Origin: Nitrososphaerales archaeon
GTDB lineage: Archaea; Thermoproteota; Nitrososphaeria; Nitrososphaerales; Gagatemarchaeaceae
Direction: 5' to 3'
DNA length: 64,000 bases
Assembly (NCBI GenBank): GCA_030038395.1
Contig: JASHOZ010000053.1
Location: 1-64,000 of the forward strand
Part shown: piece by piece, positions 1 to 64,000 of the stretch
How positions within the stretch are numbered: the first letter of the stretch is position 1
How the letters are laid out: each line of letters starts with the position of its first letter
Program-made: the position numbers and the translations under genes
Notes under the pieces: generated by a model
The model's database searches: none
Told to the model about the DNA's origin: nothing
The model's input: the letters and a program-made list of their open reading frames with translations, nothing else

Positions 1-891
1 GGTACCGGGACAGCTAGCGAACAGCTCAGGACCTTGGATGAGACCTGCAGGCGACTGGTAAGGATGGTGAAGGCTGGCCACGACGTCGTCATAACTCATG
101 GCAACGGGCCGCAGGTAGGCGACATCCTCCTCGCGTACGACGCCGCCAAGGACATCCTCCCTCCCATGCCTCTTGATGTCTGCGGGGCCCAGAGCCAGGG
201 GATGATAGGGTACATGCTACAGCAGTCGCTCGAGAACGAGCTGGCGGCCGCGGGCGTAGGAAAGAGCGTCGCCGTGGTCGTAACCCAGACACTGATTTCG
301 GAGGACGAGGAAGCCCTCTCAACGCCTGTCAAGCCAATCGGCCCGTACTACGCGGAAGAATACGCGATGCGGCTTGAGGAGGATAAGGGCTGGCAGATGC
401 GGAGGGAGGGCGAGAAGGGATTCAGGCGTGTGGTACCGTCGCCGGAGCCGGTCGAGATAGTAGAAGCGCCCACCATCAGGCGGCTGTTCGCAGAAGGCAC
501 GGTAGTTATCGCCGCGGGAGGGGGAGGAGTCCCGGTGATGAAGGACAAGGCGTCAGGAGGATACAGGGGTGTTGAAGCAGTGATAGACAAGGACCTGGCG
601 TCGGCGCTACTCGCGTCCACGCTCGGCGTCGAAGCGATGGTCATACTCACCGACGTCGAGGGAGCATATCTGGAGTTTGGGAAGCGGACACGTCGCCTGC
701 TGAAGAGGGTGACCGTCCAAAAAGTGAAGCGGTACATAAGCGACGGAGAGTTCGGCGCAGGTAGCATGGCGCCGAAGATGGCGGCGGCCGTCAGATTCGT
801 GGAGTCTGGAGGGCGCATGGCCGTAGTGACATCGTTGCAGTCAGCGGGCGAGGCACTCTCCGGAGAGTCAGGGACCGTTGTCGTCCCGTAG
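1..891 (+). CDS. arcC: Carbamate kinase (5'-truncated by window edge)
   Basis: Amino-acid-kinase-family protein. Carbamate kinase makes ATP and carbamate from carbamoyl phosphate and ADP, or runs in reverse. The reading frame is open from base 1 and opens with a GTGTASEQ-like stretch typical of residues about 25-35 of carbamate kinases, so the true start lies before the window and the TTG at 34 is internal. Visible motifs are HGNGPQVGD, the GGGGVPV loop, DKDLASALLA and LTDVEGAY. No arginine deiminase or ornithine carbamoyltransferase is in view, so the pathway is unknown. The family is clear; a carbamoyl-phosphate-forming role in vivo is possible in archaea. Confidence 0.9.
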   Translation, partial: GTGTASEQLRTLDETCRRLVRMVKAGHDVVITHGNGPQVGDILLAYDAAKDILPPMPLDVCGAQSQGMIGYMLQQSLENELAAAGVGKSVAVVVTQTLISEDEEALSTPVKPIGPYYAEEYAMRLEEDKGWQMRREGEKGFRRVVPSPEPVEIVEAPTIRRLFAEGTVVIAAGGGGVPVMKDKASGGYRGVEAVIDKDLASALLASTLGVEAMVILTDVEGAYLEFGKRTRRLLKRVTVQKVKRYISDGEFGAGSMAPKMAAAVRFVESGGRMAVVTSLQSAGEALSGESGTVVVP

Positions 892-997
892 GCGCACCAG
901 TGTCACCCCCTGACTCGCACGAGTCTGTGGGCGAGCACACGCGACTCCGGCGGTCAGCGGCGTCCGGGATGACGTGGGCGAGCCCGAATGAGAAGGG

Positions 998-1092
998 CGC
1001 CGGGGGTAGGATTCGAACCCACGCGACCCGAAGGTCACGGGCTTGCTCGCTGTGACTCAAGGCCCGCGCAATAACCGCTCTGCCACCCCGGC
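998..1092 (-). tRNA. tRNA-Ser (anticodon UGA) with a 12-nt canonical intron
   Basis: Reading the minus strand, a 7-bp acceptor stem (GCCGGGG/CCCCGGC) is followed by a D-arm, an anticodon stem CGGGC/GCCCG with loop C-T-TGA-G, a 12-nt insert, then A. A long variable arm (GACC/GGTC stem) and a T-arm with GGTTCGAATCC follow. The long variable arm and discriminator G73 support serine rather than leucine; Leu-GAG would put a pyrimidine at position 37. The insert lies between positions 37 and 38, the canonical archaeal site. No CCA is encoded, consistent with the CCA-adding enzyme at 52.5-53.9 kb. Confidence 0.9.
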
Positions 1093-1188
1093 GAGTCCAG
1101 CCACCGGGCGGCCCACCCATTGATAAGCTGTGGACGCAAGGCCGACTCTCAGCCAACCATTATTACCGCTGAGGAGCGGACGTCCGTC

Positions 1189-2043
1189 ATGGAAGCGGTC
1201 GTGAGGCCCGCGAAGGCTGCAGACCGGCGCCCTCTCATGCGGTTCATCAGGCATGTCTGGGGGGGCCACGACTACATTCCGAATGTCTGGGACACGTGGC
1301 TTAGGGATGAGCACGGGCGGATGTTCGTGGTGGAAGTCGGCGGACTCCCCGTCGGGATGAACAGGGTCAGGTTCATGCGTGACGGGTCGGCCTGGTTCGA
1401 GGGAGCCCGCGTCCACCCTGACTTCAGAGGGGAGGGGTTGGCCACAAAGCTCGGTGAGAACTCCATAAACGTTGCAAAGCAGCGAGGGATCCGCCTCTTC
1501 CGCCTCACCAGCGGCTCAAGGAACAGGGCCGCCCACCGTCAGATCGCTCGCATGGAGTTCAAGGAGGTCTCGAGAGTCAGCATGTACACGCCGAAGGGCG
1601 CGAGGTTCCGTCTCCAGAGTGGCGTGGCGAAGGCAACCGCGCGCGACGTCCCCAGGGTGATGGAACTCGTGACCTCATCGGACGAATTCAGGCTCGGATC
1701 AGGCGTCTACTGGAGCGCGTTCGCCGCGGAGGGGCTGACACGCCCCGTGGTGGACAGCCTCGTGCGAGAGGGGACCGTGTACACGGCTGGGGGGTCGGTC
1801 GCCGTGGCCAAGGTTGTGAGGGTCGGAGACTGGTCCTGGAAGGAAGTGTGCTTCCTCGGAGGGGAGGCCGAGGGCGCGCTCAGGCTCGTGAGGCATGTGC
1901 TCGTGGGTGTCACAGGGACCAGACTCGGGTGGCGACTCGTCTACATCCCGCAAGGTTCGCGATTGATTCGGGTCCTCAGAGAGGGAGGCTTCGTGCGCGA
2001 CTCGTCGCTCGTGCTGTTCGAGAGGATGTCCGCCAACGGTTAA
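1189..2043 (+). CDS. GNAT-family N-acetyltransferase
   Basis: A 284-residue protein whose N-terminal half carries a GNAT fold: the stretch around VHPDFRGEGLATKLGE matches the acetyl-CoA-binding motif A (R-x-x-G-x-G/A). The C-terminal half is less conserved and may be a second, degenerate GNAT-like domain, as in two-domain acetyltransferases. I chose the ATG at 1189, where the homologous sequence (EAVVRPAKAADR) begins. An upstream in-frame start at 1120 would add a non-conserved leader. It sits between tRNA-Ser and the 3-hydroxyacyl-CoA dehydrogenase. Substrate unknown. Confidence 0.75.
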   Translation: MEAVVRPAKAADRRPLMRFIRHVWGGHDYIPNVWDTWLRDEHGRMFVVEVGGLPVGMNRVRFMRDGSAWFEGARVHPDFRGEGLATKLGENSINVAKQRGIRLFRLTSGSRNRAAHRQIARMEFKEVSRVSMYTPKGARFRLQSGVAKATARDVPRVMELVTSSDEFRLGSGVYWSAFAAEGLTRPVVDSLVREGTVYTAGGSVAVAKVVRVGDWSWKEVCFLGGEAEGALRLVRHVLVGVTGTRLGWRLVYIPQGSRLIRVLREGGFVRDSSLVLFERMSANG

Positions 2044-2068
2044 AACGAGCGCGGAGCGTAGCAACCAC

Positions 2069-2962
2069 ATGGAACAGAACGTCAAGAAGGTAGCGGTTCT
2101 CGGCGCCGGGCTGATGGGTCACGGGATAGCTCAGGTCGCCTCCCAGGCCTCTGAGTATGAGGTCGCGCTCCTCGACGTCAACGCCGACCTGGTAGCGAGA
2201 GGGATGAAGATGATACAGGGGAGCCTCGCGAAGTTCGTAGAGAAAGGGAAGCTTTCGAAGGAGCAGAGCCTCGAGGTGGCCGCCCGAATCCACCCCACGA
2301 CGGGGCTGGAGGAGGCTTTGGAGGGGAGCCAGCTCGTCATCGAGGCTGCCACGGAGGACCCGAAACTGAAGCTCGACCTCTACAGACGCGTCTCCGGAAT
2401 CGCCGACAAGGGAGCGGTGATCGCCTCCAATACGTCGTCGATAAGCATCACGCTTCTGGCTTCGGCCACCGACCGGCCTGAACTGGTCTGCGGAATGCAC
2501 TTCTTCAACCCGCCTCAGCTGATGAATCTGGTGGAGATCATCAAGGGGAACAAGACATCGGCGGACACGGTGAGCCTGGTCCGGGAGGTCTCCGCAAGGA
2601 TGGGGAAGGAGACCGTCCTGTGCAAGAAGGATGCGCCGGGGTTCATAGTCAACAGAATTCTGGTCCCGGCGCTAAACGAAGCGGTCTTCCTCGTGCAGGA
2701 AGGGGTCGCCGACCCAGAGGACGTCGACAAGGCAGTCAAGCTCGGGCTCAACTGGCCGATGGGACCCCTGCAACTCCTCGACTACGTCGGGCTGGACACT
2801 ACGTTCAACATCACGCAGGTGTTCATGCAGGAGCTGCAGGACTCGAAGTACAGGCCGTCCCCTCTGCTAAGGGAGATGGTGAGGGCGGGCCGCCTCGGAC
2901 GAAAGAGTGGGAAGGGGTTCTACGACTGGGACTCACCGTCGTCGACCAAGGCCGGCAAGTAA
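2069..2962 (+). CDS. 3-hydroxyacyl-CoA (3-hydroxybutyryl-CoA) dehydrogenase
   Basis: Oxidises 3-hydroxyacyl-CoA to 3-ketoacyl-CoA with NAD(P)+. At 297 residues it has the length of stand-alone HbdA/PaaH enzymes rather than the bifunctional FadB type. The N-terminal Rossmann motif is GAGLMGHGIAQ. The catalytic region includes SNTSS and GMHFFNPP, with the histidine of the Ser/His pair. The C-terminal domain has GFIVNRILVPALNEA and ends in GRKSGKGFYDW, the usual family signature. It opens a block of acyl-CoA genes running to 8.3 kb and could work with the hydratases and thiolase downstream. Substrate chain or ring origin is not determinable. Confidence 0.93.
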   Translation: MEQNVKKVAVLGAGLMGHGIAQVASQASEYEVALLDVNADLVARGMKMIQGSLAKFVEKGKLSKEQSLEVAARIHPTTGLEEALEGSQLVIEAATEDPKLKLDLYRRVSGIADKGAVIASNTSSISITLLASATDRPELVCGMHFFNPPQLMNLVEIIKGNKTSADTVSLVREVSARMGKETVLCKKDAPGFIVNRILVPALNEAVFLVQEGVADPEDVDKAVKLGLNWPMGPLQLLDYVGLDTTFNITQVFMQELQDSKYRPSPLLREMVRAGRLGRKSGKGFYDWDSPSSTKAGK

Positions 2963-2965
2963 GAG

Positions 2966-3367
2966 TTACTCCTCGAGCTTCGCGCGGAGGTCCGGGGGAA
3001 AGGGGGTTGACCTTCCTCGGTCGGCGACGAACGCATGTACGGTGTGGCCCCGGCAGAGCAGCATCGACTCAGGTAGCCTGAAGATCTCATTCTCGAACCG
3101 GATGCTCCTGGTCCCGACTCTTGCGACCCTCGTCTTCACGAGGATCTCGTCGTCAAACCGCGCCGGCGCAGTGTAGTCTGCGTGTGCCTGGACGACGGGG
3201 ATGTGGAGGCCGAGCTCGCCCCACTTCGCCGGCGAAAGCCCCAGGTCGCGGAGGAGGCTCACCCTCCCGACCTCCATCCACACGAAGAACTTCGCGTAGT
3301 ACACCACGCCCATCTTGTCGGTCTCTTCGAACCTCACCCTCAGTTTGGCCTGGTGCCATCCGCTCAC
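2966..3367 (-). CDS. Acyl-CoA thioesterase, hotdog fold (4-hydroxybenzoyl-CoA thioesterase/YbgC type)
   Basis: A single hotdog domain of 133 residues. The early motif RFEETDKMGVVYYAKFF contains the Asp and the Tyr-rich segment (D-x-M-G-V-V-Y-Y-A) conserved in the 4-hydroxybenzoyl-CoA thioesterase/YbgC family. It hydrolyses an acyl-CoA to free acid plus CoA. I chose the GTG at 3367, which lies 28 bases from the TATA box at 3390-3400; an upstream in-frame start at 3448 would run through that promoter into the divergent gene. It is convergent with the dehydrogenase and divergent from the GNAT gene at 3426. Confidence 0.88.
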   Translation of the reverse strand: MSGWHQAKLRVRFEETDKMGVVYYAKFFVWMEVGRVSLLRDLGLSPAKWGELGLHIPVVQAHADYTAPARFDDEILVKTRVARVGTRSIRFENEIFRLPESMLLCRGHTVHAFVADRGRSTPFPPDLRAKLEE

Positions 3368-3389
3368 AATCCCCTCCTTGCCTTCTTCC

Positions 3390-3400
3390 GTTTTATAACT
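3390..3400. promoter_or_regulatory. Single TATA box between divergent leaderless genes
   Basis: The A/T stretch GTTTTATAACT contains the palindrome TTATAA (3393-3398). Its centre is about 28 bases from the GTG of the leftward thioesterase (3367) and about 30 bases from the ATG of the rightward acetyltransferase (3426). It is the only A/T-rich patch between the two genes, so one box probably serves both directions. Confidence 0.6.
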
Positions 3401-3425
3401 CCCTGGTGTCGGCGCAAGCGAGGCC

Positions 3426-3851
3426 ATGAACCTTCGACAGTTCGCCATTGAGGACTACGACGAGGTCAGGGCGCTCTGGGAGGAATCGGGGCTGGAAATC
3501 CGCCCCGGAGACTCGAAGAGAGAGGTCAGGTCGAAGATCTCCCGTGACCCCGACCTCTTCCTCGTCGCCGAGGAGGGCGGGAAGATCGTGGGGACCGTCA
3601 TGGGCGCGTGGGATGGCAGGAGGGGCTGGCTCTACCACCTCGGGGTCCTCCCGGGTCACCAGCGGAGGGGAGTGGCGAGCGCCCTCGTCAGGGAGGCTGA
3701 AGCGAGGATGAAGGCGAAGGGAGTCCTCAAAGTGAACGCGATAGTCTACAGGACGAACGAGAGGTCGCTCAGCTTCTTCAGGCAGGCGGGATACATCGTG
3801 GACGAGCGCTCTCTCATCCACGGCAAGGTGCTCGCCGGTGAAAGCGACTAG
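3426..3851 (+). CDS. GNAT-family N-acetyltransferase (RimI-like)
   Basis: A compact single-domain GNAT protein of 141 residues. Motif A is visible as LGVLPGHQRRGVASALV (R-R-G-x-A), followed by a beta5/alpha4 region YRTNERSLSFFRQAGY with the usual N-x-x-S-x-x-F-x-x-x-G-Y ending. The ATG is about 30 bases from the TATA box at 3390-3400, implying a leaderless transcript. The size and motif resemble small ribosomal-protein or amino-acid acetyltransferases such as YpeA and RimI relatives, but the substrate cannot be read from sequence. Confidence 0.85.
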   Translation: MNLRQFAIEDYDEVRALWEESGLEIRPGDSKREVRSKISRDPDLFLVAEEGGKIVGTVMGAWDGRRGWLYHLGVLPGHQRRGVASALVREAEARMKAKGVLKVNAIVYRTNERSLSFFRQAGYIVDERSLIHGKVLAGESD

Positions 3852-3956
3852 GCGGTGCACCGCGGCCGGCCGGTCGCCCGCAGGTGAGAACCGAAGGGCG
3901 AGGTAAAGCGATCAGACAGGACAGCCTTTTTACACTCCGCGAAAAAGCGCGGCCGC

Positions 3957-4733
3957 ATGGACTACGAGACGATAGCCATGTCCAAAGACGGACCGGTGGG
4001 GACCATTACGCTGAACAGGCCAGGGGCACTGAACGCCCTGAACGAGCAGATGGTGAAGGAGCTGATCTCCGCCCTCGACGAGTTCGAGAGAGACGCTTCC
4101 TTGAGGTGCGTCATCATCACAGGGAGCGAGAGGGCGTTCTCAGCCGGCGCCGACATCAAGGAAATGGCGGGGATGACGGCCGTGCAGATGGCGATGACGG
4201 GACACTTCTTCCCTCTCTGGGACAGAGTGGGGAGGTTCCCGAAGCCGATAGTGGGAGCGCTGAGCGGTTTCGTGCTGGGGGGCGGGCTGGAGCTCGCGAT
4301 GAGCTGCGACATTCTCGTCGCGTCCGAGACGACGCAGCTAGGGCAGCCCGAGATAGACATCGGTGTCATGCCGGGTGGCGGCGGAACGCAGAGGCTCACG
4401 CGCGCAGTGGGGAAGTACAAGGCGATGGAGATGATACTAACGGGGAAGCGGATAGGAGCCGAGGAGGCAAAGGCCCTAGGCCTCGTGAGCAGGGTCGTGC
4501 CGAAGGAGGCCTACCTGACAGAAGCGAGGAAGGTGGCGTCAGAGGTCGCGTCGAGGTCCCCAGTGGCGGTCCGCCTAGCGAAGATGGCGGTGAACAAGGC
4601 GTTCGAGATGGGCCTGTCGGACGGCATCGACTTCGAGCGGGAACTGTTCTATCTTCTGTTCGCATCCGAGGACAAGTCGGAGGGGATGGCGGCCTTCATG
4701 GAGAAGAGGAGCCCCCAGTTCAAGGGGAAGTAG
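3957..4733 (+). CDS. Enoyl-CoA hydratase/isomerase family protein
   Basis: Crotonase-fold protein of 258 residues, the normal length. The CoA-binding and oxyanion-hole segment is SAGADIKEM, then GFVLGGGLELAMSCDI. The catalytic glutamate region reads LGQPEIDIGVMPGGGGTQRL, where both glutamates of true hydratases (Glu in GGGLELA and Glu in QPEI) appear present, so hydration of trans-2-enoyl-CoA is likely. The ATG at 3957 lies about 27 bases after a T-rich patch (3927-3933). It is immediately followed, with no gap, by the paralogous gene at 4734, so the two are co-transcribed. Confidence 0.92.
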   Translation: MDYETIAMSKDGPVGTITLNRPGALNALNEQMVKELISALDEFERDASLRCVIITGSERAFSAGADIKEMAGMTAVQMAMTGHFFPLWDRVGRFPKPIVGALSGFVLGGGLELAMSCDILVASETTQLGQPEIDIGVMPGGGGTQRLTRAVGKYKAMEMILTGKRIGAEEAKALGLVSRVVPKEAYLTEARKVASEVASRSPVAVRLAKMAVNKAFEMGLSDGIDFERELFYLLFASEDKSEGMAAFMEKRSPQFKGK

Positions 4734-5528
4734 ATGGAACTCAAGACGGTCAAGACCGAGCTGAGGAGCGGCGTCCTGTGGCTGACGCTGAACAGGCCCG
4801 AGAAGCTCAACGCCTTCGACGAGCAGATGGGGAACGACCTTATGGATGCGCTCAAGGAGGCAGAGAGAAGCGCTGAGGTCAGGAGCGTCGTACTGACGGG
4901 CGAGGGGCGCGCCTTCTCGGTCGGGGAGGACCTAAACTCGAACAGGGCAACGTACGAGGGCGGAAAGCCCGCGCTGCTGGGCGAGGTCCTGAAGCGCAAA
5001 TACAATCCAATCGTACAGCGCATCAGGAGAATGGAGAAGCCTGTCGTCGCCTCGATAAATGGGGTCACGGCGGGTGCGGGCTTGGGTCTGGCGCTCGCCT
5101 GCGACCTGAGGGCGGCCTCAGACAAGGCGACGTTCCACGAGGCGTTCATCAAGGTCGGGCTCGCGCCGGACTCCGGGACGAGTTTCTGGCTGACGAGGAT
5201 CCTGGGCCTGGCCAAGGCGATGGAGGTAGGACTCCTGGGAGAGCCGATTGACTCCACCATGGCCCTGAACCTGGGCCTTGTCAACTGGGTGTTCCCTGCC
5301 GACAAACTGAGCGACGAAGTGGCCAAGATCGCTGAGCGGCTGGCGAAAGGCCCGACGCGGGCGCTCGGCCTCACCAAGAGGGCCCTCAACAGAGCGATAG
5401 TAGTAGACATGGACTCCGCTCTGGAGTACGAGGCGTACCTGCAGGACGTGGCGGGGAGGACCGCCGATCACGTGGAGGGCGTGAAGGCGTTCTTCGAGAA
5501 GCGCGAAGCCCGCTTCACGGGACAGTAG
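4734..5528 (+). CDS. Enoyl-CoA hydratase/isomerase paralogue, PaaG-like
   Basis: Second crotonase-fold protein (264 residues), starting directly at the upstream stop codon (TAG-ATG). The oxyanion stretch is GRAFSVGEDL and NGVTAGAGLGLALACDL. The active-site region AFIKVGLAPDSGTSFWLTR follows the PaaG pattern (F-x-K-I-G-L-x-P-D-S-G-x-x-x-x-L-x-R) of the phenylacetate-pathway isomerase and has lost the first hydratase glutamate. It is therefore more probably an isomerase than a hydratase. No ring epoxidase (paaABCDE) or ligase (paaK) is in view, so the substrate remains open. Confidence 0.85.
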   Translation: MELKTVKTELRSGVLWLTLNRPEKLNAFDEQMGNDLMDALKEAERSAEVRSVVLTGEGRAFSVGEDLNSNRATYEGGKPALLGEVLKRKYNPIVQRIRRMEKPVVASINGVTAGAGLGLALACDLRAASDKATFHEAFIKVGLAPDSGTSFWLTRILGLAKAMEVGLLGEPIDSTMALNLGLVNWVFPADKLSDEVAKIAERLAKGPTRALGLTKRALNRAIVVDMDSALEYEAYLQDVAGRTADHVEGVKAFFEKREARFTGQ

Positions 5529-5609
5529 GAGACGGCCTCGCTCGCGCAGGGAGAGGCAACTGGCCGAGGGTCAGTAAGAGTGAAAAGCCGCCCACAAGCG
5601 GTGAGGACC

Positions 5610-6809
5610 ATGGACTACGACGCGGTCGTCGTTGACGCTGTCAGGACCCCTGTAGGCAAGTATGGCGGAATCCTGCGGTCGGTGAGGGCAGACGACCTTG
5701 GCGCGCTCGTCATGCGGAGTCTCCTTGCTAGAACGAAGCTCGACCCCGCGACGCTGGATGACGTCTACTTTGGTTGCTCGAACCAGGCGGGGGAGGACAA
5801 CAGGAACGTCGCCAGGATGGCGACGCTACTAGCAGGGATACCTTACACCGTCCCTGCCGCCACCGTAAACCGCCTCTGTGCGTCAGGGCTCGAAGCGCTG
5901 AATTCCGCCGCGAGGGTCGTATGGTCAGGGGAGGGTAAGGTACTCATCGCAGGGGGGGTGGAGAGCATGACGAGGGCGCCCCTCGTAATGCTCAAGCCAG
6001 AAGCGGCGTTCAGGCGCGGGGAGATGAATCTGGTGGACTCGACGCTCGGGTGGAGGTTCGTGAACCCCGCCTTCCCGCCAGAGTATCCGCCCCTCTCCAT
6101 GGGGGAGACAGCGGAGAACCTCGCCGAGAAGTACGGAGTCGACAGGGCGGACCAGGATGCGTTTGCGCTTTCGAGTCATATGAAGGCGGTGGAGGCGGCG
6201 AAGTCGGGCAAGTTCAAGGATGAGATTGTCCCGGTCACCACGCGCGACGCGCCTGAGGGCGTGGACACGGACGAAGGGCCGAGGCATGACACGTCTCTCG
6301 AGAAGCTCGCGATGTTGCAACCCTCCTTCAAGAGAGGAGGCACGGTCACTGCTGGGAACTCGTCGGGCATCAACGACGGCGCTGCTGCCATTCTCGTCAT
6401 GGATGGAGCAAAGGCAGAAGAGCTAGCGGTATCGCCCATTGCCAGAGTCCTCGGGTCCGCAACGGTCGGGGTCCACCCAAGCTACATGGGGATAGGGCCC
6501 GTGCACGCAACGAGGAGGCTGCTGGCGAGGCTTGGGATGAGCCTTGACGAGTTCGGCATAGTCGAGATGAACGAGGCCTTCGCCGCTCAGGTGCTAGCGT
6601 GTGTCAGGGAGATGCCCGCCTTCGAGACGAAACGGATGAACCCGAACGGCGGGGCGATCGCCCTGGGCCATCCCCTCGGATGCAGCGGCGCGCGCCTAGC
6701 CACGACCCTCGTGCACGAGATGAAGAGGACGGGGACAAGGTACGGGCTCGCCACCATGTGCGTGGGCGTCGGGCAGGGCGTCTCGACGGCGTTCGAGCTT
6801 GTAAGGTAA
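5610..6809 (+). CDS. Acetyl-CoA acyltransferase / 3-oxoadipyl-CoA-type thiolase
   Basis: Degradative thiolase that splits 3-ketoacyl-CoA with CoA. The nucleophilic cysteine lies in NRLCASGLEAL, the acid/base histidine in GGAIALGHPLGCSGAR, and the second cysteine in TMCVGVGQG. It is about 399 residues from the ATG at 5610, which follows a GGTGAGG patch; the in-frame GTG at 5580 would add ten non-conserved residues. The NAGNSSGIND-like and MGIGPVHATRRLL segments resemble the PcaF/PaaJ branch. With the dehydrogenase and hydratases upstream it completes a beta-oxidation set. Confidence 0.92.
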   Translation: MDYDAVVVDAVRTPVGKYGGILRSVRADDLGALVMRSLLARTKLDPATLDDVYFGCSNQAGEDNRNVARMATLLAGIPYTVPAATVNRLCASGLEALNSAARVVWSGEGKVLIAGGVESMTRAPLVMLKPEAAFRRGEMNLVDSTLGWRFVNPAFPPEYPPLSMGETAENLAEKYGVDRADQDAFALSSHMKAVEAAKSGKFKDEIVPVTTRDAPEGVDTDEGPRHDTSLEKLAMLQPSFKRGGTVTAGNSSGINDGAAAILVMDGAKAEELAVSPIARVLGSATVGVHPSYMGIGPVHATRRLLARLGMSLDEFGIVEMNEAFAAQVLACVREMPAFETKRMNPNGGAIALGHPLGCSGARLATTLVHEMKRTGTRYGLATMCVGVGQGVSTAFELVR

Positions 6810-6845
6810 CAGTTATCTCCCTCGTGTAATTCAAACGAGCTCAGT

Positions 6846-8306
6846 TTGCAGGCAGAGTCGGTCCCCGCGTACGAAATGTTCGTCGGCGGGGAATGGGTGA
6901 AGTCTCATTCCGGGAGGAGCTACCCGGTCTTCAATCCCGCGGTGGGGAAGGTCCTCGCTCACGTCCCCAAAGGAGACCGTGAAGACGTAAGGGCCGCCGT
7001 CGACGCGGCGAGGAAGGCTTTCGAAGATCCTGCTTGGAGGTGGATCGACCCCAGCAAGAGGGGGAGGATTCTCTACAAGATAGCCCAGAGTCTGAGGGAG
7101 AGACTGACGGACTTCGCGAAGCTTGAGACCTCCAACAACGGCAAGCCGCTAGGACAGGCGAAGGGAGACGTTGCGATGGCCGCGAGGCACTTCGAATACT
7201 TCGCGGGGCTCGCGGACAAGATAGAGGGCTCGTCGATTCCGGTCCCCGGGAGCCGACTGAACTACACGCTGAGGGAACCTCTCGGCGTGACGGCGCACGT
7301 CGTTCCTTGGAACTATCCTCTCGTCATGGCCGCCCGGAGCATTGCCCCCGCGCTCGCCGCGGGCAACTCTGTGGTCGCGAAGCCCGCCTCGTTCACTCCC
7401 CTGACGCTGCTGAAGCTCGCAGAGCTCTGCAAGGAAGCAGGGCTACCTGACGGCATACTGAACGTGATCACAGGGGGAGGCGAAGAAGTAGGCGTGGCGC
7501 TGGCGCAGGACCCTATCATCAAACACATCGCGCTCACCGGGTCGGTGGAAACGGGCATCAGCGTGATGGAAGGTGCGGCCGCCAACCTGACCAGGCTCTC
7601 GCTCGAGCTCGGGGGAAAGAACCCTACGATCGTATTCGCGGACGCCGACCTCGAAAAGGCGGCGAAGGGCGTGCTCAACGGGATCTTCACGAACGCGGGG
7701 CAGATGTGCTGGGCAGGGTCCAGGCTGCTCGTGGAAGCGGGAGTGAAGGATGCGCTTGTCGGCGCGGTCGTGCAGGGCGCGAGGTCGATGCGGCTGGGGA
7801 ACGGCATGGACCCAGAGACGACGATGGGGCCTCTTGTGGCCGAGTCGCAGAAAGCGAAGGTGGCCGGGTACGTTGAGCAGGGGGTAGAGGAGGGCGCAGT
7901 CGTGTTGTCAGGGGGTTCGTCCCCCGAAGACGAGAGATTGAAGGACGGCTACTACTACAGCCCCACAGTGCTGGGAGGGGTGGGGAACGAGATGAAGGTG
8001 GCGCGCGAGGAGATCTTCGGCCCGGTCCTCACGGTGACTGAATTCGAGTCGCGGGCCGACGCCGTAGCCAAGGCGAACGACTCCGAGTACGGACTCTGGG
8101 CCGGGGTATGGACGCGCGACCTCGGTAGGGCACACAGGGTGGCGTCGCAGCTCGAGTCAGGCATCATATGTATCAACGAGGAACCCGTCACGTTCCCGCA
8201 AACCCCGTTCGGTGGATTCAACAAGAGCGGGAACAGCTCGGAGCAGGGAGCCGAGGCGGTGAGATCCTATGTCAGGACGAAGAACGTGTCGGTGAACCTG
8301 GACTAG
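6846..8306 (+). CDS. NAD(P)+-dependent aldehyde dehydrogenase
   Basis: Aldehyde dehydrogenase superfamily, 486 residues from a TTG start. The cofactor-binding region contains VVPWNYPLVMA and AKPASFTPL. The general-base glutamate lies in LSLELGGKNP and the catalytic cysteine in NAGQMCWAGSRL. The C-terminal EEIFGPVLTV and the FPQTPFGGFNKSGN segment are canonical. The family resembles betaine-aldehyde and phenylacetaldehyde dehydrogenases. It follows the thiolase by 36 bases and probably belongs to the same acyl-CoA or aromatic degradation block. Its 3' end overlaps the convergent cobalamin gene by four bases. Confidence 0.92.
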   Translation: MQAESVPAYEMFVGGEWVKSHSGRSYPVFNPAVGKVLAHVPKGDREDVRAAVDAARKAFEDPAWRWIDPSKRGRILYKIAQSLRERLTDFAKLETSNNGKPLGQAKGDVAMAARHFEYFAGLADKIEGSSIPVPGSRLNYTLREPLGVTAHVVPWNYPLVMAARSIAPALAAGNSVVAKPASFTPLTLLKLAELCKEAGLPDGILNVITGGGEEVGVALAQDPIIKHIALTGSVETGISVMEGAAANLTRLSLELGGKNPTIVFADADLEKAAKGVLNGIFTNAGQMCWAGSRLLVEAGVKDALVGAVVQGARSMRLGNGMDPETTMGPLVAESQKAKVAGYVEQGVEEGAVVLSGGSSPEDERLKDGYYYSPTVLGGVGNEMKVAREEIFGPVLTVTEFESRADAVAKANDSEYGLWAGVWTRDLGRAHRVASQLESGIICINEEPVTFPQTPFGGFNKSGNSSEQGAEAVRSYVRTKNVSVNLD

Positions 8307-8836
8307 CCGCGCCACACGGTCTCTTCCTTCCTGGCCCTCTTGTTCGCCGCCCTTGAGAGGTTGAAGAGCAACGAAGACAGGCGATTGAAGAATGGGAGGA
8401 GTTCCGGGTTGACCCTCTCGCGCTTCGAGGCGGTCACGAGCCTCCTCTCTGCCCTCCTGCAGACCGCCCTGCTGAGCTGCAGGTACGCGCCGAGAGGAGA
8501 CCCTCCCGGGAGAATGAAATTGCCGAGCGACGGGAGGTGCCTCCCCAGTTCGTCCGTCATCTCTTCAAGCCTGAGGGTGTCGTCAGTGGTTATGCGGGGC
8601 ACCGTCTGGCTTGAGTCGAGTTCCGTGGCGCAGTCAGCGCCCGCCTTGAAGAGAAGCTCTTGGACGCGTCTGAGTGAAGCAGTCGTCGCCCCGTCCTTCG
8701 AGACGGAGATGGCGACGCCAATCAGACTGTTCAGCTCATCTATCGAGCCATAGGCTTCGACCCGCGGGGAGTCCTTGGCGACCCGCCTAGGCCCGTAAAG
8801 AGAGGTCTCGCCCCTGTCGCCTCTTCGTGTGTACAC
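8303..8836 (-). CDS. pduO: ATP:cob(I)alamin adenosyltransferase, PduO type
   Basis: Transfers adenosyl from ATP to cob(I)alamin, making coenzyme B12. The 177-residue protein begins YTRRGDRGETSLYGPRR, the PduO ATP-binding N-terminus (T-R-x-G-D-x-G-x-T), and has VEAYGSIDELNS. The later segment FILPGGSPLGAYLQLSRAVCRRAERR is the conserved five-helix-bundle signature. The GTG start is about 26 bases from TTATAA at 8860-8865, so leaderless. A MeaB-type GTPase at the far end of the window suggests a B12-dependent methylmalonyl-CoA mutase elsewhere in the genome. Confidence 0.93.
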   Translation of the reverse strand: MYTRRGDRGETSLYGPRRVAKDSPRVEAYGSIDELNSLIGVAISVSKDGATTASLRRVQELLFKAGADCATELDSSQTVPRITTDDTLRLEEMTDELGRHLPSLGNFILPGGSPLGAYLQLSRAVCRRAERRLVTASKRERVNPELLPFFNRLSSLLFNLSRAANKRARKEETVWRG

Positions 8837-8975
8837 GGACTTCCGGATTTATTCGAGAATTATAAACAATATTAGACGATGGGTCGCATCTTTTCCAGTC
8901 GGGAGTAATTTATGGGCCCCGTGCGAGAAGACAGAGGCGAACTGAGAGACGTCGTTCGATTTCAAACAGAGACAC

Positions 8976-9365
8976 CTGTTCACCCCACAGGAGGCGTCAA
9001 GGCTCCTCCCCGACATCAAGCCGAAGCTGAAAGAGCTCACCGACAAGAGGAAGGTCGCGGATGCCCTGAAGACGGAACTCGACCGCTACATACTTCTGGG
9101 CTTCGGGCCGTCCGAGCTTGCCGAGAAGGCGGCGCAGCTCGACGCACTCCGCGAGAACATGGGGTGGCGAGTCGAAGAGATTGAGGACATGGGGGTCAAG
9201 GTGAAAGACCTGGCGCACGGGCTAGTCGATTTCCCCGCCGAGCGCTTCGGCAGAGAGGTACTCCTATGCTGGATGTACGGAGAGCCGGAGGTCGCCTACT
9301 GGCACGAGCTGCAAGAAGGCTATCCGGGGCGCAAGGCCGTCAAGATGCAGCTCATACAGCCCTAG
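8976..9365 (+). CDS. DUF2203 family protein; start codon unresolved (possible CTG)
   Basis: The frame encodes FTPQEASRLLPDIK near its start and KDLAHGLVDFPAERFGREVLLCWMYGEPEVAYWHE near its end, which match DUF2203 (function unknown) over its normal length of about 130 residues. No ATG, GTG or TTG occurs in frame between the upstream stop at 8943 and the ATG at 9159, and the latter would remove half the domain. I provisionally place the start at the CTG at 8976. A TATA-like AATTTATG at 8907-8914 lies upstream. The alternative is an indel in the 5' part. Confidence 0.7.
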   Translation: MFTPQEASRLLPDIKPKLKELTDKRKVADALKTELDRYILLGFGPSELAEKAAQLDALRENMGWRVEEIEDMGVKVKDLAHGLVDFPAERFGREVLLCWMYGEPEVAYWHELQEGYPGRKAVKMQLIQP

Positions 9366-10207
9366 TCCGACAGGAGCCGCTCTGCGTTCCTCCTTAGAAG
9401 TCTCTCGACCACGGCCGCCTTGAGCTTGGGCCTGAGTGAACGGTCGAAGTCCGCCATCCACTCGGTCTGACGGAGCATCGGATAGTCTGTCCCGAAGAGG
9501 AACCTCTCCTGCAGGATGCCGTTGAGGTATGGGATTATCCCCGGGGGGAGGTACCTCGGCCTCCAGCCGGAGACATCGATGAAGACGTTCGGGTTCCGCA
9601 AAGCCACCGCCAGAGTCACATCTGCCCAAGGCCAGCCGAAGTGGGCCATCACGACCTTCAGGTCCGGGTAGCGCTGGCACACCTCGTCCAGGAACTCAGG
9701 CTTGCTGTACTTCACGTCGCAGTCGCCGAGCCCCGTCGTCCCCGTGTGAAAGAGAATGGGAACCCCCCGTTCCTGGCAGAACTCGTAGATCCTCCCCATC
9801 TTTCGCTCGTCGTTCGGATAAACGGAGTTCGCGCTGCTGTGAATCTTCAAGCCTCTGCACCCGAGTTCCTTCACCGCCCGCCGGAGCTCCCTCAGGGCGT
9901 CCGGGCCAGCGTTCGGGTCAATCCCCGCGAAGGCGATGAGCCTGTCGTGCGACGCGCCCGCGATGGACGCGACATCGTCGTTCTTCAGCGTGTAGTTGCT
10001 GAACTTCGGGTTTGGGGTGGCGTGCGTATCCTGCCCCAATATCACCGCCTTCGCTACCCCGCACTCGTCCATCTCCTCGATGAGCTGCGCGGTCGAAGTG
10101 GGGAGCGTCTCAACGCCGAGCTTGAAGAAGCCGCACGCCTTCATGATTGGGCCGTTCCTCTTCATGAAGGACCGGGTCCATGGGTGGACGTGGATGTCGA
10201 AAGACAC
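9362..10207 (-). CDS. Amidohydrolase-2 (metal-dependent TIM-barrel hydrolase/decarboxylase family)
   Basis: A 281-residue protein starting FDIHVHPWTR, whose H-x-H is the first metal-binding motif of amidohydrolase-related enzymes. Later motifs are GLKIHSS, a histidine in PILFHTGTTG, a histidine in VMAHFGWPW and an aspartate in FGTDYPM, as in the ACMSD/gamma-resorcylate decarboxylase branch. Members either hydrolyse C-N bonds or decarboxylate aromatic acids without cofactor. In a genome with an aromatic-degradation island a decarboxylase is plausible, but the substrate cannot be assigned. Its end overlaps the DUF2203 stop by four bases, convergently. Confidence 0.85.
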   Translation of the reverse strand: MSFDIHVHPWTRSFMKRNGPIMKACGFFKLGVETLPTSTAQLIEEMDECGVAKAVILGQDTHATPNPKFSNYTLKNDDVASIAGASHDRLIAFAGIDPNAGPDALRELRRAVKELGCRGLKIHSSANSVYPNDERKMGRIYEFCQERGVPILFHTGTTGLGDCDVKYSKPEFLDEVCQRYPDLKVVMAHFGWPWADVTLAVALRNPNVFIDVSGWRPRYLPPGIIPYLNGILQERFLFGTDYPMLRQTEWMADFDRSLRPKLKAAVVERLLRRNAERLLSD

Positions 10208-10299
10208 GGATGCGGAGCATCGCAGAATCCTCCTTAAGCGTTCTCGAATTCGGACTGAGGCTGGCTACCGGAGAGGGCGGCCTGGACTCCAGCGCGGTC

Positions 10300-11241
10300 T
10301 TAGATCCCTAGGCCTTCTCTGAGGCCCTTGTACCTGTTCCTGATCGTTACCTCGGTGACTCCCGCTGCTTCCGCGACGTCCTTCTGCGTCTTCTCGGTCC
10401 CCTCCAGGGTGCACGCGACGTAGAGAGCGGACGCCGCGAGTCCCATGGGGTCCTTGCCTGCGGATATTCCCACCTGTCTTGCGCGGAGAAGTATCTCCCG
10501 CGCTCTGCGCTGGGTCGACTCTGGCATCTTCGCCCTGGACGCTATCATCGAGACGCACCTCCCTGCGTCGGTCACGGGCATGCGGAAGTCCATCTCCTTG
10601 TGGAGGAGCCTGTAGGACCTGGCGAGGTCCTTCTTCTTCACGTTGCTGACGGCGGCCACGTCCTTGAGCGTCCTGGGCACCTGCGCGTCCCTGCATGCGG
10701 CATACAGGGAGGCTGCGATGATGGCTGTGATCGACCTCCCTCGAACTAGGTTCCGCTCGAGGGCCTTCCGATAGAAGTAAGCCGCCTTCTCCGTGACGGC
10801 CTCGGAGACGGTGAGCTTGTCTGAGAACCTTCTCAGCTCCCCGAAGGCCTGACGCAGGTTCCTGTCCGCCGACTCGTGCGCCTGGCTCCGCCTGTCCCAA
10901 GTCCTCAGTCTTTCGACCGTGGACTTCATCGAACCGGACAGCGACCTGCCCGACGCGTCCTTGTTGGCACCGCCTATCATGGTCGCCAGCCCCATGTCGT
11001 GTATCGCGATGGACGTGGGCGAGCCGCTCCTGCTTCTGTCGCCCTTCTCGTCGCCTGAGAATGACCTCCACTCGGGGCCTGTGTCCATTATCTTCTCCTT
11101 CACGACCAGGCCGCAGTCGCTGCAGTACAGCTCGGAGCCGGTCCCGTCGATGACCATCCGGCTCTTCCCGCACCTTGGGCACCTGTCGGAGCTCCTCTCC
11201 TGCTTCAGGAGTCGCGAAAAGTTTGTGTCTTTTGACATCAT
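10300..11241 (-). CDS. tfb: Transcription initiation factor IIB (TFB)
   Basis: Archaeal general transcription factor that binds TBP, the BRE element and RNA polymerase. The N-terminal zinc ribbon has CPRCG and CSDCG. Then comes the B-reader/linker (TGPEWRSFSG) and two cyclin-fold repeats. The C-terminal helix-turn-helix (KTQKDVAEAAGVTEVTIRNRYK) contacts BRE. At 313 residues the length is normal. A strong TATA box lies at 11291-11303, giving a leader of about 25 bases. The first repeat looks divergent (few BRE/TBP-contact features visible), so it could be one of several TFB paralogues. Confidence 0.95.
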   Translation of the reverse strand: MMSKDTNFSRLLKQERSSDRCPRCGKSRMVIDGTGSELYCSDCGLVVKEKIMDTGPEWRSFSGDEKGDRSRSGSPTSIAIHDMGLATMIGGANKDASGRSLSGSMKSTVERLRTWDRRSQAHESADRNLRQAFGELRRFSDKLTVSEAVTEKAAYFYRKALERNLVRGRSITAIIAASLYAACRDAQVPRTLKDVAAVSNVKKKDLARSYRLLHKEMDFRMPVTDAGRCVSMIASRAKMPESTQRRAREILLRARQVGISAGKDPMGLAASALYVACTLEGTEKTQKDVAEAAGVTEVTIRNRYKGLREGLGI

Positions 11242-11290
11242 GCTACTTCAACCGAGAATCCGAGGAATTCTCAAGTCCCTTCGCTACGTC

Positions 11291-11303
11291 CCTATATATA
11301 AAA
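11291..11303 (-). promoter_or_regulatory. TATA box of the TFB gene
   Basis: On the minus strand the sequence reads TTTATATATAGG, an almost ideal archaeal TATA box and among the strongest in the window. It is centred about 55 bases before the TFB ATG, predicting a transcript with a short leader rather than a leaderless one. Confidence 0.7.
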
Positions 11304-11598
11304 CGAATGCCTCCGATAACCCCCGGGGGTCGTACCGGCGCGGCTCGCTTCGTCGCCCCTTGAACTGGCGCATCAGAACGACGCAAGAAGCCGGCGAGCG
11401 GGGAGGCGGGAGCCGCTCCACCCCTCAACTTGACGACCACCTCGCGGAGGCCGCGCAGACGCCGTCGGGGGGCAGAGTCCGTCTGCCTCCGGAAGCGGAT
11501 CGCCGCGCCCGACTGCCGCGTCGTTTGTGACTGTCACGCGCCCCTCGCTCCTGGCTCTTGCCGGGCTCCGTCTCCCCTCCGGTCCGCTCTCCGAGCGG
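11304..11598. other. Intergenic stretch with no gene recognised
   Basis: About 295 bases of very GC-rich sequence between the TFB promoter and the next gene. Open frames crossing it (for example an 88-codon minus-strand frame) are low-complexity in Ser, Arg and Pro with no family resemblance, so I do not call them. I looked for tRNA, RNase P RNA and SRP RNA motifs on both strands and saw none that convinced me. A structured RNA remains possible. Confidence 0.4.
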
Positions 11599-12117
11599 CT
11601 ACTCTGTCTGTCGCTTGCGCCCGGGTCTGGGGTCGGCACCCCGCACCCCCAGCGTCTTGAGCATGCGCGTGAATTCTTCTTCCGTGACCCACTCCACCCT
11701 CAGATACTCGACCAGCTCCTCGTCCTTGAGCCCGAGCCGCCTCGCCTCCCCGACGACTAGGTTGTACGCCTCGATTTCCGTTGGCCTGTCTACGTACGCG
11801 TATTTCCTGTCCCAGAGCTCCTTGCCTTCGGAACGCTGCCGGACGTGCACGAGCTCATGGACCACGTCGAGGTAGAGGTAGATGTCGGAGCCTTCCTTGA
11901 GGTACTTTGCGCTCACCATCACGGAACCCACCTCGTCGTTGATCCTCATGTACCCGCGACCGTTCTCGACCTCTACCAGCAGCGCTGAGAGGATGCTGTC
12001 AGTGTCGTTCCCGAATATGGACCGCACGGCCTCCACCCTCTCGAACCCCACGAACACCTCTTTGAACGGCTTAGCGCCCAAAGGCGACTTCCTGTTGATC
12101 CCTACGGTGAGTTCCAC
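11599..12117 (-). CDS. Predicted zincin-type protein (HExxH), function unknown
   Basis: A 172-residue protein with a helix containing HELVHVRQ, the HExxH zinc-binding signature of metallopeptidases, near residue 88. A glutamate-bearing segment downstream (VDRPTEIEAYNLV) could give the third ligand, as in minimal gluzincin-like domains. There is no signal peptide, so it should be cytosolic. The family resembles short archaeal hypothetical zincins. It could be a peptidase or an inactive zinc protein; I cannot name a substrate. It sits 3' of the GNAT gene at 12119 with only one base between them, so the two are probably co-transcribed with cysS. Confidence 0.7.
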   Translation of the reverse strand: MELTVGINRKSPLGAKPFKEVFVGFERVEAVRSIFGNDTDSILSALLVEVENGRGYMRINDEVGSVMVSAKYLKEGSDIYLYLDVVHELVHVRQRSEGKELWDRKYAYVDRPTEIEAYNLVVGEARRLGLKDEELVEYLRVEWVTEEEFTRMLKTLGVRGADPRPGRKRQTE

Positions 12118-12118
12118 T

Positions 12119-12886
12119 TCAGATCCCCGCTCCAGTTGAGCCCGCCGCTGGCGGCCCCTTCATCAGGAGCTTGGTGTAGGAGGGCCTGAACCCGCCCCTC
12201 GCATAGAAACCGTTGACTCCGTCCGACAGTATCGTCTGAAGGAACAGCGTGCGCCCCTCAGAAGACGCGATGGCCCCCGCGCGGGTGAGAAGCGCGCCGG
12301 CGACCCCGGCCCCCCGAAAGCCCTGGACCGTCCCGACGCAGTAGACACCTAACAGGCCAGGGGTCCGGTAGGCGGCCAGCACCCCCGCGCTCGCACGTCC
12401 TCTCACTCCGACCAGCAGCGTCACGGCGGGGTCCCCTCGCGCGAGAGAAATGATGCGCTCGACCCTCCCGGCAGCGCTAGCGTCCCCGTAGAACGAAAGT
12501 GAGTACGCATTCGCCCACTCGACAGGCTCGACCATCTCCCCTGCGACGAGCTCCAGTCCGTCGGCAACCCGGAAGGCGAGCCGGTCCGAACGCATGACCG
12601 TCATCCTGTCGAACACGACGTACCCCCTCCTCTCGAGCGCGGCTGCAACCGAGGCGCACGCCTCCGGGACTGTCAGGTACGTGTCTTTCCCCGCGGCCGC
12701 AAGTGCCGCCTCGGCCGCGGTCGCCTCGGCCCGGCCGCCAGCGCAGTCGACGAGCGCTCCCCTGTTGAAGAAGTACTCGCCGAATGCCTTCGAGGTCACG
12801 ACGTAGGAACTGGCCCCCGTCCATCTTACATCCGCCCAAAGGGACCACCATCGCGCCTCATTGAGCTCGAAGGCCCTATGGCTCAA
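12119..12886 (-). CDS. GNAT-family N-acetyltransferase (C-terminal GNAT domain)
   Basis: A 255-residue protein. The acetyl-CoA-binding motif lies in the C-terminal half: VYCVGTVQGFRGAGVAGALL (R-x-x-G-x-x), followed by ILSDGVNGFYARGGFR, the usual N-x-F-Y-x-x-x-G-F ending. The N-terminal half is unrelated to anything I recognise and alanine-rich. Its start overlaps the end of cysS by 11 bases, so it is translated from the same transcript. A role in modifying amino acids, tRNA or a protein is possible but not shown. Confidence 0.75.
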   Translation of the reverse strand: MSHRAFELNEARWWSLWADVRWTGASSYVVTSKAFGEYFFNRGALVDCAGGRAEATAAEAALAAAGKDTYLTVPEACASVAAALERRGYVVFDRMTVMRSDRLAFRVADGLELVAGEMVEPVEWANAYSLSFYGDASAAGRVERIISLARGDPAVTLLVGVRGRASAGVLAAYRTPGLLGVYCVGTVQGFRGAGVAGALLTRAGAIASSEGRTLFLQTILSDGVNGFYARGGFRPSYTKLLMKGPPAAGSTGAGI

Positions 12887-14078
12887 GTCCCAAGTCTACC
12901 CCGAGAATCCCGCTAGCCTCTCTGACTGTCGCGAGCGTTCGCCGCCCCTTCTCTTGGTTGCCGGCCGCGGCCGCCGAAGAGAGGCGTTTCTCCAGCAGGC
13001 CGAGAGCGAGAGGAGTGTTCAGGTCGTCGTCCATCGCCGCGCGGAAGAGGTCCATCGTAGCCCCATCGCCCCCGCCTTCGGCGATGCCGCACTTTCGACG
13101 CGCCCTCTCGGCGAGGGTCTTCATACGCGAGTGGCGGGCTGCTCCTTCACGTAGTCCGCTCAGGTCCATGTCCTTCCTGTAGTGGACGCCGAGGAGATAC
13201 ACCCTGATCTGGTCCGAGGTGTAATCCTCCAAGGCGCTGCCGACTGTGAGGACGTTCCCTCTCGACTTCGACATCTTCTCCCCCTTCATGTTGAGGAGCC
13301 GTGTGTGAATCCAGTAGCGCACGAGAGGACTCCGCCCAGTGAGCGACTCGGCCTCCGCGATCTCCGCCTCGTGATGCGGATAGATGAGCTCGTATGCGCC
13401 GCCGTGGATGTCGTACTGCGGGCCGAGGAGTTTGGACGTCACGGCGACGTCCTGAATGTGCCATCCTGGCGCCCCGATCCCCCACGGACTCTGCCACTTC
13501 CCTTCGACGAGTGCCTCTGGGCGCCACAGGGCGAAGTCCGCTAGGTTTCTCTTCCTCAAAGAGAGTTCTAGCGGCCTGAGCGAGAGCTCGTCAGGGCTCA
13601 GGTGGGACAGCCTGCCGAAGCGGGGGAAGCTTGAAACGTCGAAGTAGACCCACGGCCCCTCCACGTAGGCGTGTCCCTTCTCCAGTAGGAGGGAGACCTG
13701 GTCGATCATTGTATCGACGTACGCCGAGACGGGGACAATCTCGCAGGCAGAGTCGGCCTTCAGTCGCCGCATGTCTTCCATGAAGAGCCTCGCATGCTCC
13801 TCCGCGAACGACATCGGGGACCTCGCGTCGAGGCGAGCGGCCTCTGTTATCGTCTCGTCGATGTCAGTTATGTTGAGGACGTACTTGACGCGGTATCCAA
13901 GGGACTTCAGATACCTGGCCAGCACGTCGTAGAAGACGTAGGTACGAGCGTGCCCGAGGTGCATGGCGCCCTGCACCGTCGGACCGCATACGAACATCCT
14001 CACCTCCCCGCCGAGAAGTGGCTTGAAGCGCTCCTTCCTCCTGGAGAGCGTGTTGAAGACGCGAAGCCCGTCCTGCAA
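12876..14078 (-). CDS. cysS: Cysteinyl-tRNA synthetase
   Basis: Class I aminoacyl-tRNA synthetase charging tRNA-Cys. The HIGH-type motif is HLGH (residues 40-43), the first zinc ligand C31 is in FVCGPTVQ, and the KMSKS loop is GEKMSKSRGN. The metal-site helix has DIHGG and PHHEAEIAEAE. The segment equivalent to the usual GWHIECS reads GWHIQDVAV, so the second zinc ligand, normally cysteine, is aspartate. The protein is about 400 residues, shorter than the bacterial 460, because the C-terminal tRNA-binding part is reduced. The TTG start lies about 30 bases from a minus-strand TATA-like TAATACCTTA. Confidence 0.95.
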   Translation of the reverse strand: MQDGLRVFNTLSRRKERFKPLLGGEVRMFVCGPTVQGAMHLGHARTYVFYDVLARYLKSLGYRVKYVLNITDIDETITEAARLDARSPMSFAEEHARLFMEDMRRLKADSACEIVPVSAYVDTMIDQVSLLLEKGHAYVEGPWVYFDVSSFPRFGRLSHLSPDELSLRPLELSLRKRNLADFALWRPEALVEGKWQSPWGIGAPGWHIQDVAVTSKLLGPQYDIHGGAYELIYPHHEAEIAEAESLTGRSPLVRYWIHTRLLNMKGEKMSKSRGNVLTVGSALEDYTSDQIRVYLLGVHYRKDMDLSGLREGAARHSRMKTLAERARRKCGIAEGGGDGATMDLFRAAMDDDLNTPLALGLLEKRLSSAAAAGNQEKGRRTLATVREASGILGVDLGLEP

Positions 14079-14145
14079 GAGACGTTCCTTCGCGAGCGGG
14101 CGTAAGGTATTAGACTTTTTGAGAGGAGACGACAGAGGGGAGTCG

Positions 14146-14439
14146 ATGGCGGAGTTCTACGAGAAGCAGGTGAAGTCCTTCGCCGCTCTCCGCGCCGAGT
14201 TCGCCCGCCTCGACTCCGACTCGGGGGTCAGGCTCGCAGGGGAATACGGCGGGTCCCCTTGTTTCGCGTTCGTGACTAGATTCCAGGAGAGCTACACGGT
14301 CATGATCTACGAAAGGAGGCGCAACAAGATACCAGACGGGGGGAGGCTGCTGCTGGCCAAGGACTTCACGTCACTTCCGCGACTTGAGGAACTCCTCAGA
14401 AGGATTGCGGGCGGGCGGGTCGACGCGCATGTGTACTGA
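14146..14439 (+). CDS. Hypothetical protein, 97 residues
   Basis: Not recognised. A small soluble protein, charged and without signal peptide or membrane segment. One region (SPCFAFVTRFQESYTVMIYERR) could form paired beta strands and the C-terminus is helical (LPRLEELLRRIAGG). I chose the ATG at 14146, about 30 bases from the T-rich TTAGACTTTTT patch. An in-frame start at 13963 would overlap the divergent cysS. It stops at the base where an alternative frame of the next gene could begin, so it may be co-transcribed with the M29-like gene, although that gene has its own TATA-like box. Confidence 0.6.
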   Translation: MAEFYEKQVKSFAALRAEFARLDSDSGVRLAGEYGGSPCFAFVTRFQESYTVMIYERRRNKIPDGGRLLLAKDFTSLPRLEELLRRIAGGRVDAHVY

Positions 14440-14495
14440 TGCGCCTGGCGGATGAGCGGTCGCACTTTAAGAAGGGCAGGGGCGGCGCCACGGCC

Positions 14496-15554
14496 ATGGC
14501 CCCAAGCGCCACGTTAAACGACAAGGTCGCTAAGAAGGTGCTGACTGAGACATTGGCGGTGAAGAAGGGGGAGGCCGTGACGGTCGAGGTGTGGAACAAT
14601 GGGCTTGACTTCGCGAGGTCGGTCGTCTCGGAGGCGAGGTCGATGGGGTGCACTGCTCTCACGGTCATCGAGGACGAGTCGGCATACATCGACTCTCTGT
14701 CGAAGTCCCCAAAGGAGGTGATAGGAGCGATGGGGCGGAACGAGCTCGGCCTGCTCGAACGGACGGACGCTTATGTGTTCGTCCCCGGACCACTCCTTGG
14801 CGCGTATCAGAGAAAAGTTCAGCCCAAACTCGTCTCCGAGTCGCTTCGGTACAACGAGTCGTGGTATCAGGCCGCGAACAAGGCGAGGATCAGGGGAGCG
14901 AGGCTCACATTCGGCTACGTCGGCGAAGACATGGCGAGGGAACTGGGGCGAACCGTCGGGGAGGTCGTCGAGAAGCAGCTGAGAGCCGCCTTGGTCGACT
15001 ATACGGCGATATCGAGATCAGGAGAAAGCGTAGCCGGCCACCTCAGGGAAGGAGCGCATGCATCACTGGAGGCCGGAGAGTCGGACCTCAGTTTCACGCT
15101 GAAGGGCGAACCGTCGGTTGAGAACGGGGTCGTGAGCAGGGCGGACGTGGACGCCGGTGAGAACATGGCCTATGTCCCTCCAGGTTTCGTGACGGCAGAG
15201 ATTGAGCCGTCCTCTGCGTCAGGGAGCGTCGAGATCGGCAGAACGATGACGAGGCTGGGTCTCGTAGAGGACGCGACGCTTGAGTTCAGGGATGGGGTAT
15301 TGGCCAAGTGGAGCAGCGTGGCGAGCAGGAAGAAGCTCGAAGAGCTTGTGCGCGGGACGCCTCAGGAGAGGAGGCGAATGACGCTGATGAACGTCGGTTT
15401 GAACCAGAAGATGGGATACCTATACGGTCAGGACAGGATGGTCGCAGGGGCGGTGACCCTGGGGGGCTTCGGGCTACTGGGCGTGGTCCGCAATGCGAAG
15501 CTTACAGTTTCCGGCAGGGGTGTGGTAGACCGCGGCCGTCTTCAGTCCTCGTGA
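14496..15554 (+). CDS. Aminopeptidase-T-like (M29-related) protein
   Basis: About 352 residues resembling archaeal leucyl aminopeptidase (aminopeptidase T) homologues: the N-terminal TLAVKKGEAVTVEVWN is the typical opening of that group. The ATG at 14496 is favoured because an A/T box (CTTTAAGA, 14464-14471) lies about 28 bases upstream; the in-frame ATG at 14439 would overlap the preceding gene. The M29 metal-binding Glu/His/Asp residues are hard to identify here: GYLYGQDRMVAGAVTLGGFG occupies the region where a His-rich site is expected. It may therefore be a non-peptidase relative. No neighbour gives functional context. Confidence 0.65.
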   Translation: MAPSATLNDKVAKKVLTETLAVKKGEAVTVEVWNNGLDFARSVVSEARSMGCTALTVIEDESAYIDSLSKSPKEVIGAMGRNELGLLERTDAYVFVPGPLLGAYQRKVQPKLVSESLRYNESWYQAANKARIRGARLTFGYVGEDMARELGRTVGEVVEKQLRAALVDYTAISRSGESVAGHLREGAHASLEAGESDLSFTLKGEPSVENGVVSRADVDAGENMAYVPPGFVTAEIEPSSASGSVEIGRTMTRLGLVEDATLEFRDGVLAKWSSVASRKKLEELVRGTPQERRRMTLMNVGLNQKMGYLYGQDRMVAGAVTLGGFGLLGVVRNAKLTVSGRGVVDRGRLQSS

Positions 15555-15668
15555 CGTTAAGGCGCGTCGCAACGGCCGGCGGGAGAGGAGGGCACCGCCG
15601 CAGAGACACGGGCAGGCCGGAGGATTCAATCCAGTAGCTTTTTCACTTAGAGCTTCTGAAGCCGGCCT

Positions 15669-16145
15669 ATGGGCGCGGACGACAAGATGCTCGAAGAGGG
15701 AGACAGTGCGCCAGACTTCGAGCTCCCCTCGACCTCGGGGAAGTCCGTCAGGCTCAGTTCGCTGCGAGGGAGGAACGTGGTGCTGTACTTCTACCCCGCA
15801 GACGACACGCCAGGGTGCACAGCCGAGGCATGTTCCTTTAGGGACGGCATGCCGAAGTTCGCCGGTGCCGACGCCGTGGTTCTAGGGGTCAGCAAGGACT
15901 CCATCGATTCGCATCGAAGGTTCGTCGGAAAGTACGGACTGAACTTCGACCTCTTGAGCGACGAGGGCCTAAAGGTCCACGAACTCTATGGGACATGGAA
16001 GCTGAAGAACAACTACGGGAAGACCTACTGGGGGACCGAGCGGTCAACCTTCGTCATAGACAAGGCCGGGCGAATAGCGAAGGTGTTTCGGAAGGTACGG
16101 GTGGACGGGCACGAAGCCGAGGTCCTTCAGGCTCTCAAGTCCTAA
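15669..16145 (+). CDS. bcp: Peroxiredoxin, thiol peroxidase of the Bcp/PrxQ type
   Basis: Reduces hydrogen and organic peroxides. At 158 residues it has the thioredoxin-fold opening GDSAPDFELPSTSGKSVRL and the peroxidatic site PADDTPGCTAEACSFRD. The first cysteine is peroxidatic, and the second, five residues on, is the resolving cysteine of the PrxQ class. The sequence YGKTYWGTERSTFVID is typical of the Bcp subgroup. A T-rich TATA-like patch (GCTTTTTCACTTAG) precedes the ATG by about 25-30 bases. A membrane-protein gene follows after two bases and probably shares the transcript. Confidence 0.95.
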   Translation: MGADDKMLEEGDSAPDFELPSTSGKSVRLSSLRGRNVVLYFYPADDTPGCTAEACSFRDGMPKFAGADAVVLGVSKDSIDSHRRFVGKYGLNFDLLSDEGLKVHELYGTWKLKNNYGKTYWGTERSTFVIDKAGRIAKVFRKVRVDGHEAEVLQALKS

Positions 16146-16147
16146 GG

Positions 16148-16873
16148 GTGGCGCGGACGGGGTCGTTCTTCGCAGGGGTCAAGGCCGGGACGCTCGGAGG
16201 GGTCCTCTACATCGGCGGCATAGCGGCCTTCAACGCCGCCCTGCTCTACGCCTTCAAGAGCGAGGCGATCACACTGATTACCGAGAACAACCCCACCATC
16301 TGCCCCAGCCTGAATATGACGAGCACGGAGGCGTGCTTCAGCTCGGTCGTCACGGTCTACCTCCCCTACATCGCATTCATCGGCTTCTTCGTGACCCTCT
16401 TCTTCGCGGGGCTCTTCGGCTGGTCCTACGAGACGTTTCCGGGGAAGACGCCGCTCGGGAAGGGGATGGTCGTGGCGGCGATGGTCGCGCTCGGACTGGT
16501 GCTTGGGGACCTCTACGGCGTGACGATTGGGGGGGAAGCCACGGCGTTGCTAGCCCTCTTCTTCATGGTCTGGACGGGGGTCTTCGGCTTCGTGATGGCG
16601 CGACTGTACACGAGATACACCAGGACCGTGAGGTTCGAGAGCCCCAGCAAGCTCGTAAAGGTGCTCGTCGACGGGAAAGACTTCACCGGTAGGACGAGGA
16701 CGTTCGCCCACACGTCAACCCACGAGATCAGGGCAGAAATGGCCAGCGGCGCTGCGTTCAGGGAGTGGAACGTGAGTGGAGGGGTCACGGTCGAGGACCC
16801 ACGGTCGTTCGAGACGCTTATGGAAGTCAACGGAGACGGCATGCTGCGAGCACAGGGAGTCAGGAAGACCTAA
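16148..16873 (+). CDS. Membrane protein of unknown function, about 241 residues
   Basis: Not recognised. Starts at a GTG directly after the peroxiredoxin stop. It has four hydrophobic segments, roughly residues 10-35, 70-95, 105-130 and 135-155, followed by a soluble C-terminal tail of about 80 residues that is polar and strand-rich (RFESPSKLVKVLVDGKDF). A loop between the first two segments contains two cysteines (NNPTICPS, TEACFSS) that could form a disulfide outside the membrane. The topology suggests a small integral protein with a cytosolic domain. Co-transcription with a peroxiredoxin could indicate a membrane redox link, but this is only contextual. Confidence 0.65.
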   Translation: MARTGSFFAGVKAGTLGGVLYIGGIAAFNAALLYAFKSEAITLITENNPTICPSLNMTSTEACFSSVVTVYLPYIAFIGFFVTLFFAGLFGWSYETFPGKTPLGKGMVVAAMVALGLVLGDLYGVTIGGEATALLALFFMVWTGVFGFVMARLYTRYTRTVRFESPSKLVKVLVDGKDFTGRTRTFAHTSTHEIRAEMASGAAFREWNVSGGVTVEDPRSFETLMEVNGDGMLRAQGVRKT

Positions 16874-16911
16874 GTTAGACGGATGCCGAAATGGAAGTTC
16901 GGTTATGGCCT

Positions 16912-16924
16912 AAGATTATATAGC
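16912..16924 (+). promoter_or_regulatory. TATA box for the 50-residue zinc-protein gene
   Basis: AAGATTATATAGC is a strong archaeal TATA box, centred about 30 bases before the TTG at 16948, the expected spacing for a leaderless transcript. It is the best support that the short downstream frame is a real gene. Confidence 0.65.
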
Positions 16925-16947
16925 GAGTCTGCGCCGGGTTTCACGGA

Positions 16948-17100
16948 TTGCGTGTAAGGGCCTTCCAAGACGAGACGTACTGCATCAAGACGCATGCGCA
17001 CCAGAAGGCGTGCGTCGGAGGGAGCCATGTGTGCTACAGGTGCGGGATGCGCATGGGAGCATGCCGCTGCCCCAAACTCGGCACGATGCTGGACTACTGA
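16948..17100 (+). CDS. Small Cys/His-rich zinc-binding protein, 50 residues
   Basis: A short frame from TTG 16948 to TGA 17100. The translation contains TYC then HAH, KAC, HVCYRCG and ACRCP: six cysteines and several histidines in 50 residues, the spacing of a zinc ribbon or treble-clef. A strong TATA box sits at the leaderless distance. The frame was too short for ordinary gene-calling thresholds. No family recognised; small archaeal zinc proteins often bind nucleic acid or act as regulators, but no function can be assigned here. Confidence 0.65.
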   Translation: MRVRAFQDETYCIKTHAHQKACVGGSHVCYRCGMRMGACRCPKLGTMLDY

Positions 17101-17121
17101 GCCGGCGGCAGAGGAGCGACG

Positions 17122-17619
17122 CTAGCCCGGAACGTGGGCGAACGTCTCGGCGAACCTTCTGAACCCGCGCTTGGAATAGAACTGGAACCCTATATCGTTG
17201 CGCGTAGGGAGCTCGCAGACGATTATTTCGGCGCCCATCTTGATCAGCGCGTCTGACCCCTGCTGGAGAATATCGTGCCCTAGTTGCTTGCGTCTGAACT
17301 CCGGCAGAACATACATGTCCGTGATGTGCCCTTCCATGTGGGGATCGTAGAACAGCCTCTCCCTGATCTCTCCTCGCAGGAACGCGATGACCTTCTCCCC
17401 TTGCGTAGCGACGATCAGCAGTGCGCTCTTGGCCCCTAGGCTGTCAGAGACGTACCTCTCCGCTCTTTCTCTGGCATCGTTGACGACGTTGAACAGCGGG
17501 TCGAACTCATTGTTGAGCCGCTTCAGCCGGACGACGAGGTCAGCGACGGCCGCCACGTCCTCCTTCGCCGCGCGCCTGATGCTGACACGGTCCATGCTAC
17601 GCGTGCGAGCGGCGGTCAT
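17122..17619 (-). CDS. GNAT-family N-acetyltransferase
   Basis: 165 residues. The N-terminal helix pair is typical (SIRRAAKEDVAAVADLVVRLKRL). Motif A appears as ITDMYVLPEFRRKQLGHDIL, with R-R-x-x-L-G in place of the common R-x-x-G-x-G/A, and the end reads NDIGFQFYSKRGFRRF. The start may be the upstream in-frame codon at 17619 or the internal candidate that begins MDRVSIRR. It lies one base after the stop of the malic enzyme gene on the same strand, so it is probably translated from the same mRNA. Substrate unknown. Confidence 0.78.
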   Translation of the reverse strand: MTAARTRSMDRVSIRRAAKEDVAAVADLVVRLKRLNNEFDPLFNVVNDARERAERYVSDSLGAKSALLIVATQGEKVIAFLRGEIRERLFYDPHMEGHITDMYVLPEFRRKQLGHDILQQGSDALIKMGAEIIVCELPTRNDIGFQFYSKRGFRRFAETFAHVPG

Positions 17620-17620
17620 T

Positions 17621-19045
17621 TTATCCTTGCTCCGGCGGTTCGGCGATGACGCCGCTCCTCGTCAACGCGTCCATCGTCATCCTGGAGCGCTGTATCATCT
17701 CCATCGCTGTCTTCAGAAACTCGTCCCTGGTCAGCTCCCTCCTCGCGTGACCCTCGCGCACCGCCGCGTCGGCCACCGCAGCGGCGACTTGCGGATACAC
17801 TTCCCACTCGGTCATGGTAGGGAGGATGTGGTTCCTAGTCAGCCCCTTGTCTCTCACGTGGCGCGCGAGCTCCTTGGCGGCCGCTATCACCATCGTGTCC
17901 GTTATCGTCCTCGACCTGGCGTCGAGCGCCCCGCGGAATATCGCCGGAAAGAGAAGGCTGTTGTTCACCTGGTTGGGGTAGTCCGACCTTCCAGTGGCTA
18001 CGACTTCGGCCCCTGCTGCGATGGCATCATCGGGCCACATCTCCGGAATCGGGTTTGCCATAAGGAACACGATGGCGCGCCTGTTCATGCTCGCGACCTG
18101 CTCCTTCTTGACCAGGTCGGGCCCGACTCCCGCGGCCGCTATCAGAACGTCCGCCCCCTTTAGCGCCTCCGACAAGCCGCCGGTAACCTTGTCCCCGTTG
18201 GTCGTCAGTGCGAGCTCGTACTTCCACTTGTTCTTCACGGAGAGCTGGTCGATGTCGTCGCGCTCGGGATGGAGAATCCCCTTCCTGTCCACCACGAGGA
18301 TCTCTTTCGCGTCTGCCCCGGCCTCCATGAACAGCCTCGCAGCGGCGACGTTTGCGGCGCCCGATCCGAAGAGCACGATCTTCGAATCCTCGATCCTGCG
18401 TCCTGTGAGCTCGAGGGCGTTGTAGAGCCCGGCGAGCGAGACGCCGGCCGTGCCCTGCTGGTCGTCGTGCCAGACGGGGATCCGCATCTCGGCGCGCAGC
18501 CTGTCCAATACCTCGAAGCACTTCGGCGACTCGATGTCCTCCAGGTTCACGCCACCGAGCGATGGCTCGAGAGCCTTCACCACGTCTATCAGGTGTTCCT
18601 CGTCCTTGACTCGGACTGGGAGTGCGAAAGCGTTCACCCCGCCGAGATAGTTGTAGATTAGCGCCTTCCCTTCCATAACTGGGAGCGAGCTCTCCGGGCC
18701 TACATTCCCTAGCCCCAGCACCCGGCTCCCGTCCGACACCACGGCGATCGTGTTCCACCTCCCCGTGTAGTCGAAGGAACTCTCGGGATCGGCCTGGACC
18801 GCCAGAGAAACCGCGGCGACGCCGGGGGTGTACCAGATCGAGAAGTCGTCCAGTGACCTGACGGGGACCTTCGGAGTGGTCCCGACCTTCCCGCCATAGA
18901 ACTTCGAGTAGCTCAGCGCCTTTCTGGAGTGTTCGTCCTTTGAGAGGTCCTTGGCCACACCTGTACGCCGGCCCGCGTCTGTTATTTGAGCTTCCGACTC
19001 TCCCGCAGCCGGAGCGGTCGGGGACGCGCCTGAGACCGTGACCAC
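17621..19045 (-). CDS. Malic enzyme (malate dehydrogenase, oxaloacetate-decarboxylating)
   Basis: Converts malate to pyruvate and CO2 with NAD(P)+. At 474 residues it is the short prokaryotic form without the phosphotransacetylase tail. The catalytic tyrosine region is SIWYTPGVAAVS. Metal and substrate residues lie in LEDIESPKCFEVLDRLR and VWHDDQQGTAGVSLAGL. The NAD(P) site is VLFGSGAANVAAARL, and FLMANPIPEMWPDDA follows. The GTG at 19045 has a good Shine-Dalgarno (GGGAGGAGA) about nine bases upstream, and a TATA-like GCTTAAAGGG lies about 78 bases upstream, so this gene has a real leader. With PPDK it can feed gluconeogenesis. Confidence 0.95.
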   Translation of the reverse strand: MVTVSGASPTAPAAGESEAQITDAGRRTGVAKDLSKDEHSRKALSYSKFYGGKVGTTPKVPVRSLDDFSIWYTPGVAAVSLAVQADPESSFDYTGRWNTIAVVSDGSRVLGLGNVGPESSLPVMEGKALIYNYLGGVNAFALPVRVKDEEHLIDVVKALEPSLGGVNLEDIESPKCFEVLDRLRAEMRIPVWHDDQQGTAGVSLAGLYNALELTGRRIEDSKIVLFGSGAANVAAARLFMEAGADAKEILVVDRKGILHPERDDIDQLSVKNKWKYELALTTNGDKVTGGLSEALKGADVLIAAAGVGPDLVKKEQVASMNRRAIVFLMANPIPEMWPDDAIAAGAEVVATGRSDYPNQVNNSLLFPAIFRGALDARSRTITDTMVIAAAKELARHVRDKGLTRNHILPTMTEWEVYPQVAAAVADAAVREGHARRELTRDEFLKTAMEMIQRSRMTMDALTRSGVIAEPPEQG

Positions 19046-19303
19046 GCGCTGATCTCCTCCCTGGGTTCCTGAGCGGGCCGTCCCCCTTTCACCCGAGCGC
19101 CGAGGGCCTGGGGCAGCCCTTTAAGCGAGGGGGCGATTCTCACTGTTGGAAATCGCTCCGGAGGAGCCCAAAGTAGCGGCTCCATGCCTCTTCTCCATGG
19201 GCTGCGCGCCCCTGAGGACAAGGTCGGCTCCGTGACGAACGACCCCTTTGGCCAGTCACGTTTATCTCTAGTCCCTGGAGTCCCCGAGTGAGAGGCGGTC
19301 GAC

Positions 19304-20659
19304 ATGGACGCCCGGTTCCAGCAGTACGTGAAAGCTAACATGGGAAGGTTCGCCCAAGATGTGATTCGGCTTGCCTCCCAGCCGAGCGTCTCGGCGCGCC
19401 ACGAAGGAGTCGAAGAGTGCGCCTCGCTCGTCGAGAAGATGCTGATAGAGGTCGGGGCAACCACGAGGATGCTACGAGTCGAGGGCGCCGCTCCTCTCGT
19501 CTACGGAGAAGTCCCCTCCTCGCGGTCCAAGAAGAGCGTGATGTTCTACAACCACTACGACGTGCAGCCTGAAGAACCACTCGAACTCTGGAAGTCGCCA
19601 CCCTTCAAGCCGGAGACGAGGGACGGCAGGATATACGGGCGCGGCGTTTCGGACGACAAGGGGGAGCTTGTGTCCAGGCTGAAGCTGGCCGAGTCGTACC
19701 TGAAGACGGCTGGGGAGCCGCCTTGCGGCATGAAGTTCTGCTTCGAAGGCGAGGAGGAGACTGGGAGCGTCCATCTCGGGGAGTACGTCTCGCAGTACCC
19801 AGACCTCTTCCGGGCCGACGCGGTCGTCTGGGAGTACGGGACGGTTGACCTCGAGGGAAGGCCGAAGGTCACTCTGGGGGTGAAGGGCATGATCTACGTC
19901 GAGTTCGTGGTCCAGTCCCTTTCGCAAGACGCTCATAGTAGCTACGCGGCGGCACTGCCGAGCGCGCCCTGGCGACTCGTCAGGCTACTCAACCAACTCA
20001 AGGACGAGGGAGACATGATCCAGATTCCGGGCTGGTACAACGGCGTGGAGACTCTCCAGGAAGAAGACCTGAGGGTCCTCGAGGAGATGCCCTTCGACGC
20101 CGAAGCGTTCAAGCGCAACTATGGGGCGAAGGCGCTTCTGGGCGGAATGAGCGGGGAGCAGGCGAAGAAGGCGCTCGTGCAGAGGCCGACGGCCAACATC
20201 GCGGGGATATGGTCTGGCTACAGCGGACCGGGGTCGAAGACGGTGCTCCCGAAGGAGGCGCATGCGAAGATGGACTTCAGACTCGTCCCGGGACAAGATC
20301 CAGACGACCTGCTGAAGAGACTCAGGAAATTTCTGGACGACAACGGTTACGCAGACGTCAAGATCGAGCTGGAGAGCATGGAGCCCGCAGCCAGGACGTC
20401 GTACAGAGATCCCTTCGCCCAGGCGGCAATCGGCGCGGCCCAGAGCGTGTACGGAACGAGGCCCGTCGTAGAGCTGTCATCTCCCGGTACCGGGCCGCTC
20501 TATCTGTTCACTCGACGGTACAACATGCCCTCTGTCGACATAGGGGTATCGTGCGAGGACAGCGGCATCCACGCGCCGAACGAGAATCTCCGTTTGGACC
20601 TCTTCGAGAAGGGAATCTATTGGGTGGCGGAGACCGTGGAACGATTCGCCGCCTCTTGA
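19304..20659 (+). CDS. M20-family metallopeptidase (dipeptidase/CNDP type)
   Basis: Zinc exopeptidase of 451 residues. The metal-site motifs are FYNHYDVQP (first histidine and the catalytic Asp), GRGVSDDKGEL (bridging Asp) and FCFEGEEETGS (catalytic Glu pair). The lid/dimerisation domain spans roughly residues 190-330. The C-terminal histidine is in DSGIHAPNE. Large M20 enzymes of this type act on dipeptides or N-acylated amino acids. The ATG lies about 40 bases after TTTATCTCTAG (19260-19270). It is convergent with the CBS gene. Confidence 0.93.
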   Translation: MDARFQQYVKANMGRFAQDVIRLASQPSVSARHEGVEECASLVEKMLIEVGATTRMLRVEGAAPLVYGEVPSSRSKKSVMFYNHYDVQPEEPLELWKSPPFKPETRDGRIYGRGVSDDKGELVSRLKLAESYLKTAGEPPCGMKFCFEGEEETGSVHLGEYVSQYPDLFRADAVVWEYGTVDLEGRPKVTLGVKGMIYVEFVVQSLSQDAHSSYAAALPSAPWRLVRLLNQLKDEGDMIQIPGWYNGVETLQEEDLRVLEEMPFDAEAFKRNYGAKALLGGMSGEQAKKALVQRPTANIAGIWSGYSGPGSKTVLPKEAHAKMDFRLVPGQDPDDLLKRLRKFLDDNGYADVKIELESMEPAARTSYRDPFAQAAIGAAQSVYGTRPVVELSSPGTGPLYLFTRRYNMPSVDIGVSCEDSGIHAPNENLRLDLFEKGIYWVAETVERFAAS

Positions 20660-20660
20660 G

Positions 20661-21203
20661 CTACCACTTGGTCTTGTCGCCCTGCAGAAGACCGCGCCCC
20701 AGGTGGACCCCGTCGATGTGCTTCGACAGTTCTTCCTTGTCATTCATCGTGACGTCACAGTACGGGCAGACGATGACCACCGCCGTGAGCTCGGGGAGGA
20801 CGATTTGCTGTCCCTCCGTTCCCGCCACCATGGCCCTCTGCGTGACGAGTCCGACTAGCTTGCCCCTTTGAGTAACGCCGAGGCGCCGCACCCCCAACCT
20901 CGACATCTTGCCTATCGCCTCCTCCACCTTCGCCGTGGAGTCGACCGTGGCCACCGGCGCGTTCATGACCGCCCTCACCGTCACCTTCGAAGGTTCCAAT
21001 CCCTCGGCGACGACCTTGTAGAGGATGTCCTTCTCTGTGACTATCCCGATCGGGGCGCCGTCGCGGATGACTACCGCTTCGGTCGTCCCCGACTTCTGCA
21101 TCGCCTTGGCTGCGACCATCACCTTATCGTCGGAGTCGACGCGGGTAAAGCTGGAGGTCATATATGCCGACACCGGCTGGTCGAGGGACTTCCGAAGATC
21201 CAA
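20661..21203 (-). CDS. CBS-domain pair fused to a C2H2-type zinc finger
   Basis: A 180-residue protein. Residues about 10-65 and 75-130 form two CBS motifs (GIVTEKDILYKV and LVGLVTQRAMV are the usual ends), which commonly sense adenosyl nucleotides. The C-terminus contains CPYC, twelve residues, H, four residues, H (C146, C149, H162, H167), a C2H2 zinc-finger pattern. The combination suggests a ligand-controlled DNA-, RNA- or protein-binding switch. A TATA-like CTTCTTAAGTAG is centred about 30 bases upstream of the start. Archaeal CBS fusions to other domains are known in general; this one I do not recognise as a named family. Confidence 0.82.
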   Translation of the reverse strand: MDLRKSLDQPVSAYMTSSFTRVDSDDKVMVAAKAMQKSGTTEAVVIRDGAPIGIVTEKDILYKVVAEGLEPSKVTVRAVMNAPVATVDSTAKVEEAIGKMSRLGVRRLGVTQRGKLVGLVTQRAMVAGTEGQQIVLPELTAVVIVCPYCDVTMNDKEELSKHIDGVHLGRGLLQGDKTKW

Positions 21204-21358
21204 GCACTCGCCGCGGCCCGAACCCTCTACTTAAGAAGTATCGACGGGCGCGGGGGTTCTGTTGTGCTGATTGGTGCCAGGAGGTCCTCCCTGTCGCTTC
21301 TCTGGCACCGGGCGTCCTTGGGAGAAGTTGTACTAGGGCGGATGGACAACTAGCATGC

Positions 21359-21589
21359 ATGAGGAAGCTGCTTGTCGGCCTCTGTCCGGCTGTCGCGGCC
21401 TTCTCGTTCGTGTTCTTCGCTCCTGTGGTGCCCGGAGTCGCTCTTCCTGCGCCGCAGTGTGGTACACTTCCTGCATGTCCTGTCGAAGTCTATCCTCCTC
21501 CTCTCGACGGGACTGGCTCAATCACGAGATGGGCCTTTGGCGTCGGCGGCATGCAGTATGTCGGAAGCTACAGTATCTCGGGTATCTGA
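21359..21589 (+). CDS. Possible small secreted protein, 76 residues
   Basis: A short frame from ATG 21359. The N-terminus has the layout of a Sec signal peptide: RK at positions 2-3, then a hydrophobic run (LLVGLCPAVAAFSFVFFAP) and a plausible cleavage site after VALPA. The remaining 45 residues have two cysteines close together (QCGTLPACP). There is a weak TATA-like GTTGTACTA at 21326-21334. A second ATG four bases earlier opens a different frame that I consider non-coding. No family recognised; the call rests on the signal-like N-terminus. Confidence 0.4.
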   Translation: MRKLLVGLCPAVAAFSFVFFAPVVPGVALPAPQCGTLPACPVEVYPPPLDGTGSITRWAFGVGGMQYVGSYSISGI

Positions 21590-21776
21590 CCCCCTGCGCC
21601 AACACCCGAGCCCCTTTGGGTGCTGGGCGCGTTGGGCGGTCGCGGCCGAATTGTCCGGCTCCTACAAGTGGGAGGGGCCCGCGGTCTCGTCCTCGCCGTG
21701 ATGAACCGGCCTACGTTGTTGCGGTGAGCGGCCGGACAGCCCACTTGATATCCCCGTCCGCGGAAGGGTCGGCAGA

Positions 21777-22910
21777 TTGAAGGCGGCAGTCCTTGGGTCC
21801 GGGCTGATGGGTAGCGTGGTCGCCCAGGACCTTGCACGTTCCGAGGGGGTCGACTCCGTTACCGTGGCAGACCTGGACGAGGAGAAGCTCGCGCAAGTGA
21901 AGAGGGAGTCGGGCGGCAGACGCCTTGCCCTCGAAAGGCTTGATGTCAGCGATAGCGCGCGTGCGACAGAGTTCCTGCGGAGGTTCGACGTCGCGGTCTC
22001 CGCGCTCCCGCATGGCGTGGTCCACGCGTCGGACCTGGCCGCGGTGTCGGCAGGCGCCAAGATGGTGAACGTCGCGTTCGAAGACGAACAGATGGCGCTC
22101 GATGCGGAGGCGAGGAAGACAGGGGCGCTTCTGGTCCCGGGGTGTGGGGTGGCTCCAGGTCTCGGAGGGATCCTCCTGGCCCATGGCAGGAGAACGCTAG
22201 GTGGTGCCGATGAAGGGCACATAATGGTAGGTGGCCTCCCCCAGCGGCCGAGCCCTCCCTTCGGCTACAGGCTTGTCTTCTCTGTCGTCGGTCTCATCCG
22301 CGAATACACTGATGAAGCGAGGATCTTCAAGGGAGGAAGACTCGTCCGCGTACGCCCCTTCTCGACCATCGAGAGGGTAAGGTTCCCGGAGCCCGTCGGC
22401 ACTCTAGAAGCCTTCTGCACGGACGGCCTCGCGAGCCTCGTCTATACGATGAGGGGGATGCGGACACTGGACGAGAAGACCCTCAGGTGGCCCGGCCACG
22501 CGGAGAAGATGGCCCTGCTTCAGGATGCTGGATACTTCTCCAGGGAGAAGGTCACAGTGGGTACCTTCGAGGTCGCCCCTATCGAACTCTCGTGGGAGGT
22601 GCTGCGGAGGAAGCTGGGCGAGGGGGATCCGAAGGACATGACGGTGATGAGGGTAATCATCAAGTCAGCGGGCACCTCGATAACCTATGACATGGTCGAC
22701 ATGTACGATGAAGTAAGGAGGGTGACGTCGATGGGGAAGACGACCGGTTACACCGCGTCAATCGTCGCCCAGATGGTGGGGAAGGGGCTCATCAAAGGGA
22801 GCGGGACCGTTCCTCCTGAGACGGCCGTCAGCGGGCGCATCGTCGACCTCTTGCTGACCGAGCTAAAGAGGCGTGGCGTCTCCATCAGGTCACGGCGCAC
22901 GGGACGCTGA
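21777..22910 (+). CDS. Saccharopine-dehydrogenase-like oxidoreductase
   Basis: A 377-residue protein with an N-terminal Rossmann motif (AVLGSGLMGSVVAQDLA) and the pattern of the saccharopine dehydrogenase / L-lysine 6-dehydrogenase family: VSALPHGVVHASDLAAVSAGAKMVNVAFED, then a conserved GVAPGLGGILL. Members reduce or oxidise C-N bonds of amino-acid adducts. It reads from a TTG start and ends 39 bases before a convergent aldehyde dehydrogenase, at the edge of the aromatic island. It could be an amino-acid dehydrogenase feeding carbon to that pathway, but no substrate is shown. Ring or tyrosine breakdown is only a contextual guess. Confidence 0.82.
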   Translation: MKAAVLGSGLMGSVVAQDLARSEGVDSVTVADLDEEKLAQVKRESGGRRLALERLDVSDSARATEFLRRFDVAVSALPHGVVHASDLAAVSAGAKMVNVAFEDEQMALDAEARKTGALLVPGCGVAPGLGGILLAHGRRTLGGADEGHIMVGGLPQRPSPPFGYRLVFSVVGLIREYTDEARIFKGGRLVRVRPFSTIERVRFPEPVGTLEAFCTDGLASLVYTMRGMRTLDEKTLRWPGHAEKMALLQDAGYFSREKVTVGTFEVAPIELSWEVLRRKLGEGDPKDMTVMRVIIKSAGTSITYDMVDMYDEVRRVTSMGKTTGYTASIVAQMVGKGLIKGSGTVPPETAVSGRIVDLLLTELKRRGVSIRSRRTGR

Positions 22911-22949
22911 GCACTCGGCGTAGGTGGCTTCGGCGGCCCTGTCCCGGGT

Positions 22950-24434
22950 TTACCGCCGCACCCGCTCTGACTCGTCCGTCAGTTGCAGGCTGATGTGCTT
23001 CGTCTGTAGGAACTCCGCCAAGCCTTCCATCCCGGTCTCGCGGCCGACTCCACTCTGCTTGTATCCGCCAAACGGTACCTCGGGCCCGGGGTTGAGGTGT
23101 CGGTTGACCCAGACCGTCCCCGTCCGGACTCCCTGGGACACCTTCATGATCCGCGACATGCTGCGCGACCACAGGTCGCCCGCTAGTCCGTACTTGGTGT
23201 CGTTGGAAATCGATATCGCGTCGTCCTCGTCGCGAAACGGGAGGACACAGACGACTGGGCCGAAGATCTCCTCCTGGAAGACCTTCATGTCCCTCGTGAC
23301 ATCCTCGAAGATGGTCGGCTCGACAAAGAAGCCGCGTGCGAGGGCACCCTGCGTGATTCGTTTTCCGCCGAGGGTTACCTTGGCGCCCGCATGCCGTCCG
23401 GACTCGATGTAGGAGACAACCCGCTCAAGCTGCCTGTCGGAGACAAGGGGCCCCATCTCGGTCTGAGGATCGAGTCCGTTCCCGACTCGGATTGCCCCTG
23501 CCGCGTTTCTGTACCTCCGCATGAACGACTCGTAGATCGTGTCCTGCACGAGCAGCCTTGACCCCGCGTTGCACGACTGCCCCGCGCTCCGGAAAATGGA
23601 CCAGACCGCGCTAGGGAGCGCCAACTCTAGGTTGGCGTCGTCGAAGATGATGTCCGTCGACTTCCCGCCGCACTCGAGGTTGATTCTCTTCAGGTTCACC
23701 GACGCCATCTCCATTATCCTTCGGCCCGTCTCCGTCGACCCCGTGAACGAGACCTTGTCGACCTTGACGTTCTTCACGAGTGAGGAGCCAACGGCGTCCC
23801 CCGTCCCCGTGACCGCGTTCACCACTCCGGGCGGAGCGGCGGTTTTCGCGAGGAGCTTGACGAACTCCATCGACACGCCGGACGTATACTCCGACGGCTT
23901 GATCACGACGGTGCACCCCGCTGCAAGCGCCGGCCCTAACTTCCACGATAGCAACGATATCGGCGAGTTCCATGGGACTATCAGGGCACAGACGCCGACC
24001 GGCTCGTGCACGACCAGACTGACATCCGAGCTTCCGTACCTCGGTATCCTCCCCCCAACATGCCTCGCCGCCGACGCGAAGTACTCGAGGACGTTCGCCG
24101 CGTTGAGCAGCTCCCCCTTCGCGTCCGCAAGGGGCTTGCCGTTCTCCAGGGTCAGGAGTAGAGAGAGCTCGTCCAGACCGCTGCGAACAGCCTCCGACGC
24201 GTCGAGAAGAACCCGCGCCCTTTCAGAGGGCCTCTTCCCGCTCCAGACGCCCGAGTCGAACGCTTCCCGCGCCGCGTCGACCGCCGCGTCGACCTCGGCC
24301 GAGGATGACCTCGGGGCCCTGGACACTAGCTCTCCGGTTGCGGGGTTGCGGCTCTCGAGCGTCTCGCCGTGCGGGTCACGCCAAGCTCCCCCGATGAAGT
24401 TCGAATATGACCTCGCTTCATGTGACGTCTGCAA
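22950..24434 (-). CDS. Aldehyde dehydrogenase, probable 5-carboxymethyl-2-hydroxymuconate-semialdehyde (HpaE-type) dehydrogenase
   Basis: NAD(P)+ aldehyde dehydrogenase of about 494 residues. Motifs: VPWNSPISLLSWKLGPAL, the general base in NLECGGKSTDI, and the catalytic cysteine in SAGQSCNAGSRLL. A TATA box (CTTATATC, 24459-24466) lies about 29 bases before TTG 24434, so I prefer that leaderless start to the ATG at 24455, which lies only eight bases from the box. Its place among hpaB, hpaC, hpaD and an FAH gene suggests oxidation of the semialdehyde from meta-cleavage of homoprotocatechuate. Substrate assignment rests on context. Confidence 0.85.
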   Translation of the reverse strand: MQTSHEARSYSNFIGGAWRDPHGETLESRNPATGELVSRAPRSSSAEVDAAVDAAREAFDSGVWSGKRPSERARVLLDASEAVRSGLDELSLLLTLENGKPLADAKGELLNAANVLEYFASAARHVGGRIPRYGSSDVSLVVHEPVGVCALIVPWNSPISLLSWKLGPALAAGCTVVIKPSEYTSGVSMEFVKLLAKTAAPPGVVNAVTGTGDAVGSSLVKNVKVDKVSFTGSTETGRRIMEMASVNLKRINLECGGKSTDIIFDDANLELALPSAVWSIFRSAGQSCNAGSRLLVQDTIYESFMRRYRNAAGAIRVGNGLDPQTEMGPLVSDRQLERVVSYIESGRHAGAKVTLGGKRITQGALARGFFVEPTIFEDVTRDMKVFQEEIFGPVVCVLPFRDEDDAISISNDTKYGLAGDLWSRSMSRIMKVSQGVRTGTVWVNRHLNPGPEVPFGGYKQSGVGRETGMEGLAEFLQTKHISLQLTDESERVRR

Positions 24435-24515
24435 TCGTGGTCGAGATGCTTGCATGCGATATAAGGAATCTCCTGAGGCGGGGAGACTGGTGCCGGCACT
24501 GCAGAGCGCTCCTCT

Positions 24516-25265
24516 CTACTTCAGCACTCTTGACCCGGATATGGTGAAGCCAGTCCGGTAGACAGCGCCGCCCGTCGACCTCGGCTCCCCGACGGGGAGC
24601 ACGGTCTCAACTCTCCCGCTCCCCAGCCAGACGTCAGCCACGCGCGAGTTCGATTTGACTATCTCGACAGCCTCATCCACCTCGCCCTGGGAGTCGCCGG
24701 TCCGGGGGAACGCGCGTCGCCCAAAGGTCGAACCGAACGCAGGGAGGTCCGATGGAGTCCCCGGGCGCTCCGCCGCGACGGAGACAGAGAGCACCCGCGA
24801 GGCCCCTTTCATGCAGAACCCGCCCAGCCTCGAGCCTGCCACGACCGGCTTGAGCCCCGGGTTCAACGGGTGCAACTTGGTCAGCGCGATCCTATCAGCC
24901 AGCCGCTTCTGGTAGCCATTCAGGAGCCCTCTCATGAGAGACCACTCTGTGTTCACCCACATGACAGGGAAGTACAGCCCCGGCTTCTCCTTGAACCGGC
25001 ACTTGATGCCAATCGCCGCCTCTTGGTATAGCGTCCTGTCAGGGTCGGTCGCGACCAGATCCGCGCCCCCGTCGCTCACAGATACGATTTCGCACACGTA
25101 GGCCATGCACCCGCCGTCTGCTACCTCGAAGGGCTTTGGGACAAGCTTGGAGAGCATGGCGGAGTCGCCCTCGAAGTACACGGTGACGTAGTCGGCGCCA
25201 TAGTGCCAGGGTCCCCGCTCGATGGCGGAATGCGCTCCTGGAACGAGTGGGTGCAGCTCGGACAT
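24516..25265 (-). CDS. Acetoacetate-decarboxylase-family protein
   Basis: About 249 residues. The ADC-like segment FPVMWVNTEWSLMRGLLNGYQKRLADRI carries GYQKRLA where classic acetoacetate decarboxylase has GFPKKLA: the Schiff-base lysine is retained, while the adjacent pKa-tuning lysine is arginine. Relatives with this change can act as decarboxylases, aldolases or hydratases on other keto acids. The ATG at 25265 is about 28 bases from the shared box at 25290-25297. In this island it could act on a ring-cleavage intermediate, replacing an Hpa isomerase or hydratase. This is inferred from position only. Confidence 0.8.
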   Translation of the reverse strand: MSELHPLVPGAHSAIERGPWHYGADYVTVYFEGDSAMLSKLVPKPFEVADGGCMAYVCEIVSVSDGGADLVATDPDRTLYQEAAIGIKCRFKEKPGLYFPVMWVNTEWSLMRGLLNGYQKRLADRIALTKLHPLNPGLKPVVAGSRLGGFCMKGASRVLSVSVAAERPGTPSDLPAFGSTFGRRAFPRTGDSQGEVDEAVEIVKSNSRVADVWLGSGRVETVLPVGEPRSTGGAVYRTGFTISGSRVLK

Positions 25266-25289
25266 GGAAGAGCGCGGCCGCTCCAAAGC

Positions 25290-25297
25290 TAATAAAA
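25290..25297. promoter_or_regulatory. Single A/T box centred between two divergent leaderless genes
   Basis: TAATAAAA (TTTTATTA on the other strand) is the only A/T-rich patch in the 56 bases between ATG 25265 (minus) and TTG 25322 (plus). Its centre is 28.5 bases from each start codon, exactly the leaderless TATA-to-start spacing both ways. One TBP site is therefore likely to drive both aromatic-pathway genes, coupling their expression. Confidence 0.65.
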
Positions 25298-25321
25298 CCT
25301 TGAGGCTCGTCCGTCGGCAGA

Positions 25322-26236
25322 TTGAAGGTCTGCACCTTCACGCTGAAGGGGTCGGTCGGTGTCCCGCCGAGGGTGGGCATAGTCGAAGGCAGTGAAGTGC
25401 TAGAGGTGCATCTGGAGGCGACGATGCTGGACCTCCTCAGGTCTCGAGACAGCGACCGCTGGTCGCGGCGGACGGGCGCGACATACGGGCTTGACCAGGT
25501 CTTGATGCGTGCGCCGGTCCCTCGCCCAGGGAAGATCGTCGCGGCCATAGTGAATACCAGAGCCATGCTTGGAGGCGACGACGTGGTCCTGACGCGGCCT
25601 AGAGTCGACATGAAGGCGCCCAGCGCGGTGATAGGTCCGGGGGAGACGATCCTCTCGCCAAAGTCGGGGATAAGGCCCGAGGTCGAGTTGGCGGCTGTGG
25701 TCGGAAGGACGATTCACAGGGCCTCGCCTGAAGACGCCCAGAAAGGCATCTTCGGGTACACCATCCTGAACGACGTGACTGCGCCGAGCGACTCGCGAGA
25801 AGACGCTTACGACGCCTACAGAAGGGACCCAAGGACGGGAAAGCTCGCGAAGAAGACTCTTCGGGGTCCGTTGTTCCGTTCCAAGAACCACGATACGTTC
25901 TGCCCACTCGGCCCCTGGGTCGTGACGCCAGACGAGGCAGGGTCGTTGGAAGGACTCAGGATGACCACTAGGTTCGACGGGAGCCTGGTGCAAGAGGGCA
26001 GCACTTCCGAGTACATCTTCTCGCCCGCCAGCATCGCGTCTTACGTGTCGGGGTTCCTCACCCTCGAGCCTGGCGACCTGGTCTCATGCGGGAGCGTCGG
26101 ATGGGCTCCTGGAGTCCTCGGGGACCTGGACCCGACGGAGTTCGTCTTGCCTCCGCACGGCGGCGAGCTGGAGCTGGAGATCGGAGGGATAGGGGTCCTG
26201 AGGAACGAGGTTGCACATGAGGGGGATAGGAACTAG
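25322..26236 (+). CDS. Fumarylacetoacetate-hydrolase-family protein (HpaG-like isomerase/decarboxylase or hydrolase)
   Basis: A 304-residue FAH-fold protein with the metal-site pattern seen in the superfamily: a glutamate in RPEVELAAVVGR and an aspartate in GYTILNDVTAPSDSR, plus FRSKNHDTFCPLGPWV. The C-terminal LEPGDLVSCGSVGWAPG is a conserved FAH landmark. Single-domain relatives include 5-oxopent-3-ene-1,2,5-tricarboxylate decarboxylase/isomerase (HpaG) and 2-keto-4-pentenoate hydratase-like enzymes. With hpaB and hpaD immediately downstream, HpaG-type isomerisation/decarboxylation of the ring-cleavage acid is the best guess. Start TTG 25322 fits the shared box. Confidence 0.88.
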   Translation: MKVCTFTLKGSVGVPPRVGIVEGSEVLEVHLEATMLDLLRSRDSDRWSRRTGATYGLDQVLMRAPVPRPGKIVAAIVNTRAMLGGDDVVLTRPRVDMKAPSAVIGPGETILSPKSGIRPEVELAAVVGRTIHRASPEDAQKGIFGYTILNDVTAPSDSREDAYDAYRRDPRTGKLAKKTLRGPLFRSKNHDTFCPLGPWVVTPDEAGSLEGLRMTTRFDGSLVQEGSTSEYIFSPASIASYVSGFLTLEPGDLVSCGSVGWAPGVLGDLDPTEFVLPPHGGELELEIGGIGVLRNEVAHEGDRN

Positions 26237-26384
26237 TCGCCCGCGGCAGTGTTCTGTCACGAAGCCGGTCGGTTGCACGCGCGCCAAGCGAGTCAGGGAC
26301 AGAGTCGCGGCAGCTCGGAGAAAGCTAAAGTAGAGTCGGGCGGCGCGTTCACACGCGTGAAAGAACAGGAAGGAGGCGAGCCGA

Positions 26385-27836
26385 CTGGGAGCTAGGAGCG
26401 GCAGGGAGTTCATCGAGAAGCTTGACTCGACGCCACGCGAGCTCTGGTATGGCGCGGACAGAATCACGGGCTCGGTTTCCAGTCACAGGGCGTTCAAGAG
26501 CGTCGCGCGGTCAATAGCGAATCTGTACGACATGCAGGTGAGGGAGGACCTGTCGGAAGCCATGACATACACGTCACCCTCGTCGGGGAAGAGAGTCGGC
26601 ATGGCATTTCTCCAACCCAAGTCTCGCGACGACCTCGCCAAGCGAAGGATCATGATGAAGGCATGGGCAGACCACTCCGGGGGGATGCTAGGGAGGACCC
26701 CCGATTACCTCGACAGCTCTATCATGGCGATGGCGGCGGCAGCACCGTTCTTCGGGACCGGGGACCACGACTACGCTAGGAACATCCTGCGATACTACGA
26801 ATACGTGAGGGAGAACGACCTCCTCCTTACGCACACCCTAATCAACCCGCAGGCCAACCGAGCTACGGGGCCATCGAAGCAGGCCGACCCCTTCATCGCC
26901 GCCAGGGTCCTCTCCAAGAACAGCGAAGGCGTGGTCGTCAGGGGCGCGAGGATGCTCGCGACGCTCCCGATAGCGGACGAGATCCTGGTCTTTCCCTCGA
27001 CGGTCATCAGGTCCGGGCAGGACGACCTCCCCTACTCGATAGCATTCGCCCTTCCGGTGAGCGCGAAGGGTCTGAAATTCATCTGCAGAGAGTCATTCGC
27101 GGAGGAGTCGGCATTCGACCACCCACTAGCATCGCGGTATGATGAACAGGACGCGGTAGTGGTCTTCGACGACGTCCTCGTGCCGTGGGACCGCGTCTTT
27201 ATCCTGGAAGACCCCGAAAGGGCGAACCGCGTCAGCGAGCAGACTGGCGCCATCGTGTTCATGGCCCAGCAGGCGACGATCCGGGAGACCGCGAAGGCTG
27301 AGTTCGTAGCAGGGCTCGCCACACTGATAGCCGAGACAATCGGCGCCGACCAGTTCCCCCACGTTCAAGAGAAGATAGCCGACATCCTGTTGACCGTGGA
27401 GTCGATGAAGGCATTCCTAGCTGCGGCGGAGGCTGCCGCGAAGCCGAACGAGTGGGGCCTGATGACGCCCGACTACGTCCCGATAAACTCCGCGAGGAAC
27501 ATGTGGCCTCGTGTCGCGCCGAACCTCTCGGTGGTGATAAAGCAGATCGGCGCCAGCGGGCTCATGGCCATTCCCCCAGAAGGCGTGCTCAACTCGGGTG
27601 CGAGGGCGGACGTCGACAAATACTACCAGGCGAAACTCGCAGACTCGGAGGACAGGATACGACTCTTCAAGCTGGCGTGGGACGCGGCCGGAAGCTCCTT
27701 CGCCGGGAGGCAGGACCTCTACGAGCGGTTCTTCTTCGGCGACCCGGTCAGGATGGCGAGCGCCTACTACTCCTGGTACGACAAGGAGCCGTACAAGAGC
27801 CGGGTCAGGGAGATGCTGGGCCGCAAGGGGGAGTGA
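26385..27836 (+). CDS. hpaB: 4-Hydroxyphenylacetate 3-monooxygenase, oxygenase component; probable CTG start
   Basis: FADH2-using two-component flavin monooxygenase that hydroxylates 4-hydroxyphenylacetate to homoprotocatechuate with O2. Family landmarks: GRTPDYLDSSIMAMAA, LINPQANR, YDEQDAVVVFDDVLVPWDRVF and IGASGLMAIP. Homology continues upstream of the first ATG (26532): GARSGREFIEKL and HRAFKSVARSIANLYDMQ are the classic HpaB N-terminus. The first possible start there is CTG at 26385, with GGAGG 9 bases before it, giving 483 residues, the usual length. The protein lacks the four Fe-S/metal ligands of 4-hydroxybutyryl-CoA dehydratase, the other family member expected in this group of archaea; only one cysteine is visible. 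Confidence 0.9.
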   Translation: MGARSGREFIEKLDSTPRELWYGADRITGSVSSHRAFKSVARSIANLYDMQVREDLSEAMTYTSPSSGKRVGMAFLQPKSRDDLAKRRIMMKAWADHSGGMLGRTPDYLDSSIMAMAAAAPFFGTGDHDYARNILRYYEYVRENDLLLTHTLINPQANRATGPSKQADPFIAARVLSKNSEGVVVRGARMLATLPIADEILVFPSTVIRSGQDDLPYSIAFALPVSAKGLKFICRESFAEESAFDHPLASRYDEQDAVVVFDDVLVPWDRVFILEDPERANRVSEQTGAIVFMAQQATIRETAKAEFVAGLATLIAETIGADQFPHVQEKIADILLTVESMKAFLAAAEAAAKPNEWGLMTPDYVPINSARNMWPRVAPNLSVVIKQIGASGLMAIPPEGVLNSGARADVDKYYQAKLADSEDRIRLFKLAWDAAGSSFAGRQDLYERFFFGDPVRMASAYYSWYDKEPYKSRVREMLGRKGE

Positions 27837-28843
27837 GAGGAACGGCCCCCGACTTCAACATAGTGAAGGCGGGCCATGTGGAGTTCCTTGTCACTGACCT
27901 GTCGCGGGCGCGGCGCTTCTACGTCGACGCGCTCGGGTTCATCGTAACCTCCGAAGATGGCGGGCACATCTATCTGCGTGGGATGGAAGACAGGCACCAT
28001 CACTCCCTCGTCCTGACGAAGTCGCAGGCGCCGGGGGTAGGGCACTTTGCTTTCAGGGTCGCGGGCGAGGAGGACCTCAGCGCCCTGGCCAAGTTGGTCG
28101 AAAGCGCGGGGCTATACTCGAAGTGGCTGGCGCCAGGCGAGGAAGCCGGCCAAGGGCGTGCCCTCCTGGTGGAGGACGGGGCAGGGTTCCCCGTCGAGTT
28201 CTACGCCAAGATGGAGGCGAAAGATTGGGAGCTCCAGCGGTACGACAGGTACAGGGGGGCGAAGGTCATGCGCCTTGACCACTTCAACGTGATGCTCCCC
28301 GACGCCGCAGCGGCGTACAGGTGGTACACCGATTCGCTCGGCTTCGGGTGCACAGAGACGACCGAGACCGAGGGACCGATTCCTTCCCTCTGGGCCGCGT
28401 GGTTGAGGAGGAAGCATACGTGCCACGACATCGCGTTGACGACTGGGAAGGGGCCGAGGCTCCACCATGCGGGGTTCACCGTCCCCGATAGAGGCGCCAT
28501 ACTAGACGCCGCGGACGTGCTGGCCTCTTCCGGCTTCGTGAGTAGCATGGAACGCGGGCCCGGGAGGCACGGCGTGTCGAACGCTTTCTTCCTTTATCTG
28601 CGAGACCCTGACGGCAACAGGATCGAGCTCTACACCGGCGACTACATGAGCGCCGACCCCGACTGGACACCGATCAGGTGGAAGCTCAACGACCCGCAGC
28701 GTCAGACGCTCTGGGGCGCGAAGACCCCAGAGAGCTGGTTCAACGACGCGATGCTGGTCAGGTCCCCTCGCACAGGCGAGTTCCAGAAGGTCACATCGCC
28801 AACAGTGCAGGACAGGCCGGACTACCTGCTTTCCGCGCATTGA
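27833..28843 (+). CDS. hpaD: 3,4-Dihydroxyphenylacetate (homoprotocatechuate) 2,3-dioxygenase
   Basis: Extradiol ring-cleavage dioxygenase of the vicinal-oxygen-chelate fold, 336 residues. The N-terminal domain (GHVEFLVTDLSRARRFY) is non-catalytic. In the C-terminal domain the metal ligands are expected at the histidine of RLDHFNVML, the histidine of HHAGFTV and the glutamate of NRIELYTGDY. The tail NDPQRQTLWGAKTPESWF is specific to homoprotocatechuate dioxygenases. GTG 27833 overlaps the hpaB stop (GTGA), so the two are translationally coupled. Cleaves the catechol product of HpaB/HpaC. Confidence 0.92.
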   Translation: MRGTAPDFNIVKAGHVEFLVTDLSRARRFYVDALGFIVTSEDGGHIYLRGMEDRHHHSLVLTKSQAPGVGHFAFRVAGEEDLSALAKLVESAGLYSKWLAPGEEAGQGRALLVEDGAGFPVEFYAKMEAKDWELQRYDRYRGAKVMRLDHFNVMLPDAAAAYRWYTDSLGFGCTETTETEGPIPSLWAAWLRRKHTCHDIALTTGKGPRLHHAGFTVPDRGAILDAADVLASSGFVSSMERGPGRHGVSNAFFLYLRDPDGNRIELYTGDYMSADPDWTPIRWKLNDPQRQTLWGAKTPESWFNDAMLVRSPRTGEFQKVTSPTVQDRPDYLLSAH

Positions 28844-28847
28844 AGCG

Positions 28848-29378
28848 TTACCAGACGATGTCTGACGGCGGGGCCGGGTGCTCCGCGGCCTCGGTTGTGG
28901 TGTACTGCTGCTCATAGTAGACGAGCGGCTTCTTGCTAGAGAGGAGCTCGGCGCGGATGACCTCGCCCAGGATGACGGAATGGTCGCCCCCATCGTAGGC
29001 ATGCCACGCCTTGCACTCTATGACCGCGCGGACGCCCTCGATGACCGGCGAACCGGAGACTCCGAGCGTGAACCGCACCCCTTCGAATCTGTCCTTCGCC
29101 GTCGTTCTGCCTGCGAACCTGTCGGAGACAGACCTCTGGTCATCTGCGAGGAAGTTCACAGCGAAGGCCTTCGCCTCGCGATATTGGTCGTGGAGAAGGG
29201 AGCCCTTCGCGATTGACACGAGGACGAGTGGGGGGGTCAGAGAGACGCTCGTGAACGAACTGACAGTAATGCCTCTGGGCTCATCGCCGTCCCTCGAAGT
29301 GACGACGGTTACGCCCTGTGGGTATACGCGCATCACGCGCTTCAGACCGTCCTGAACCGGCGCGCCTGGGGGATGCAC
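28848..29378 (-). CDS. hpaC: Flavin reductase (HpaC-like)
   Basis: A 176-residue flavin-reductase-like protein that reduces FAD or FMN with NAD(P)H for a partner monooxygenase. The FMN-binding signature is present: GVTVVTSRDGDEPRGITVSSF and SLTPPLVLVSI, then HSVILGEVI near the end. It lies five bases from hpaD in convergent orientation, so it is regulated separately from hpaB despite being its likely partner. It starts at GTG 29378; A/T patches at 29397-29402 and 29409-29415 could supply the promoter. Confidence 0.9.
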   Translation of the reverse strand: MHPPGAPVQDGLKRVMRVYPQGVTVVTSRDGDEPRGITVSSFTSVSLTPPLVLVSIAKGSLLHDQYREAKAFAVNFLADDQRSVSDRFAGRTTAKDRFEGVRFTLGVSGSPVIEGVRAVIECKAWHAYDGGDHSVILGEVIRAELLSSKKPLVYYEQQYTTTEAAEHPAPPSDIVW

Positions 29379-29438
29379 AGCTTCCGCCGGCTGTCGAAAT
29401 TTGGCCTGCTTATAGGATTGAACCGCCGGCAGGAGGGT

Positions 29439-30020
29439 GTGCGAGGGTCGGCCGGCGTGGTCGTAAGGAAGGCGAGGAAGTCCGAGTCCGGGCGGTTCCT
29501 TAGCCTGCTCGTCGAGCTCGCCAAGTATGAACGGCTCGAGCCCCCTTCCGCGAGCGCCCGAAAGAGGGTAGTCAGGGACATATTCGGCCGCAAGAGACTG
29601 AACCTGCTGGTTGCGGTGTCGGGCGGCGAAGTCGTCGGGTATGCGCTTTACTTCTTCACGTATTCCTCGTTCCTGGCCAGGCCGACGCTCTATCTTGAAG
29701 ACCTGTACGTCGAGAAAGGAAGTCGCGGGCTCGGGATTGGTTCGGCGCTGTTTGCTTCCTGCGCTTCGGCGGCCCGCCGAGCTGGATGTGGACGCATGGA
29801 GTGGGCGGTGCTTCGTTGGAACGCGCAGGCGATTGGCTTCTACGAGAAGCTGAGGGCCGACAGGCTGGACGAGTGGACGTACTATCGGCTCAACAGCAAC
29901 GGTATCCGCGACCTCGCGAGGGGCGCGAGGGCGGGGCCTCGTCAGGCTCGACCACAGGCGGGACGGCGCGACCAGGGAGCATCGGGCTCCCCACCCCGTG
30001 ACGCCGAGCCTGGCTATTAG
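29439..30020 (+). CDS. GNAT-family acetyltransferase (polyamine acetyltransferase-like)
   Basis: 193 residues if read from GTG 29439, about 27 bases downstream of a CTTATAGG box (29409-29416), the expected leaderless distance. The N-terminal earlier in-frame start overlaps the divergent hpaC and is not favoured. Motif A is DLYVEKGSRGLGIGSALF (R-G-x-G-I-G), followed by WAVLRWNAQAIGFYEKLRAD, which resembles spermidine/spermine N1-acetyltransferases. The C-terminal 35 residues are Arg/Gly-rich and low complexity. Substrate unproven. Confidence 0.78.
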   Translation: MRGSAGVVVRKARKSESGRFLSLLVELAKYERLEPPSASARKRVVRDIFGRKRLNLLVAVSGGEVVGYALYFFTYSSFLARPTLYLEDLYVEKGSRGLGIGSALFASCASAARRAGCGRMEWAVLRWNAQAIGFYEKLRADRLDEWTYYRLNSNGIRDLARGARAGPRQARPQAGRRDQGASGSPPRDAEPGY

Positions 30021-30058
30021 TTACGCTTATTAGAAAGCTTCCTTTCGGACCATGACGC

Positions 30059-30931
30059 ATGTCCGCACGTAGAGCCGCGATTGCGGTGTTGACCCTATCT
30101 CTCATTCTGATTGGACCTGCATCACTGCTGGCCGCTGGAGCAAGCACGCCGAAGTCGCAGACCTACATCCAGCCGTCGGTGAGCGCTCGCCCGGGAGGGC
30201 CGGGTGGCGGGAGTCCTCCTCCGTCGAGGTTCGTGTGTCCCACGATAACAGGCGCGGACTCGTCCGTCTGCAGCACCAACTGGTCCGGATACGCGGTGAC
30301 AGCTAGCTCGGGGAGCGTGTCCGCGGTCTCGGGATCCTTTGTCGTCCCCACAGTCACGTGCTCGTCAAAGTCCACGACCTACGCCGCGGTCTGGGTTGGC
30401 ATTGACGGCTACAGCGACAGCACAGTCGAGCAGACTGGCATCCTGGCGGACTGCTCGGGCGGTGTCGCCAGCTACTCGGCATGGTACGAATTCTATCCGA
30501 ACCCGTCAGTCACAATCAGCAGTGTCACGGTGGCACCGGGTGACATGATAACTGCGAGCGTGACCTACAGCACCACGACCGGACAGTTCACTGACTCGAT
30601 AAGCAGCAGCGGCGGGGGAACCTATTCCACCTCCGCGGCCGTGTCGGGGGCGGAAAGGAGCTCAGCGGAGTGGATCGTCGAGAGGCCAGAGGTATGCTCG
30701 GGGCGGTCCTGCTCTCTGACGACTCTTTCTGACTTTGGGGTCACGAGCCTCGGTTACGACTACACTGGGGTGAGCGGGACAGGGTCGGCCACTATCTCAG
30801 GAGTCACCGGTACAATCAGCTCCTTCACGACCGCCGCCATAACGATGGTCAGCGGGAGCTCGGGACCCGTTCTATCCGAGCCCGGGTCGCTCTCGAGCGA
30901 CGGCACAAGTTTCCAGGTCACCTACGAATAG
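30059..30931 (+). CDS. Secreted G1-family (eqolisin, glutamic) peptidase
   Basis: About 290 residues with a Sec signal peptide (RRAAIAVLTLSLILIGPASLLAA) and a Pro/Gly-rich linker, then a beta-sandwich domain of the scytalidoglutamic peptidase family. Landmarks: NWSGYAVT, GSFVVPTV, AAVWVGIDG, VEQTGI (catalytic Gln), YEFYP and SSAEWIVERP (catalytic Glu). Cysteine pairs probably form disulfides outside the cell. G1 peptidases work at acid pH and are mainly known from fungi and some bacteria. TTATTAG at 30028-30034 is about 28 bases before the ATG. Confidence 0.88.
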   Translation: MSARRAAIAVLTLSLILIGPASLLAAGASTPKSQTYIQPSVSARPGGPGGGSPPPSRFVCPTITGADSSVCSTNWSGYAVTASSGSVSAVSGSFVVPTVTCSSKSTTYAAVWVGIDGYSDSTVEQTGILADCSGGVASYSAWYEFYPNPSVTISSVTVAPGDMITASVTYSTTTGQFTDSISSSGGGTYSTSAAVSGAERSSAEWIVERPEVCSGRSCSLTTLSDFGVTSLGYDYTGVSGTGSATISGVTGTISSFTTAAITMVSGSSGPVLSEPGSLSSDGTSFQVTYE

Positions 30932-31020
30932 GCTCCGCGGCCAGCAGGAGTAGCCGAACTCCGCAGCGATTGGCGCTCTAAAATATTGGTCACCTTCAGC
31001 CCCCGCCGGGCGAATCCGGC

Positions 31021-33669
<2,649 letters not shown>

Positions 33670-33778
33670 CGGCGCCGAGCGCCGCGCGGCCCGCTGTTCA
33701 GTCGTGTCCGCGCACTTCAATTATCAATCCTGAGAATCCGCTACGCGTGTTAAATACGCCGGAGCGCTCGTTCGAACC

Positions 33779-34030
33779 ATGAGCCGGAGCGCGACCCCTC
33801 TGCAGAAGTCGCTGGTCGACGTAGACTCTGAGTTCTGCAAGGGATGCAGCCTCTGCGTGGTGTCATGCCCACAGAGGAACCTGAAGCTGTCTGAGTCGTT
33901 CAACAGGCTCGGATTTCACCCCGCGGAGTTCCACTATCACGGAGAGAAAGGGGACTGCACGGCCTGCGGAATCTGCTACTGGGTCTGCCCCGACTTCGCC
34001 ATCGCCGAAGTCAGGAGGGTCCGGCGATGA
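33779..34030 (+). CDS. korD: 2-Oxoacid:ferredoxin oxidoreductase, delta (ferredoxin-like) subunit
   Basis: 83 residues with two [4Fe-4S] binding sites: CKGCSLCVVSCP and CTACGICYWVCP. It passes electrons from the thiamine-pyrophosphate subunit to external ferredoxin. A TTAAATAC box at 33750-33757 is about 25-28 bases before the ATG. Its stop overlaps the next gene by four bases (34027-34030), so the four-gene operon korDABC begins here. Four separate subunits in this order are typical of 2-oxoglutarate or related 2-oxoacid oxidoreductases of archaea. Confidence 0.93.
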   Translation: MSRSATPLQKSLVDVDSEFCKGCSLCVVSCPQRNLKLSESFNRLGFHPAEFHYHGEKGDCTACGICYWVCPDFAIAEVRRVRR

Positions 34031-35094
34031 TGGACGGGAGGGACTTCATGAAGGGAAACGAGGCACTCGCCATCGGCGCGCTGAAGGCGGGGTTGAACGC
34101 ATACTTCGCCTACCCGATAACTCCTTCCAGCGAGGTGCCGGAGACGCTCGCGAGGGAGTTCAAAAGCCCCGAGTACCCTGAGTTCAGGATGTTCCTCCAG
34201 GCCGCGAGCGAGCTGGAGGCCATCAGCATGGTGATCGGGGCCGCTTCGACAGGCGCGAAGGTCATGACGGCCACTTCCGGCCCTGGCTTCAGCCTCAAGC
34301 AGGAGGGGATGTCGTACGCCGCGGCCATGGAGCTCCCTTTCCTGGTGGCGGACGTGAACAGAGCGGGCCCCGGCCTTGGCAACCTCGGTCCCGAGCAGAG
34401 CGACTACCTGCAGGCCACTCGAGGAGGGGGGCACGGTGGATATAGGAACATAGTCCTTGCCCCGAACTCGGTACAAGAGATGGCGGCGTTCCCAGGGCTG
34501 GGGTTCTCGCTGGCGTTCAAGTACAGGAACCCGGTCGTGATACTGGCGGATGCCTTCCTCGGGCAGCTGAAGGAAGACATCGTCTTCCCGAAGATCGCCC
34601 CTGAACGGTTTCCGACGCCGTGGGCCGCGAGCGGGGCACGGGGTGCGGAGAGGCATGTGCTCGCCTCCCTGCACCTCGACTTCGAGGACCAGAGCAGGCA
34701 TGCAGAGCACCTCGCGCGCAAGTATGAGGAGGTCGAGTCGGCCGAGCAGAGGTCTGACTCGTACATGGCGTCCGACGCGGACGTCGTCCTCGTAGCGTAC
34801 GGGGTGGTGGCAAGGCTCTGCAGGCGGGCCGTCAAAGAGCTGAGAGAGAGGAGGGTGAGGGCCGGTCTTTTCAGACCGGTCACGCTCTCCCCGTTCCCGT
34901 CGAACGACCTGAAGGCGCTGGTGGACAAGGGGGTGAAGAAGTTCGTCGTCGTGGAGCTGAACGCGGGACAGATGATACTCGACGTCAGGCTCGCGCTTGA
35001 AGGGAGAGGGCAGATCGAGTCCGTGCATAAGATGGGGGGACTTCTGCCCGCGGCCTCTGACGTCGTCCGTAGGGTGGAGGCGCTGTCGAAGTGA
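34027..35094 (+). CDS. korA: 2-Oxoacid:ferredoxin oxidoreductase, alpha subunit
   Basis: 355 residues, pyrimidine-binding and dimerisation domains. Landmarks: GNEALAIGALKAGLNAYFAYPITPSSE, where YPITPSSE is the classic alpha-subunit motif, plus SGPGFSLKQEGMSYAA and NRAGPGLGN. This subunit helps define substrate. The pattern fits the 2-oxoglutarate (KorA) branch over pyruvate (PorA), but related branched-chain or aryl 2-oxoacid enzymes cannot be excluded. Both ends overlap neighbours by four bases, so the operon is translationally coupled. Confidence 0.92.
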   Translation: MMDGRDFMKGNEALAIGALKAGLNAYFAYPITPSSEVPETLAREFKSPEYPEFRMFLQAASELEAISMVIGAASTGAKVMTATSGPGFSLKQEGMSYAAAMELPFLVADVNRAGPGLGNLGPEQSDYLQATRGGGHGGYRNIVLAPNSVQEMAAFPGLGFSLAFKYRNPVVILADAFLGQLKEDIVFPKIAPERFPTPWAASGARGAERHVLASLHLDFEDQSRHAEHLARKYEEVESAEQRSDSYMASDADVVLVAYGVVARLCRRAVKELRERRVRAGLFRPVTLSPFPSNDLKALVDKGVKKFVVVELNAGQMILDVRLALEGRGQIESVHKMGGLLPAASDVVRRVEALSK

Positions 35095-35903
35095 CGGTCG
35101 TGCAGGGGGCGCCTGCCGCGGAATACGAAGTGAAGCTTGGTAGGCTCTCCACGTTGACCGGGAGGCCCACGCACTATTGCGCCGGGTGCGAGCACGGGAT
35201 ACTCACGAGGCTGGTGGCCAACGCGATCGAGGAGCTCGGTCTCAGGGAAAGGACGGTCCTGGTCGACTCTGTCGGGTGCAGCGTCTTCGCGCATGACTAC
35301 ATCAACACGGACGCGGTACAGGCCCCCCACGGCAGGGCGCCCGCGGTGATGAGCGGGATCAAGAGGGTGCGGCCAGACCTGATGGTCTTCGCCGTCCAGG
35401 GTGACGGAGACGCAGTGTCGATAGGGCTCCTCGAGCTCCTGTACGCCGCGAACAGAGCCGAACCCATCACCATCTTCCTCGTAAACAACGCCATCTATGG
35501 AATGACGGGGGGCCAGATGGCCCCGACTACTCCCGAAGGCATGGTGACCACCACGACCCCTCAGGGGAGGGACGTGGCAGAGACGGGGAGGCCGCTGGAC
35601 GCGACGAAGCTCCTCGCCGGGCTAGACGGCCCGTCATATGTGAAGAGGGTAGTTCTCCCGATAGCCCCGATGGGCTCTACCGACCTCTACAGCGCGAGGG
35701 GGCCGCTGGAGGGTGCCAAGAGCGTCCTAAACGCATTCAAAGTCCAGATGCGCGGGGGCTTCTCCTTCGTCGAGTTCGTCAGCACGTGCAGCATAAACTG
35801 GAAGATGTCAGTGCTGGAGTCCAAGCGCTTCGCTACAGAGACGCTCGCGAAGCTCTTCCCGCCGGGGCTATACAAGGACAAGCTCGGAGTGGAGAAGGGG
35901 TGA
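35091..35903 (+). CDS. korB: 2-Oxoacid:ferredoxin oxidoreductase, beta (TPP-binding) subunit
   Basis: 270 residues. The thiamine-pyrophosphate site is visible as the GDGDAVSIGL motif and the downstream Asn-containing NNAIYGMTGGQMAPTTP, preceded by YCAGCEHGILTRL and DSVGCSVFAHDY. The cysteines in CAGCEHG and VGC, with another in STCSI, probably bind the intrinsic [4Fe-4S] cluster. Start GTG 35091 overlaps the korA stop, and the next gene starts within the stop codon of this one. Decarboxylates the 2-oxoacid and forms an acyl-CoA. Confidence 0.93.
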   Translation: MTVVQGAPAAEYEVKLGRLSTLTGRPTHYCAGCEHGILTRLVANAIEELGLRERTVLVDSVGCSVFAHDYINTDAVQAPHGRAPAVMSGIKRVRPDLMVFAVQGDGDAVSIGLLELLYAANRAEPITIFLVNNAIYGMTGGQMAPTTPEGMVTTTTPQGRDVAETGRPLDATKLLAGLDGPSYVKRVVLPIAPMGSTDLYSARGPLEGAKSVLNAFKVQMRGGFSFVEFVSTCSINWKMSVLESKRFATETLAKLFPPGLYKDKLGVEKG

Positions 35904-36511
35904 AGGTCGAGGTCATCACGGCAGGGCAGGGAGGCCAGGGGGTCCTCGAACTGGCCAACTACATCGCTTACTTCGAGATAATGAAGGGGCGGCACGCCGC
36001 CTACACGCCCTCGTACGGCCCCGAGTCGCGCGGAGGGAAGGTGAAGTGCTACGTAGTCGCGTCGGACGAGCAGATCGACTCGCCGATAGTGGAGGAGCCC
36101 GACGTCCTGATCGTCATGAACGCCCTGTCGATGGACTTCGTCCCCATGCTGAAGGCCGGCGGCACTCTGATCTTCAACAGTTCTCTCGTCGAACAGGGGC
36201 CCCGGCGGACGGACATCAAGGTCCGACGTGTGCCGGCAACCGCGCTCGCCGCTTCGCTGAAGGAGCTCGGCCCTCCCGGCGGAGGGGACACGTCGATCGC
36301 TGCGAACTCGGTCATGTTCGGCGCGTTCTTGGCCGTCGCTGGGGAACCGCTCGCCGGACAGACAGAGGCGGTCAGAGAGGTCCTCGCCCACTTCTTCACG
36401 GAGAGGAAGGCGGCGTACATCATGCTCAACTCGAGGGCTGTCGAAACGGGGTACGCGTTCGTGACTGACCACCCCGAGGAGACGTCCGCCCCGCGAGAAC
36501 TGCTCGCCTGA
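35900..36511 (+). CDS. korC: 2-Oxoacid:ferredoxin oxidoreductase, gamma subunit
   Basis: 203 residues from GTG 35900, which overlaps the korB stop (GTGA). The longer upstream frame extends into korB and is not used. Landmarks are AGQGGQGVLELANYIAYFE, the typical G-x-G-G-Q-G-V start of gamma subunits, and SYGPESRGGKVKCYVVASDEQIDSP. The protein binds CoA in related enzymes. It completes the four-subunit enzyme, which would reduce ferredoxin and could supply the hydrogenase encoded 2-11 kb downstream. A strong hairpin follows 11 bases after the stop. Confidence 0.92.
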   Translation: MKVEVITAGQGGQGVLELANYIAYFEIMKGRHAAYTPSYGPESRGGKVKCYVVASDEQIDSPIVEEPDVLIVMNALSMDFVPMLKAGGTLIFNSSLVEQGPRRTDIKVRRVPATALAASLKELGPPGGGDTSIAANSVMFGAFLAVAGEPLAGQTEAVREVLAHFFTERKAAYIMLNSRAVETGYAFVTDHPEETSAPRELLA

Positions 36512-36521
36512 CGGACCCCGC

Positions 36522-36539
36522 CCGGCGAGCCTTCGCCGG
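36522..36539. terminator. Perfect 7-bp hairpin after the kor operon
   Basis: CCGGCGA, a four-base GCCT loop and TCGCCGG form a perfect GC-rich stem-loop, eleven bases after the korC stop. It lacks the T-run usual at archaeal terminators, so its role may be mRNA 3'-end stability rather than intrinsic termination. Confidence 0.35.
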
Positions 36540-36603
36540 TGCGTGCGCAAGCTTATCCGGCCGCCCCCTTCACTGGGGACGGCGTGGGGCGGACGGGGCC
36601 GGC

Positions 36604-37839
36604 ATGAGCGGGGAGCGTCAGCCGTCTGGAGCCCGAGGCGGTGCCCTTCTCCTCGGCATCATGTTTCTCGGATACGCGGTCTACGCGGCGGACAGGACAG
36701 TCCTGTCCTCGATGCTCAAGCCGCTCCAGACTGCCCTGCAGCTTAGCAACACGCAAGTGGGGCTGCTTACGTCGGCCCAGTACATCGGGGTCCTCGCGGT
36801 CGTCTTCGCGGCCGGCACCCTCTCGGACAGGTTCGGGACGCGGCGCGTAATCCTCTGGGGGGTGTCGGTTTTCACCGCGTTCACATGGCTGATAGGGCTC
36901 TCGGCCAACTTCTACGAGGCGTTCGCGTTCCGGCTGGTGAGCGGGGTGGGAGAAGGAATGTTCTGGCCGGCCGCGATGTCTGCCGTGGCGAAGTACTTCG
37001 GCATGAAGAAGGGGAGGGCACTCGGTGTATTCTACGTCGGGTTCGACGTGGGCTCCGCGGCAGGGTCATCGATAGGCGGCGTGACCTACGGCCTGACCTC
37101 CGACTGGAGGTACGCCTTCTTCGTCGCGCCCGTCCTCGGCATCGCAGTGATCGCAGGGACGTTTTTGGCCAAGAGCACGTTCCAAGCGGCCGACGGGAAG
37201 GTCGGAAGCGTTGCTCTGGGGAGGGACGCGCTCGGCCTCGTCAGGAGGCGGGATGTGCTCCTGCTCATGGCGTTCGCGCTGGCAGCCACGTGGGCATCGA
37301 TCTGGGAGGTCACCTACCTGTCATACTACTTCTCGAGCGTGTACGCCCTGAGCGTGCCTCTCGCCGCGTTCGTGATGTCCCCCGTGGCCATCTCGGGGGG
37401 CTTCGGGAAGGTGCTCATCGGGAACGCGTCGGACAAGTGGAACAGAGGGCGGGTGCTGGCAGCCGCCTCCGCGTCGGTCGTCCTGCTCTACGCCATGTTC
37501 TTCTCCGAGTCGAACGTCTACCTCGCCGCCCTCGTCGTCCTCGCGATAGGGTTCGCGAGCTCGGCGATATTCCCGGTGATGCAGTCTCTGATGTGCGACG
37601 TGTGCGGGGGCGGCGCGGGGACCGCTCTCGGCCTCACGACGACGGCGCAGTCTGTCGCGACGGTCGTCGCTCCAATAACGACGGCATCCCTCTTCTCCCT
37701 CCTTGGCGTGGGCGGGGCCACTGCGATAAACGCCGTTGTCCCCGCCGTCCTCATGCTGTGCATCGCTCTCCTCTTGCGCGACCCCAGAAGTGGAGAATCC
37801 GGCCCTAAGGGGTCCCCAGTGGGCCTCATCCACCCTTAA
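36604..37839 (+). CDS. Major facilitator superfamily transporter
   Basis: 411 residues with about twelve hydrophobic segments. The MFS motif A is in the loop between segments 2 and 3 (GTLSDRFGTRR) and a related loop occurs in the second half (GNASDKWNRGR). The acid residue in segment 1 (YAADRTVLSSML) resembles the R/D arrangement of anion or organic-acid permeases of the ACS/phthalate-permease branch. Given the aromatic-degradation genes 7 kb away, uptake of an aromatic or carboxylic acid is plausible but unproven. ATG 36604 is the likely start. Confidence 0.88.
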   Translation: MSGERQPSGARGGALLLGIMFLGYAVYAADRTVLSSMLKPLQTALQLSNTQVGLLTSAQYIGVLAVVFAAGTLSDRFGTRRVILWGVSVFTAFTWLIGLSANFYEAFAFRLVSGVGEGMFWPAAMSAVAKYFGMKKGRALGVFYVGFDVGSAAGSSIGGVTYGLTSDWRYAFFVAPVLGIAVIAGTFLAKSTFQAADGKVGSVALGRDALGLVRRRDVLLLMAFALAATWASIWEVTYLSYYFSSVYALSVPLAAFVMSPVAISGGFGKVLIGNASDKWNRGRVLAAASASVVLLYAMFFSESNVYLAALVVLAIGFASSAIFPVMQSLMCDVCGGGAGTALGLTTTAQSVATVVAPITTASLFSLLGVGGATAINAVVPAVLMLCIALLLRDPRSGESGPKGSPVGLIHP

Positions 37840-37866
37840 TAGGGGAGGGACGTGCGAAGCAGACTC

Positions 37867-38121
37867 GTGTGTATCACGCGGGTCGGGAAGGTCACCGGAG
37901 CGTCGCGGGGGAAGGCGTCAGTGGACTTCTTCGACGGGAGGTCACTGGAAGGGGTCGACGTGTCCATGGTGGCGGCGTCTCGCGGGGACTTTGTCGAGGT
38001 CTTCGGGGACCTCGCGCTTGCCGTAATCACTCCCGCCGAGGCTAGGGCGAGGAGAGCGGCATGGCAGGAGATACGGAGGATGGCGATGCCCCAGCCGCCT
38101 GAGAGGTCCCGGGGTCGTTGA
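37867..38121 (+). CDS. hypC: HypC/HupF-family hydrogenase maturation chaperone
   Basis: HypC chaperones bind the iron-cyano-carbonyl precursor and the hydrogenase large subunit. The start GTG 37867 is followed directly by TGT, so the mature protein begins Met-Cys (MCITRVGKV), the hallmark N-terminus whose cysteine holds the iron. The rest fits the family: VDFFDGRSLEGVDVSMV, RGDFVEVFGDLALAVITPAEA. The protein is 84 residues, normal size. The TATA-like CCTTAATAGG (37834-37843) is centred about 28 bases upstream, so leaderless. Its presence agrees with the [NiFe]-hydrogenase operon just downstream. Confidence 0.88.
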   Translation: MCITRVGKVTGASRGKASVDFFDGRSLEGVDVSMVAASRGDFVEVFGDLALAVITPAEARARRAAWQEIRRMAMPQPPERSRGR

Positions 38122-38888
38122 CCGAAGGGGGCATTCTCCTCCATGCGAAGCATGCGTTCATGCCCAACACCCTGGGGTACTGCGGCCCCGACGACAGGGG
38201 GCTTATCCTGCAGCACCTCGAGGAGGCAACGGGGGGCGAGGACCTGGCCTCGACGCTCAAGGGTTTCGAGGCGGCCTACCCGTTTCTGACGCTGATCGCA
38301 AGGTCGACCGGGCGCGACCCGTTCGACTACGCCGTCCCGGAGGCGTACTGGATCGGGAACGACCTCCTGGACAGCGTCCCGGTCCCTGACTTCCACGAGT
38401 TCTCTCACAAGGAGCTCACGGGTAGGGACCCGGACGAAGTGAAAGCGTCGTTCAAGGCGATGGGGACGGCGGCGAGGCCGCACCACACGCTGTATGTGAT
38501 GAGCACCTACGCGAGCCTTAGCGTCAAAGGCGGTCAGAGCTTAGGAAACGACGACGCGAACAGGGTGGCCAAGACGATCGACAACTGCCGCATCTCCTGG
38601 GGCGAGGTGAAGAAGGTGGGCGCAAAGGAGCTTGAGGTCGAGTACAGGCCTCTTGTGCTGAACGACAGCGGCCTAATGTCCCTCGCACGCCCAGTCGTCA
38701 AGAAGGTGAAGTACAACCGCGATGTTACGCCCTTTGCGGGTGTCAAGGAGGGCGACCGCGTCTCTCTCCACTGGGACTACGCCTGCGAGCTTCTCTCGTC
38801 CCGCCAGGTCGCCAACATCAGGAGGTATACTCAGGCGGACATAGGCGCCGCAAACCTGATACTCTCGTCGCGCCCTCGTAGGACCTGA
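38118..38888 (+). CDS. Uncharacterised protein coupled to hypC (DUF6390-like)
   Basis: 256 residues. The TTG start overlaps the hypC stop (TTGA), so translation is coupled. No motif names its function. Segments such as KHAFMPNTLGYCGPDDRG, FHEFSHKELTGRDPDEV and the NDDANRVAKTIDNCRISWG block look like conserved sites, with a histidine-rich tract RPHHTLYV. It reminds me of an uncharacterised family (DUF6390) found next to HypC-like proteins in other genomes, but I cannot confirm this. Coupling to hypC suggests a role in hydrogenase assembly, iron-cofactor handling or its regulation. Confidence 0.7.
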   Translation: MTEGGILLHAKHAFMPNTLGYCGPDDRGLILQHLEEATGGEDLASTLKGFEAAYPFLTLIARSTGRDPFDYAVPEAYWIGNDLLDSVPVPDFHEFSHKELTGRDPDEVKASFKAMGTAARPHHTLYVMSTYASLSVKGGQSLGNDDANRVAKTIDNCRISWGEVKKVGAKELEVEYRPLVLNDSGLMSLARPVVKKVKYNRDVTPFAGVKEGDRVSLHWDYACELLSSRQVANIRRYTQADIGAANLILSSRPRRT

Positions 38889-38897
38889 ACCGCGGAG

Positions 38898-39215
38898 CTA
38901 CTCGCCGAGGCTCTCGAGGAGCCTCAGTCGCTGCACTCGTGCCCTGTCCAGCCTCTCCAGAGATGACTGGAGAGCGACGAGCTGCTCGATGTTCCGTCTG
39001 GACCCGTCGCCGAGCTCCTTGTAGGCGGCCCTCGCCGCGGCCCCAGCCGACTTGGCCGCGAGCTCTTCGTAGCTGTGCGCCAGGTCCTCTTCGACGCCCC
39101 TCCAGTTTGTGAGAGTGTCGATCGTGGCCTCCAGGTAGCCCGTCTTAACGGCCTCCTCGACCTTCTTCGCCGCTTCCGCGTCCTTCACCTCGGCTATCAG
39201 CCTCTCCTTGGGCAT
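38898..39215 (-). CDS. Helical hypothetical protein, 105 residues
   Basis: Not recognised. Almost wholly helical by composition: long Ala/Glu/Lys/Leu heptad-like stretches (KDAEAAKKVEEAVKTGYLE, DLAHSYEELAAKSAGAAARAAYKEL). A possible paired-helix His/Glu arrangement (EEDLAHSYEEL) recalls a half-ferritin or rubrerythrin-like bundle, but a second metal motif is not visible. A TTATTAG box (39248-39254) is about 35 bases upstream, giving an 8-base leader. It lies between the hypC pair and the hydrogenase operon, read in the same direction as the operon but after its last gene. Confidence 0.55.
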   Translation of the reverse strand: MPKERLIAEVKDAEAAKKVEEAVKTGYLEATIDTLTNWRGVEEDLAHSYEELAAKSAGAAARAAYKELGDGSRRNIEQLVALQSSLERLDRARVQRLRLLESLGE

Positions 39216-39262
39216 CGTGCACTGGTTCGGTAGCCCCTCCGTCTTCTAATAAGCTCACGCCC

Positions 39263-40693
39263 TTACAGGAGACCGATTATGAAGGCAGGTATCAAGCCCG
39301 TTACCAAGCTGAGCGCGAGGAGCAGCGCAGGAGAGAGCATGTCGCGCGTGAACGAATCCGACGTCTCGCCTGGGGTCCCCGAGAAGACGACCGTGTCAAT
39401 CACTCTGTAGTAGTAGCCTATCGAGAGCGCGATGTTCGCGACGACGATGAAAGCCACTACCGTGAAGAGCACGGTCGAAGCCGCGATGAGGGACTGCACT
39501 ATGAGAATCTCCCCCCAGAACATTCCGAAGGGCGGAGAGCCAACCATCGCGAGAGACGACGCCGCGTACATCACGCCCAGCGGCCTGTTCCTCCTCCCCG
39601 CGCCCTTCAGCTTTTCCAGGTCAGCATCCTCGAAGTCCCTCCGGCCGCCTACGCCTGTGAGCATGAAGAAGTCCGCCTTCACCAGCCCGTGGTTCCATAT
39701 CTGGAATGTGACGGCGACCAGACCGAGCATTGAGAACGTGGAGAGAGCCGCGAGCATGTAGCCCATCTGGGCTATCGAGCTGAACGCAAGCATCCGCCTC
39801 AGATTCCCCTGCCCGAGGGCGCCGAGGTTTCCCACCGCCATCGTCAGCACCGCCAGCGAGACGAGGACCACCTGAACTCCCTGGACGAGCGGCCCCCCTC
39901 CCCCCACGAAGGGCTGGACGACCTTGAGCATGGCGAACAGAAGGGTCTCGTTGACCACCCTTCCGTGCAGGGCCCCCGTCAGCGCAGGGGCCGCGCCGTA
40001 GGCGTCTGGAAGCCATGTGTGGACTGGGAAGATGGCGACCTCGACGCCGAGACCGACGAGGATCAGCAGGATGGCGGCGAGGCCGACGGCGTGGTTCCCA
40101 CCCTGAGCAAGGAGCAGCGAAAGGTCAGACAGGCGGATGCTCCCTATCGTCTCGTACACCAGAGCTACCCCTAGCAGGTAGACCAGGCTCCCGCTCCCTG
40201 CAAGGAAGAAGTACTTCATGACGGCCTCGAGCGACACGTCCCTCCGCTCGAAAGAGACGAGCCCGTACGCGGCGATGCTGAGCCCCTCCCAGAACAGGAA
40301 GAGGGTGAGGAAGTCGCCGGCGGACACCACTCCTACCGACGAACTGACGAGCAGCATCAGCAGCGCGTAGAAGGGCCCGATGTTGTCCTTCGGTGACAGC
40401 GTGAAAGCAGTGTAGACGGCTACGGCGAACCCCGCCACTAAGACGGTCAGCACCACCAGGTTCCCCAGCTCCCCTACGGTGTAGGTGGTCGCAAGGGCGC
40501 TAGCGAGCGGCTGGATCGAGACGGGCCCCCACCCTGAAACCAGCTCCACCATCGAAGCGAGTATGAACCCAGCTGCCGTCACCCCGATGACGAGCGGCCT
40601 GCGGTTCCCGAGCTTCGGCTTCGCGATGTCAGCGACCAGGGCGACCATAGCCCCCGCGAACTGAATCTCGAGGACGGCTGAGATCCAGGCCAC
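39263..40693 (-). CDS. Complex I-like antiporter subunit, NuoN/MrpD type, of the group 4 hydrogenase
   Basis: 476 residues with about fourteen membrane segments. It belongs to the NuoL/M/N-MrpA/D antiporter family. KYFFLAGSGSLVYLLGVALVYE follows the NuoN-like pattern. A conserved Lys lies in the inner helices (VMKYFF, VKADFFM), and HTWLPDAYGAAPALTGALHG and a broken helix carry the proton-translocation signature. GTG 40693 starts three bases after the previous stop. It is the last gene of the operon. Only two antiporter-type subunits (this and the next) are present, versus three in complex I, implying a smaller pumping stoichiometry. Confidence 0.9.
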   Translation of the reverse strand: MAWISAVLEIQFAGAMVALVADIAKPKLGNRRPLVIGVTAAGFILASMVELVSGWGPVSIQPLASALATTYTVGELGNLVVLTVLVAGFAVAVYTAFTLSPKDNIGPFYALLMLLVSSSVGVVSAGDFLTLFLFWEGLSIAAYGLVSFERRDVSLEAVMKYFFLAGSGSLVYLLGVALVYETIGSIRLSDLSLLLAQGGNHAVGLAAILLILVGLGVEVAIFPVHTWLPDAYGAAPALTGALHGRVVNETLLFAMLKVVQPFVGGGGPLVQGVQVVLVSLAVLTMAVGNLGALGQGNLRRMLAFSSIAQMGYMLAALSTFSMLGLVAVTFQIWNHGLVKADFFMLTGVGGRRDFEDADLEKLKGAGRRNRPLGVMYAASSLAMVGSPPFGMFWGEILIVQSLIAASTVLFTVVAFIVVANIALSIGYYYRVIDTVVFSGTPGETSDSFTRDMLSPALLLALSLVTGLIPAFIIGLL

Positions 40694-40696
40694 GGC

Positions 40697-42424
40697 TCAC
40701 AGCACCCCCGCCACCGCTAGAGCGAGCAAGACGACGAGGAGTGCGAAGAGCATCGCCACATTCTTGCGCAGGTCCCCGGTCTGGAGCCCTACTGCGAGGG
40801 AAGAAAGGCCTGCAGTGACGGCGACGAATGCGGCCGAGTACAGCCTGTCGAATCCCAGCCCCTCAGAGAGGGCCTGCACGGCCCCGCGCAGGAGGCCGCT
40901 GGATGAGACCATCCGCGCGGGAGCACCGGGGCGCGCCTGGTACGCGAGATAGCAGGTTGCGAATCCGACAAGGAGCGCGGCCGCGGTGGCAGAGACGGTC
41001 GTGACCGACACGCTCTCGCTGAGGGGCGGGAGAAATATGCCCTGACCGTTGAGCACGACCCAGGCGACCGCCACTAGCGCTACGAGCGCGACCATAGGCG
41101 CCACCATCAGTCGCCCGGACTCCGCGACCGACACTCCTCCGCGGCCGGTCCCGTGGAACACCCTCATTAGCGCCCTGAACGAATAGAACGAAGTCAGCAC
41201 AGATGCCAGAGCGATGAGCGCGAACACCGCCCCCCCGTGCGCGAGCGCCGCAGAGAGGACGACCTCCTTCGTCCAGAAGCCGACCAGCGGGGGGAACCCC
41301 GCCATGGCGAGCATTGCGGCCAGGAACGCCACGTACGTGTACTTCATCCGCCCAGCAAGGTCGCCCATCATGTCCAACTTCCGCGTCCCGAGCGCCTCGA
41401 TGACGGACCCCGCCGCCATGAAGGCGAGCGCCTTGAAGAGGCCTTGGCCGATCAGTTGGTAGATGGCTCCCGCCTGACTCCCCATCCCCACCGCCGCGAA
41501 CATCAGGCCGAGCTGGCTTATCGTCGAGTACGCGAGGACGCGCTTCAGGTCGTCTGCCACGGAGGCGCACGCCGCCCCCACGAATAGGCTGACGATGCCA
41601 ACGACCAGGGCCGACCCGGACACAAGCGACGAGTACGCCAGTACCGGGGACATCCTGACGAGGAGGTACACCCCGGCGTTGACCATCGTCGCCGCATGGA
41701 TGAGGGCGCTGACTGGCGTCGGCCCTTCCATCGCGTCAGGGAGCCACACGTGGAACGGCACCTGGGCTGACTTCCCCATCGCGCCGATGAGGAGCAGGAA
41801 GCCGATGAGCACCCAGTTGACGCCCGCAGACCCCACAGAAGCATTGACCTGCGTTATGCTCGTCGTCCCCAGCGTTGCCAGAAGGGTCACGACGGCCACA
41901 AGGAGGGCGATGTCCCCCACGCGTGTGACGAGGAACGCCTTCATCCCCGCCCTCCGCGCCGCCGCGTTTCCTGTCCAGAAGGCGATGAGAAGCGCCGAGC
42001 AGATGCCGACCACCTCCCAGAAGAGGTAGAGTTGGAGTAGCGTCCCGGCCATCACAAGGCCCAGCATTGCGCCGATGAAGACCAGCATGAGGGAGTAGAA
42101 GCGCGCCTGCCCGCTCTCTTCCCGCATGTTTCCCGCTGCATAGACGACTATGACGAATGAGAGCACGGAGATGAACGCGGTGAGCAAGACCGAAAGGCCG
42201 TCCACTTGGACCTGCGCAAGCACGCCGCGATAGATTGACCACCCTCTGAGCCCTTCGGTGTACGGTTCGCTGAACGCAAGCGCCTGGTAGAGGCCCACCG
42301 CAGCCGTCGCACAGCTTACGCCCACCGCAAACCACCTGCACGCCAGCCGGTCGAAGTACGACACGACCGGGACGAACGGTGCCGAGGCGAGCGGGAGGAG
42401 CCAGACCACCCAGGCCTGCAGCAT
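40697..42424 (-). CDS. Complex I-like antiporter subunit, NuoL type, of the group 4 hydrogenase
   Basis: 575 residues, the largest membrane subunit. HVWLPDAMEGPTPVSALIHAATMVNAGVYLLVR is the NuoL/MrpA signature with the broken helix. EVVGICSALLIAFW carries the conserved acidic residue (WEVVG), and PLVGFWTKEVVLSA follows. The C-terminal hydrophobic region would include the lateral-helix anchor of NuoL. It is translated from an ATG within the operon and its start overlaps the nuoK stop by one base. Role: a proton- or sodium-channel module driven by the redox module. Confidence 0.93.
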   Translation of the reverse strand: MLQAWVVWLLPLASAPFVPVVSYFDRLACRWFAVGVSCATAAVGLYQALAFSEPYTEGLRGWSIYRGVLAQVQVDGLSVLLTAFISVLSFVIVVYAAGNMREESGQARFYSLMLVFIGAMLGLVMAGTLLQLYLFWEVVGICSALLIAFWTGNAAARRAGMKAFLVTRVGDIALLVAVVTLLATLGTTSITQVNASVGSAGVNWVLIGFLLLIGAMGKSAQVPFHVWLPDAMEGPTPVSALIHAATMVNAGVYLLVRMSPVLAYSSLVSGSALVVGIVSLFVGAACASVADDLKRVLAYSTISQLGLMFAAVGMGSQAGAIYQLIGQGLFKALAFMAAGSVIEALGTRKLDMMGDLAGRMKYTYVAFLAAMLAMAGFPPLVGFWTKEVVLSAALAHGGAVFALIALASVLTSFYSFRALMRVFHGTGRGGVSVAESGRLMVAPMVALVALVAVAWVVLNGQGIFLPPLSESVSVTTVSATAAALLVGFATCYLAYQARPGAPARMVSSSGLLRGAVQALSEGLGFDRLYSAAFVAVTAGLSSLAVGLQTGDLRKNVAMLFALLVVLLALAVAGVL

Positions 42425-42750
42425 CAGTGCCTCAGCTTCCGTATTTCAGATGGGTCGAGAGTGCCGTACTTCCTGTACAGAGTGACCACCACCGCGAGCC
42501 CGACCGCCTCTACGGCGGCCCCAACGAGGATTGAGAGGAAGACGAACGAGTCGGTCGTCAGCCGCGTCCCTAGGCCCGACTGAAGCGGTGCGTCCAGTCC
42601 CGATGCGAAGAGGGCGAGGTTCGCGCCGAGGAGGACGACCTGGAACGCCATCACTGTCTTGATCAGGTTCCTGGAGGACGAGATCGAAGCCATTCCCACG
42701 AACGCCAAGACGACCCCCGTGAACAGGAAGACGGTCTGGTCGGTGATCAA
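42424..42750 (-). CDS. NuoK-like membrane subunit
   Basis: A 108-residue, three-helix membrane protein. The start is TTG 42750, overlapping the nuoJ stop (TTGA); the ATG at 42843 is upstream inside nuoJ and gives a non-membrane leader that is unlike NuoK. GVVLAFVGMASISSSRNLIKTVMAFQVVLLGANLALF contains the conserved glutamate-lacking first half of the family. SFVFLSILVGAAVEAVGLAVVVTLYRKYGTLD contains the conserved glutamate in the VEAVGLA helix that lies on the proton path. Confidence 0.9.
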   Translation of the reverse strand: MITDQTVFLFTGVVLAFVGMASISSSRNLIKTVMAFQVVLLGANLALFASGLDAPLQSGLGTRLTTDSFVFLSILVGAAVEAVGLAVVVTLYRKYGTLDPSEIRKLRH

Positions 42751-43235
42751 CTGGGTTCCCTCGAGAACAGGTTTGCGACGGTCACCATGGCGGCTGCGAA
42801 CACCGTGACCAGGACCAGGAGGTCCCACGGCCTGTACTCCCACAGGAACGCGAAGGTTTGCATGGAGACGTCTGGGTATGACGAGGGGGGGGCGCCACCG
42901 CCTGCGGCGACTAGCCGCGTCAGGACGACCGCTACCACGACCACCCCGCCAGTCGCGGCGGCGATCGTGGTCGGTCCTGCCCCAATCCTGAGCCTTGACT
43001 CCCCGGTCATCAGGATGACGGTCAGGAAGAGCACCGAGACAGCGCCGGAGAACGTGACAATCTGCATCAGGCCTACGAGCGCGTCGCCATAGACGGTGAA
43101 CGCTATTCCCAGCAGCATGGAGGAGTAGAACAGGAAGATGAGCGAAACCGAGACCCGAGTCGAGAAGAGCGCGACTACGGCGGTGGCGATGATCGCGGCC
43201 GATATCACAGCCGAGACGAGCGGCTCACTTGTCAT
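42747..43235 (-). CDS. NuoJ-like membrane subunit
   Basis: 162 residues with about five hydrophobic helices. The third helix has the conserved pattern LVGLMQIVTFSGAVSVLFLTVILMTG, with the pi-bulge region NuoJ uses at the interface with NuoH, NuoK and NuoA. NuoJ-like subunits are normally present in complex I and in some Fpo and group 4 enzymes, and help couple redox to pumping. It overlaps nuoI by 11 bases and nuoK by 4 bases. The separate NuoJ and NuoK genes are noteworthy because simple energy-converting hydrogenases often lack one of them. Confidence 0.9.
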   Translation of the reverse strand: MTSEPLVSAVISAAIIATAVVALFSTRVSVSLIFLFYSSMLLGIAFTVYGDALVGLMQIVTFSGAVSVLFLTVILMTGESRLRIGAGPTTIAAATGGVVVVAVVLTRLVAAGGGAPPSSYPDVSMQTFAFLWEYRPWDLLVLVTVFAAAMVTVANLFSREPS

Positions 43236-43629
43236 TCATGAGCGCCTTGTTCATCGTTGTCGATTCCTTCTTGAACACCGCGAGCTCGAAGTTGTGCGTG
43301 AGGGTGAGGGCTCCGAACTTGCAGTCGTCAACGCACTGCCCGCAGGAAATGCAGGTGTAGAGCTCGAACGAGGGCCTCTTGACCTCGACCTCCCTCGTCC
43401 CTATGGTCTTCTTCCCTACCGCGACCATGGTGATGACCTCCGCAGGGCAGACTATCTCACAGACGCTGCACCCCGTGCACTTCAGCGGGTCGATGTCGAG
43501 CTTTCCCCTGAACCGCTCGGTGACCACCTTGTCCCCGAACGGATACTCCTCCGTGACAGGCTTCTCAAGCGCCGTCTTGAACATCTCTCCTAGCGCTTGT
43601 CCGACGTTCTTTCTTGGCATCTCATTCAC
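43225..43629 (-). CDS. NuoI-like ferredoxin subunit with two [4Fe-4S] clusters
   Basis: 134 residues from GTG 43629 (GTGA overlap with nuoH); an internal ATG at 43620 is an alternative. Two [4Fe-4S] motifs are present: CTGCSVCEIVCP and CISCGQCVDDCKFG. It carries electrons between the hydrogenase small subunit and external ferredoxin. No NuoE, F or G (NADH module) gene is in the window, so ferredoxin is the likely donor or acceptor. The motif preceding the first cluster (RGKLDIDPLKCTGC) is standard for energy-converting hydrogenases and complex I alike. Confidence 0.93.
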   Translation of the reverse strand: MNEMPRKNVGQALGEMFKTALEKPVTEEYPFGDKVVTERFRGKLDIDPLKCTGCSVCEIVCPAEVITMVAVGKKTIGTREVEVKRPSFELYTCISCGQCVDDCKFGALTLTHNFELAVFKKESTTMNKALMNDK

Positions 43630-44600
43630 CTGAACGCGATGAAGATCGCGACGGCGAGCTGAGCGAGGCTGAGAGGAGTGATCACGGTCCAGAACAGGCG
43701 CGCGGCTTGGTCGATCCTCACTCTCGCGAGGGCGGTCCTGATGATGAATATGAGGAAACCTACAGCGAACAGCTTGACCATAAAGTAGATCGCGTAGAGG
43801 ACCTGCTGCAAGGCGACCGTCGAAGTGAGAATCGGGCCCCCGGGCCCTCCCAGGAAGAGGCTCACCGCGAGGGCCGACAGGAAGACATAGCTCAGGCTCT
43901 TCGTGAGCTTGACGTAGGCGAGGGTGTTCCCCGAGAACTCCGTCATCCAGCCTCCGACGATCTCGGTCTTGGCACTAGGGATGTCGAAGGGAGGCTTCTC
44001 CAGCTCCGCCAGCGACGCGATGACGAAGACGGCGAATGCGATCGGCGCCGTCACTATGTACCACATCGAGCCCTGGGCAGCGGCGACCCCCTGAATCGAG
44101 AGGCTTCTGGCGAGTACCGCTGGCGTGATCATCGAGACTATGAGCGGGACCTCGTAGCTTGTGTACTGCACCACGAGCCTCCCGACGGCTATCGTGGTGT
44201 ACCTGCCGGCCGAGGCGAAGCCCAGCATCGCGGCCATGAGGGTTGAGAAGGCGAGGATGAAGAGCATGAAGAGCAGGTCGAGGGGGTGGTACAGGATGGC
44301 CTGGAAGCCGAGCACTGGGATGAACGCGATTCCGATGGCGGGTGCCGCGAAGTATAGTGCTGGCCCCCACCGAAGCACGAACCTGTCGCCTTCCGCGGGG
44401 ACGATCTCCTCTTTGGAGGCGAGTTTGAAGAAGTCCGCCACGGGCTGGAGGATGCCGTACGGGCCGCTTACGACAGGGCCCCGCCTTCCCTGCATCCGAG
44501 CCGAGGTCTTCCTGTCGAGCCAGTCGAATACGAACGCTATCCAGACGAAGAACGTAAGCCCGGGGAAGAGAAGTAATTGGACGACCTGCAGCGGTGTCAG
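43626..44600 (-). CDS. NuoH-like membrane-anchor subunit; probable CTG start
   Basis: About 324 residues with about eight membrane segments. Landmarks: WLDRKTSARMQGRRGPVVSGPYGILQPVADFFKLASKEEIVPAEGDR, the conserved NuoH cytoplasmic loop, then the quinone-cavity-like region, here presumably the ion-coupling cavity. A GTG start at 44663 would overlap the upstream large-subunit gene by 67 bases. A strong Shine-Dalgarno (GGAGGGGG) lies just before CTG 44600, which overlaps the large-subunit stop (CTGA) as TTG does in nuoK, so CTG is favoured. This subunit links the hydrogenase module to the membrane arm. Confidence 0.9.
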   Translation of the reverse strand: MTPLQVVQLLLFPGLTFFVWIAFVFDWLDRKTSARMQGRRGPVVSGPYGILQPVADFFKLASKEEIVPAEGDRFVLRWGPALYFAAPAIGIAFIPVLGFQAILYHPLDLLFMLFILAFSTLMAAMLGFASAGRYTTIAVGRLVVQYTSYEVPLIVSMITPAVLARSLSIQGVAAAQGSMWYIVTAPIAFAVFVIASLAELEKPPFDIPSAKTEIVGGWMTEFSGNTLAYVKLTKSLSYVFLSALAVSLFLGGPGGPILTSTVALQQVLYAIYFMVKLFAVGFLIFIIRTALARVRIDQAARLFWTVITPLSLAQLAVAIFIAFR

Positions 44601-45835
44601 CGGGGCCCCCTCCTGTAGTATTCGATTCCGTAATCCCTGAGCTCTTCGCCGCTTATCGACCACTCTTTCGACTTGTCGACGTCGAGCACGGCGACCCTGT
44701 CCATGCAGCCGAAGCAGGGGTCCATCCCGGTTAGGACGATCGGGACGTCCGCGAGAGTGTACCCCTTGAGCATCTCAGTCGCGGTGAGAATGTTAGCGAC
44801 GGTCGAGGCCCTCACCTTCACGCGCTCGGGCGAACTCCCCCCTTTCGACTTCACGTAGTAGAGCAGTTCCCCCCTGGGGGCCTCGACATGGAAGGTCGAC
44901 TCTCCTTGTGGCACGGCGCGGGGGACGCTAACCTTGTAGGGTCCAGGCGGGAGCTTCTCAAGAGCGGTCTTGACCACCCAGCACGACTCCCGTACTTCGT
45001 TCAGCCTCAACCTGAGGAGCGAAGCGATGTCGCCGTCCGTGCTGGTCTGCACCCGCGGCGGGACCTCGTCGTAGGCGGCATACGGGTCCTCTACCCGCAC
45101 GTCTCTGGCGATGCCGGTGCACCGCAGGAGGGGCCCGACAGGGCACAGCCTTCGGGCCGTCTCCTGTGTTATCCGCCCGACCCCCTTCGTGCGCACCGAC
45201 ATCGTCTCTTCGCTCTCGACCAGCCTCTCGTAGTAGTCCACGCGCTTCTCGATGTAGCCGAGGTCCGTCCTGATCCTGTCGGCGATGCCGTCGGGAAAGT
45301 CGACCCGGACGCCACCTATTGTCGAATAGGACTTGTGAATCCTGTTGCCTGTTATCGCCTCCTCCAGGTCGAGTATCTTCTCCCTGTCCTTCCACACCCA
45401 CATGAAGAGGGTGTCGAAGCCCGCCCAGTGGCCCACGAGCCCGAGCCAGAGCAGATGCGAGTGTATCCTCTCCAGCTCGGCAACTATCACCCTGATGTAG
45501 CGCGCGCGTCGTGGCACCTCGAACCCAGTCAGCCCCTCGACCGCGTGAGTGTAGCCTAGGCTGTGAGCGAAGCTGCAGATGCCGCAGATTCGCTCAAAGA
45601 GATACACGTTCTTAATCCAGGTCCTCTCCTGGGCGGCCCGCTCTATCCCCCTGTGGACGTAACCGATTCTCGGGATGACTTCGACTATCTTTTCGCCCTC
45701 CAGGACGAGCTTGAAGTACTCGGGCTCCTTCAGCGAGGGGTGTACGGGTCCGAACGGCATCACGCTCTCGGGAGAGTATTGGATCAGCCCCGCCCCCAGC
45801 TCCTTTCGTGGCGCTTGCCCGGGACTCTCACTCAA
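44597..45835 (-). CDS. Group 4 [NiFe]-hydrogenase large (catalytic) subunit, NuoD/HycE-like
   Basis: 412 residues. Unlike NuoD of complex I, both nickel-ligand motifs are intact: RICGICS (C84, C87) near the N-terminus and DPCFGCMDR (C375, C378) near the C-terminus. After Arg381 a 31-residue tail (VAVLDVDKSKEW...) corresponds to the tail removed from HycE by the HycI protease, and a HycI-type protease gene is in the same operon. Substrate: H+ and H2 at a NiFe(CN)2CO site. The TTG start is at 45835, overlapping nuoC. This is the key evidence that the operon encodes a hydrogenase. Confidence 0.95.
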   Translation of the reverse strand: MSESPGQAPRKELGAGLIQYSPESVMPFGPVHPSLKEPEYFKLVLEGEKIVEVIPRIGYVHRGIERAAQERTWIKNVYLFERICGICSFAHSLGYTHAVEGLTGFEVPRRARYIRVIVAELERIHSHLLWLGLVGHWAGFDTLFMWVWKDREKILDLEEAITGNRIHKSYSTIGGVRVDFPDGIADRIRTDLGYIEKRVDYYERLVESEETMSVRTKGVGRITQETARRLCPVGPLLRCTGIARDVRVEDPYAAYDEVPPRVQTSTDGDIASLLRLRLNEVRESCWVVKTALEKLPPGPYKVSVPRAVPQGESTFHVEAPRGELLYYVKSKGGSSPERVKVRASTVANILTATEMLKGYTLADVPIVLTGMDPCFGCMDRVAVLDVDKSKEWSISGEELRDYGIEYYRRGPR

Positions 45836-46286
45836 GCTCCATCATCTTCCTTATCTTCTCTGGGTCAGCCTCCTTCCTCAGTGGAGGGGGAGCCTCGGCC
45901 GGATAGGTGTCGGGGAGGAGGAGCTTCCGGCCCAAGTATGGGTTCCCCTCGAAGACGACCCCGAGCAGGTCCTGTATCTCTGCTTCGTAGAGCACGGCCG
46001 CCGGGAGAGCGGTACAGATGGAGTGAACCCTTGGGTCGGACTTGGGGACCGCCGTCCTTACCACGACGAACGACCGCTCGTACCAGAACTGATACAGGAC
46101 TTCTATCCTCTCCCCCGTGTCTAGGCCCGTGATGGTGCTAAGGTGGTACAGTCCGGGTAGCGACGCGACGGAGGTGCAGGCCTCGACCACCTTCTCTGGA
46201 GGGACGTTCACCTCTGTCGACTTCACGTGCGTGGTCAGCGTCCCCCCCAACCGGGCGGCGAGCGCGGCGAGCTCATCCTTGGACAC
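45828..46286 (-). CDS. NuoC-like structural subunit
   Basis: 152 residues, a peripheral-arm subunit that packs with the small and large subunits (NuoC, HycE N-terminal domain, EchD). VHSICTALPAAVLYEAEIQDLLGVVFEGNPYLGRKLLLPDTYP is the conserved core: the E-x-x-D-L-x-G pattern and the final PDxYP of the 30-kDa family. It overlaps the next gene (large subunit) by eight bases and the previous (small subunit) by fourteen. It is a separate polypeptide, rather than fused to the large subunit as in HycE and HyfG. Confidence 0.9.
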   Translation of the reverse strand: MSKDELAALAARLGGTLTTHVKSTEVNVPPEKVVEACTSVASLPGLYHLSTITGLDTGERIEVLYQFWYERSFVVVRTAVPKSDPRVHSICTALPAAVLYEAEIQDLLGVVFEGNPYLGRKLLLPDTYPAEAPPPLRKEADPEKIRKMMELE

Positions 46287-46743
46287 TTTGCACCTCTCCT
46301 TCGACTGGGTCGGGCGGCCCTCCTGTCACGAGTTTTAGGATGCCGAAGATTACGGCCTCCGGCCTGGGAGGGCAGCCCGGGATGTACAAGTCCACCGGGA
46401 CCACCGAGTCAATCCCTCGACCCGCGTTGTAGCACTCCTTGTAGACCCCGCCACCGAGCGCGCACGCGCCGATTGCGACCACTCGCCTCGGTTCAGGGAC
46501 CTGTTCGTAGATTGTCCTGAGCCTGTCTCTCATGAGCGGGTTGACCGTGCCCGTAACGAGCAGGACGTCCGCGTGCCTGGGACTAGGCACGAGCTCCACG
46601 CCCAGGCGCTCCGCGTCGTATCGCGGCGTCAGCGCCGCCAGTATCTCGATGTCGCACCCATTGCACGACGCCGCGTTAACGTGGAAGACCCAGATGGACC
46701 TCTTCCTGGCCCACTGAGTCAGGCTGAGCCTAAAACTCGCCAC
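46273..46743 (-). CDS. Group 4 hydrogenase small subunit, NuoB-like
   Basis: 156 residues. Cysteine motif SCNGCDIE (C27, C30) is the form found in energy-converting hydrogenases; NuoB of complex I instead has a tandem cysteine pair. Two further cysteines (GACALGGG and GCPPRPE) complete the proximal [4Fe-4S] site. It passes electrons between the NiFe site of the large subunit and the NuoI-like ferredoxin subunit. Start GTG 46743 overlaps nuoA by fourteen bases. Several small differences (ALGGGVYKECYNAGRG) agree with the hydrogenase rather than the quinone-reducing branch. Confidence 0.94.
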   Translation of the reverse strand: MASFRLSLTQWARKRSIWVFHVNAASCNGCDIEILAALTPRYDAERLGVELVPSPRHADVLLVTGTVNPLMRDRLRTIYEQVPEPRRVVAIGACALGGGVYKECYNAGRGIDSVVPVDLYIPGCPPRPEAVIFGILKLVTGGPPDPVEGEVQSVQG

Positions 46744-47074
46744 CCCCGGAGGTGATGAACCACCAGACGGTCACAGTCAGCACGCTCCCCCCTCCGATCA
46801 AGAAGAGGAGGGGATAGGTCGCCGAGGGCGCCTCGAAGGAGCCGGCAAGGATGAGCGCCAGGGCCTCGACCACCAGGAAGAGCGCTGCGAAGACGAAGAG
46901 GTTCGACTTGTACAGTCCGCGCGGAGGGATCGACGCCTCTCCTCCGGTGAACGGCTCATACTTTGGGCCCGTCCCCGACGAACGCTTTCCTAGCCGCCCG
47001 ACAAGGTAGAAGACCATGACGTCCGCGATGACGATGATGAGGGGACCGAGGACTGCGTCGGTCGCAGAAGTCAA
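46730..47074 (-). CDS. NuoA-like membrane subunit
   Basis: 114 residues, three hydrophobic helices. The region KYEPFTGGEASIPPRGLYKSNLFVFAALFLVVEALALILA corresponds to the NuoA pattern (Y-E-x-G..., then F-x-x-x-x-L-F-x-x-x-E), including the conserved acidic residue in the second helix. NuoA is a hallmark of complex I and of Fpo-type enzymes and is not a standard subunit of Ech, Mbh or Hyf. Its presence beside a genuine NiFe site makes this operon unusual. Overlaps nuoB and the protease gene by small amounts. Confidence 0.85.
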   Translation of the reverse strand: MTSATDAVLGPLIIVIADVMVFYLVGRLGKRSSGTGPKYEPFTGGEASIPPRGLYKSNLFVFAALFLVVEALALILAGSFEAPSATYPLLFLIGGGSVLTVTVWWFITSGGGEF

Positions 47075-47571
47075 ACTCCGGCCTCCACAGCGTCCACGAT
47101 CATTGCGACGAGCCGCTCCTTCGACATCCTGACGACCTCAGACAGGCGCTCCCCCACTTCCACGGACTCGGGCTGAACGCCGATGATGTAGGTGTCTCCG
47201 GCGTTGCTCGCGACTCCTGGGACTAGCCGCAGTGGTATGTTGTGTGTTGCGAAGAACCCGTATTTCGTCTCGCTCAGGCGGGCCAGGACTATCGCTCCGG
47301 GCTCCCGTCGCGCCTCGACGGCGTCGATGAGTACGACCCTTTCTCCCTTCGATGCCGCCGCGGAGACCTCGAGTTCGGGGTTTGCAGACTGAGGATGCAC
47401 CTTCACCCCACGGCTCCTCCCCCGAAGTCGTCTCCGCAAGGACTCGGCGACGTGGAGGCCTACTGCGTCGTCGCCCCTCAGCGGGTTACCTACGCCGAAC
47501 ACGTGAACCGTCTTCCCCCCGCCCTTCATGCAGTCAGCGATTCCCGCCGCGAGTTCGTCGCTTTGGTTCAT
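47071..47571 (-). CDS. hycI: Hydrogenase maturation endopeptidase (HycI type)
   Basis: 166 residues, M52 family. It removes the C-terminal tail of the hydrogenase large subunit after nickel is inserted. Motifs: VFGVGNPLRGDDAVGLHVAE (first metal/acid residue), VVLIDAVEA (second) and FFATHNIPL (His), the three expected nickel-sensing residues. The genome's HycE-like large subunit has a cleavable tail of the right size, two genes downstream in the operon context, so this is its likely substrate. The stop overlaps nuoA by four bases and hypA lies 16 bases upstream. Confidence 0.95.
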   Translation of the reverse strand: MNQSDELAAGIADCMKGGGKTVHVFGVGNPLRGDDAVGLHVAESLRRRLRGRSRGVKVHPQSANPELEVSAAASKGERVVLIDAVEARREPGAIVLARLSETKYGFFATHNIPLRLVPGVASNAGDTYIIGVQPESVEVGERLSEVVRMSKERLVAMIVDAVEAGV

Positions 47572-47587
47572 GGTCGCGCCCTCGCAG

Positions 47588-47941
47588 CTACTCGATCTCC
47601 GAGATTCTCACTTCTAGACCTTCGGCGACCTTGAGGGAGGCGCCGCACTTCGGGCAGATGAATGCAGGGTCGATTCTGTGTTCGTGGCCGTGGACCGGAA
47701 GCCTTCCGGAGAAGCCGCACTTTTCGCACATGACCGAACCCCGTGCAAACCGGACCGAAAGCCTCGAGCCTTCTGCTCTCGTCCCTTTCGCGAGGATTTC
47801 GTATGCGACTCCGAGTGACTCGCGCGTCAGGCCCAGCAGCTCCCCCACCTCCACCTTCACTCTCTTCACTCGGCCAGCTCTCTCCTTCGTCTCGTCCAAG
47901 ACTGACTGGAGGATCCTGTCCGCGTACACGTACTCGTGCAA
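47588..47941 (-). CDS. hypA: Hydrogenase nickel-insertion chaperone HypA
   Basis: 117 residues. The N-terminal MHEYV has the conserved His2 nickel ligand, and two zinc CxxC motifs (CEKC and CPKC) are in the C-terminal half. It delivers nickel to the large subunit with HypB. It is first in the operon; a TATA-like CTAAATAG (47964-47971) is about 27 bases upstream of the ATG, so the operon is probably transcribed leaderlessly from here. HypB, D, E and F are not in the window. Confidence 0.95.
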   Translation of the reverse strand: MHEYVYADRILQSVLDETKERAGRVKRVKVEVGELLGLTRESLGVAYEILAKGTRAEGSRLSVRFARGSVMCEKCGFSGRLPVHGHEHRIDPAFICPKCGASLKVAEGLEVRISEIE

Positions 47942-48146
47942 GCCGTCCAGAGTCCGAAGGTGCGCTATTTAGCGTGCGGGTTGACGCTTCGCGCGAGACG
48001 CGCCCCCGATCCAACGCGTCCCAACGGCGGGGCTGGACAGAGCGAATGGATCTCATTCCTCATCAAATTTTCCGCGGCTTCTGACCATGTTTAAGAGCGT
48101 CGGACGTTTCCTAGTTCTGAGAATCGTCTACCCCGAGCCGCCCCCC

Positions 48147-48700
48147 TCAGGGAAGTCTGCGGCCGAACCCCACCGCGAGTGCAGGCCCTCCTCTCCGTCC
48201 ACGTGTCATACTCGCACTGCGAATCCCTCGCCAGGTCAGCGGCTCGATAGTCTTCGCCTTCTGCCGGTAGAGGCTGTACTCCTCTCGAACTGCTCATGCA
48301 TGAGTCGCTCCTCGACGCGGGCGCTGCCCCAGGTCATCAGGACCGTGAGCAGTATAACGCATAGGCTCCCTCGCGGCCCAAGAAGAAGCGACGAACCTGA
48401 GAGGCCGAGCAGGATGACGGTGTAGATTGGGTTGCGGGCCACCGACTGTGGGCCGTCGGCGACAAGAATGTGCCGCTCCTTCACGGGAGGCGTCCCGCTC
48501 CAATTGACTTCAAGGACACCTCTTGTCCAGATGGCGAAGCCCACCGAAGACGCCGTGACAGCGAGGCGAGTGAGGTTTACGAGAGATGGAGGAGTGAAAA
48601 TGAAGTCACTCGGCACCTCGCATTGCCCAGCCGCTAGAGCGGCATGGCCGACGGGACCAGGAAGGAGAGCGGGAAGCCGAGGGCCGCCCGGCAGCCACCT
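48147..48700 (-). pseudogene. Decayed isoprenylcysteine/phospholipid methyltransferase-like gene
   Basis: The minus-strand frame contains GPQSVARNPIYTVILLGLSGSSLLLG and RVEERLMHEQF, the GPY-x-x-VRHPIY and C-terminal E-E-x-L pattern of small membrane methyltransferases (ICMT/PEMT family). Immediately after HEQFE the frame runs into an Arg/Ser-rich tail, while a neighbouring frame continues EYSLYRQKAKTIEPLTW, the expected family C-terminus, to a stop at 48147-48149. One missing base near 48289 would join them. The N-terminal membrane segments are also poorly preserved. It may be a pseudogene or a sequencing indel. Confidence 0.55.
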
Positions 48701-49037
48701 TCGCATACTGGTCGCCTTGTCGTACACGATCGCTCTCAGCAAGTGCGCGCCCCCGTACCGGCCAAAGCAGCAGGAGGACGTCGGGGTGCTGGCACTGTGC
48801 CAGTTCCGACTGGTCGGGGTGTCTGTGGAATGAGACCGACTGACAGTCAACCGTGGTCTCGCCTGGCTAACGTGATAACCGGCTTCGTAGGGCCGGGCGC
48901 TAGCGCTTGGCGTCACGCGATCCGTATGGCTTGAGGCCGCCAAAGTCAGGCCGCCTACCATTCGGACGGCCCCGCCATCCCCGACCTCCTCAGGGGGGAG
49001 AGTCTAAGAAGGCGACTGGCCGAAGAGAGACCGCGTC

Positions 49038-51476
49038 TTGAGTCAGGGAAGCAAGAGGTCCAGCACGATAGACCAGTCGGTCGCCGACACGTTAGGGCAG
49101 CTCTCAGCTTCAGAGGAAGGCCTCTCCTCCTCCGAGGCAGCCCAGAGAATGGCGAAGCACGGACCGAACGAGATAGCTGAGAAGAGCAGGTCCAGGATTG
49201 TGGCACTCCTCAGCTACTTCTGGGGGCCCATTCCCGGGATGATCGAAGCCGCCGCCATCGTCTCCGCCGCAATCCAGCACTGGGACGACCTCGCGATCAT
49301 CGCTCTCCTTCTCGCCGTGAACGCAGCCGTAGGATTCTGGGAGGAGAACAAGGCGAACAATGAAATCGAACTCCTCAAGAAGAGGCTCGCTCCGCGTGCG
49401 ACGGCGCTACGAGACGGGAGGTGGGCGGACCTTCCAGCCAGGGACCTAGTCCCTGGCGACATAGTCCGCCTTCGCCTCGGCAACATCGTGCCGGCTGATG
49501 TGAAGCTTGTCGGGGGCGACTACGTTCTTGCGGACGAGTCCGCGCTCACGGGGGAGTCGCTGCCGGTCGAGAAGCACAGATCAGACGTCGCCTACTCCTC
49601 GTCAATCGTGAGGCAAGGCGAGATGGACGCCGTCGTGACAGCGACAGGCATGCATACATTCTTCGGCAAGACAGCGAAACTCGTCGAAGAAGCTCGAACG
49701 CAGAGCCACTTCCAGAGGGCCGTCGTAAAGATTGGCGACTATCTAATCGTGCTCGCGGCGGTACTCGTCACCATCACATCCCTTGTCGAGCTGTTCCGCG
49801 GCCAGAGCCCGCCGACGCTGCTGCAGTTCGGGCTGGTTCTTACGGTCGCGGCCATTCCCGCTGCCCTCCCGGCCGTCCTGTCGATCTCTATGGCGGTCGG
49901 CGCCGAAGGCCTGGCGAAGAAGGATGCGATAGTAAGCAAGCTCGTCGCGATCGAGGAGATGGCAGGGGTGGACGTGCTGTGCGCCGACAAGACCGGCACC
50001 ATCACCAAAAACGAACTCACAGTCGGCGAAGTGAAGACGCTCGGCGGGCATACAGAAGAGGAGGTCCTGAGCTCCGCCGCACTGGCTTCGAGAGAGGAGG
50101 ACAAGGACCCTATAGACGCCGCCATAATCGCGAGGTCCCGCGAGGCATCGACGGGCTCGGAGGTGGGGTTCGGTGTGATTTCGTTCACTCCCTTCGACCC
50201 TGTCTCGAAGCGTACGGAAGCGCTAGTCGCGTCGCCCGAAGGAAAGAGACTGCAAGTGAGCAAAGGAGCACCCCAGGCAGTCCTTTCGCTCGCCGGCTCG
50301 GATGCTGCAGTCGCCGGCGAAGTCAACGACACGGTCGAGCGCTTCGCTGAAAGGGGCTACCGCGCCTTGGGCGTGGCGAGGACGGACCCCCAGGGGAAGT
50401 GGTGCTATCTCGGACTGATCGCAATCTACGACCCGCCCAGAGAGGACTCTGCCAAGACCATAGCGTCAGCCGAGTCCATGGGAATTGACGTGAAGATGGT
50501 CACGGGAGACCACCGGGCGATCGCGGGAGAAGTGGCCTCGCTCGTGGGGTTGGGCACGAACATCGAATCCGCCTCCTCGGTGGTAGGACTGCCTGACAGC
50601 CAGGCCGAGGAAGCTGTCGAGAAGGCCGACGGATTCGCTGAGGTCTTCCCCGAGGACAAGTATCGGATCGTCGACTTGCTTCAGAAGAAGGGGCACATCG
50701 TGTGCATGACGGGCGACGGCGTCAACGACGCTCCCGCTCTAAAGAAAGCGGATGTCGGCATCGCGGTCTCAGGGTCGACGGACGCCGCGAGGTCAGCCGC
50801 GGCGGTAGTTCTCACTAGTCCCGGTCTGTCTGTAATCGTAGACGCCGTCTCGGAGAGCCGTAAGATCTTCCAACGAATGACGAACTACGCGATCTACAGA
50901 ATCAACGAGACGATCAGGGTGCTGCTCTTCGTGACGCTCGCAATCCTCGTGTTCCAATTCTACCCGGTGACCGCGCTGATGATCGTTCTGCTTGCCCTAC
51001 TGAATGACTTGCCTGTGATGACCATAGCCTACGACAACGTCCGCTACTCGCCCAAACCGGAAAGGTGGAACATGAGGACCCTTCTGAGCGTGGCGACCTT
51101 CCTAGGGACGCTCGGAGTCATCGAGACCTTCGGGATGCTATACATAGGGCTCGACGTGCTGCACCTGAATCACGACGTCCTGCAGTCCTTCATCTACCTG
51201 AAGCTCTCGGTCGCAGGGCACCTCGCCCTCCTCATGGCGAGGACCAAAGGACACTTCTGGTCGATTCGGCCGGCCAAGCCTCTGCTCCTGGCGGTAATCC
51301 TGACACAGCTCGCGGCCACTCTTATCACCGTATACGGGATTCTGTTGCCGGCTATGGGGTGGGAGCTTGCGGGCATCGTTTGGGCATACGCCATCGTCTG
51401 CTTCTTCATAATCGACCTCCTGAAGGTCAGATTCTACGGCCTACTCGACCACGAAGGCGTCATCTTCCACCGGTGA
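49038..51476 (+). CDS. P-type (type IIIA) plasma-membrane H+-transporting ATPase
   Basis: 812 residues with the family architecture: an actuator domain with the TGES loop (ALTGESLPVEK), the phosphorylation motif DKTGTITKNEL, the nucleotide-binding domain, the TGDGVNDAPALKKADVGIAV hinge and about ten membrane helices. The PEGL-equivalent segment is AIPAALPAVLS, as in proton-pumping type IIIA rather than Ca2+ or Na+ pumps. Exports protons using ATP. Homologues are known from acidophilic archaea. Start TTG 49038, about 31 bases after a TCTAAGAAGG patch. Confidence 0.95.
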   Translation: MSQGSKRSSTIDQSVADTLGQLSASEEGLSSSEAAQRMAKHGPNEIAEKSRSRIVALLSYFWGPIPGMIEAAAIVSAAIQHWDDLAIIALLLAVNAAVGFWEENKANNEIELLKKRLAPRATALRDGRWADLPARDLVPGDIVRLRLGNIVPADVKLVGGDYVLADESALTGESLPVEKHRSDVAYSSSIVRQGEMDAVVTATGMHTFFGKTAKLVEEARTQSHFQRAVVKIGDYLIVLAAVLVTITSLVELFRGQSPPTLLQFGLVLTVAAIPAALPAVLSISMAVGAEGLAKKDAIVSKLVAIEEMAGVDVLCADKTGTITKNELTVGEVKTLGGHTEEEVLSSAALASREEDKDPIDAAIIARSREASTGSEVGFGVISFTPFDPVSKRTEALVASPEGKRLQVSKGAPQAVLSLAGSDAAVAGEVNDTVERFAERGYRALGVARTDPQGKWCYLGLIAIYDPPREDSAKTIASAESMGIDVKMVTGDHRAIAGEVASLVGLGTNIESASSVVGLPDSQAEEAVEKADGFAEVFPEDKYRIVDLLQKKGHIVCMTGDGVNDAPALKKADVGIAVSGSTDAARSAAAVVLTSPGLSVIVDAVSESRKIFQRMTNYAIYRINETIRVLLFVTLAILVFQFYPVTALMIVLLALLNDLPVMTIAYDNVRYSPKPERWNMRTLLSVATFLGTLGVIETFGMLYIGLDVLHLNHDVLQSFIYLKLSVAGHLALLMARTKGHFWSIRPAKPLLLAVILTQLAATLITVYGILLPAMGWELAGIVWAYAIVCFFIIDLLKVRFYGLLDHEGVIFHR

Positions 51477-51533
51477 GTCCCGACGCCGCCGACGAACGAC
51501 CGTGAAAGGCCCTTCAGTGTGCGACAGAGGATG

Positions 51534-51631
51534 TGGGGTCGGTGGGATTTGAACCCACGATCGCCAGCGCCCCAGGTTCCCCGTGAAGTGCGTTCACTCT
51601 GGTATGCTGGACCAAGCTACACTACGACCCC
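51534..51631 (-). tRNA. tRNA-Pro (anticodon GGG) with a non-canonical 22-nt intron in the anticodon stem
   Basis: The minus strand gives acceptor GGGGTCG/CGACCCC with discriminator A, D-arm GTGT...GCAT, and T-arm GTGGG-TTCAAAT-CCCAC. Fitting the anticodon arm requires stem CCAG+C / GCTGG around loop C-T-GGG-G-C. A 22-nt insert (AGTGAACGCACTTCACGGGGAA) then splits the stem between positions 30 and 31; it forms its own GTGAA/TTCAC hairpin. No contiguous reading gives a proper 5-bp stem with purine 37. The intron boundary may shift by a base or two. Introns before position 32 occur in some archaea. Confidence 0.82.
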
Positions 51632-51798
51632 ATCGGTAAGGGCCGGAGTCCGTACGCGGTTTAAAGCTTAGGAAGCTCGCGAGGCGAGTCTTCCAGCGGG
51701 CGCGCCCCCGCGGCCCCTCCTCCGACGTGGAACGGTCGGAGAGGAGCCGGCCTTCTGGTGGGGTCCTTGACTCGCCGGGAGCTGCATCTCGACGTTGG

Positions 51799-52569
51799 TC
51801 ATGGCGGCGCAAGCCTCAGCGCCTCGATAATCTTCGCGTACGTGAAGTCCGACTCGTCGTCCTTGTATTGCGCGAGAAGCCTCAAGAGGGGCGAAACGTC
51901 GCGGACGCCGATGGCGCGCCTCAGGCGCGGCGAGATCCTCCCACCGATGAGGAGATACTGGGTGGCGGCAGTTACGTTCCTAGGTCTTCGGTTCGTCCCG
52001 GCGGACTCGAAGTCGAGGACCCATGGGACCCCTTCGGCTATGACGACGTGCTTCCGCAGGTTGCTCAGTTGACCGTGGTCCACCCCCATGATGTCCAGCT
52101 TCCGGCACTGGTTGAGGATGGAGTGGAGGACGGCTCTTACGGTATCTCGCGCCCCCGTCCCTCTGACAGTACGGAGCCAGTCGTCGAGCTCCGTGTAACG
52201 CAGCAGTTTCATGAGAATCGCGTCCTTCGTGTGGCCATACACGGGGGGACCCACCCCCACCTTGTTAGCGAGGACGCAGACTCTCGCCTCTTCGTCCATC
52301 GACGGCCTGTTCGCGTCGGTCCGCCTGATCTTCAGGGCTCTAGTCTCGCCTCCCGCTCGCGCAGCGACTACCACGCCCACGGTTCCAAGGCCTAGGATGC
52401 CCAGCCTCCCCAACTTCGCGTGCCCCTCGAAGATTACCTCTTCGACCCCTAGGCTCCGGAGCTGCCTGACCCTGGACCTCGCGGCGGTGAGGGAGACCCT
52501 TGGGTAGGTCAGCACGTTGATGTAAGGCGTCGTAGTGAGCTGGTCAAGCGTCGCGGCTTCCGAAGGCAT
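51799..52569 (-). CDS. RIO/Bud32-like atypical protein kinase
   Basis: About 256 residues. A kinase N-lobe with a loop GLGTVGVVVAAR and a lysine in TRALKIRRTD, a possible Glu helix (MDEEARVCVLANKVGV), and a C-lobe catalytic loop reading DHGQLSNLRKHVVI, then VLDFESAG in place of DFG. This resembles small atypical kinases (RIO, Bud32-like) rather than eukaryotic-type kinases. The start could be the ATG at 52569 or an in-frame one at 52593; both overlap cca. Given the tRNA neighbours (cca, thpR, tRNA-Pro) an RNA-processing role is possible but unshown. Confidence 0.75.
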   Translation of the reverse strand: MPSEAATLDQLTTTPYINVLTYPRVSLTAARSRVRQLRSLGVEEVIFEGHAKLGRLGILGLGTVGVVVAARAGGETRALKIRRTDANRPSMDEEARVCVLANKVGVGPPVYGHTKDAILMKLLRYTELDDWLRTVRGTGARDTVRAVLHSILNQCRKLDIMGVDHGQLSNLRKHVVIAEGVPWVLDFESAGTNRRPRNVTAATQYLLIGGRISPRLRRAIGVRDVSPLLRLLAQYKDDESDFTYAKIIEALRLAPP

Positions 52570-53872
52570 CACTGACGATCTCCCTGACTCCATCCTCTAG
52601 CCACTTGGAAGCGGACTCCGCTCGCCTGAGCCGAGCGCCGGTGATCACCCGGCCGCTCCTCCTGATTCCGCGCTCCATTTCCCGCGGAAGCCCAATCTCC
52701 TCGGTCTCTCCATTGGCAATGGTCTTCAGGAGCTCGGTCAGGACCGTGTGCTTCCTCTGCCTGAGTAACCTGGCGCGGCCATCCTCGTCCACCCACACGA
52801 GCTTCGAGTCCCTCCCCCCGGACGCGATGAAGGCCTTCAAGTCGTCGCGCCTGTCAACGGTGGGGCCCACCCTCTGCTCCAACTCCGGGAGCGTGTCGTA
52901 CTCTGGTATCAGCAGAATGGCGCTCTCACTCTCGTTGTCCGACGCTGCGAGCGACCGCGCAATCCTGAACCCGTGCATTTCGAGATGCCTGACGAGGTGC
53001 CGCGTGGCTCTCCGCAACTCCCCCCATAGTGTGTCTTCGCTCAGGCGCTTGTGCTCGAATGCCAGAGCCACGACCCTGCCGCGCAGCGGGGGGTTCTCTC
53101 TACCGTGCATCTCGCGGAAGTAAGCCCCGGTGGGGTTGCTTAGAAACCCTCGCGCCGCCAGAATCATCGTTCCGAGTTTGTCCCCTGCGACCGCGACTCC
53201 GAGGTCCCTGGTCTCGTCGACAGGATCCGGGAGGGAGAAGGGGCGATCGTCGCTGTGGAATCTGAAGCCCGCGAAGTGGCGGACCGCGCGCTCGAAGCTT
53301 CCTGCCTTCATCACGATGACCTCCGCCACGTACCCACTGAACCCCTTCGTCTCGATCTCCGCCCCGTAGACCCCGACGCCGATCATGAACCTCTTGAGGA
53401 GCCGCACCTCCGTCTTCTCTGGCTCGGACAGCGCCCTGACGAGCGCCGTGTGGAAGGGCGACCTGTCGGCCGCGCTCCTCCATCCCCCCTGCGCCACGTC
53501 GTAACATGGTACCACGTTGACCTTGACTCCCCTGACGAGCGCCTCGGTATACGGGTGTTGCGCAAACTTCTTCCCGCGCGGGAAGCCGCGGGTTGCGGCG
53601 GCACCGATCGCCAGCCCGACCTCCTCGAACCTCCGCTCCGGAGTCGCCGGGTCCAGCCTGACGAATATGTCTATGTCGACGTGTCCGTCCAGCCAGGTCC
53701 CTTTGGCGAACGAACCCCCGAGGACGGCATCCCTTGCCTCCCCATATCTGGCGGCAGCCTTGTTCGTCCTGACGAGGAGCGACTGGGCGAGAGCCTGCAT
53801 CTGCTGCTGCCGTGCAGGGACAGGCGTCACACGGCGTGCCGCCCTTGCAACGACATCGGAGACACGGTTCAA
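52544..53872 (-). CDS. cca: Archaeal-type (class I) CCA-adding enzyme, tRNA nucleotidyltransferase
   Basis: 442 residues. Adds CCA to tRNA 3' ends without a template. The nucleotidyltransferase motif is LGGSFAKGTWLDGHVDIDIFVRL, with the catalytic carboxylates in DIDIF. A later helical region (VKVNVVPCYDVAQGGWRSAADRSPFHTALV) is the conserved archaeal neck segment. Class I archaeal length is about 440, matching. The encoded tRNAs in this window lack CCA, so the enzyme is needed. It ends within the kinase gene and is preceded by thpR with a four-base overlap. Confidence 0.96.
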   Translation of the reverse strand: MNRVSDVVARAARRVTPVPARQQQMQALAQSLLVRTNKAAARYGEARDAVLGGSFAKGTWLDGHVDIDIFVRLDPATPERRFEEVGLAIGAAATRGFPRGKKFAQHPYTEALVRGVKVNVVPCYDVAQGGWRSAADRSPFHTALVRALSEPEKTEVRLLKRFMIGVGVYGAEIETKGFSGYVAEVIVMKAGSFERAVRHFAGFRFHSDDRPFSLPDPVDETRDLGVAVAGDKLGTMILAARGFLSNPTGAYFREMHGRENPPLRGRVVALAFEHKRLSEDTLWGELRRATRHLVRHLEMHGFRIARSLAASDNESESAILLIPEYDTLPELEQRVGPTVDRRDDLKAFIASGGRDSKLVWVDEDGRARLLRQRKHTVLTELLKTIANGETEEIGLPREMERGIRRSGRVITGARLRRAESASKWLEDGVREIVSDAFGSRDA

Positions 53873-54423
53873 GTGAGTCCGAACGCCTCGATGTCCGCGT
53901 AGGTGGGCCCCCGTGGCCCGAGGATGCTCGACTTCAGCTTCAGTTCGGTCAGTCCCGCCTCGCCGAACGCGAGGCCGGCGCTAGCCCCGATGAGCGCAGA
54001 TAGCGCGGCTGTGTTTCTTGGGGACTTGACACGGGCCAGGGTGACGTGTGGAGTGAACCCCCGTCTGTCGTCCTCGCCGATGCCTTCAAGGAGGGACATC
54101 GCCTTCTCGGCGATTGCGCGGACCGTCCGCTCATGCCCAGGCGCCACGCCTGCCCACACAACACTGGGCCGGCTCGTGCTAGGAAACGCGCCGACGCCCC
54201 TCACCTCCACGACCCCCCCAGTGGCATCAATGCTCCTCAATCGTTCCCTCGCGGCCTGCAACTGTGCCTCGGTGATCTCGCCTAGGAATTTCACGGTGAA
54301 GTGGATGTTCTCCCGTTCGACCAGCCTCGCATCGGCCCCGGTTGATAGGAGCCTCCGCTGGAAGGCGAACAGCGAGTCTACGACCGCAGAGGACGAGATG
54401 TCGAGTGCCACGAAGGCGCGCAC
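53869..54423 (-). CDS. thpR: RNA 2',3'-cyclic phosphodiesterase / 2'-5' RNA ligase-like (ThpR)
   Basis: 184 residues from GTG 54423. Two HxT motifs, NIHFTVKFLGE and FTPHVTLARV, form the catalytic site of the 2H phosphoesterase family. Acts on the cyclic phosphate of RNA ends, for example after tRNA splicing, consistent with two intron-containing tRNAs here. The GTG is about 27 bases from the palindromic box at 54446-54455, so the in-frame start at 54465 is not needed. It overlaps cca by four bases. Confidence 0.92.
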   Translation of the reverse strand: MRAFVALDISSSAVVDSLFAFQRRLLSTGADARLVERENIHFTVKFLGEITEAQLQAARERLRSIDATGGVVEVRGVGAFPSTSRPSVVWAGVAPGHERTVRAIAEKAMSLLEGIGEDDRRGFTPHVTLARVKSPRNTAALSALIGASAGLAFGEAGLTELKLKSSILGPRGPTYADIEAFGLT

Positions 54424-54445
54424 AACGCTTCTCGCAGCACAACTT

Positions 54446-54455
54446 GATTTAAATC
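54446..54455. promoter_or_regulatory. Palindromic TATA box between divergent RNA-metabolism genes
   Basis: GATTTAAATC is a perfect ten-base palindrome. Its centre is 27 bases from the thpR start (minus) and 35 from the UPF0200 GTG at 54486 (plus). It is the only A/T patch in the 62-base gap and its symmetry would let TBP bind in either orientation. Confidence 0.6.
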
Positions 54456-54485
54456 CACACAGCACCGGCCGCCGTTGAACGGTCA

Positions 54486-55040
54486 GTGTTCATAGTAGCG
54501 ATAACGGGGATGCCTGGTGCCGGCAAGTCGACGGCGGCGCAGGCACTTGTCGCGAGAGGGTGGAAGCGCGTCGTCATGGGCGACGTTGTAAGAGAGGAGA
54601 CCGTTCGTAGGGGCCTCGAGCCTGATGCGAAGAATACGGGCGACGTCATGAAGCAACTGAGGGCCGAGCGAGGCGAAGCAGCGATTGCTGAGCTCTGCCT
54701 TGAGGCCATCAAGAGCGCCGGATCCGACAAGGTGGTCGTCGACGGAGTCAGGTCGAATTCCGAGGTCGAGACATTCAGGAAGTCTGCGGTCGTCTTGCTC
54801 GTAGTGATTCATGCGTCCCAGCGCCGCAGGTTCGCTCTGCTAAAGGAGCGCGGTCGAAAGGACGACCCCCTGTCCTATGAGATGTTCCTGAAGCGGGAGG
54901 AACGCGAACTTGGCGTGGGCATCGGGAACGCCATAGCACTGGCTGACGAGATGATCTCGAACGAACACACGACACCCGACAGCCTCGCCGCCGAGGTCGC
55001 TGACGCTGTCGAGCGGTGGGTGGGCCGGAACGGGACCTGA
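54486..55040 (+). CDS. UPF0200 family P-loop kinase-like protein
   Basis: 184 residues. P-loop GMPGAGKST at the N-terminus and a kinase-like architecture (RGLEPDAKNTGDVMKQLR, then VVDGVRSNSEVETFR). It resembles UPF0200, an archaeal nucleoside or dephospho-CoA-kinase-like family of unproven function. In some methanogens UPF0200 is fused to UPF0201. Here the two are adjacent: this frame ends at TGA 55038-55040 while the UPF0201 homology begins at once in the +1 frame. GTG start near the palindromic box. Confidence 0.85.
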   Translation: MFIVAITGMPGAGKSTAAQALVARGWKRVVMGDVVREETVRRGLEPDAKNTGDVMKQLRAERGEAAIAELCLEAIKSAGSDKVVVDGVRSNSEVETFRKSAVVLLVVIHASQRRRFALLKERGRKDDPLSYEMFLKREERELGVGIGNAIALADEMISNEHTTPDSLAAEVADAVERWVGRNGT

Positions 55041-55041
55041 C

Positions 55042-55437
55042 GCAGTCTTTCGAGTCACCCTCGAAGCCTCAGTCGCGCCATCCGAAGATGCCCACAAGTT
55101 GGAGGAAGCTATGCGCAAGCTCTTGAACGACACGGGGGGCTCAATCGAGCGCGATGGCGACACGCTCAGACTCGTCTCGGACGACCCGAATTCCCTCGAC
55201 CGGGTTCACGACCAGCTAAGGGACAGGCACACCAGGGCGGTGGCGAGACGGCTCCTCCTGTCCGGTGCCGAGACAGGGTCGACTTCGTTCATGTTCAACA
55301 GGCAGGCGGCCGCGGCCGGCGTCGTGGCGCTCTGCGGGAGTGAAGCTGAGTCCCCTCTGGGTCCCATCTACGCCAAGCTGGACTCGGCGAAGGTCATGGG
55401 CGTCATCGACTGGCTGACCGCCTACGAGTCCGGCTGA
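55042..55437 (+). CDS. UPF0201 family (RNA-binding domain) protein; lacks a standard start codon
   Basis: The frame reads DAVFRVTLEASVAPSEDAHKLEEAMRKLLND, matching the start of UPF0201/DUF54 proteins, and continues to AKVMGVIDWLTAYESG. The whole domain is about 130 residues. No ATG, GTG or TTG occurs before TTG 55099, which would remove the first strand and helix. The open frame abuts the UPF0200 stop, offset by +1. Either the two domains are joined by frameshifting or a base error, or an unusual start is used. The call of function is weak: probably RNA-associated. Confidence 0.75.
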   Translation, partial: AVFRVTLEASVAPSEDAHKLEEAMRKLLNDTGGSIERDGDTLRLVSDDPNSLDRVHDQLRDRHTRAVARRLLLSGAETGSTSFMFNRQAAAAGVVALCGSEAESPLGPIYAKLDSAKVMGVIDWLTAYESG

Positions 55438-56342
55438 GGTACCTCGACTGTCATGCCGTCCCGGGCGGCGAATGTGTCGGGGAAGACCCGCCTCGCCTCC
55501 CTGACGAGACTCGCGACGCCCGCGTACCTGGCGCTGAAATGGGTAAGTGCGAGCGCGTGCACGCTTGCCGCCTTCGCGACCTCGGCGGCTTCAGTACATG
55601 TGCTGTGCTTCCTTTCGAGCGCCTTCTCGCGGTCACCCCGCTTGAAGGTGGAGTCGAAGATTAGGATGTCGCACCCTGCGAAGAACCTCGCCAGCGACGC
55701 TGACGGCCTGGTGTCTCCGGAGTAGCCGACCCTCCTTCCGCGCCGGGCCGGGCCCATCACGTCCGACGGGGCGACCACCCTCTCACCCACCTTGACCGGC
55801 CTTCCTCTCTGCAGCCTCGACCACAGTTCTCCCTCCGGGACTCCCAGTGCGGCGGCCTTGTCAGGAAAGAAGACGCCGGGTCTGGGCTTCTCGCATATCA
55901 TGTAAGCGAAGGCCTCCACGGAGTGCTTCGCCCTTGCGGCCTTTACCACGAAGCCCCTCGTGCGCACCACAGTCCCTGGCCTGGCCGGAAGGAACTCGAC
56001 CCTGAATGAGAGCCCGAACTGGAGGAGGGCCTGCGTCCTCTCGATCCACTCCTTCAGCCTCGAGGGGCCCACTATGGTCAACGCTCTCGTCCTCTGCGCC
56101 ATGCTCATGGTCTGGAGGAGCCCGAGGAGGCCGATGACGTGGTCCCCGTGCAGGTGGGTGACGAGCACGGACATCTCTCTGTTGAGACCGATGCGCTTGG
56201 CGAGGAAGGCGCGCTGCGCTCCCTCCCCGCAGTCGAGCAGGACCACTTCGCCCTCCCTCTGTACGGCTATGGCCGGGAGCCCCCTCTCCCTCGTCGGCGC
56301 TGCGGAGCTCGTCCCCAGAAAGGTCACCGTGAGCTTTGTCAA
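55422..56342 (-). CDS. rnz: Ribonuclease Z (tRNA 3'-processing endonuclease)
   Basis: 306 residues of the metallo-beta-lactamase fold. The metal-binding motif is TH-L-H-G-D-H (VTHLHGDHVIGLLG), with LGTSSAAPTRERGLPAI at the N-terminus. Further ligands lie in YSGDTRP, IFDSTF and ALTHFSARYAG. Cuts the 3' trailer from pre-tRNA; CCA is then added by the cca product. It overlaps the convergent UPF0201 gene by sixteen bases. The length fits a short-form tRNase Z. Confidence 0.95.
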   Translation of the reverse strand: MTKLTVTFLGTSSAAPTRERGLPAIAVQREGEVVLLDCGEGAQRAFLAKRIGLNREMSVLVTHLHGDHVIGLLGLLQTMSMAQRTRALTIVGPSRLKEWIERTQALLQFGLSFRVEFLPARPGTVVRTRGFVVKAARAKHSVEAFAYMICEKPRPGVFFPDKAAALGVPEGELWSRLQRGRPVKVGERVVAPSDVMGPARRGRRVGYSGDTRPSASLARFFAGCDILIFDSTFKRGDREKALERKHSTCTEAAEVAKAASVHALALTHFSARYAGVASLVREARRVFPDTFAARDGMTVEVPQPDS

Positions 56343-56344
56343 GG

Positions 56345-57298
56345 CTATCGCCTCCGCAGGATGGTAATCGTCCTCGTCAAGAACTTATGGACGTAGATGT
56401 CGTGCTCCTCCTCGACGCTGACCTCGTCGCCGTCACTCACACTCTGGCCCTTTGGGTGCATGACCACCATCTTCGACCCGTGCCTGAGCAGATGCGGGAG
56501 AGACTCGAGCGCCTTCATCGTAACGTGCGCCGCAGGCTCCCCCCGCGTGCTCGACGCCCGTCCGTACGGGAGGTCGGTCGCGATGGCGTCGACCGGAAGC
56601 GCGGGGTGCGCGTAGGCGTCCGCTCTGACAACCCCCAGCCACTGCTGGCCGAAGTGCTTCATGTTGCGGAGCGCCCCGCCGGTCATCCGTTGCGCGCTGT
56701 CCGAGGCAACGACGACGGCACCGGCCTGGTAGGCTTCGATTGCAAGGCTCCCCGTCCCGCAGAAGGGGTCCAGGAAGAGGCCTCCCTCTCTCAACCCGCT
56801 GAGGTTGACGAGCGCCCGGGAAAGCTTGGGGAAGATTGCCGCAGGGTGAAAGAAGGGACGGGCTCGAGGCCGCCTCTTCGACCACCCCTGCCTCATCGCC
56901 CCCGGCATCGTGAGCGCGAGGTAGTCCCTCCTGCCCAGAACGAGCGTGTACTCGAAGTCCGGCGTAACGAGATCGATATTGTACCTGGCGTCCGCGAGAA
57001 GGTCCCCCGGGTCGTGCACCTCCGCATCTTCACGCAGAGCGTAGGAGCGGACCCTCACTTTCCTTTCTGCGACGATGTCCCTCGCTTCCTCCGGGTCCTT
57101 GATCAACAGACCAACCCTTCTGCTGAACGCCACTCTGGCACCTATGACGAAGGGGTCGGCGCGCGAGTCGGCTATCAGGACGCGCCTCTCGGGGGACTCG
57201 AACCTCGACTCGGGGTCGTACGCCCTGAAGAGGGCCTTCGCTTCTGCTTGCGGAATCGAGGTCCCCTCGCCCGATAGCAGGACTAGCGACTTAGTCAT
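56345..57298 (-). CDS. trmG10: tRNA (guanine10-N2)-dimethyltransferase, TrmG10/Trm11 type
   Basis: 317 residues. An N-terminal THUMP-like region (residues 1-150; LLIKDPEEARDI, RSYALREDAEVHDPGDLLADAR) precedes a Rossmann methyltransferase. The S-adenosylmethionine site includes LDPFCGTGSLAIEA, and the catalytic D-x-P-Y appears as TDLPYGR. It methylates G10 in tRNA. The start overlaps prs by eight bases and the gene follows rnz by two bases, giving an RNA-processing run. Confidence 0.93.
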   Translation of the reverse strand: MTKSLVLLSGEGTSIPQAEAKALFRAYDPESRFESPERRVLIADSRADPFVIGARVAFSRRVGLLIKDPEEARDIVAERKVRVRSYALREDAEVHDPGDLLADARYNIDLVTPDFEYTLVLGRRDYLALTMPGAMRQGWSKRRPRARPFFHPAAIFPKLSRALVNLSGLREGGLFLDPFCGTGSLAIEAYQAGAVVVASDSAQRMTGGALRNMKHFGQQWLGVVRADAYAHPALPVDAIATDLPYGRASSTRGEPAAHVTMKALESLPHLLRHGSKMVVMHPKGQSVSDGDEVSVEEEHDIYVHKFLTRTITILRRR

Positions 57299-58184
57299 CG
57301 AGCGTCTTCAGGTGCGAAACGATTGCCTCGGAAACGTCCACTTTGCAGAACTCTCCCGGGACCGTGTTCGTCACGACTATCGTCTCGACGCCGGCGTCTT
57401 GGAGGTTTCGCAGCGCGTCTTCGACGAAAAGGCCATGTATGCAGACTGCCACGACCCTCCTCGCCCCCTGAGCCCTGACCGCCTCCGCCGCGGCGCAAAT
57501 CGTTCCGCCGGTGCTGACGATGTCGTCGACAATGAGAACGTCCTTCCCCCTCACCTCGAGCTTCGCGTCCCTCAGCTTGACCCCGCCGGTCACCCTGTCC
57601 CTTGTCTTCGAGAGCTGCAGAAGGGCCGTCCCGTAGAGCTGGGCGAAGGCGTCCGTCCGCGTCGACCCCCCAAGGTCTGGGGATACAACGACCGGGTCGC
57701 GCAGCCCTAGCTCGCTCCTCGAATACTCCACAAGCGCGGGGATCGCGGAGACGCTGTAGACCGGGAAGGAGAACAGCGACAGGCCGACGGCGGAGTGGAT
57801 GTCGACAGTGACGAGTCGGCGGACCCCGACCGAACGCATCAGATGCGCGACAACCCCGAGGGTGACCGCTTCGCCTGGGAGGAACTCCTTGTCCTGGCGG
57901 GCGTAGGCGAGGTACGGCACAACTGCGGTTATCTTGGCTCCTTCTTGGCTGAGATGGTGAGACGCCAGCAGGAGCTGGAAGAGGTGCATGTCTGCCGGAG
58001 GATAGGTCGACTGGACGATTATCACGTTCTTTCCGGCCACCCTCGCGTCCGAGGAGAACTTGCTCTCGCCGTCGGGGAAGACCTTGAACTCGGACTTCAG
58101 CAGAGGAGCGCCAAGCCTCTCCGCGATCGCGCGGCCCAGGTCCCGTGAAGCCGGACCGGCGAGGACGAGCTTCTCTGCCAACAC
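57291..58184 (-). CDS. prs: Ribose-phosphate pyrophosphokinase (PRPP synthetase)
   Basis: 297 residues. Makes PRPP from ribose-5-phosphate and ATP. The flexible-loop region is YARQDKEFLPGEAV, and the PRPP-binding signature is VLIVDDIVSTGGTICAAAE. A second motif is VTVDIHSAVGLSLF. A TATA box (CCGTTAAATACG, centred near 58212) is about 28 bases before the ATG, so leaderless. The trmG10 gene begins inside its 3' end. Confidence 0.95.
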   Translation of the reverse strand: MLAEKLVLAGPASRDLGRAIAERLGAPLLKSEFKVFPDGESKFSSDARVAGKNVIIVQSTYPPADMHLFQLLLASHHLSQEGAKITAVVPYLAYARQDKEFLPGEAVTLGVVAHLMRSVGVRRLVTVDIHSAVGLSLFSFPVYSVSAIPALVEYSRSELGLRDPVVVSPDLGGSTRTDAFAQLYGTALLQLSKTRDRVTGGVKLRDAKLEVRGKDVLIVDDIVSTGGTICAAAEAVRAQGARRVVAVCIHGLFVEDALRNLQDAGVETIVVTNTVPGEFCKVDVSEAIVSHLKTLDD

Positions 58185-58422
58185 CGTCTAGGCCGCTCCG
58201 CTCACAATCGTATTTAACGGATTTCCGGAACTGTTCCCTTCCTTCGTAACGCGACGTATCGCCCTGCATCTGGGAGGGAGGCACAAGAGAGGATGGATGG
58301 GTACCTCTGACTGATGGCGCTCTTGTCACCCGAGGAACGTGGAACTGAATCTAGCCGCCAGCGGAAAGTCTGGAACCTGATAGGAATGGTTAAGGCCAAG
58401 CACCGCGGGAGATGTCCCAGAG

Positions 58423-58641
58423 TTGGACCAGATCTGTCCTGAATGCAGCGTCGGGATAATGATGTACGACATACCCACCAAGCGCTTCGGATGCAAGAAC
58501 TGTGGAGCCTTCCTGACCAGAGACCAGCTGTCGGATCTGCGACACAAGCAGAACGCCCCTGTTGAAGACGAAAGACGAAAGAGGTCAAGGCAACAGTCCG
58601 ACTACCTCGAGTGGTGGCTGAGCGGGAACAAGGAGCAGTAG
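58423..58641 (+). CDS. Zinc-ribbon small protein, 72 residues
   Basis: A short frame from TTG 58423 with two CxxC motifs, ICPECS and CKNCG, spaced like a zinc ribbon, followed by a charged tail (DERRKRSRQQSDYLEWWL). A GGTTAAGG box (58390-58396) is about 29 bases upstream. No named family; such archaeal zinc-ribbon proteins are often RNA- or DNA-associated. Confidence 0.7.
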   Translation: MDQICPECSVGIMMYDIPTKRFGCKNCGAFLTRDQLSDLRHKQNAPVEDERRKRSRQQSDYLEWWLSGNKEQ

Positions 58642-58692
58642 CGCTCAACCTCGCCGTCCCGCGAACGAGGCTCTGAGCGGAGCCGCTGCCCT

Positions 58693-59127
58693 TCAGCTTC
58701 CCTTGAAGTACACTTCGAGGACACGGCGCGTTTCTGCGCTCATGTCGAGCCCGCGAACCTCTTCCAGCGTGAACCACCCGTACTCGGACGACTCGCCGTT
58801 CAGCCGAACTCCCCCCCGGGCGGGTTTTGCGAGATAGTCAATCAGGACGTAGTGATACCTGGCTCTCCCGTCTGCGTCGAGCTGGACGTCCGTCGCCACG
58901 TCAAGAAGACCCTCGAGCCGTACCTCGAGGCCCGTCTCCTCGCGTACCTCGCGGACTGCCGCATCGTCAGTCCCCTCTCCAAGCTCGACCAGACCGCCCG
59001 GGAGGGCCCAGCGCCCCTCGTGCGGAGGGAACTTGCGCCTGACTAGCAGGACCTTGCTGCCGTCGTGGACAACCGCCCCGGCCCCCACCAACGGCCTCGA
59101 AGGATACTCCCGACGCGCCTTCAACAC
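58693..59127 (-). CDS. NUDIX hydrolase
   Basis: 144 residues. The Nudix box is present: ALPGGLVELGEGTDDAAVREVREETGLEV, containing the G-x5-E-x7-R-E-U-x-E-E-x-G-U pattern. RYHYVLIDYLA follows, as in ADP-ribose or 8-oxo-NTP-type enzymes. The GTG start is about 25 bases from the shared A/T box at 59148-59155. Substrate is not determined. Confidence 0.92.
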   Translation of the reverse strand: MLKARREYPSRPLVGAGAVVHDGSKVLLVRRKFPPHEGRWALPGGLVELGEGTDDAAVREVREETGLEVRLEGLLDVATDVQLDADGRARYHYVLIDYLAKPARGGVRLNGESSEYGWFTLEEVRGLDMSAETRRVLEVYFKGS

Positions 59128-59147
59128 GGCCGAATTCTCCGATACCA

Positions 59148-59155
59148 GTTTTAAG
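59148..59155. promoter_or_regulatory. A/T box centred between NUDIX and CinA-like genes
   Basis: GTTTTAAG lies midway in the 50-base gap between GTG 59127 (minus) and ATG 59178 (plus). Its centre is 25 bases from one start and 26 from the other, the TATA-to-start spacing for leaderless transcripts in both directions. TTAA within it is palindromic. Confidence 0.55.
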
Positions 59156-59177
59156 GGTATGACGGCAGGCGAGGGGC

Positions 59178-59987
59178 ATGGTCAGGGTGGAGATGCTTGC
59201 CGTCGGACGCGAACTGCTGATCGGCAGGACGGTGAACACAAACGCGCGGTGGATGGGAGCGCGGCTCGCCAAGCGCGGGTCACTGCTGTCAGAGATCACG
59301 ACGGTAGATGACGACCTTGCGGAGATCGCAGGCGGCCTTCGGACGTCGCTTTCCAGGAAGGCGGACTACATCGTCGTCGTCGGGGGGCTCGGACCAACGC
59401 CTGATGACATGACTCTCAAGGGCATAGCCTTGGCGACCGGACGGCCCCTGCGGCTGAATGCGGTCGCGCTCCGCCTCATCAGAGAGCACTACCGCGAACG
59501 AGGGCTGGGGGGCGTCGAGATGACACCCGCGAGGAAGAAGATGGCGACGCTGCCGACGCGCGCGGCTGCGCTGCCGAACCCAGCGGGGACGGCTCCCGGC
59601 GTGAGGCTCGCTGTCGGGTCCACCAAGGTGTTCTGTCTCCCCGGGGTCCCGTCGGAGATGAAGGCAATCTTCAGGAATTCTGTCGAGCCCCTAATCGCCA
59701 ACGACCTAGGAAACCTTTCCAGGGCATACATTCGCCTGAAGGTCGAGGGAATCTACGAGTCAGCGTTGGCCCCGCTAATCTCGCGCGAGCTCCGGAGGCA
59801 CCCTGGGGCATACATCAAGTCGCATCCAAAGGGGATGGTGGAAGGAAGATCGAGGATTGACCTCGACATCGCAGTGGTCGACAAGGACAGAGCGGCGGCA
59901 GAAGAGGCGGCGTGGTCCGTGCTGCGCGAGATGAAGACTGGAATCGAGGGCGCCGGGGCGGAAGTAACCTCTGAAGAGCGGCCATAG
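59178..59987 (+). CDS. CinA-like / MoaB-MogA-fold molybdopterin-binding protein
   Basis: 269 residues. The N-terminal two-thirds carry the MoCF/CinA-N fold: EMLAVGRELLIGRTVNTNARWMGARLAKRG, then VVVGGLGPTPDDMTLKGIA and FCLPGVPSEMKAIF. The C-terminal amidohydrolase domain of bacterial CinA is absent, and instead a short GMVEGRSRIDLDIAVVD segment follows. Members take part in NAD(P) repair or pterin metabolism. Leaderless ATG, about 26 bases from the 59148-59155 box. Confidence 0.85.
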   Translation: MVRVEMLAVGRELLIGRTVNTNARWMGARLAKRGSLLSEITTVDDDLAEIAGGLRTSLSRKADYIVVVGGLGPTPDDMTLKGIALATGRPLRLNAVALRLIREHYRERGLGGVEMTPARKKMATLPTRAAALPNPAGTAPGVRLAVGSTKVFCLPGVPSEMKAIFRNSVEPLIANDLGNLSRAYIRLKVEGIYESALAPLISRELRRHPGAYIKSHPKGMVEGRSRIDLDIAVVDKDRAAAEEAAWSVLREMKTGIEGAGAEVTSEERP

Positions 59988-60005
59988 GTTGCGAGTTGGC
60001 AGGGT

Positions 60006-60764
60006 TTGCACATAGTCTTCGTGACAGGGACGGCCGGCTCAGGGAAGTCCCTCCTCACCGGGTCGCTCAAGAGATGGTACCTCAGCAGAGGGGAGGAGGC
60101 GATAGCTGTCAACCTCGACCCCGGCGTCCTCGCCCTTCCGTACGAGCCTGACGTGGACGTGCGGCTCAAAGTAAATCTTCAGGACGTCATGGAAGACTAC
60201 GGGCTCGGACCTAACGGCGCACTGATCCTCGCGGCCGACCTCGTCGCTACGAAACTTGGCGGCATCCAGGAGGAGATCGACTCCTACGCGGCGGAGTATG
60301 CGATAGTCGATACTCCGGGCCAGACGGAGCTGTTCGCGTTCCGGGAGAGCGGAGAGTACATCGTCAAGGAGCTCGGGGCGGACACCAAGAGCCTCTTCTT
60401 CTTGTTCGACCCCATGCTCGCTACCACTCCGGTCAACTTTCTCTCGATCGCCCTCCTGTCCGCTTCCGTAGGCCTGAGGATGAGGCTCCCCAAGATCTCG
60501 GTCCTGACAAAGACCGACATCGCGAAGGAGGGCGCCATGAGGGTCATGGAGTGGAGCAGAGACGCGCGCGTATTCGAGGACGCGCTGGTGGCGACGAAGG
60601 ATAGCGACCAGTACTCGCTCTACGCCGACGTCTTCAGGAGCCTGAGGAAGCTAGCCTTCGGCGCGGACGTCTATCCCGTGTCTTCTACGACACTTGATGG
60701 GTTCGTGGCGCTCGTGGGCGAGGTCGCGAGGATAGCGAGGGGCGGAGAGGAGTTCACCGACTGA
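60006..60764 (+). CDS. GPN-loop GTPase
   Basis: 252 residues. The P-loop is GTAGSGKSLLTG and the GPN insertion is GLGPNGAL, defining the GPN-loop GTPase family (archaeal XAB1 homologues). The Switch/D-T-P-G-Q motif is VDTPGQTELF, and TKTDIAKEG gives guanine specificity. Such proteins assist RNA polymerase or other complex assembly. It starts at TTG 60006, soon after the CinA-like gene ends, and is convergent with the alpha/beta hydrolase. Confidence 0.92.
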   Translation: MHIVFVTGTAGSGKSLLTGSLKRWYLSRGEEAIAVNLDPGVLALPYEPDVDVRLKVNLQDVMEDYGLGPNGALILAADLVATKLGGIQEEIDSYAAEYAIVDTPGQTELFAFRESGEYIVKELGADTKSLFFLFDPMLATTPVNFLSIALLSASVGLRMRLPKISVLTKTDIAKEGAMRVMEWSRDARVFEDALVATKDSDQYSLYADVFRSLRKLAFGADVYPVSSTTLDGFVALVGEVARIARGGEEFTD

Positions 60765-61485
60765 GGCCTCCGAGGAAAGCCTGTATCAGTCGGGCCACCT
60801 CTTCGGGCTTCTCGAGCGGAGCCATGTGTCCGGCGCCCGCGACGAACTCGAGCGTTGACGAGCTGATGTTCTCGTTCAGGTAACGGGACCACTTCGGGGG
60901 AGTCATCCTGTCGTCATCGCCACAGACTATCAGGGTCTTCACCGTGACCTCGCGGAGTCTGTTTCTCACGTCGAACCCGTCACACGCGAGGTAGTCGTTC
61001 AAGAAGACTGGGAGGTTGGCGAAGGAAAGTGCAGCACGCGCTTCCCTCCCCATCCCCAGGTCTATCTTGAAGTAGCTCATCGGTGTGATCACCTTCTCGA
61101 TCGTCCTCATGGGTTCTGACCGCAGCCCTTCGACTATCGCCGGATCCACTCCCATCTTCGCTCCTGCTCCCACCAGAATCAGTCCTCCGACTGCGTCAGG
61201 ATGGTCGATCACCAGCCTGAGCGCGATCGCGCTCCCCATCGAGTGCCCGCAGACCACTGGCTTGGCCAGGCGAGCCTCTTCGATGTATGCTCGCACCGCC
61301 TCCGAGTAGTCGGCGATGGTCTTGCAGCTAATCTCCCCCGACGGATGGCCTGGAAGGTCCACTGCCAGCGCCCTGGCCGCTCCGCTCATGTGTGCCAGAG
61401 TCCGCTTCCAGAACGCCCCGTTCCCTCCCGCACCATGTATGAAGACGGTGTCGCGCGCGGCACTCCCGGAGGTGGCCGTGAGCAC
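60754..61485 (-). CDS. Alpha/beta hydrolase (lipase or esterase family)
   Basis: About 243 residues. The oxyanion motif is FIHGAGGNGAFWKRTL, the nucleophile elbow is CGHSMGSAIAL and the final histidine is AGAGHMAPLEKPEE, giving the Ser-Asp-His triad (Asp in CGDDDRM). I start at GTG 61485, about 28 bases from an AATTAAATC box (61507-61516); an upstream start at 61650 would overlap the divergent gene. Substrate unknown; could hydrolyse a C-C or ester bond, as in meta-cleavage hydrolases. Confidence 0.85.
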   Translation of the reverse strand: MLTATSGSAARDTVFIHGAGGNGAFWKRTLAHMSGAARALAVDLPGHPSGEISCKTIADYSEAVRAYIEEARLAKPVVCGHSMGSAIALRLVIDHPDAVGGLILVGAGAKMGVDPAIVEGLRSEPMRTIEKVITPMSYFKIDLGMGREARAALSFANLPVFLNDYLACDGFDVRNRLREVTVKTLIVCGDDDRMTPPKWSRYLNENISSSTLEFVAGAGHMAPLEKPEEVARLIQAFLGGLSR

Positions 61486-61614
61486 TTCGTCAGCGTCCGG
61501 ACCGCGGCGATTTAATTCTGACTCTATGCGACCAGAGACCGAGACGGGCGGACGCTGGACGCGCCAGCATGACTGAAATACTGCCGACGACCCGAGCAGC
61601 GGCGTTCGCGCACG

Positions 61615-62502
61615 ATGTCTACCGCCAGGACCCTGATGAAGCTGGTGCATGGGAGGAAGGTCGTTGTCGCCCCAGGGGTCTTCAGTCCCTCCGTGGCCAA
61701 GCTGGCGGAGAGGGAGGGGTTCCGGGCGCTTTACCTATCTGGTGCCGGACTCTCCAATCTGCTTGCTCTCCCCGACCTCGGGGTGACCACCCTGACCGAA
61801 GTCGCGAGAGCCACGCGCGAGATCTCCTCTAAGGTGAGCATTCCCCTCATAGTCGATGCCGACACAGGTTTCGGAGAGGCGGTGAACGTCTCGAGGACGG
61901 TCTCGGAACTGCGAGCTGCGGGCGCAGCCGCGCTGCAGATTGAGGACCAAGTCCTCCCGAAGAAGTGCGGGCACCTTGATGGGAAGGAGCTTGTGCCCGC
62001 GGACGAGATGGCCAAGAAGGTCATCGCCGCTAAGGACGCTTCCGGCGGGGAGATACTCGTCATAGCGAGGACCGACGCGGCCGCCGTGGAGGGACTGGAC
62101 GCCGCGGTCTTGAGGTCGAGAGAGTACCTGAAGGCGGGCGCCGACGTCATCTTCCCCGAAGCACTGACGTCGCGCGAGGACTTCGCCGAGTTCAGAGCAA
62201 AGATAGGGGCGCCACTCATGGCGAACATGACGGAGTTCGGAAAGACGCCTTACATGAGCGTGGCAGACTTCCAGGAGCTCGGATACAACGTCGTCATATT
62301 CCCCGTAACAGCGTTCCGCGCGATGATGAAAGCGGTCGAGTCTGCGCTCGTCGAACTGAAGGAGAGGGGGACGCAGAAAGACATGCTCGGGTCGCTCATG
62401 ACAAGAGAGCAGTTCTATGACCTGATCGACTACCGGAAGTACGAAGAGGCGGACAGGAAGACGCTCGAAGCCGCCAGGCGCATCAGACGAGCGCCAACTT
62501 AA
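61615..62502 (+). CDS. prpB: Isocitrate lyase/PEP mutase superfamily, 2-methylisocitrate lyase-like
   Basis: 295 residues. TIM-barrel lyase with the KKCGHLDGK catalytic stretch typical of 2-methylisocitrate lyase (PrpB), rather than the K-K-C-G-H-x-x-G-K of true isocitrate lyases only by length, since ICLs are longer. Other sites: VDADTGFGEA and LQIEDQVLPKKCGHL. It cleaves methylisocitrate into pyruvate and succinate. It is followed by a citrate synthase and, at the window edge, MeaB, so a propionate route is plausible; PrpD is not in view. Confidence 0.88.
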   Translation: MSTARTLMKLVHGRKVVVAPGVFSPSVAKLAEREGFRALYLSGAGLSNLLALPDLGVTTLTEVARATREISSKVSIPLIVDADTGFGEAVNVSRTVSELRAAGAAALQIEDQVLPKKCGHLDGKELVPADEMAKKVIAAKDASGGEILVIARTDAAAVEGLDAAVLRSREYLKAGADVIFPEALTSREDFAEFRAKIGAPLMANMTEFGKTPYMSVADFQELGYNVVIFPVTAFRAMMKAVESALVELKERGTQKDMLGSLMTREQFYDLIDYRKYEEADRKTLEAARRIRRAPT

Positions 62503-62528
62503 AACCCCCGTGCCGGCTGCGAAGAAGA

Positions 62529-63641
62529 GTGTCTGCGCCCATCAAGGTCCCGAAGGGGCTTTACGGAGTCGCCGTGACCGAGACCCGGATAGCGAAGAGC
62601 GATGCAGACGGCTCGCTGATCTACAGAGGGTACCCGATAGCCGACCTGGCCGCGCATGCGACCTTCGAAGAGGCGGCCTGGCTCATCATCAAGGGCACGC
62701 TTCCGACCAGGGGCGAGCTGGACGAGTTCATCTCGAGCATCGGGTCTAGGATGGAAGTGAGCGCGAAGGTGTATGCGGTGATGAGGGACCTTGGGCGAGA
62801 CTCGCACCCGATCGACGTCCTAAGAACAGGCATCTCCGCCCTGGGCAGCGTAGACTCCGAGCCCACGGTCGCCCTACAGCAAGCGTCGATAGAGGCGAAG
62901 ATGTCCGTGCTGGCCGCGAACTGCCACAGGGTCCCGAGAGGGAGTGGGCCTAGGGGACCTAAGCCGGCGGCTCGGTTCGGAGCCAACCTGCTGCAGATGC
63001 TCACCGACAGGGAAGCGAGCGAGTACGAGGAGTGGGTCTTCGAACGCGTGCTGATGATGTACCTGGAGCACGACCTCAACGCCTCTTCTTTCACCGTGCG
63101 CGTCGTCGCCTCGACGAGGGCCGACCCCTACGCGGCGGCCGCAGCAGGACTGGCCGCGCTCAAGGGGCCGCTGCACGGGGGCGCTAACGAGGCTGCGATG
63201 GACATGCTCCTGGAGGTGCGCGGCCCTGACAACGCGTCCGCGTACGTGATGTCGGCTCTGAAGGATGGGAAGAAGGTCATGGGCTTCGGCCACAGGGTAT
63301 ACAAGAAGCTCGACCCCAGGGCCCAGCTCTGCAAGGGATACCTCCGCGAGCTCCTGAAGAAGCAGGGCACCGACGACAGCCTGTACAGGCTATGCGACGC
63401 GCTCGAGAACGAGATGTGGGAGAGGAAGAAGCTCCCCGCTAACCTGGACTTCTACGCCGCCCCCCTCATGTACTCGCTAGGAATCGAGATACCGCTGTAC
63501 ACGCCCGTGTTCGCGGCGAGCAGGGTCTTCGGATGGATGGCCCACTACGACGAGCAGGTCGCCGAGGACAGGCTGATCAGGCCCGACGCCACATACGTCG
63601 GTCCCACCGGGCTGAAGTACTCGCCGCCGGGAAGCGGATAG
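62529..63641 (+). CDS. Citrate synthase (or 2-methylcitrate synthase)
   Basis: 370 residues. Catalytic residues lie in GGANEAAM (histidine preceding, LHGGANEA), in GFGHRVYKKLDPRA, and an aspartate in NLDFYAAPL. Joins an acyl-CoA to oxaloacetate. Archaeal citrate synthases often also accept propionyl-CoA. A TTAAAA box (62501-62506) sits about 26 bases before GTG 62529. Directly follows prpB, supporting methylcitrate function. Confidence 0.93.
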   Translation: MSAPIKVPKGLYGVAVTETRIAKSDADGSLIYRGYPIADLAAHATFEEAAWLIIKGTLPTRGELDEFISSIGSRMEVSAKVYAVMRDLGRDSHPIDVLRTGISALGSVDSEPTVALQQASIEAKMSVLAANCHRVPRGSGPRGPKPAARFGANLLQMLTDREASEYEEWVFERVLMMYLEHDLNASSFTVRVVASTRADPYAAAAAGLAALKGPLHGGANEAAMDMLLEVRGPDNASAYVMSALKDGKKVMGFGHRVYKKLDPRAQLCKGYLRELLKKQGTDDSLYRLCDALENEMWERKKLPANLDFYAAPLMYSLGIEIPLYTPVFAASRVFGWMAHYDEQVAEDRLIRPDATYVGPTGLKYSPPGSG

Positions 63642-63645
63642 CGAC

Positions 63646-64000
63646 TCACTTCAGCAGCAGGCCGGCAGCCGCGTCTACCGTAATCTCGCCTTTCACGACC
63701 ATGAGCGCGAGCTCGTTGACCCTTTCCCTGGATGTATGCGCTAGTCGCTCGGCCAGCACCGCCCTCGCGGTCTGGGCTATCATCCCGCTCGCGCTCCTCA
63801 GCCTGACTTCAAGGTCGCCTTCCTCGAACCGCGCGCGGATGGCCTCGATCGCAGACTCCAGGTTCTCGAGGCCTTCGCCCGTGAGTGCTGAGACCTTGAC
63901 GACGGGGGGGGAGCGCGACCTCATCGACCGGACCAAGCCGAGGAGGCTGACGACGAGGGCATCGGCGCCTTCGACGTCCGCCTTGTTCACCACGTACACG
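63646..64000 (-). CDS. meaB: MeaB/ArgK-family GTPase (5' end cut by window)
   Basis: The C-terminal part of a P-loop GTPase: VVNKADVEGADALVVSL (NKAD guanine-specificity motif), VSALTGEGLENLESAI, then a C-terminal helical domain. This matches MeaB/ArgK, the chaperone that protects B12-dependent methylmalonyl-CoA mutase. The reading frame continues past the window's edge, so its start is not seen. Consistent with the PduO-type adenosyltransferase near 8.5 kb and the methylcitrate genes next door. Confidence 0.9.
   Translation of the reverse strand, partial: VYVVNKADVEGADALVVSLLGLVRSMRSRSPPVVKVSALTGEGLENLESAIEAIRARFEEGDLEVRLRSASGMIAQTARAVLAERLAHTSRERVNELALMVVKGEITVDAAAGLLLK

Follow-up and report, generated by a model that had tools for sequence, protein, structure and literature searches.

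A predicted secreted glutamic (G1) peptidase encoded by a Nitrososphaerales archaeon

Described G1 peptidases and the archaeal gene

Peptidase_A4 (PF01828) is the Pfam name of MEROPS family G1, the eqolisins or glutamic peptidases. Among the closest described systems is scytalidoglutamic peptidase, or scytalidopepsin B (SGP; PDB 2ifw, 1s2b; MEROPS G1). The protein considered here shares with it the fold, the catalytic Gln and Glu, the conserved glycines and equivalents of W39, D43, E69 and P72, but the two are only 26% identical, and the positions of C101 and C132 are non-Cys in SGP. In prokaryotes, pepG1 of Alicyclobacillus is likewise described as a secreted G1 enzyme with the conserved dyad, and is likened here by that description (PMC3009609). 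The same source gives the PF01828 signature for G1 members, and places archaeal homologs of Caldivirga, Acidilobus and Picrophilus beside the bacterial members and apart from the fungi (Jensen et al., 2010). The present gene is from a different lineage, Nitrososphaerales. In acid soils, secreted peptidases of the same Pfam family, with the same inferred role, are described for Lutacidiplasmatales (Sheridan et al., 2022; PMC9287336). These, however, belong to the phylum Thermoplasmatota and form separate groups in our tree (loci L099 and L112 are from 'Ca. Lutacidiplasma silvani'). Neprosin, a prolyl endopeptidase also of the glutamic class (PDB 7zvb, 9qr8), has a related fold (Z 15), but is put in another family by MEROPS and is about 10% identical to our protein, at 3.7 A.

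The earlier note on this DNA had taken a G1 enzyme in an archaeon as a hint of acquisition from another domain or of an ancient spread. Archaeal members have been in print since 2010 (PMC3009609; also PMC6154417 and PMC9287336), so that finding one in an archaeon is no surprise in itself. For Nitrososphaerota, no explicit report was found among the titles and abstract openings listed. The gene is a further member of a kind that fungi, bacteria and other acid-loving archaea are known to have. We consider it very probable that the gene, which lies at 30059-30931 of the window (the whole stretch of 64,000 nucleotides that was analysed), encodes an acid G1 endopeptidase that is exported by the Sec route and breaks down extracellular protein together with thermopsin, in a Nitrososphaerales archaeon in which amoA is undetected. 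The picture of the G1 family is unchanged by the finding. Non-ammonia-oxidising Nitrososphaerales would join those acid-adapted prokaryotes that have a secreted G1 peptidase, and the view that Nitrososphaerales without ammonia oxidation feed on extracellular protein gains support. The finding also provides candidate archaeal G1 enzymes for expression, in which a conserved Cys pair and the identity of the catalytic Glu are directly testable.

Family membership, catalytic dyad and predicted structure

The reading frame begins with ATG and specifies 290 residues (Table 1). Peptidase_A4 is the single Pfam family in the product at E values up to 1, so the thermopsin (A5) profile is not matched; it covers residues 73-249 with a score of 112.2 bits, the curated cut-off being 22.3. 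No NCBIfam profile matches the protein. Among PDB sequences, phmmer finds aspergilloglutamic peptidase (AGP; E 2e-11) and SGP (E 1.7e-10). These matches lie far beyond chance and, together with a predicted structure that superposes on SGP, bear out the original assignment to G1, and the gene is a genuine and intact member of the family.

The catalytic residues were examined in an alignment of the window protein and 130 prokaryotic homolog domains (131 rows) with parts of the two fungal chains, SGP and AGP. Both are present, Q125 corresponding to SGP Q53 and E208 to SGP E136. The earlier note had placed the pair in the motifs VEQTG and SSAEWIVE. Its Gln was correct, and its second motif does hold the catalytic Glu. 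That motif, however, contains two glutamates, E204 and E208, and counting of chain residues puts the catalytic one at the last letter. The first, E204 (SGP E132), is conserved in 128 of the 131 rows, yet is non-catalytic. Q125 and E208 are 83 residues apart, as in SGP, whose precursor dyad is numbered Q107/E190 in a table of PMC3009609. Seven further residues, W112, G114, D116, G117, G127, E144 and P147, are common to the window protein and SGP, each being kept in at least 115 of the 131 rows. The glycines named as conserved in PMC6154417 (G8, G41, G44 and G55 in SGP numbers) align with G77, G114, G117 and G127.

An AlphaFold2 model, made from an input alignment of 48 sequences (the window protein and 47 loci), has a mean pLDDT of 87.4 and a pTM of 0.80, with values above 90 in 227 residues and low values before about residue 60. 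Foldseek ranks SGP first for the model (E 1.7e-12, TM 0.85 by target). By VIA-align, the SGP-inhibitor complex (2ifw_A) superposes at 1.8 A over 196 residues (Z 27.1), followed by AGP (Z 20.4) and then neprosin (Z about 15). As modelled, the protein has the eqolisin fold, a beta-sandwich of two seven-stranded sheets.

The N-terminus begins with MSARR, which provides an RR n-region, and the hydrophobic stretch that follows lies within the first 40 residues. The mean Kyte-Doolittle value of this 12-residue stretch is 2.92, whereas none of 35 control ORFs from the window exceeds 1.88, so the signal peptide that had been predicted holds on hydrophobicity. A hydrophobic N-terminal stretch of at least 1.8 is found in 119 of the 126 homolog ORFs in which 20 or more residues precede the domain. 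The pI is 9.3 for residues 28-70 and 4.05 for residues 51-290, the acidic mature domain, and charged residues make up 9.0% versus 24.9% (sd 2.7) in the 35 control ORFs. Hydrophobicity and pI fit a prepro acid enzyme, a fit rather than proof.

Two cysteines, C101 and C132, may form a disulfide. Taken singly, Cys is found at the first position in 107 and at the second in 108 of the 131 rows; in both fungal structures, SGP and AGP, the positions are non-Cys where aligned. Bacterial and archaeal members are described in PMC3009609 as without the conserved fungal cysteines. From the alignment, a C101-C132 disulfide of prokaryotic members can fairly be proposed.

Table 1. Features of the G1 gene and its two neighbours (window coordinates)
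Feature	Position	Strand	Evidence
G1 (eqolisin / Peptidase_A4) glutamic peptidase gene, 290 aa	30059..30931	+	Pfam PF01828 2.9e-32; structure match 2ifw_A Z 27.1
Predicted signal peptide, about residues 1-27 (cleavage site approximate)	30059..30139	+	12-residue hydrophobic stretch, KD 2.92
Low-complexity basic pro-region, residues 28-65 (boundary approximate)	30140..30253	+	pI 9.3 (residues 28-70); mostly low pLDDT
Catalytic beta-sandwich domain, residues 66-290	30254..30928	+	pLDDT 92-99 per ten-residue block from residue 61; residues 71-290 aligned with SGP
Cys101, one half of probable disulfide	30359..30361	+	C101 and C132 both Cys in 106/131 rows
Catalytic Gln125 codon	30431..30433	+	SGP Q53 / AGP Q24; Q in 130/131 prokaryotic rows
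Cys132, other half of probable disulfide	30452..30454	+	C101 and C132 both Cys in 106/131 rows
Catalytic Glu208 codon	30680..30682	+	SGP E136 / AGP E110; E in 129/131 prokaryotic rows
GNAT-family acetyltransferase, upstream neighbour (context, not part of the enzyme)	29373..30020	+	Pfam PF00583 1.2e-18
Pyruvate, phosphate dikinase (PPDK), downstream neighbour (context)	31021..33669	+	TIGR01828 1221 bits, cut-off 843

Distribution and history of the gene

G1 genes are patchy among the relatives of the archaeon. PF01828 matches 21 of 61 relative genomes (E <= 1e-3) and 17 of the 31 genomes of the genus, the best score exceeding 60 bits in 12 of the latter. A second copy, unlike the first, lies on contig C67 of the archaeon's genome (95.8 bits, Pfam-confirmed). 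A third hit there (L003), at 16.2 bits, is below the cut-off and was dropped; Pfam shows no Peptidase_A4 in the piece of its ORF that was scanned. Matches are found in 22 of 300 genomes sampled evenly from the phylum and, at E <= 1e-6, in 5 of 297 Pseudomonadota. Of 208 confirmed stretches in named genomes, the best 80 were retained; they are from Nitrososphaerales/Thaumarchaeota, Thermoplasmata, Bathyarchaeota, Marsarchaeota, Acidobacteria and a few other bacteria, and many of their source records are, by title, from palsa or bog samples. Carriage on mobile elements was considered and set aside: phage records gave no G1 match, and plasmid records gave four partial matches, from Streptomyces plasmids. 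Three ORFs of 1006 residues with weak matches (L020, L022, L023) were left out of the strong G1s; L020, scanned in part, has no Pfam match at 0.01.

Several homologs are unusual in themselves. One (L018, G044:C134:1953-2426) is without both catalytic residues, and a thermopsin match (C134:2931-3812) is some 0.5 kb away from it. Six loci of acid-soil bacteria (L061, L063, L070, L072, L074 and L113) carry tandem G1 pairs; in L072 the second copy runs off the locus end, and in L113 the catalytic Glu is missing from one copy. The genome of L070 (G358), named 'Acidobacteriaceae bacterium palsa_246', came up in a sample of the Nevskia soli phylum, and its NCBI name may therefore be wrong. The G1 gene of a Marsarchaeota G2 genome (L057:3845-4696) is split by an in-frame TAG, which could mean that the gene is broken, that the sequence is in error there or that the stop is read through.

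For the family tree, 8 matches with fewer than 150 profile positions or less than 60 bits and 34 duplicate domain sequences were dropped, and removal of 23 rows at least 80% identical to a kept row reduced the set from 133 to 110 rows. The careful tree (76 rows, 221 columns) is further without 12 named long-branch loci and 23 thinned loci, L009 having been put back. In it the window protein joins that of JOPF187 (support 100/90), the closest among the rows compared at 79% identity, then JOPF212 (98/84) and then Centralia_MAG_53 (94/62). The next neighbours of this group (94/89) are archaeal, including Marsarchaeota and Acidilobaceae, and the fungi are outside on a long branch, beside another long row. 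Rows from Thermoplasmatota and Nitrososphaerota are mixed with bacterial ones, and 23 of the 73 inner forks are open; inter-phylum transfers are therefore likely somewhere, in a direction that cannot be read from the tree.

The surroundings of the gene give a local view of its history. PPDK is found in 24 of the 31 genomes of the genus, in 15 of them with a GNAT gene like that of the window upstream. GNAT lies directly before PPDK in 12 of these 15, and G1 stands between the two in the other three (the own genome, G000, and G004 and G026), whose PPDKs fall within one five-member clade (100/100). In spite of this common order, the junction G1s of G004 and G026 share about 48% identity with that of the window, and the AU test rejects one clade of them with the window group (p 0.006; L055, L068 and L093 included). 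A stricter four-row test gives p 0.0001, but it also breaks up the window's own group. The G1 of JOPF187, the closest of all, has neither GNAT nor PPDK within about 4 kb, and neither was seen in the stretches covered at L055, L068, L093, L096 and L124 (L068 is 3.2 kb long and starts inside its G1). Candidate readings are replacement of the junction G1 by one of another lineage, or an old tandem pair sorted differently, in place of vertical descent in the three genomes. However, G1 evolves fast, many forks of the tree are open, the tested groups were filled up after the tree had been inspected, and the arrangement is known from three genomes only. We give these readings somewhat less than an even chance. 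They concern history and are compatible with function as an acid peptidase. The broader proposal, that two G1 lineages hold the GNAT-PPDK spot in one genus by in-place exchange among soil acidophiles and that most prokaryotic G1s have a C101-C132 disulfide of their own, is more tentative still.

A functional link between G1 and PPDK was set aside, because most PPDK loci of the genus are without G1 and, by eye, a TATA-like stretch precedes each gene. In four genomes of the genus (G012, G005, G003 and G029; L188-L195) PPDK has an in-frame insert at residue 445/446 of the window PPDK; in the two loci that were scanned, the insert matches LAGLIDADG_3. The site is near the catalytic-histidine motif, and the insert is probably an intein. 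The window PPDK has no such insert.

Acquisition from another domain had also been suggested. The donors could be fungi or bacteria of acid soils, Acidobacteria among them. In the domain, identity to the window protein reaches 57% in G1s of such Acidobacteria, and the patchy presence of G1, in 17 of the 31 genus genomes, would fit. The AU test rejects the window group at 0.05 neither with the Acidobacteria core (p 0.0625) nor with the fungi (p 0.0875). Against this, the trees so constrained are 54 and 31 log-likelihood units worse, and the nearest rows are from Nitrososphaerales and then from other archaea. At the level that the data resolve, acquisition from another domain is thus unsupported, and we regard it as unlikely. 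The family tree proposed as a check places archaeal rows nearest the window protein.

Proposed function and the organism

The analysis directly supports the family and the predicted fold, where the dyad lies, the hydrophobic N-terminus, the archaeal nature of the contig and the lack of detectable amoA. The preproprotein would leave the cell by the Sec route, its basic pro-region holding the enzyme inactive or aiding its folding until low pH led to removal of that region. By analogy with the family, Q125 and E208 would then activate a water molecule for attack on the peptide bond. The archaeon may use G1 and thermopsin, another acid peptidase (family A5) encoded in its genome (G000:C44), on extracellular protein for carbon and nitrogen. 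It is from the family, the acidic and charge-poor domain and the thermopsin of the same genome that we infer acid activity and protein scavenging.

A G1-fold protein could instead have lost its peptidase activity, or use the fold for something else, for example to bind glycans or cell-wall material. Non-catalytic homologs do occur (L018 and one copy of L113), and lectins and glucanases resemble the model at lower Z. However, the window protein retains both catalytic residues and the conserved positions around them, and its match to a true eqolisin is far above that to lectins (Z 27 versus about 8-12). We consider such a loss or change of task very unlikely, and the peptidase reading is retained.

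The own genome is a 1.49-Mb draft in 69 contigs, 90.7% complete. Its lineage may be that of the Gagatemarchaeaceae of acid soils (PMC10640624). That its contig is a bacterial contaminant, for which the fragmented draft and the similar G1s of soil bacteria might speak, is hardly credible, given TFIIB and an archaeal-type CCA-adding enzyme encoded within the same 64 kb, the GNAT-G1-PPDK order in two other genomes of the genus (G004 being a single contig) and an estimated contamination of only 0.85%. The contig is archaeal, and with the hydrophobic N-terminus its markers uphold the earlier description of an archaeal protein that is, by prediction, secreted.

A search for amoA found it in none of the 37 genomes of the family and in 8 of the 61 relatives as a whole, and the own draft genome showed no S53 pro-domain; neither absence is proof, because the genome is an incomplete draft. 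Passages of PMC10640624 name S53 and A05 peptidases but not G1. Near the G1 gene, at 25322-29378, the window encodes HpaB (4-hydroxyphenylacetate 3-monooxygenase; 561 bits, cut-off 480), a flavin reductase and a fumarylacetoacetate-hydrolase-type enzyme, genes that suggest breakdown of aromatic compounds.
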